DNA from: a bacterium
Lineage (GTDB): Bacteria; UBP15; UBA6099; DSWB01
Direction: 5' to 3'
Length of the DNA: 12,089 nt
NCBI GenBank assembly: GCA_020061125.1
Contig: JAGUYV010000456.1
Span: 1-12,089 of the forward strand
Numbering within the stretch: the first letter of the stretch is position 1; every line of letters begins with the position of its first letter. Shown here piece by piece: positions 1 to 12,089 of this stretch. The notes under the pieces are model-generated. The model was not told where the DNA came from, did not search any database, and saw only the letters and a program-made list of their open reading frames with translations. Both the position numbers and the translations under genes were made by a program.

Positions 1-3000
1 AGCCCCCGTCCTGGGCCTGGGCGCGTCCGCCGTTCCACGGCGCCGCAGCGTCCGCCACGCACATCTCCCCGCCCGTTCCGCCGTCATACCCGCGCCCGTT
101 GGCGGAGATCTTGGATGTCCCGTCTATGCTGATGCTGCTCGCGTACAGGCGCAATATCTGGTTGTCCGCCACATACAGTGTGGAGTTGTTTTTCAATTCA
201 ATCTTGGAATACCGCTGGTTGCCGCTCATGGTCTGGATGTCGCCGTCCAGTATGAGTTCCGTACCCAGCAGCACATCCGTGTTCGCGGTTACATTCACGG
301 GCGTCTGTATCTGGGTCCATGTGGGATTGCCGTCGCTCCAGGAGAATGTGCCGAATGTGGAATTGATGCTGCTCGTGGTGGCGATGGCGCCTGTATATCC
401 GTAATACAGGAAAACTTCATGCTCGCTGAATGCGGGCACGGTGGGGATCTTGACCCAGATTTTCGCGGTCTGCGCGCCGGAGTCGTAACTCTGGATCCAG
501 TAATTGAGCATGGTTGTGCCGTCGGAATCCGCGAACCGCAGGTCCGAGCCGTCCGCGGCCGCGTGGCTGAAATCGAAATAATTGCTTGGCGGCGTTCCGT
601 CCAGTTCCACGAGCAGATGATAGTCCGTCAGGGCATTGGACGACCCCGTGTTGTCCACGGTGATTTTTGTGCGGTACCGCCACATGGGGGAAATCCAGCC
701 CGGAGACGCGGAGGCGCGCAGTTGCGCCATGCCCGCGCTGACCAGGATTTTCGCCGTGTCATAGGAATAGTCGCTGTCCACAGTAAAGGGCCACGCCGCA
801 TTGTCCGGCGCCGGGCCGGTGGTGAACTGCCAGGGCGCGGTGTACGCGGCTTCATTGCCGTACTGGTCTTTGACCCTGACCCGGTAGTTGTAGTCCGTGA
901 CATAGGCAAGTGTGGAGCCTACGGTCCAGGAGTTCATGCTCTCCCAGGCGCTTTCCTGGAATCCAGCCGCGGCCCAGTCCGCGGGCGCGAGGTCCAGCTG
1001 GAACCAGTAGAACACCGTGCTGATGTCATCGGGAGGCTGCGCGGTGAGCGTGACGCCGGTGTCAATGCCGGTTTCCATGTTTGCGGGATACAGCAGCGCC
1101 AGGGCTGTGGGGGCCTGGTTGTCCACGGTGAAAAATGCAGAATAGCGGCGCTGGCCGTTCTGCCCGCCGTCGTTCGGCGTGATCCGGAGATACACGGTGG
1201 CGTCTTCTCCCGGGAACGCGCCGCCCTGGTTGTTCGCGTTCTGCGTGTTCCACCGGAAGGTGGCGTTGGTGCGCGGGGTGGTCACACCGGTGATCTGCCC
1301 GGTGGATGTGCCGCCGCTGACGCCCGTGTTGTTCACCGCTCCCGTGCTGGAGTCGTGAATGAACGCCTGGTACCAGTTGGCGCCGTCATAGGAATATTCC
1401 ACAAGCAGGGAGCAGGTGTCGTTGTTGGGATCCGCGAGGTCGTACTGCACCGTGACCAGGCCCGTGCCGTCGGTGGAAGTCTGCAGGGCGCTGTCTATGT
1501 TCACATCGGGCTGCGACACCGTGACTGTGAACGACCACTCCGGATTCGAGAACGCGCTTTCGTTTCCGAACTGGTCGCGGGTTTTCACATGCCAGTAGTA
1601 TTTGACCCCTGAATCCAGAGTGGGCGGATTCCAGGTGAGGCCCGCCTGCCAGCCGCTCTGGTTCACGGCGATGGTGAACGCGCTGTCCTTGGCGATCTCG
1701 ATGAAGTAGGAAATCGGGGACATGTCCGAGCCAGCGGCCGCGGTGAGCGTGGGGTCGCGGGACACGCCCGTAGTGCCGTTCGTCGGGCTTGAGCAATTGT
1801 AGTTGATGGGCGCTTTGTTATCCACGGTGAACGCGGCGGAATTCTCGGTTTCGCCCTGCACGGCGTCGAAGGTTGTGATGCGCAGGTACACGGTGTCGTC
1901 TTCGATGCCCGCGAGGCTGCCGCCCTGGTTGAGCGCGTTCTGCGTGTCCCATACAAAAGTTGCGCCCGCCTGGGGCGTGGTGATGGCCTTGAGGTTCGAG
2001 ACCGCGGTCCCGGTGTCCACGCCCGTGTTGTCTATGGTTCCCGTGGAAGCGGCGGACAGGTACGCCTGATACCAGGTGGCGTTGTCCGTGGAGTATTCCA
2101 CCAGGAAATCCGCGTTGTCGTTGTTCATGTCGGTCAGATTGTAAGTGACCGTGATGAGGCCGGTGCCGTCAACCGAAGTCTGCGCGATGTTTGTGACGGT
2201 CACATCGGGAGTGACCTGCTCGGTGATGAATAAAAATGTGGGGGAGAAAGACCCGGTTTCGAAACCGCATGCGTCGCGGCCCTTCACGCGCCAGTAATAT
2301 GTGGTGTTGGGGTCCAGGGCCGCGGGCGGAACCCAGTCGTTGTCCGCGCTCTGCCAGCCGCTCTGCTGCAGCCCGGTGGTGAACCCGGCGTCCTCGGCGA
2401 TTTCGAAGTAATAACTGATTACGCCCTGGTCGAAACCGGCTGTTGCCGTTAGTGTGGGCGTGAACGGCTGGTCCGAGGCGCCGTTTGCGGGCGTGTCGCA
2501 AGCGATGCCCGCGGGCGCTTCGGTGTCTATGGTGTAATTCACTCCGGTGTTGTCCACCGAAGAGTTCTTGTTGTTCAGCGTGTCCTTGCAGGAGAAATAC
2601 ACGACCTCCGCGCCGTTGATCATGCCGGTAACAGCACAAGAGAGACCGGTGGTTCCGCTACCTGTGCAGTCGTTTGACATGGAGTCGTAGTTGAAATCAT
2701 CCAGCGCCCAGCGGCACCAGGCGTTTTCGTCCGTTGTGAGATCGATCGTCTCATCATTGGCGCAGATGAAATCGCCATCCGCGGGCACGGCTGCGGTGAT
2801 GGCTGGGGGCAGCGAGTCCACCTGGTATGTGAGCTGCGAGTTGGTGCCCGAGGTGTCTTCGTTGCCGCACATGTCCGCGCACGCTATATAGATGGAGTTT
2901 GAACCCTCGTTCAAACCGCTCACGCCGCACGAGATGTTGATGGAGCCGTCGCCGGAGCAGTCGCCGGCCATGGCTGCGTAGGCCTGATCCGTGAGCGACC

Positions 3001-4477
3001 ATCTGCAATCGCCATTTTCATCGAGTGTGAGGCTGACATTCGGGGCCGTTGTGCTGATGGTCGAGCCGTCAATGGGACTCCAGTTGGATTGCGCGGGCGC
3101 GCCCGTGACATCCACAAAATATGTCAGCTCGGAATTCGTTGCCGCGGTGTGCGCGTTGCCGTAGGCGTCGCGGCAGGAGAAATAGACGATGTCGCTTGGA
3201 GAACCAATTCCGGTGACATTGCACGAATGGGCCGCGCCGCCGCCCGCGCCGCAGTTGTTGGCCATGGCCGCGTACGCGTCGTCATTCAGCGACCAGCGGC
3301 ACCAGGCGTTTTCATCCGTGTCCAGGGTCACGGTCTGCGCGGAACTGCACAGCGTAGCCGTGGTCGCGGGATTCCAGTTGGACTGCGCGGGCACGGCGTT
3401 GTCCACGGCGAACGAAGCCGAGGTCTGCGCAGCGCCGGAGACCGTGGGATCCATGGGCGTGACGCGCAGCCACACATCTGCGTCCTGGCCCGTGAACGCT
3501 CCATTCTGGTTGTTCGCGTGCTGCGTGTCCCAGATGAAGGTGGCGTTGGCCTGGTTGGTTGCGATGCCGGTTATCTGTCCCCCGGAAATTCCGGTGTCCA
3601 CGCCGGTGTTGTCAATCGTGCCCAGGGATGCGCTTTTGATGTACGCCTGATACCAGGTGACATTATCGTAAGAATATTCAATTAATAAGGAACAAGCGTC
3701 GAGATTCGGGTCCGTGAGATCATATTGCAATGTGACTTCGCCGGAACCGTTGGTGGAGGTTTGTGAAGCGCTGTCAATATTCAGAGCGGGCGGATTGTTG
3801 TAATGAACCGTCATTTCCACGAAATCAATCAGCATGCTTTGGTCAGACCGGTTCGCGTATACGGCCCAGGTGATCAGGCCCGTGCCGGAGTTGATGTAAT
3901 CGGAAATGCTGGCCGAGAGGGACCGGGTGAAAGTGGTGTCCGCGCCCGTGGGGATGGCTTCAACCGCGCCAATCTGGACCCATGACGCATTGTTCTGCCA
4001 CGGTTGTCCGTCTATCAGGACCCAAATCGAAAAATCCGTGTTCCCGCCGTTCATGTATCCTTCAAATGTGAAATCAATCTGGGAGATTGAAGCAATTGCC
4101 TGCGTTACAGTCATCTCCACCCACAAAAGCATTTCATCGTTGGCGCCCGGGTCGTCAGTTGTCCAACGCACATCGTTGGATGAGTTTATCCACGCATAAT
4201 TGCCTGGCAATGTGTGGTCATTTCTGTTGCCGGCAGCTCCGCCAAACGGGAACTGGTCCACATCGTTTTCGTACGCCCAGCAGTCAGTTCCGGGGTTGCA
4301 TGTGCTGAAATTGTATGTGGCCGAGGCGGCCAGAGCGGGCGCGGAAAAGAACGGCATACAAATCATTGCCAGAACAAACAGGCAAAGAAACGCAAACAAC
4401 CCGGACACAGGTTCAACAGCACCACGCCCAACGGGGTGGTCTGCCCTGTCCGGTTGTCTCTTGCCCGTGCCGAACAT
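1..4477 (-). CDS. Very large secreted multi-domain repeat protein with DUF2341 domain (3' end outside window)
   Basis: I translated the minus strand from an ATG at 4477-4475 and found no stop down to base 1, giving at least 1492 residues. Residues 26-50 form a hydrophobic signal segment ending in APALA, with likely cleavage after residue 50, so the product is exported. An N-terminal beta-rich domain (about 55-230) precedes the repeats, in the order A1, B1, B2, B3, C1, A2, C2, A3, C3. A is a 128-residue unit with a WYQA motif, B a four-cysteine unit with CRW, and C a fibronectin-III/Ig-like unit with YYW(R/H)VK. DUF2341 follows at about 1266-1361 (starts WRYRTKITVDN, ends FLYYGY). The tail (1370-1492) is a beta segment running into glycine-rich sequence. 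No catalytic motif is visible; adhesion, surface-layer or glycan binding is inferred from the architecture only. In-frame TTG 4537 or GTG 4519 are alternative starts; the Shine-Dalgarno is weak at each. Confidence 0.9.
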   Translation of the reverse strand, partial: MFGTGKRQPDRADHPVGRGAVEPVSGLFAFLCLFVLAMICMPFFSAPALAASATYNFSTCNPGTDCWAYENDVDQFPFGGAAGNRNDHTLPGNYAWINSSNDVRWTTDDPGANDEMLLWVEMTVTQAIASISQIDFTFEGYMNGGNTDFSIWVLIDGQPWQNNASWVQIGAVEAIPTGADTTFTRSLSASISDYINSGTGLITWAVYANRSDQSMLIDFVEMTVHYNNPPALNIDSASQTSTNGSGEVTLQYDLTDPNLDACSLLIEYSYDNVTWYQAYIKSASLGTIDNTGVDTGISGGQITGIATNQANATFIWDTQHANNQNGAFTGQDADVWLRVTPMDPTVSGAAQTSASFAVDNAVPAQSNWNPATTATLCSSAQTVTLDTDENAWCRWSLNDDAYAAMANNCGAGGGAAHSCNVTGIGSPSDIVYFSCRDAYGNAHTAATNSELTYFVDVTGAPAQSNWSPIDGSTISTTAPNVSLTLDENGDCRWSLTDQAYAAMAGDCSGDGSINISCGVSGLNEGSNSIYIACADMCGNEDTSGTNSQLTYQVDSLPPAITAAVPADGDFICANDETIDLTTDENAWCRWALDDFNYDSMSNDCTGSGTTGLSCAVTGMINGAEVVYFSCKDTLNNKNSSVDNTGVNYTIDTEAPAGIACDTPANGASDQPFTPTLTATAGFDQGVISYYFEIAEDAGFTTGLQQSGWQSADNDWVPPAALDPNTTYYWRVKGRDACGFETGSFSPTFLFITEQVTPDVTVTNIAQTSVDGTGLITVTYNLTDMNNDNADFLVEYSTDNATWYQAYLSAASTGTIDNTGVDTGTAVSNLKAITTPQAGATFVWDTQNALNQGGSLAGIEDDTVYLRITTFDAVQGETENSAAFTVDNKAPINYNCSSPTNGTTGVSRDPTLTAAAGSDMSPISYFIEIAKDSAFTIAVNQSGWQAGLTWNPPTLDSGVKYYWHVKTRDQFGNESAFSNPEWSFTVTVSQPDVNIDSALQTSTDGTGLVTVQYDLADPNNDTCSLLVEYSYDGANWYQAFIHDSSTGAVNNTGVSGGTSTGQITGVTTPRTNATFRWNTQNANNQGGAFPGEDATVYLRITPNDGGQNGQRRYSAFFTVDNQAPTALALLYPANMETGIDTGVTLTAQPPDDISTVFYWFQLDLAPADWAAAGFQESAWESMNSWTVGSTLAYVTDYNYRVRVKDQYGNEAAYTAPWQFTTGPAPDNAAWPFTVDSDYSYDTAKILVSAGMAQLRASASPGWISPMWRYRTKITVDNTGSSNALTDYHLLVELDGTPPSNYFDFSHAAADGSDLRFADSDGTTMLNYWIQSYDSGAQTAKIWVKIPTVPAFSEHEVFLYYGYTGAIATTSSINSTFGTFSWSDGNPTWTQIQTPVNVTANTDVLLGTELILDGDIQTMSGNQRYSKIELKNNSTLYVADNQILRLYASSISIDGTSKISANGRGYDGGTGGEMCVADAAAPWNGGRAQAQDGG
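395..682 (-). other. DUF2341 domain within the large secreted protein
   Basis: Residues about 1266-1361 match the DUF2341 pattern that I know: WRYR-KITVDN, L-DY-LLVELDG, DG-DLRFADSDG-TMLNYWI, A-IWVKIPTVPA-S, and the closing LYYGY. DUF2341 occurs in large surface or secreted bacterial and archaeal proteins next to Ig-like or jelly-roll modules. Its function is unknown, and a carbohydrate-binding fold is commonly supposed. Confidence 0.8.
818..1117 (-). repeat. Type C fibronectin-III/Ig-like repeat, copy C3 (100 codons)
   Basis: Starts QAPTALALLYPANMETGID, has VFYWFQLD, an ESAWESMNSW segment and YNYRVRVKDQYGNEAAYT. It is the most diverged C copy and leads into a linker before DUF2341. Confidence 0.7.
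1118..1501 (-). repeat. Type A protein repeat, copy A3 (128 codons)
   Basis: Residues 993-1120, beginning NIDSALQTST and ending FTVDN. Same length as A1 and A2 to the codon, with EYSYDGANWYQAF and TFRWNTQNANNQGGAF motifs. Confidence 0.85.
1502..1816 (-). repeat. Type C fibronectin-III/Ig-like repeat, copy C2 (105 codons)
   Basis: Pattern SPTNGTTGVS...PTLTAAAGS...SYFIEIAKDSAF...NQSGWQ...YYWHVKTRDQFGNES, clearly homologous to C1. Confidence 0.75.
1817..2200 (-). repeat. Type A protein repeat, copy A2 (128 codons)
   Basis: Residues 760-887, ending AFTVDN. It shares the TWYQAY, GTIDNTGVDTG and TFVWDTQNA motifs with A1 and aligns gaplessly. It lacks the cysteine that A1 and A3 carry at repeat position 30. 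Confidence 0.85.
2201..2524 (-). repeat. Type C fibronectin-III/Ig-like repeat, copy C1 (108 codons)
   Basis: Has the pattern P-NG-S...P-TLTATAG...YYFEIAEDAGFTT...SGWQ...L-P-TTYYWRVKGRD, which is the usual look of bacterial fibronectin-like domains. C2 and C3 share the SGWQ/SAWE and YWR/YRV motifs. Confidence 0.75.
2525..2815 (-). repeat. Type B four-cysteine repeat, copy B3 (97 codons)
   Basis: Opens with LPPAITAAVPADGDF, then DENAWCRWALDD, NDC, SCAVTG and YFSCKD. It is more diverged at its start than B1 and B2 and has an extra early cysteine (ICAND), but keeps the same four-cysteine spacing. Confidence 0.8.
2816..3109 (-). repeat. Type B four-cysteine repeat, copy B2 (98 codons)
   Basis: Opens with GAPAQSNWSP. 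The CRWSLTDQAYAAMAGDC stretch closely matches B1, followed by SCGVSG and YIACADMCGN. It carries one extra cysteine (MCGN) compared with B1. Confidence 0.8.
3110..3397 (-). repeat. Type B four-cysteine repeat, copy B1 (96 codons)
   Basis: Ig-like unit opening AVPAQSNW, with DENAWCRWSLND, a second cysteine about 18 residues later, then a CNVTG and a YFSCRD motif. Four cysteines recur at equivalent places in B2 and nearly so in B3, which suggests conserved disulphides in an exported protein (inference). Confidence 0.8.
3398..3781 (-). repeat. Type A protein repeat, copy A1 (128 codons)
   Basis: Encodes residues 233-360, beginning NIDSASQTS and ending FAVDN. It contains an EYSYDN-VTWYQAY core and a TFIWDTQ motif. 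It aligns without any gap to copies A2 and A3; by my hand count it is about 62% identical to A3 (79 of 128). Probably a beta-sandwich module; no named family recognised. Confidence 0.85.
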
Positions 4478-4886
4478 TACCCTGGTGTCATCGCCTCTCG
4501 ATAGCGCACAAAAATGCACTCGCCGTTTTTCACGCAATTCCTAAAATTGCCTTAAATCCAGTTGTTTTCAAAATATCGCCCTCAAAACAAGTCAGATAAT
4601 TTGCCTGTTGTATCTCATTTACATACAAAAAATACGCCAGAACATGATGCAATCCAAGAATGGAGTAAAATGCTTTTTTTTTAATTGAAAAATTATTTTC
4701 TATGAGTTTTTTGCCTGTTGGAAATTGCTTGCACTTTCAACCGAATGGTGCATTGCAATGCCCAATATAACCAATTATCAACAAATGCAACATCTGCTCA
4801 CATACGCGGTGGATTCGCATGTCAATTGCAATCCACGGTATTTGCAGATGAAGAAGTCCGCGTTTGCATTTAAATCCTCAAAACTT
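4478..4886. other. AT-rich divergent intergenic region, no gene seen
   Basis: About 410 bases separate the minus-strand giant gene from the plus-strand promoter. Reading frames here are short, lack coding bias and show no recognisable protein. The stretch holds a perfect 12-base palindrome GCATTGCAATGC at 4750-4761. A second copy of its ATTGCAAT core lies at 4825-4832, and a direct repeat TTGCCTGTTG at 4601-4610 and 4711-4720. A T-run (4673-4682) is unlinked to any hairpin that I can find. Confidence 0.6.
4629..4657 (-). promoter_or_regulatory. Possible promoter for the large secreted-protein gene
   Basis: On the minus strand TTGGAT (4657-4652) is followed after 17 bases by TATTTT (4634-4629). 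Both boxes are only partial matches to the sigma-70 consensus. The leader to the ATG at 4477 would be about 145 bases. AT-rich surroundings make chance matches likely. Confidence 0.3.
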
Positions 4887-4915
4887 TTGATCAAAACCCG
4901 ACCCGATGCTATAAT
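4887..4915 (+). promoter_or_regulatory. Sigma-70-type promoter of the acyl-CoA ligase gene
   Basis: TTGATC at 4887-4892, a 17-base spacer and a perfect TATAAT at 4910-4915. Transcription would begin near 4922, giving a leader of about 48 bases. Shine-Dalgarno GACGAGG (4957-4963) lies 6 bases before the ATG at 4970. Confidence 0.75.
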
Positions 4916-4969
4916 TGCGTTTTTAGGTACACAAACCAAACTTAAGAAAAGACAAAGACGAGGTGTTGA

Positions 4970-6832
4970 ATGGAAGTCAAGAAATCCATTGGTGCTGCGG
5001 AAATTGTGCCGGACGCCATGATGGCGGCGGCCAGGGAATTCAAGGGGCGCACGGCCATGCGCTACCGCCCGCGCGAGGGCCAGCCGTACAGCGGCCGGAT
5101 CACTTACGACGAGCTGGTCAAGTTCTCGCGCATCGCGGCCACTTCCCTGGTGCAGCAGTTCGATCTGCAACCCGAGCAGTGCGTGGGCGTGGTGTCCGAA
5201 AACCGGCCCGAGTACAACATGGGCGACATTTCCGTGCTCTTCGCGGCCGGCACGCCCTGGGGCCTTTACGATTACGACACGCGCAACCAGGAAATTGTGG
5301 AGTACAAGCTCAACGACAGCGAAACCACGATCATGATGGTCAGCGGCATGTTTCTGGAACCCATGCGCAAGATAGTGGCTTCGGGCCGCACACCGCTCAA
5401 AAAGCTCGTGGTTCTGTGCCGCAGCCACGACAACATCAAGTTCGAGTCCTTCGAGACCCCGTTCTGGGATCTGATTGAAAAAGGCGCCGAGGATACATCG
5501 CTGATCGAGGACCGCGTGGCCCTGGTCGAGCCGGAAAGCACCTATAAGCTCATCTACACCTCGGGCACCACGGGCATGCCCAAGGGTGTGATGCTCACTC
5601 ACAGCAACATCTTGAGCAATGTCAAGGACGCCACCAAGGTCATGAACCCCAAGACCGGGCGCAAAATTTCATACCTGCCCGAGGCGCACTCGTTCCAGGG
5701 CATGCTCACCTACCTGGCCCTGCTGAACGGCGTGGAAATCTGGTACTCGTTCAAGAAAACCATCGTGGACGATGTCAAGGACATCCGCCCCACCCTGTTC
5801 CCGGGCGTGCCCGTGGTGTATAAGAAATTCGCGGACGGCATGCGCGAGCGCGTGCTCGAGCTGACCAAGGGCTACATTGACATCGCCGCGGACTACAAGT
5901 CCGCGCCCGTGCGCGCTCTGGTGCGCAAGAAAGTTATCGGCCCGCTGGTGGCCAAAAAGGCGGGCCTGGACGCCGTGGAGATCATGGTCTCCGGCTCGGC
6001 CAAGCTAGACCAGGCGCACGCCGCGGCGCTCAACAATGTGGGCCTGCGCGTGTTCGAGGGCTACGGCATCAGCGAAACCTCGCCCGTGATCAGTGTGGAA
6101 ACCCCGGACGCCAACCGGCCCGGCAGCGTGGGCCGCCCCATCCCCAATGTGCAGGTAAAAATCATTTCCCTGGAAGAGGACGACAACGGCGTACGCCCGG
6201 AACTGCCCCCCGGCGAAGTGGGCGAAGTGTGGGTCAAAGGCCCCAATGTGTTCAGAGGCTACTACAAAGACCCGGAGAAGACCGCCAAGGCCAAACCCGA
6301 GCAGGACGCCTATTTCACCGGCGACCTGGGCCAGATGGACGAGGACGGCTTCCTTTACATCCACGGCCGCGCCGGCCTTCAGGTCAAGATGCTGAACGGC
6401 GAATTCGTGGACCTCGACCACCTGGCCGCCAACATCCTGCGCCACACCACGCTGGTGCAGGCCGCGGTGGTGGACGCGGAGATGCAGAACTCCGCCGTGG
6501 CCATCGTGTCCATCGCCTGGGAGCCGGAAGCCCAGGAGCCGATCGCGCAGCAGCTCGGCATCCCCTTCGACGGCGATTCCATCGCTTTCGCCAAAAACGA
6601 AAAAGTCATCGAAGCCGTGAAAAAGGAACTCATGGACAACAAGCAGAACTTCGGCAACCCGCGCTCGCCGTCCACTCCCAAAAAGTTCCTCTATGTGCGG
6701 CCCATGTCCCCCGAGACTGGCGAAATCACCTCCACCATGAAGCTGCGCGTCAAGAATGTGCTCGGCATGTACAAGGAAAAACTCAATGAACTGCGCAAGT
6801 CCGATCAGGAGTTCATGGTTTATGTGAAGTAA
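4970..6832 (+). CDS. Long-chain fatty acid-CoA ligase (AMP-forming, FadD15/FAA-type)
   Basis: 620 residues, a normal length for long-chain acyl-CoA synthetases. The enzyme activates a fatty acid to acyl-AMP and then to acyl-CoA, in the cytoplasm or at the inner membrane. ANL-superfamily motifs are in order: phosphate loop YTSGTTGMPKGV (196-207), EGYGISETSP (363-372), YFTGDLG (448-454), GR at 466-467, and a C-terminal TSTMKLR (588-594) whose Lys591 is the expected adenylation lysine. The long insertion and the LP-AH-F-G motif near 236-244 favour the long-chain/eukaryote-like subfamily over short-chain ligases. Chain length cannot be told from sequence. One oddity: the usual Asp/Lys hinge two residues after GR is Gly469. 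The ATG has a good Shine-Dalgarno. The gene has its own promoter and terminator, so it is probably transcribed alone. Confidence 0.92.
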   Translation: MEVKKSIGAAEIVPDAMMAAAREFKGRTAMRYRPREGQPYSGRITYDELVKFSRIAATSLVQQFDLQPEQCVGVVSENRPEYNMGDISVLFAAGTPWGLYDYDTRNQEIVEYKLNDSETTIMMVSGMFLEPMRKIVASGRTPLKKLVVLCRSHDNIKFESFETPFWDLIEKGAEDTSLIEDRVALVEPESTYKLIYTSGTTGMPKGVMLTHSNILSNVKDATKVMNPKTGRKISYLPEAHSFQGMLTYLALLNGVEIWYSFKKTIVDDVKDIRPTLFPGVPVVYKKFADGMRERVLELTKGYIDIAADYKSAPVRALVRKKVIGPLVAKKAGLDAVEIMVSGSAKLDQAHAAALNNVGLRVFEGYGISETSPVISVETPDANRPGSVGRPIPNVQVKIISLEEDDNGVRPELPPGEVGEVWVKGPNVFRGYYKDPEKTAKAKPEQDAYFTGDLGQMDEDGFLYIHGRAGLQVKMLNGEFVDLDHLAANILRHTTLVQAAVVDAEMQNSAVAIVSIAWEPEAQEPIAQQLGIPFDGDSIAFAKNEKVIEAVKKELMDNKQNFGNPRSPSTPKKFLYVRPMSPETGEITSTMKLRVKNVLGMYKEKLNELRKSDQEFMVYVK

Positions 6833-6834
6833 CC

Positions 6835-6850
6835 TTCCGCTGACGCGGAA
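6835..6850 (+). other. Small hairpin just after the acyl-CoA ligase stop codon
   Basis: TTCCGC-TGAC-GCGGAA, a perfect 6-bp stem with a 4-base loop starting two bases after the TAA. No T-run follows, so it is not a terminator by itself; it stacks ahead of the true terminator 15 bases further on. Confidence 0.5.
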
Positions 6851-6865
6851 CGGACGATTTTACCG

Positions 6866-6888
6866 GGGGCCGCTCGCGGCCCCTTTTT
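6866..6888 (+). terminator. Rho-independent terminator of the acyl-CoA ligase gene
   Basis: GGGGCCG-CTCG-CGGCCCC (7-bp GC stem, 4-base loop) followed directly by TTTTT. It separates the ligase transcript from the operon downstream. Confidence 0.88.
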
Positions 6889-6923
6889 CGTGCGCGCACG
6901 GCGCGCGGGTGCGCGGGTTCTCG

Positions 6924-6952
6924 TTGACACGGCCCGGTAATGAAAATATGAT
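6924..6952 (+). promoter_or_regulatory. Sigma-70-type promoter of the four-gene operon
   Basis: Perfect TTGACA at 6924-6929, 17-base spacer, TATGAT at 6947-6952 (5 of 6 consensus). Predicted transcription start is near 6959, about 54 bases before the first start codon. Confidence 0.8.
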
Positions 6953-6962
6953 CAACTCATTG

Positions 6963-6983
6963 CGCGGCCGCGACAAGGCCGCG
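6963..6983 (+). promoter_or_regulatory. Hairpin in the 5' leader of the four-gene operon
   Basis: CGCGGCC-GCGACAA-GGCCGCG forms a 7-bp all-GC stem starting within about five bases of the predicted transcript start and ending 17 bases before the Shine-Dalgarno. It could stabilise the 5' end of the message. No riboswitch or attenuator structure is evident. Confidence 0.45.
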
Positions 6984-7000
6984 GTTTGAGTTCCGTTTCC

Positions 7001-7006
7001 GGAGGG
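7001..7006 (+). promoter_or_regulatory. Shine-Dalgarno that fixes a TTG start
   Basis: GGAGGG lies 6 bases before the in-frame TTG at 7013-7015. The longer in-frame TTG at 6986 has no ribosome site and would place the GGAGGG inside the gene. Confidence 0.75.
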
Positions 7007-7012
7007 TGTTTT

Positions 7013-8257
7013 TTGGGAACCGTCACCGGGTTGAAATGCAGGGAATGCGGCCGCGAGTACGATATCCGGCCCATCTATATGTGCGAGTATTGCTTCGGCC
7101 CTCTGGGCGTGGAGTACAACATGGAGCGCGCGGGCAAAATCATGACGCGCAAGCGCATCCGCAACGGCCCGCACAGCCTGTGGCGCTACCGCGATCTCCT
7201 GCCCCTGGAAAGTGAAACGCCCGTGGATCTGCACGCGGGCTTCACGCCCCTGGCGCGCGCGGACCGCCTGGCCAAGCGCATCGGCATCAAAAACCTTTAC
7301 CTCAAAAACGAGTGCTTCAATCCCACGGACTCGGTCAAGGACCGCATGGTGTCCGTGGCGGTGAGCAAGGCGCTGGAGTTCAAGTACGACACCGTGGCGT
7401 GCGCGTCGGCGGGAAACATGTCCCTGTCCCTGGCCGCGCACGCGGCCGCGGCCGGGCTGCGCTGCGTGATCTTCCAATCCGCGCGGCAGGACGCTACGCG
7501 CATGACCGGCGGCGGGGTGTACGGCGCGGAAGTCGTGAATGTGGACGGCACGCCCGCGGAGGTGAACCAGCTCTGCGCCGACGCCGCGGCGCGCTCGCGC
7601 TGGGCGTTCATCAATGTGCACCTGCGGCCGTTCTACGCCGAGGGCGCCAAAACCATCGCCTTCGAGATCGCCGAGCAGATGGGCTATTACCTGCCCGGCC
7701 ATGTGATCGCGCCCATGGCCAGCGGCGCCATGCTCGCGGGCATGGCGCGCGGGTTCCGCGAAATCCGCGCCCTGGGACTGGTGCGCGGACCGGAAACCAA
7801 AATTTCCGGCGCGCAGGCCCACGGCTGCTCGCCCATCGTCAAGGCGTTCGACGAAAAAACCACGGTCATCCGCTCGGTCACGCCCGACACCACAATCAAA
7901 TCCCTGTCCGTGGGCAACCCCGCGGACGGCGCGTACGCGCTGCAGGCCATCCGCGACACCGGCGGATTCGCAACATGCTCCAACGACCGCGCCATCATGG
8001 AATGCGTGCGCATGCTGGCCGAAACCGAGGGCGTCTACGCGGACCCCGCGGGCGGCGCCGCCATCATGGCCCTGCGCACCCTGCTCGAACGCAAGCGCAT
8101 CCGCGTGAACGAGCAGGTGGTCCTGATCATTCCCGCGCGCGGCGCCACCACGCCCGACCCGGCCGAAACCGCGGCGCGCAAACCCAGAACTATTCCGCCA
8201 AGCATGGCAGCGCTCAAGGAACTGCTCGAAGGCATGGGCGGCGCGTTCGGCGGCTGA
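7013..8257 (+). CDS. Threonine synthase (ThrC)-family PLP-dependent enzyme, divergent
   Basis: 414 residues from a TTG start. Fold-type II PLP enzyme closest to threonine synthase, which makes threonine from O-phosphohomoserine. An N-terminal zinc ribbon has Cys9, Cys12, Cys24 and Cys27. LWRYRDLLPL (57-66) and FTPLARADRLA are ThrC-like. Lys109 in NPTDSVKDR is the predicted PLP lysine (usual form NPTGSFKDRG). ASAGNMS (131-137), PMASGAML (234-241), SVGNPADG (299-306) and DPAGGAA (344-350) line up with the family. Departures are concentrated in the cofactor and substrate sites: the loop usually reading SGG-L is SGAML, and the C-terminal ITG-GLKDP motif is IIPARGATTPDP (372-383). It may therefore be a threonine synthase variant or a related lyase/synthase with another substrate. 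First gene of an operon; its stop codon sits in the loop of a small hairpin (8248-8264). Confidence 0.88.
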   Translation: MGTVTGLKCRECGREYDIRPIYMCEYCFGPLGVEYNMERAGKIMTRKRIRNGPHSLWRYRDLLPLESETPVDLHAGFTPLARADRLAKRIGIKNLYLKNECFNPTDSVKDRMVSVAVSKALEFKYDTVACASAGNMSLSLAAHAAAAGLRCVIFQSARQDATRMTGGGVYGAEVVNVDGTPAEVNQLCADAAARSRWAFINVHLRPFYAEGAKTIAFEIAEQMGYYLPGHVIAPMASGAMLAGMARGFREIRALGLVRGPETKISGAQAHGCSPIVKAFDEKTTVIRSVTPDTTIKSLSVGNPADGAYALQAIRDTGGFATCSNDRAIMECVRMLAETEGVYADPAGGAAIMALRTLLERKRIRVNEQVVLIIPARGATTPDPAETAARKPRTIPPSMAALKELLEGMGGAFGG

Positions 8258-8264
8258 TCCGCCG
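8248..8264 (+). other. Hairpin spanning the stop codon of the ThrC-like gene
   Basis: CGGCGG-CTGAT-CCGCCG, 6-bp stem with the TGA in its loop and no T-run. It may slow termination or protect the upstream message. Confidence 0.4.
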
Positions 8265-8298
8265 CACGCCGCGCACGCATCCGCGGGAGGATTGCACT

Positions 8299-8544
8299 AT
8301 GGCTAAAAAGCAACTCCAGATGGTGATCCCCGACGGGCTGGTCTCCGAACCGTTCCTGTACCACCTCGTCAAGCAGTTCGACATCGCGCCCAGCGTGCGC
8401 AGCGCGCGCGTGGAGCAGGGCCGCATCAGCATGGTCCTCGAACTGCGCTCGGACAACGAAAACACCATGCAGGAAGGCATCGCCTACCTCACCAAGCTCG
8501 GCATCATGGTCGCCCCGGTCATGGGCGACATCCTCGAAAGCTGA
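8299..8544 (+). CDS. Stand-alone NIL-domain protein (ACT-like)
   Basis: 81 residues, ATG start with GGGAGG (8285-8290) 8 bases upstream, 41 bases after the ThrC-like gene. The whole protein is one NIL domain: a first beta strand KKQLQMVIPD, a helix EPFLYHLVKQFDI, strands ARVEQGRISMVLELRSD, a helix ENTMQEGIAYLTKLGI and a last strand VMGDILES. NIL is an ACT-like ferredoxin-fold module known from the C-terminus of the methionine importer ATPase MetN, where it binds methionine. It also occurs alone or fused to ferredoxins near sulfur amino acid genes. Here it probably binds a small ligand and regulates, or forms a complex with, the PLP enzyme encoded beside it (inference). No catalytic residues, cysteines or membrane segments are seen. 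Confidence 0.87.
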   Translation: MAKKQLQMVIPDGLVSEPFLYHLVKQFDIAPSVRSARVEQGRISMVLELRSDNENTMQEGIAYLTKLGIMVAPVMGDILES

Positions 8545-8555
8545 CCCGTATTCCC

Positions 8556-8572
8556 CCGGCGCGCCGCGCCGG
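8556..8572 (+). other. Hairpin between NIL and dehydrogenase genes
   Basis: CCGGCGC-GCC-GCGCCGG, 7-bp stem, 3-base loop, no T-run. Probably a transcript-stability or processing element rather than a terminator. Confidence 0.45.
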
Positions 8573-8615
8573 CATGCCGCAATACATTCTTCGATGAACA
8601 GGGAGAGACCCGCAC

Positions 8616-9638
8616 ATGGCGGACACAATGCTTGCCGCAGTGTTTGAAGGCCAGGGCGCGCTTGCGCTCAAGGAAGTTCCGGTTCCGAAAATCAGCGCCG
8701 CGGACCAGGTGCTGCTCGAGGTCGAGGCCGCCAGCATCTGCGGAACCGACTGCCAGATCCTGAAAGTGCCGGCCGGACACCCGGCCACGCCCGGCGCCAT
8801 CCTCGGCCACGAATATGTCGCCCGCGTGCTCGAACCCGGCAGCGGGGTTTCGCACCTCAAACCCGGCGACCGCGTGGCCATTGACCCGAACCTCACCTGC
8901 GGCCTCTGCCGCTACTGCCGCATCGGTCTGCCCAACATGTGCGAGAACATGACCACCCTGGGCATCTTCATTGACGGCGGGTTCGCGAAATACAATGTGG
9001 CCCCGGCGCGCGCCCTGCACCCCATTTCACACTCCTTGCCCACGGACACCGCCATCTTCGCCGAACCCATGAGCTGCGTGGTCAACGGCAGCAACAAGCT
9101 GGCCCTGCGGCCCGGCGAGTCCGTGCTCATCCTCGGCGCCGGCCCCATCGGACTCTATTACACCGCGCTCATGAAAGCCGCGGGCGCGGGAAAAATCATC
9201 GTGGCCGAAGTCACGGACATGCGCGCGGCCAAGGCAAAAGAAATGGGCGCGGACATCGTCATCAATCCGCTCAAGGAATCCCTGCCCGACCTCGTCAAGC
9301 GCGAGACCGAAGTGGGCGTGGACGCGGCCATTGACGCCGTGGGCGCGCTCATCGCCGACGCCCTGCTCAACACACGCCGCGGCGGCCGCATCCTGCTCTT
9401 CGGCATGAACAGCAACGCGCGCTTCGATCTCCAGCAGTACGACATCACCCGCTACGAAAAAACCGTGATCGGCACCTTCATCGCCAACCACACTTTCCCG
9501 GCCACCATTCAGCTTCTCGAAAGCGGACAGCTCCCGCTCGAAAAGCTCATCACCCACCGCATCGCCCTGGACGCCATCGGCGACGGCCTGGACATCATGC
9601 GCAGCGGCGACGCCATCGAGATCATCGTCACTCCGTGA
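8616..9638 (+). CDS. Zinc-dependent medium-chain alcohol/polyol dehydrogenase (threonine/sorbitol dehydrogenase-like; possible IolM-type)
   Basis: 340 residues, the usual length for this family. The enzyme oxidises a secondary alcohol to a ketone with NAD(P). Catalytic zinc ligands are Cys42 (in CGTD), His65-Glu66 (GHEY) and probably Glu150. The structural zinc site has Cys95, Cys98, Cys101 and Cys109. The Rossmann loop is GAGPIG (174-179), and acidic Glu198 at the end of the next strand favours NAD over NADP. Subfamily features resemble L-threonine 3-dehydrogenase and sorbitol dehydrogenase. Two substrates are suggested by context: threonine, from the ThrC-like gene, or a keto-cyclitol, because the next gene resembles the inositol-pathway hydrolase IolN, whose partner IolM is a dehydrogenase of this type. 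I cannot decide from sequence. AGGGAGAG (8600-8607) is the ribosome site; the gene sits third in the operon. Confidence 0.92.
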   Translation: MADTMLAAVFEGQGALALKEVPVPKISAADQVLLEVEAASICGTDCQILKVPAGHPATPGAILGHEYVARVLEPGSGVSHLKPGDRVAIDPNLTCGLCRYCRIGLPNMCENMTTLGIFIDGGFAKYNVAPARALHPISHSLPTDTAIFAEPMSCVVNGSNKLALRPGESVLILGAGPIGLYYTALMKAAGAGKIIVAEVTDMRAAKAKEMGADIVINPLKESLPDLVKRETEVGVDAAIDAVGALIADALLNTRRGGRILLFGMNSNARFDLQQYDITRYEKTVIGTFIANHTFPATIQLLESGQLPLEKLITHRIALDAIGDGLDIMRSGDAIEIIVTP

Positions 9639-9660
9639 CGCTTTAAAATATTCACATAAG

Positions 9661-9678
9661 CATTCCCGGCGCGGAATG
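9661..9678 (+). other. Hairpin between dehydrogenase and creatininase-family genes
   Basis: CATTCC-CGGCGC-GGAATG, 6-bp stem with 6-base loop, no T-run, placed 14 bases before the AGGAGG ribosome site of the next gene. Confidence 0.4.
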
Positions 9679-9706
9679 ACACGACGCAAACAGGAGGCTC
9701 CACACC

Positions 9707-10738
9707 ATGGCCACGAAAAAGAAACCCGCCGCGGGCAAAGCGCCCGTCACGCGCAAGCTCACCATCAAGAAGCACAAATGGGAACTGCCCCCCAAGGGCG
9801 GCAAAATGGAAAGCCCGGACCCCATCTACTTCCAGAACATGCCCTACGCCCACATTGAGGAACGGCTCAAAAAGAACGACCTCATCATCCTGCCCATCGG
9901 CAGCACCGAGGCCCACGGCCCCAACGCCTGCCCCGGCGAAGACACCTTCCTGGTCACCCGCATGGCCGAGCAGGTCGCAAAAAAGGTCGGCTGCACCATC
10001 GCACAGCCCCTGTGGTACGGCTCCCACCCCTTCCACCACATGGGCATGCCCGGCACCATCCTCGTGCCCGAAGAAACCTTCATCGGCATGCTCAAGGCCA
10101 TGATGGCCGGGTTCTGGAACACCGGCTTCCGTAAAATGATCCTGCTGAACGGACACGGGCAGGAATATGTCATCCCCACGGCCATCCACCAGTTCGCCAA
10201 GCACTTCCAGGTCCCCGGCGTGTTCATCAATTTGAACTGGTACCACGCCATCCCCGACGAATTCAACACCAAAGACAAGGGCGGCCCCTACGACACCCCG
10301 TTCATCCACGCGGACGAGGTCGAGACCTCCTGGTCCCTGGCCCTGTTCCCCGAGTTCATGGATCAGAGCGTGGCCGTGGACACCGTGCCGCGCGGCTGGA
10401 TGCCCGACGGGCACATTGACAAGGCCGGCAACCTGCTGCGCCGCCCCATCGCCTGGTACGGGCAGGTGGGCTGCGGCCCCGTGGAAATCAGCGCATATCC
10501 TGAAGGCTGCGTGGGCAAAAGCACCAAGGCCGACCCCGAGAAAGCCTACAAGGGCATCAGCGCTTTCATGGATTACCTCACCGCCCTGTGCGAGGACATC
10601 ATGGAAGCCTTCCCCGTGGGCAAGCTGCCCCCGGCCGACCAGCTCACCCAGCGCTCGCCCGAGGAAATCAAAGCCGTCACCAAAAAGCCCCTCACCAAAG
10701 GCTGGAAGAGCATCTACTCCCTGGGCTATCCCTTCTGA
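9707..10738 (+). CDS. Creatininase-family metal-dependent hydrolase, long form (IolN / 3-dehydro-scyllo-inosose hydrolase-like)
   Basis: 343 residues, about 90 longer than typical creatininases. ATG with AGGAGG (9692-9697) 9 bases upstream. Metal-binding motifs of the family are present: GSTEAHGP (65-72, Glu68 and His70), Asp79 in GEDT, NGHG (148-151, His150), and HADEVETS (201-208, His201 and Glu204). A Lys-rich N-terminal tail (about 1-33) and a C-terminal extension after about residue 300 flank the core. The motif wording, especially GPNACPGEDT and GSHPFHHMGMPGT, is what I recall for proteins annotated as 3-dehydro-scyllo-inosose hydrolase, the ring-opening enzyme of the Thermotoga inositol route. 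A dehydrogenase gene beside it supports that. Other creatininase relatives cleave cyclic amides or N-glycosidic bonds, so the substrate remains open. Last gene of the operon. Confidence 0.88.
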   Translation: MATKKKPAAGKAPVTRKLTIKKHKWELPPKGGKMESPDPIYFQNMPYAHIEERLKKNDLIILPIGSTEAHGPNACPGEDTFLVTRMAEQVAKKVGCTIAQPLWYGSHPFHHMGMPGTILVPEETFIGMLKAMMAGFWNTGFRKMILLNGHGQEYVIPTAIHQFAKHFQVPGVFINLNWYHAIPDEFNTKDKGGPYDTPFIHADEVETSWSLALFPEFMDQSVAVDTVPRGWMPDGHIDKAGNLLRRPIAWYGQVGCGPVEISAYPEGCVGKSTKADPEKAYKGISAFMDYLTALCEDIMEAFPVGKLPPADQLTQRSPEEIKAVTKKPLTKGWKSIYSLGYPF

Positions 10739-10767
10739 ACCGCAAGCCCAGCCAACGCAAACACCAG

Positions 10768-10803
10768 GAGCCGCGCGCCCTTCGCGCGCGGCTCTTTTGT
10801 TTT
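10768..10803 (+). terminator. Rho-independent terminator of the four-gene operon
   Basis: GAGCCGCGCGC-CCTTC-GCGCGCGGCTC, a perfect 11-bp stem with 5-base loop (10768-10794) followed by TTTTGTTTT. It begins 30 bases after the creatininase-family stop. Confidence 0.92.
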
Positions 10804-10827
10804 GCGGCAATCATGTTTTGTTATGGA

Positions 10828-10865
10828 AATACCCATGCCGAATACCGGAATACCCACGCCGAATA
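10828..10865 (+). repeat. Two tandem 17-bp direct repeats, 21 bp apart
   Basis: AATACCCATGCCGAATA (10828-10844) and AATACCCACGCCGAATA (10849-10865) differ at one base. The 21-bp period is two helical turns, so a protein bound at each copy would face the same side. The second copy ends one base before a TTGACA box. Confidence 0.8.
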
Positions 10866-10866
10866 T

Positions 10867-10896
10867 TTGACAAACAGCGTTTTGGCATGATACACT
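10867..10896 (+). promoter_or_regulatory. Probable promoter downstream of the tandem repeats
   Basis: Perfect TTGACA at 10867-10872, 18-base spacer, TACACT at 10891-10896 (4 of 6 consensus). The long spacer and weak -10 are typical of promoters that need an activator, which fits the direct repeats immediately upstream (inference). Confidence 0.5.
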
Positions 10897-10905
10897 TCTT
10901 TTGCC

Positions 10906-11043
10906 ATGTCAGACACATCAAGAATCACAGTGACCCGCAAGCCCTGGTCCGATTGGGGACATGGACATGCATGGAGACATAATTTGGCAACCGTTTTGAA
11001 TCATCGGAATTGTATCCCACGAGCGCTGTCTCAAACCAAGTAA
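10906..11043 (+). CDS. Possible 45-residue ORF, unknown or a gene remnant
   Basis: ATG at 10906 begins MSDTSRITVTRKPWSDWG, is rich in Trp, His and Arg, and stops at TAA 11041-11043. No Shine-Dalgarno is present. The start lies only 9 bases after the -10 box, so the message would be nearly leaderless. The N-terminal third reads like the start of a real protein while the rest loses any character, so it could be a truncated gene. I recognise no family. Confidence 0.25.
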   Translation: MSDTSRITVTRKPWSDWGHGHAWRHNLATVLNHRNCIPRALSQTK

Positions 11044-11073
11044 TTAGCCTGACAATAAGTGACATTATTGAGT

Positions 11074-11748
11074 ATGGATGTCTCCGAAACTCACATTAGC
11101 AAGTTTTCTAAGATAGTATGGATGTTTATTTGTACTATTGCAGGCTGCGTTCTTCTCACAATTTCATGGAAAATCCTGAAAGGTGCTTATGATGAAACAA
11201 AGATGGGAAACAGCATTAGTATTTTACTTGGCTTTTTCGGTGTGAGTTATACGCTTCTGTTTTTTATCCCGATATACTTTCTTGTAAGTAATTTCATAAC
11301 AAATGCCAAAGATACATTCAGAAAACCCGAACAGACATTGTTTTTCATTTTTGCCGGCATCGGTTCAGCGTCATTGCCGTTAATAGTAATATTTCTCTTC
11401 AAACCAATTTTTTTCTTTGTCTCTGTCATACTCTCTGGATATTTTTCATTAATCCTTGTTTTTTTTCCTCTTCTTGGTTTTGGTATTGTATGGTGGCTGA
11501 TGCAGCATCATAACAATTCAAACAATAGCCATCCTACAGATGAGACAAGCTACTTTTTGATATTTACCTTGTTCATCATGTCTGGCATTGGCGTGGCAAT
11601 TTGCTTATTGGCTGCATTACAATATCTTTCATCATTTCTTGCATTTGGTGTAATTTTCAATATGCGATCAGCGAATGATATCACCGTTGCCTTAATCACT
11701 ATTGCTCTTGTCGTTTGGCGAATGGAAATACTTCATTCTGGAAAATAG
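11074..11748 (+). CDS. Polytopic membrane protein of unknown function
   Basis: 224 residues from ATG 11074; GTG 11059 and TTG 11068 are in-frame alternatives, and none has a clear ribosome site. Hydrophobic segments at about 12-32, 49-72, 87-108, 111-143 (possibly one long or two helices), 159-186 and 202-219 predict an inner-membrane protein with five to seven spans. A polar Asn/His loop (145-157, HHNNSNNSHPTDE) interrupts the later spans. No transport, enzymatic or toxin motif is recognised. Codon use is AT-rich (many TTT, ATT, AAA), sharply unlike the G/C-ending genes to the left, which suggests recent transfer. It stands alone, with no partner gene in the same direction nearby. Confidence 0.75.
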   Translation: MDVSETHISKFSKIVWMFICTIAGCVLLTISWKILKGAYDETKMGNSISILLGFFGVSYTLLFFIPIYFLVSNFITNAKDTFRKPEQTLFFIFAGIGSASLPLIVIFLFKPIFFFVSVILSGYFSLILVFFPLLGFGIVWWLMQHHNNSNNSHPTDETSYFLIFTLFIMSGIGVAICLLAALQYLSSFLAFGVIFNMRSANDITVALITIALVVWRMEILHSGK

Positions 11749-11995
11749 GGGGAAATAGGTGGGATATTGGATACTCGCGATACTATAGACTTTGCCATAA
11801 TGGTGCGTTTCAGTTATTTAGTTTACACGGTATAATGCATTCAAATACATTTAAAAACATAAAAGACATGTTGATGACAGGACAGCCAGCCAAGTCAGAG
11901 AGCAGATGTCCATATTGTTTATGCCTCCAAACCAATGCCCGCAGATCGCAAGCCCTGCTTGTTTGCGCGCCCTGCACGGGCGGCTCGCCTTGGGT

Positions 11996-12024
11996 CCCCC
12001 TTAGAAAAGGGGGATCAAGGGGGA
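11996..12024. repeat. Palindromic CCCCCTT/AAGGGGG intergenic element
   Basis: CCCCCTT-AGAA-AAGGGGG (11996-12013) forms a 7-bp stem and is followed by ATCAAGGGGGA, a second half-copy of the G-rich arm. Elements of this wording are scattered in many bacterial genomes; only one copy is seen here. Confidence 0.6.
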
Positions 12025-12046
12025 TGTAAAACCACCCTCGCCAGCC

Positions 12047-12052
12047 TATAAT
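12047..12052 (+). promoter_or_regulatory. -10 box placed for a leaderless message
   Basis: A perfect TATAAT ends 6 bases before the ATG at 12059. Transcription would begin at or within a base or two of the start codon. No convincing -35 box sits at the standard distance. Confidence 0.5.
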
Positions 12053-12058
12053 GACCGC

Positions 12059-12089
12059 ATGAAGCTCTACTACAATCCCAATCTCAAAA
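12059..12089 (+). CDS. Start of a gene, probably DUF559 (Vsr-like endonuclease-fold) protein; truncated by window end
   Basis: Only ten complete codons are present, reading MKLYYNPNLK. DUF559 proteins commonly begin with a YNP-LK segment of this kind, and they are often found beside palindromic intergenic repeats. DUF559 resembles very-short-patch-repair endonucleases and occurs in mobile or accessory DNA. The call rests on ten residues and position only. Confidence 0.4.
   Translation, partial: MKLYYNPNLK

Follow-up and report, generated by a model that had tools for sequence, protein, structure and literature searches.

Breakdown of inositol by the Thermotoga-type route proceeds through four enzymes, IolG, IolM, IolN and IolO, as outlined by Rodionova 2013 (via PMC3750489) and in the entries NCBIfam NF041097/8/9. 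For homocysteine, a thiocarboxylate-dependent synthesis in Wolinella is mentioned in PMC5764234, where Price et al. also point out that homocysteine routes are still to be discovered, and the NIL domain of L-aspartate semialdehyde sulfurtransferase (L-ASST) is reported to bind methionine (PMC12068725). Here we describe a four-gene operon that probably consists of two functionally separate modules, one being the MDR2-IolN part of an inositol route and the other a remnant of a ThrC-ThiS-NIL cassette.

The window, a stretch of 12,089 nucleotides, corresponds to contig C303 in a MAG of 4.1 Mb (completeness 79%, 513 contigs) whose closest relatives are UBP15-type bacteria, e.g. UBA6099 and ADurb.Bin236. 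The four genes are separated by 41, 71 and 68 bp (Table 1), and no terminator-like site was seen between them on the + strand. The Pfam domains, in operon order PALP (E-value 5e-70), NIL (1e-8), ADH (5e-26) and Creatininase (4e-46), largely bear out the gene calls of the earlier note (ThrC-like enzyme, NIL protein, zinc dehydrogenase and creatininase-fold protein). Its proposal of a four-gene operon enclosed by one promoter and one strong terminator is likewise in agreement with the open reading frames, the hairpin and the promoter match, the latter being one of three promoter-like sites found in the region versus 1.2 expected. An Rfam scan upstream of this operon and of the operons of two members of the same order found no element.

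Table 1 Features of the four-gene operon and its borders, in positions of the window
Feature	Position	Strand	Evidence or remark
Terminator-like hairpin	6865..6884	+	3' of upstream AMP-ligase gene
Promoter-like site TTGACA-17-TATGAT	6924..6952	+	11/12 consensus matches
ThrC-like fold-type II PLP enzyme, 414 aa	7013..8257	+	PF00291, 237 bits; TTG start after GGAGGG
ThrC/NIL gap, 41 bp	8258..8298	+	position of a ThiS/MoaD-like gene in order-mates, empty here
Small stand-alone NIL-domain protein, 81 aa	8299..8544	+	PF09383, 34.9 bits (cut-off 24)
MDR2, zinc-dependent medium-chain dehydrogenase, 340 aa	8616..9638	+	ADH_N + ADH_zinc_N (PF08240, PF00107)
IolN, 3-dehydro-scyllo-inosose hydrolase, creatininase fold, 343 aa	9707..10738	+	NF041098
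Strong intrinsic-terminator-like hairpin with T tail	10766..10796	+	13 pairs, 10 G-C

Judged by its sequence, the fourth gene clearly encodes an IolN. This identity rests on the curated model NF041098; the protein scored 522 bits against the model (cut-off 245), confirming the IolN-like hydrolase proposed earlier, and only 78 bits against creatininase (cut-off 235) and 40 against MftE (cut-off 172). Relatives in order-mates are up to 82% identical to it, and those in MAGs of Bacillota, Spirochaetes, Atribacteria and Actinomycetota 53-71%. When an IolN orthologue was aligned with the creatininase fold, NGH and the first-motif residues E, H and D all matched, residues whose metal-site roles we assume to be those of creatininase. 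Position 122 of creatininase is changed from Glu to Gln in IolN, and the window protein carries the identical motif.

The neighbouring dehydrogenase had been grouped with this hydrolase as an IolM/IolN-like pair, of which the IolN half stands and the IolM half does not. MDR2 scored 199 bits both in the IolM model NF041097 (cut-off 450) and in the L-threonine 3-dehydrogenase (Tdh) model TIGR00692 (cut-off 458), and thus resembles IolM no more than Tdh, each score being less than half of its cut-off. A phylogenetic analysis placed MDR2 in one clade (support 97) and IolM in a separate clade (100), with about 31-34% identity between the two. Although IolM (scyllo-inosose 3-dehydrogenase) shares the MDR superfamily and the Bacillota operons described below with MDR2, true IolM coexists with MDR2, and the score, the tree and a true IolM elsewhere in the window genome together rule out IolM as the identity of the window dehydrogenase. 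The zinc ligands C42, H65, E66 and E150, the structural-zinc cysteines C95, C98, C101 and C109, and a GAGPxG motif with the acidic, NAD-type residue E198 are invariant in 15 MDR2 proteins.

The gene context of MDR2 points to inositol. Four Bacillota MAGs contain a LacI-IolM-MDR2-IolN-IolO operon, whose MDR2 orthologue has 60-61% identity and whose IolM, scored in two of the four, reached 512 and 525 bits; no IolG was found within these stretches. Furthermore, MDR2 adjoins IolM in genomes G315, G177 and G046, and both IolN and IolM in G052/G327. MDR2 occurred in 12 of 386 genomes and IolN above its cut-off in 20, and all 12 fell inside those 20. Outside the order, all five MDR2 genomes were within the 13 IolN genomes of 379 (hypergeometric 2e-8). 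Among all 20 IolN genomes, a close IolG was present in 0/12 with MDR2 versus 6/8 without it (Fisher 7e-4, or 0.0097 by family), and both states were present within a single family (f27). The P values are optimistic and overstate the strength because the genome sample is phylogenetically uneven and not independent. Three Gfo/Idh proteins of genomes lacking MDR2 exceeded the IolG cut-off (454, 362 and 407 bits). Two IolN genomes, G180 and G198, had neither MDR2 nor a close IolG, and a more distant Gfo/Idh adjoins IolN in G198. These contexts support the inositol link suggested for the last two genes. They also bear on a reading within amino-acid metabolism, with MDR2 as an L-threonine 3-dehydrogenase and threonine synthase as its partner, which takes up the equal Tdh and IolM scores and the adjacency to ThrC and NIL. 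This is highly improbable given the distance of 199 bits from the Tdh cut-off of 458, the genome co-occurrence with IolN, the adjacency to IolM/IolN and not ThrC outside the order, and the nature of the ThrC next to it, a cassette paralogue distinct from the canonical ThrC on contig C144. For the window dehydrogenase itself, score and gene context rule out a Tdh identity.

The remaining enzymes of the route were searched for in the seven genomes of the order. IolN and IolO were above their cut-offs in 7/7 and IolM (NF041097) in 6/7, the window genome carrying IolM at C371:13907-15055 (555 bits) and IolO at C30:12419-13204; a full IolM was missed in one MAG. The presence of IolM and IolO on other contigs of the genome indicates that the Thermotoga-type route exists here and is only scattered. 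The absence of an epimerase noted before therefore holds for the operon and not for the organism, as IolO lies on C30 of the same genome. In contrast, IolG (TIGR04380) was above its cut-off in none of the seven genomes, the best score being 160 bits versus 355. The best Gfo/Idh match, tested in the order-mate G001, is UDP-GlcNAc 3-dehydrogenase-like (441 of 450 bits) with an orthologue adjoining lpxA in another order-mate, which speaks against an unnoticed IolG in the order. Compared with the Thermotoga-type route, the window genome and the order thus have IolM, IolN and IolO above curated cut-offs, apart from the IolM just mentioned, but have MDR2 in place of IolG and genes that are spread across contigs and do not form a single operon.

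MDR2 is best read as an inositol dehydrogenase that depends on zinc and NAD and has taken the place of IolG, a role suggested by its co-occurrence with IolN, its mutual exclusion with IolG and its placement beside IolM/IolN. It would take over the inositol dehydrogenation done elsewhere by IolG (inositol 2-dehydrogenase), with which it shares the proposed step and the place beside IolM-IolN. However, IolG belongs to the Gfo/Idh/MocA family, to which MDR2, an MDR protein, is unrelated; membership in the IolG family is ruled out, and MDR2 would be a non-orthologous replacement. It is rather unlikely that an unrecognised IolG exists and that MDR2 acts alongside it in the inositol route on another isomer (e.g. 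scyllo- or D-chiro-inositol) or on a later ketone, for instance in a reduction step. The placement with IolM and IolN would suit this as well, the polyol specificity of MDR enzymes varies widely, and these genomes have many Gfo/Idh proteins, but the mutual exclusivity with IolG speaks against it, and no alternative step-1 candidate adjoining IolM or IolN was seen in MDR2 genomes. With MDR2 as the stand-in for IolG, we propose that it supplies the first step of inositol breakdown where a genome encodes IolM, IolN and IolO but no IolG. In the simplest case, it would oxidise myo-inositol to scyllo-inosose with NAD+ and a catalytic zinc; IolM, encoded on another contig, would produce the diketone, IolN would open the ring to give 5-keto-L-gluconate, and IolO, also on another contig, would epimerise this product. 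IolN and the inositol route are already known, whereas MDR2 as a replacement of IolG is apparently new, and no description of an MDR-type inositol dehydrogenase was found in the open-access literature. Annotation tools would score MDR2 genomes as inositol-negative or label MDR2 as a threonine dehydrogenase.

The first two genes of the operon belong to a different context. Between ThrC and NIL, order-mates of families f2 and f3 carry a ThiS/MoaD-like gene of about 91 aa with a GG end. The resulting ThrC-ThiS-NIL trio recurs in unrelated genomes, sometimes with a ThiS-NIL fusion; in one of them (G017), the cassette is followed by genes for ThiF, TusA and a CysK-like protein. Neither MDR2 nor IolN was found in the stretches examined around the trio of unrelated genomes. 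ThiS of the cassette kind occurred in 108/386 genomes. Of 30 loci retrieved, 18 had a full-length ThrC directly upstream of ThiS, the remainder often having a CysK-like gene. A stand-alone NIL as the direct partner of ThrC was ruled out, as a ThiS gene or domain usually lies between them. The only Rfam matches in the scanned cassette loci were SAM riboswitches (five loci from four families), each preceding the ThrC gene in the same orientation by some 50 to 400 nt. The cassette ThrC has NINxRPYYAEGxKT and ASGS where threonine synthases have NSxNxxRxEGQKT and GNxGN. The canonical ThrC of the window genome on C144 retains NSxNxxRxEGQKT and GNLGN, and since these motifs are absent from the cassette enzyme, the cassette reaction is probably changed.

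The ThrC-like and NIL proteins might be regarded as a regular threonine synthase and its regulatory subunit, consistent with a score of the window ThrC above the cut-off in TIGR00260 (202 bits versus 167), albeit the lowest among the homologues scored. There is little to recommend this explanation, as the genome has a separate canonical ThrC, the cassette ThrC is without the NSxNxxRxEGQKT and GNxGN motifs, ThiS stands between ThrC and NIL in relatives, and the control is by SAM and not by threonine. ThrC-ThiS-NIL is instead a widespread gene set, seemingly without earlier description, whose probable product is a methionine precursor, homocysteine. The SAM riboswitches, ThiS and the reported binding of methionine by NIL suggest that a sulfur-carrier thiocarboxylate takes part in forming homocysteine, and the threonine-synthase ancestry points to O-phosphohomoserine as the substrate. 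In the intact cassette, the ThiS-thiocarboxylate would be the sulfur donor and an activated homoserine, probably O-phosphohomoserine, the acceptor; their reaction on the ThrC-like enzyme would yield homocysteine, and NIL would sense methionine. PF01053 enzymes are present in the order as well, one of them beside a canonical ThrC, so that another homocysteine route probably exists there. A PDB search with NIL gave no match, and no description of ThrC with ThiS/NIL was found in the open-access literature.

The cassette has partial parallels in the known systems. The Wolinella system, whose PLP enzyme is an O-acetylhomoserine sulfhydrylase, uses a ThiS-like sulfur carrier for homocysteine as proposed here, whereas the PLP partner in the cassette is a ThrC paralogue and a NIL protein is added. 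L-aspartate semialdehyde sulfurtransferase (DUF39 + NIL/ferredoxin) likewise employs a NIL domain in homocysteine synthesis, but the cassette is without DUF39 or ferredoxin, and its NIL is stand-alone or fused to ThiS. Among the homocysteine routes that Price et al. consider still to be found, the cassette is a candidate that can be tested.

By all sequence features considered, the ThrC-NIL pair of the window is a remnant of this cassette in which ThiS has been lost and ThrC is fast-evolving. ThiS is not present in the 41-bp gap, and the sole ThiS of the cassette kind found in the window genome is at C2:1993-2265, in a second sulfur cluster with MoeB/ThiF, DUF169, a SepCysS-like protein, TusA and a ThrC paralogue. 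The window NIL has 44-46% identity with that of order-mates. In the ThrC tree, the window protein groups with the cassette ThrC of order-mates (100/99) on an end branch of 1.42, by far the longest in the tree, and it deviates at 13 of 92 otherwise invariant columns. The PLP Lys is retained in SVKDR; the deviations include TGNGLKT, in the motif region with a Thr near the PLP ring nitrogen, which is changed to PARGATT. The motif positions read NVHLRPFYAEGAKT and ASGA, with the canonical NSxNxxRxEGQKT and GNxGN absent. The window ThrC therefore looks to be under relaxed constraint.

The relation between the two halves was assessed from their junction, which is shared by three families of the order and is thus old there: f1 and f3 are complete, and f2 (G001, locus L056) has ThrC-ThiS-NIL-MDR2 joined and IolN on another contig. 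The ThrC-NIL/MDR2 junction was absent from every locus examined outside the order, and the arrangement is read as two modules sharing one promoter. The earlier note had asked whether the four-gene order extends across genera, and it is indeed kept in other genera of the same order; conservation of the halves only separately was found outside the order and not within it. A single pathway for all four genes, in which a cyclic, perhaps amino- or sulfur-substituted inositol would be oxidised and ring-opened before a PLP-dependent step of the ThrC type under a NIL regulator, could draw on the ThrC-(ThiS)-NIL-MDR2-IolN order common to several genera and on the joined genes in G001. This idea has nevertheless become improbable, since other lineages have MDR2 and IolN with no ThrC/NIL, ThrC-ThiS-NIL in turn is found free of MDR2/IolN and preceded by SAM riboswitches, IolN is on a separate contig in G001, and the window ThrC looks relaxed. 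We infer that the two modules share no substrate. A more far-reaching reading can be put forward only tentatively, with somewhat less than even confidence: that ThrC-ThiS-NIL is a widespread, undescribed homocysteine route in which a PLP enzyme derived from ThrC acts on O-phosphohomoserine with a protein thiocarboxylate and is controlled by SAM riboswitches and by NIL (methionine), that MDR2 is a new inositol dehydrogenase family, and that the ThiS-less ThrC/NIL pair of the window lineage was recruited into the inositol operon with a changed role. The occurrence of the ThrC-NIL-MDR2 junction in all three families of the order hints at some coupling.

In three loci (L012, L013 and L014), representing Spirochaetes, Atribacteria and Actinomycetota, IolN (59-63%) was followed by a medium-chain dehydrogenase (MDR) of another kind (26-30% identity), which was neither IolM nor MDR2 and is a further dehydrogenase variant of the inositol route. 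L012 also carried an IolO-like gene further along (279 bits; cut-off 300). L015 holds two tandem IolN homologues, 35% and 53% identical to the window IolN; the first, at 204 bits, narrowly misses the 245-bit cut-off of the IolN model. Scored with one model, the IolN proteins of loci L143-L163 split into a group at about 510-560 bits, to which the window IolN belongs, and another at about 300-325 bits, comprising longer proteins with 40-46% identity.

The SAM riboswitches found upstream of five ThrC-ThiS(-NIL) operons from four families (82-94 bits) are evidence for a role of these operons in the methionine pathway. The sulfur cluster on contig C2 of the window's own genome perhaps serves phosphoserine-based cysteine metabolism; its SepCysS-like protein scored 346 bits with PRK09331 and 319 of 365 with TIGR02539, and a comparable SepCysS-like/ThrC set was carried by contig C121 of genome G001. 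The canonical threonine synthase and its adjoining PF01053 enzyme, a neighbor shared with genomes G002 and G003, likely represent an O-phosphohomoserine branch point.

Locations of the features
Feature	Location	Remarks
DUF2341 gene	window 2-4471 (-)	>=1490 aa, truncated by contig end; repeated segments
AMP-binding (acyl-CoA ligase-like) gene	window 4970-6832	immediately upstream of operon
Promoter-like site	window 10867-10896	
ORF	window 11059-11748	229 aa, hydrophobic, membrane-like
Tandem IolN homologues	L015:5743-7848	
SAM riboswitch	L061:10508-10610	
SAM riboswitch	L216:1756-1871	
SAM riboswitch	L225:2042-2149	
SAM riboswitch	L227:1828-1952	
SAM riboswitch	L230:1135-1251	
Sulfur cluster	L054 (C2:1993-6758)	ThiS, MoeB/ThiF, DUF169, SepCysS-like, TusA, second ThrC paralogue
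Canonical threonine synthase, PF01053 enzyme	L245 (G000:C144:1239-3899)	

Among the remaining window genes, the DUF2341 protein looks secreted, and the AMP-binding gene has a terminator-like hairpin of its own. The 229-aa ORF, for which Pfam and NCBIfam gave no match, is preceded by the promoter-like site.
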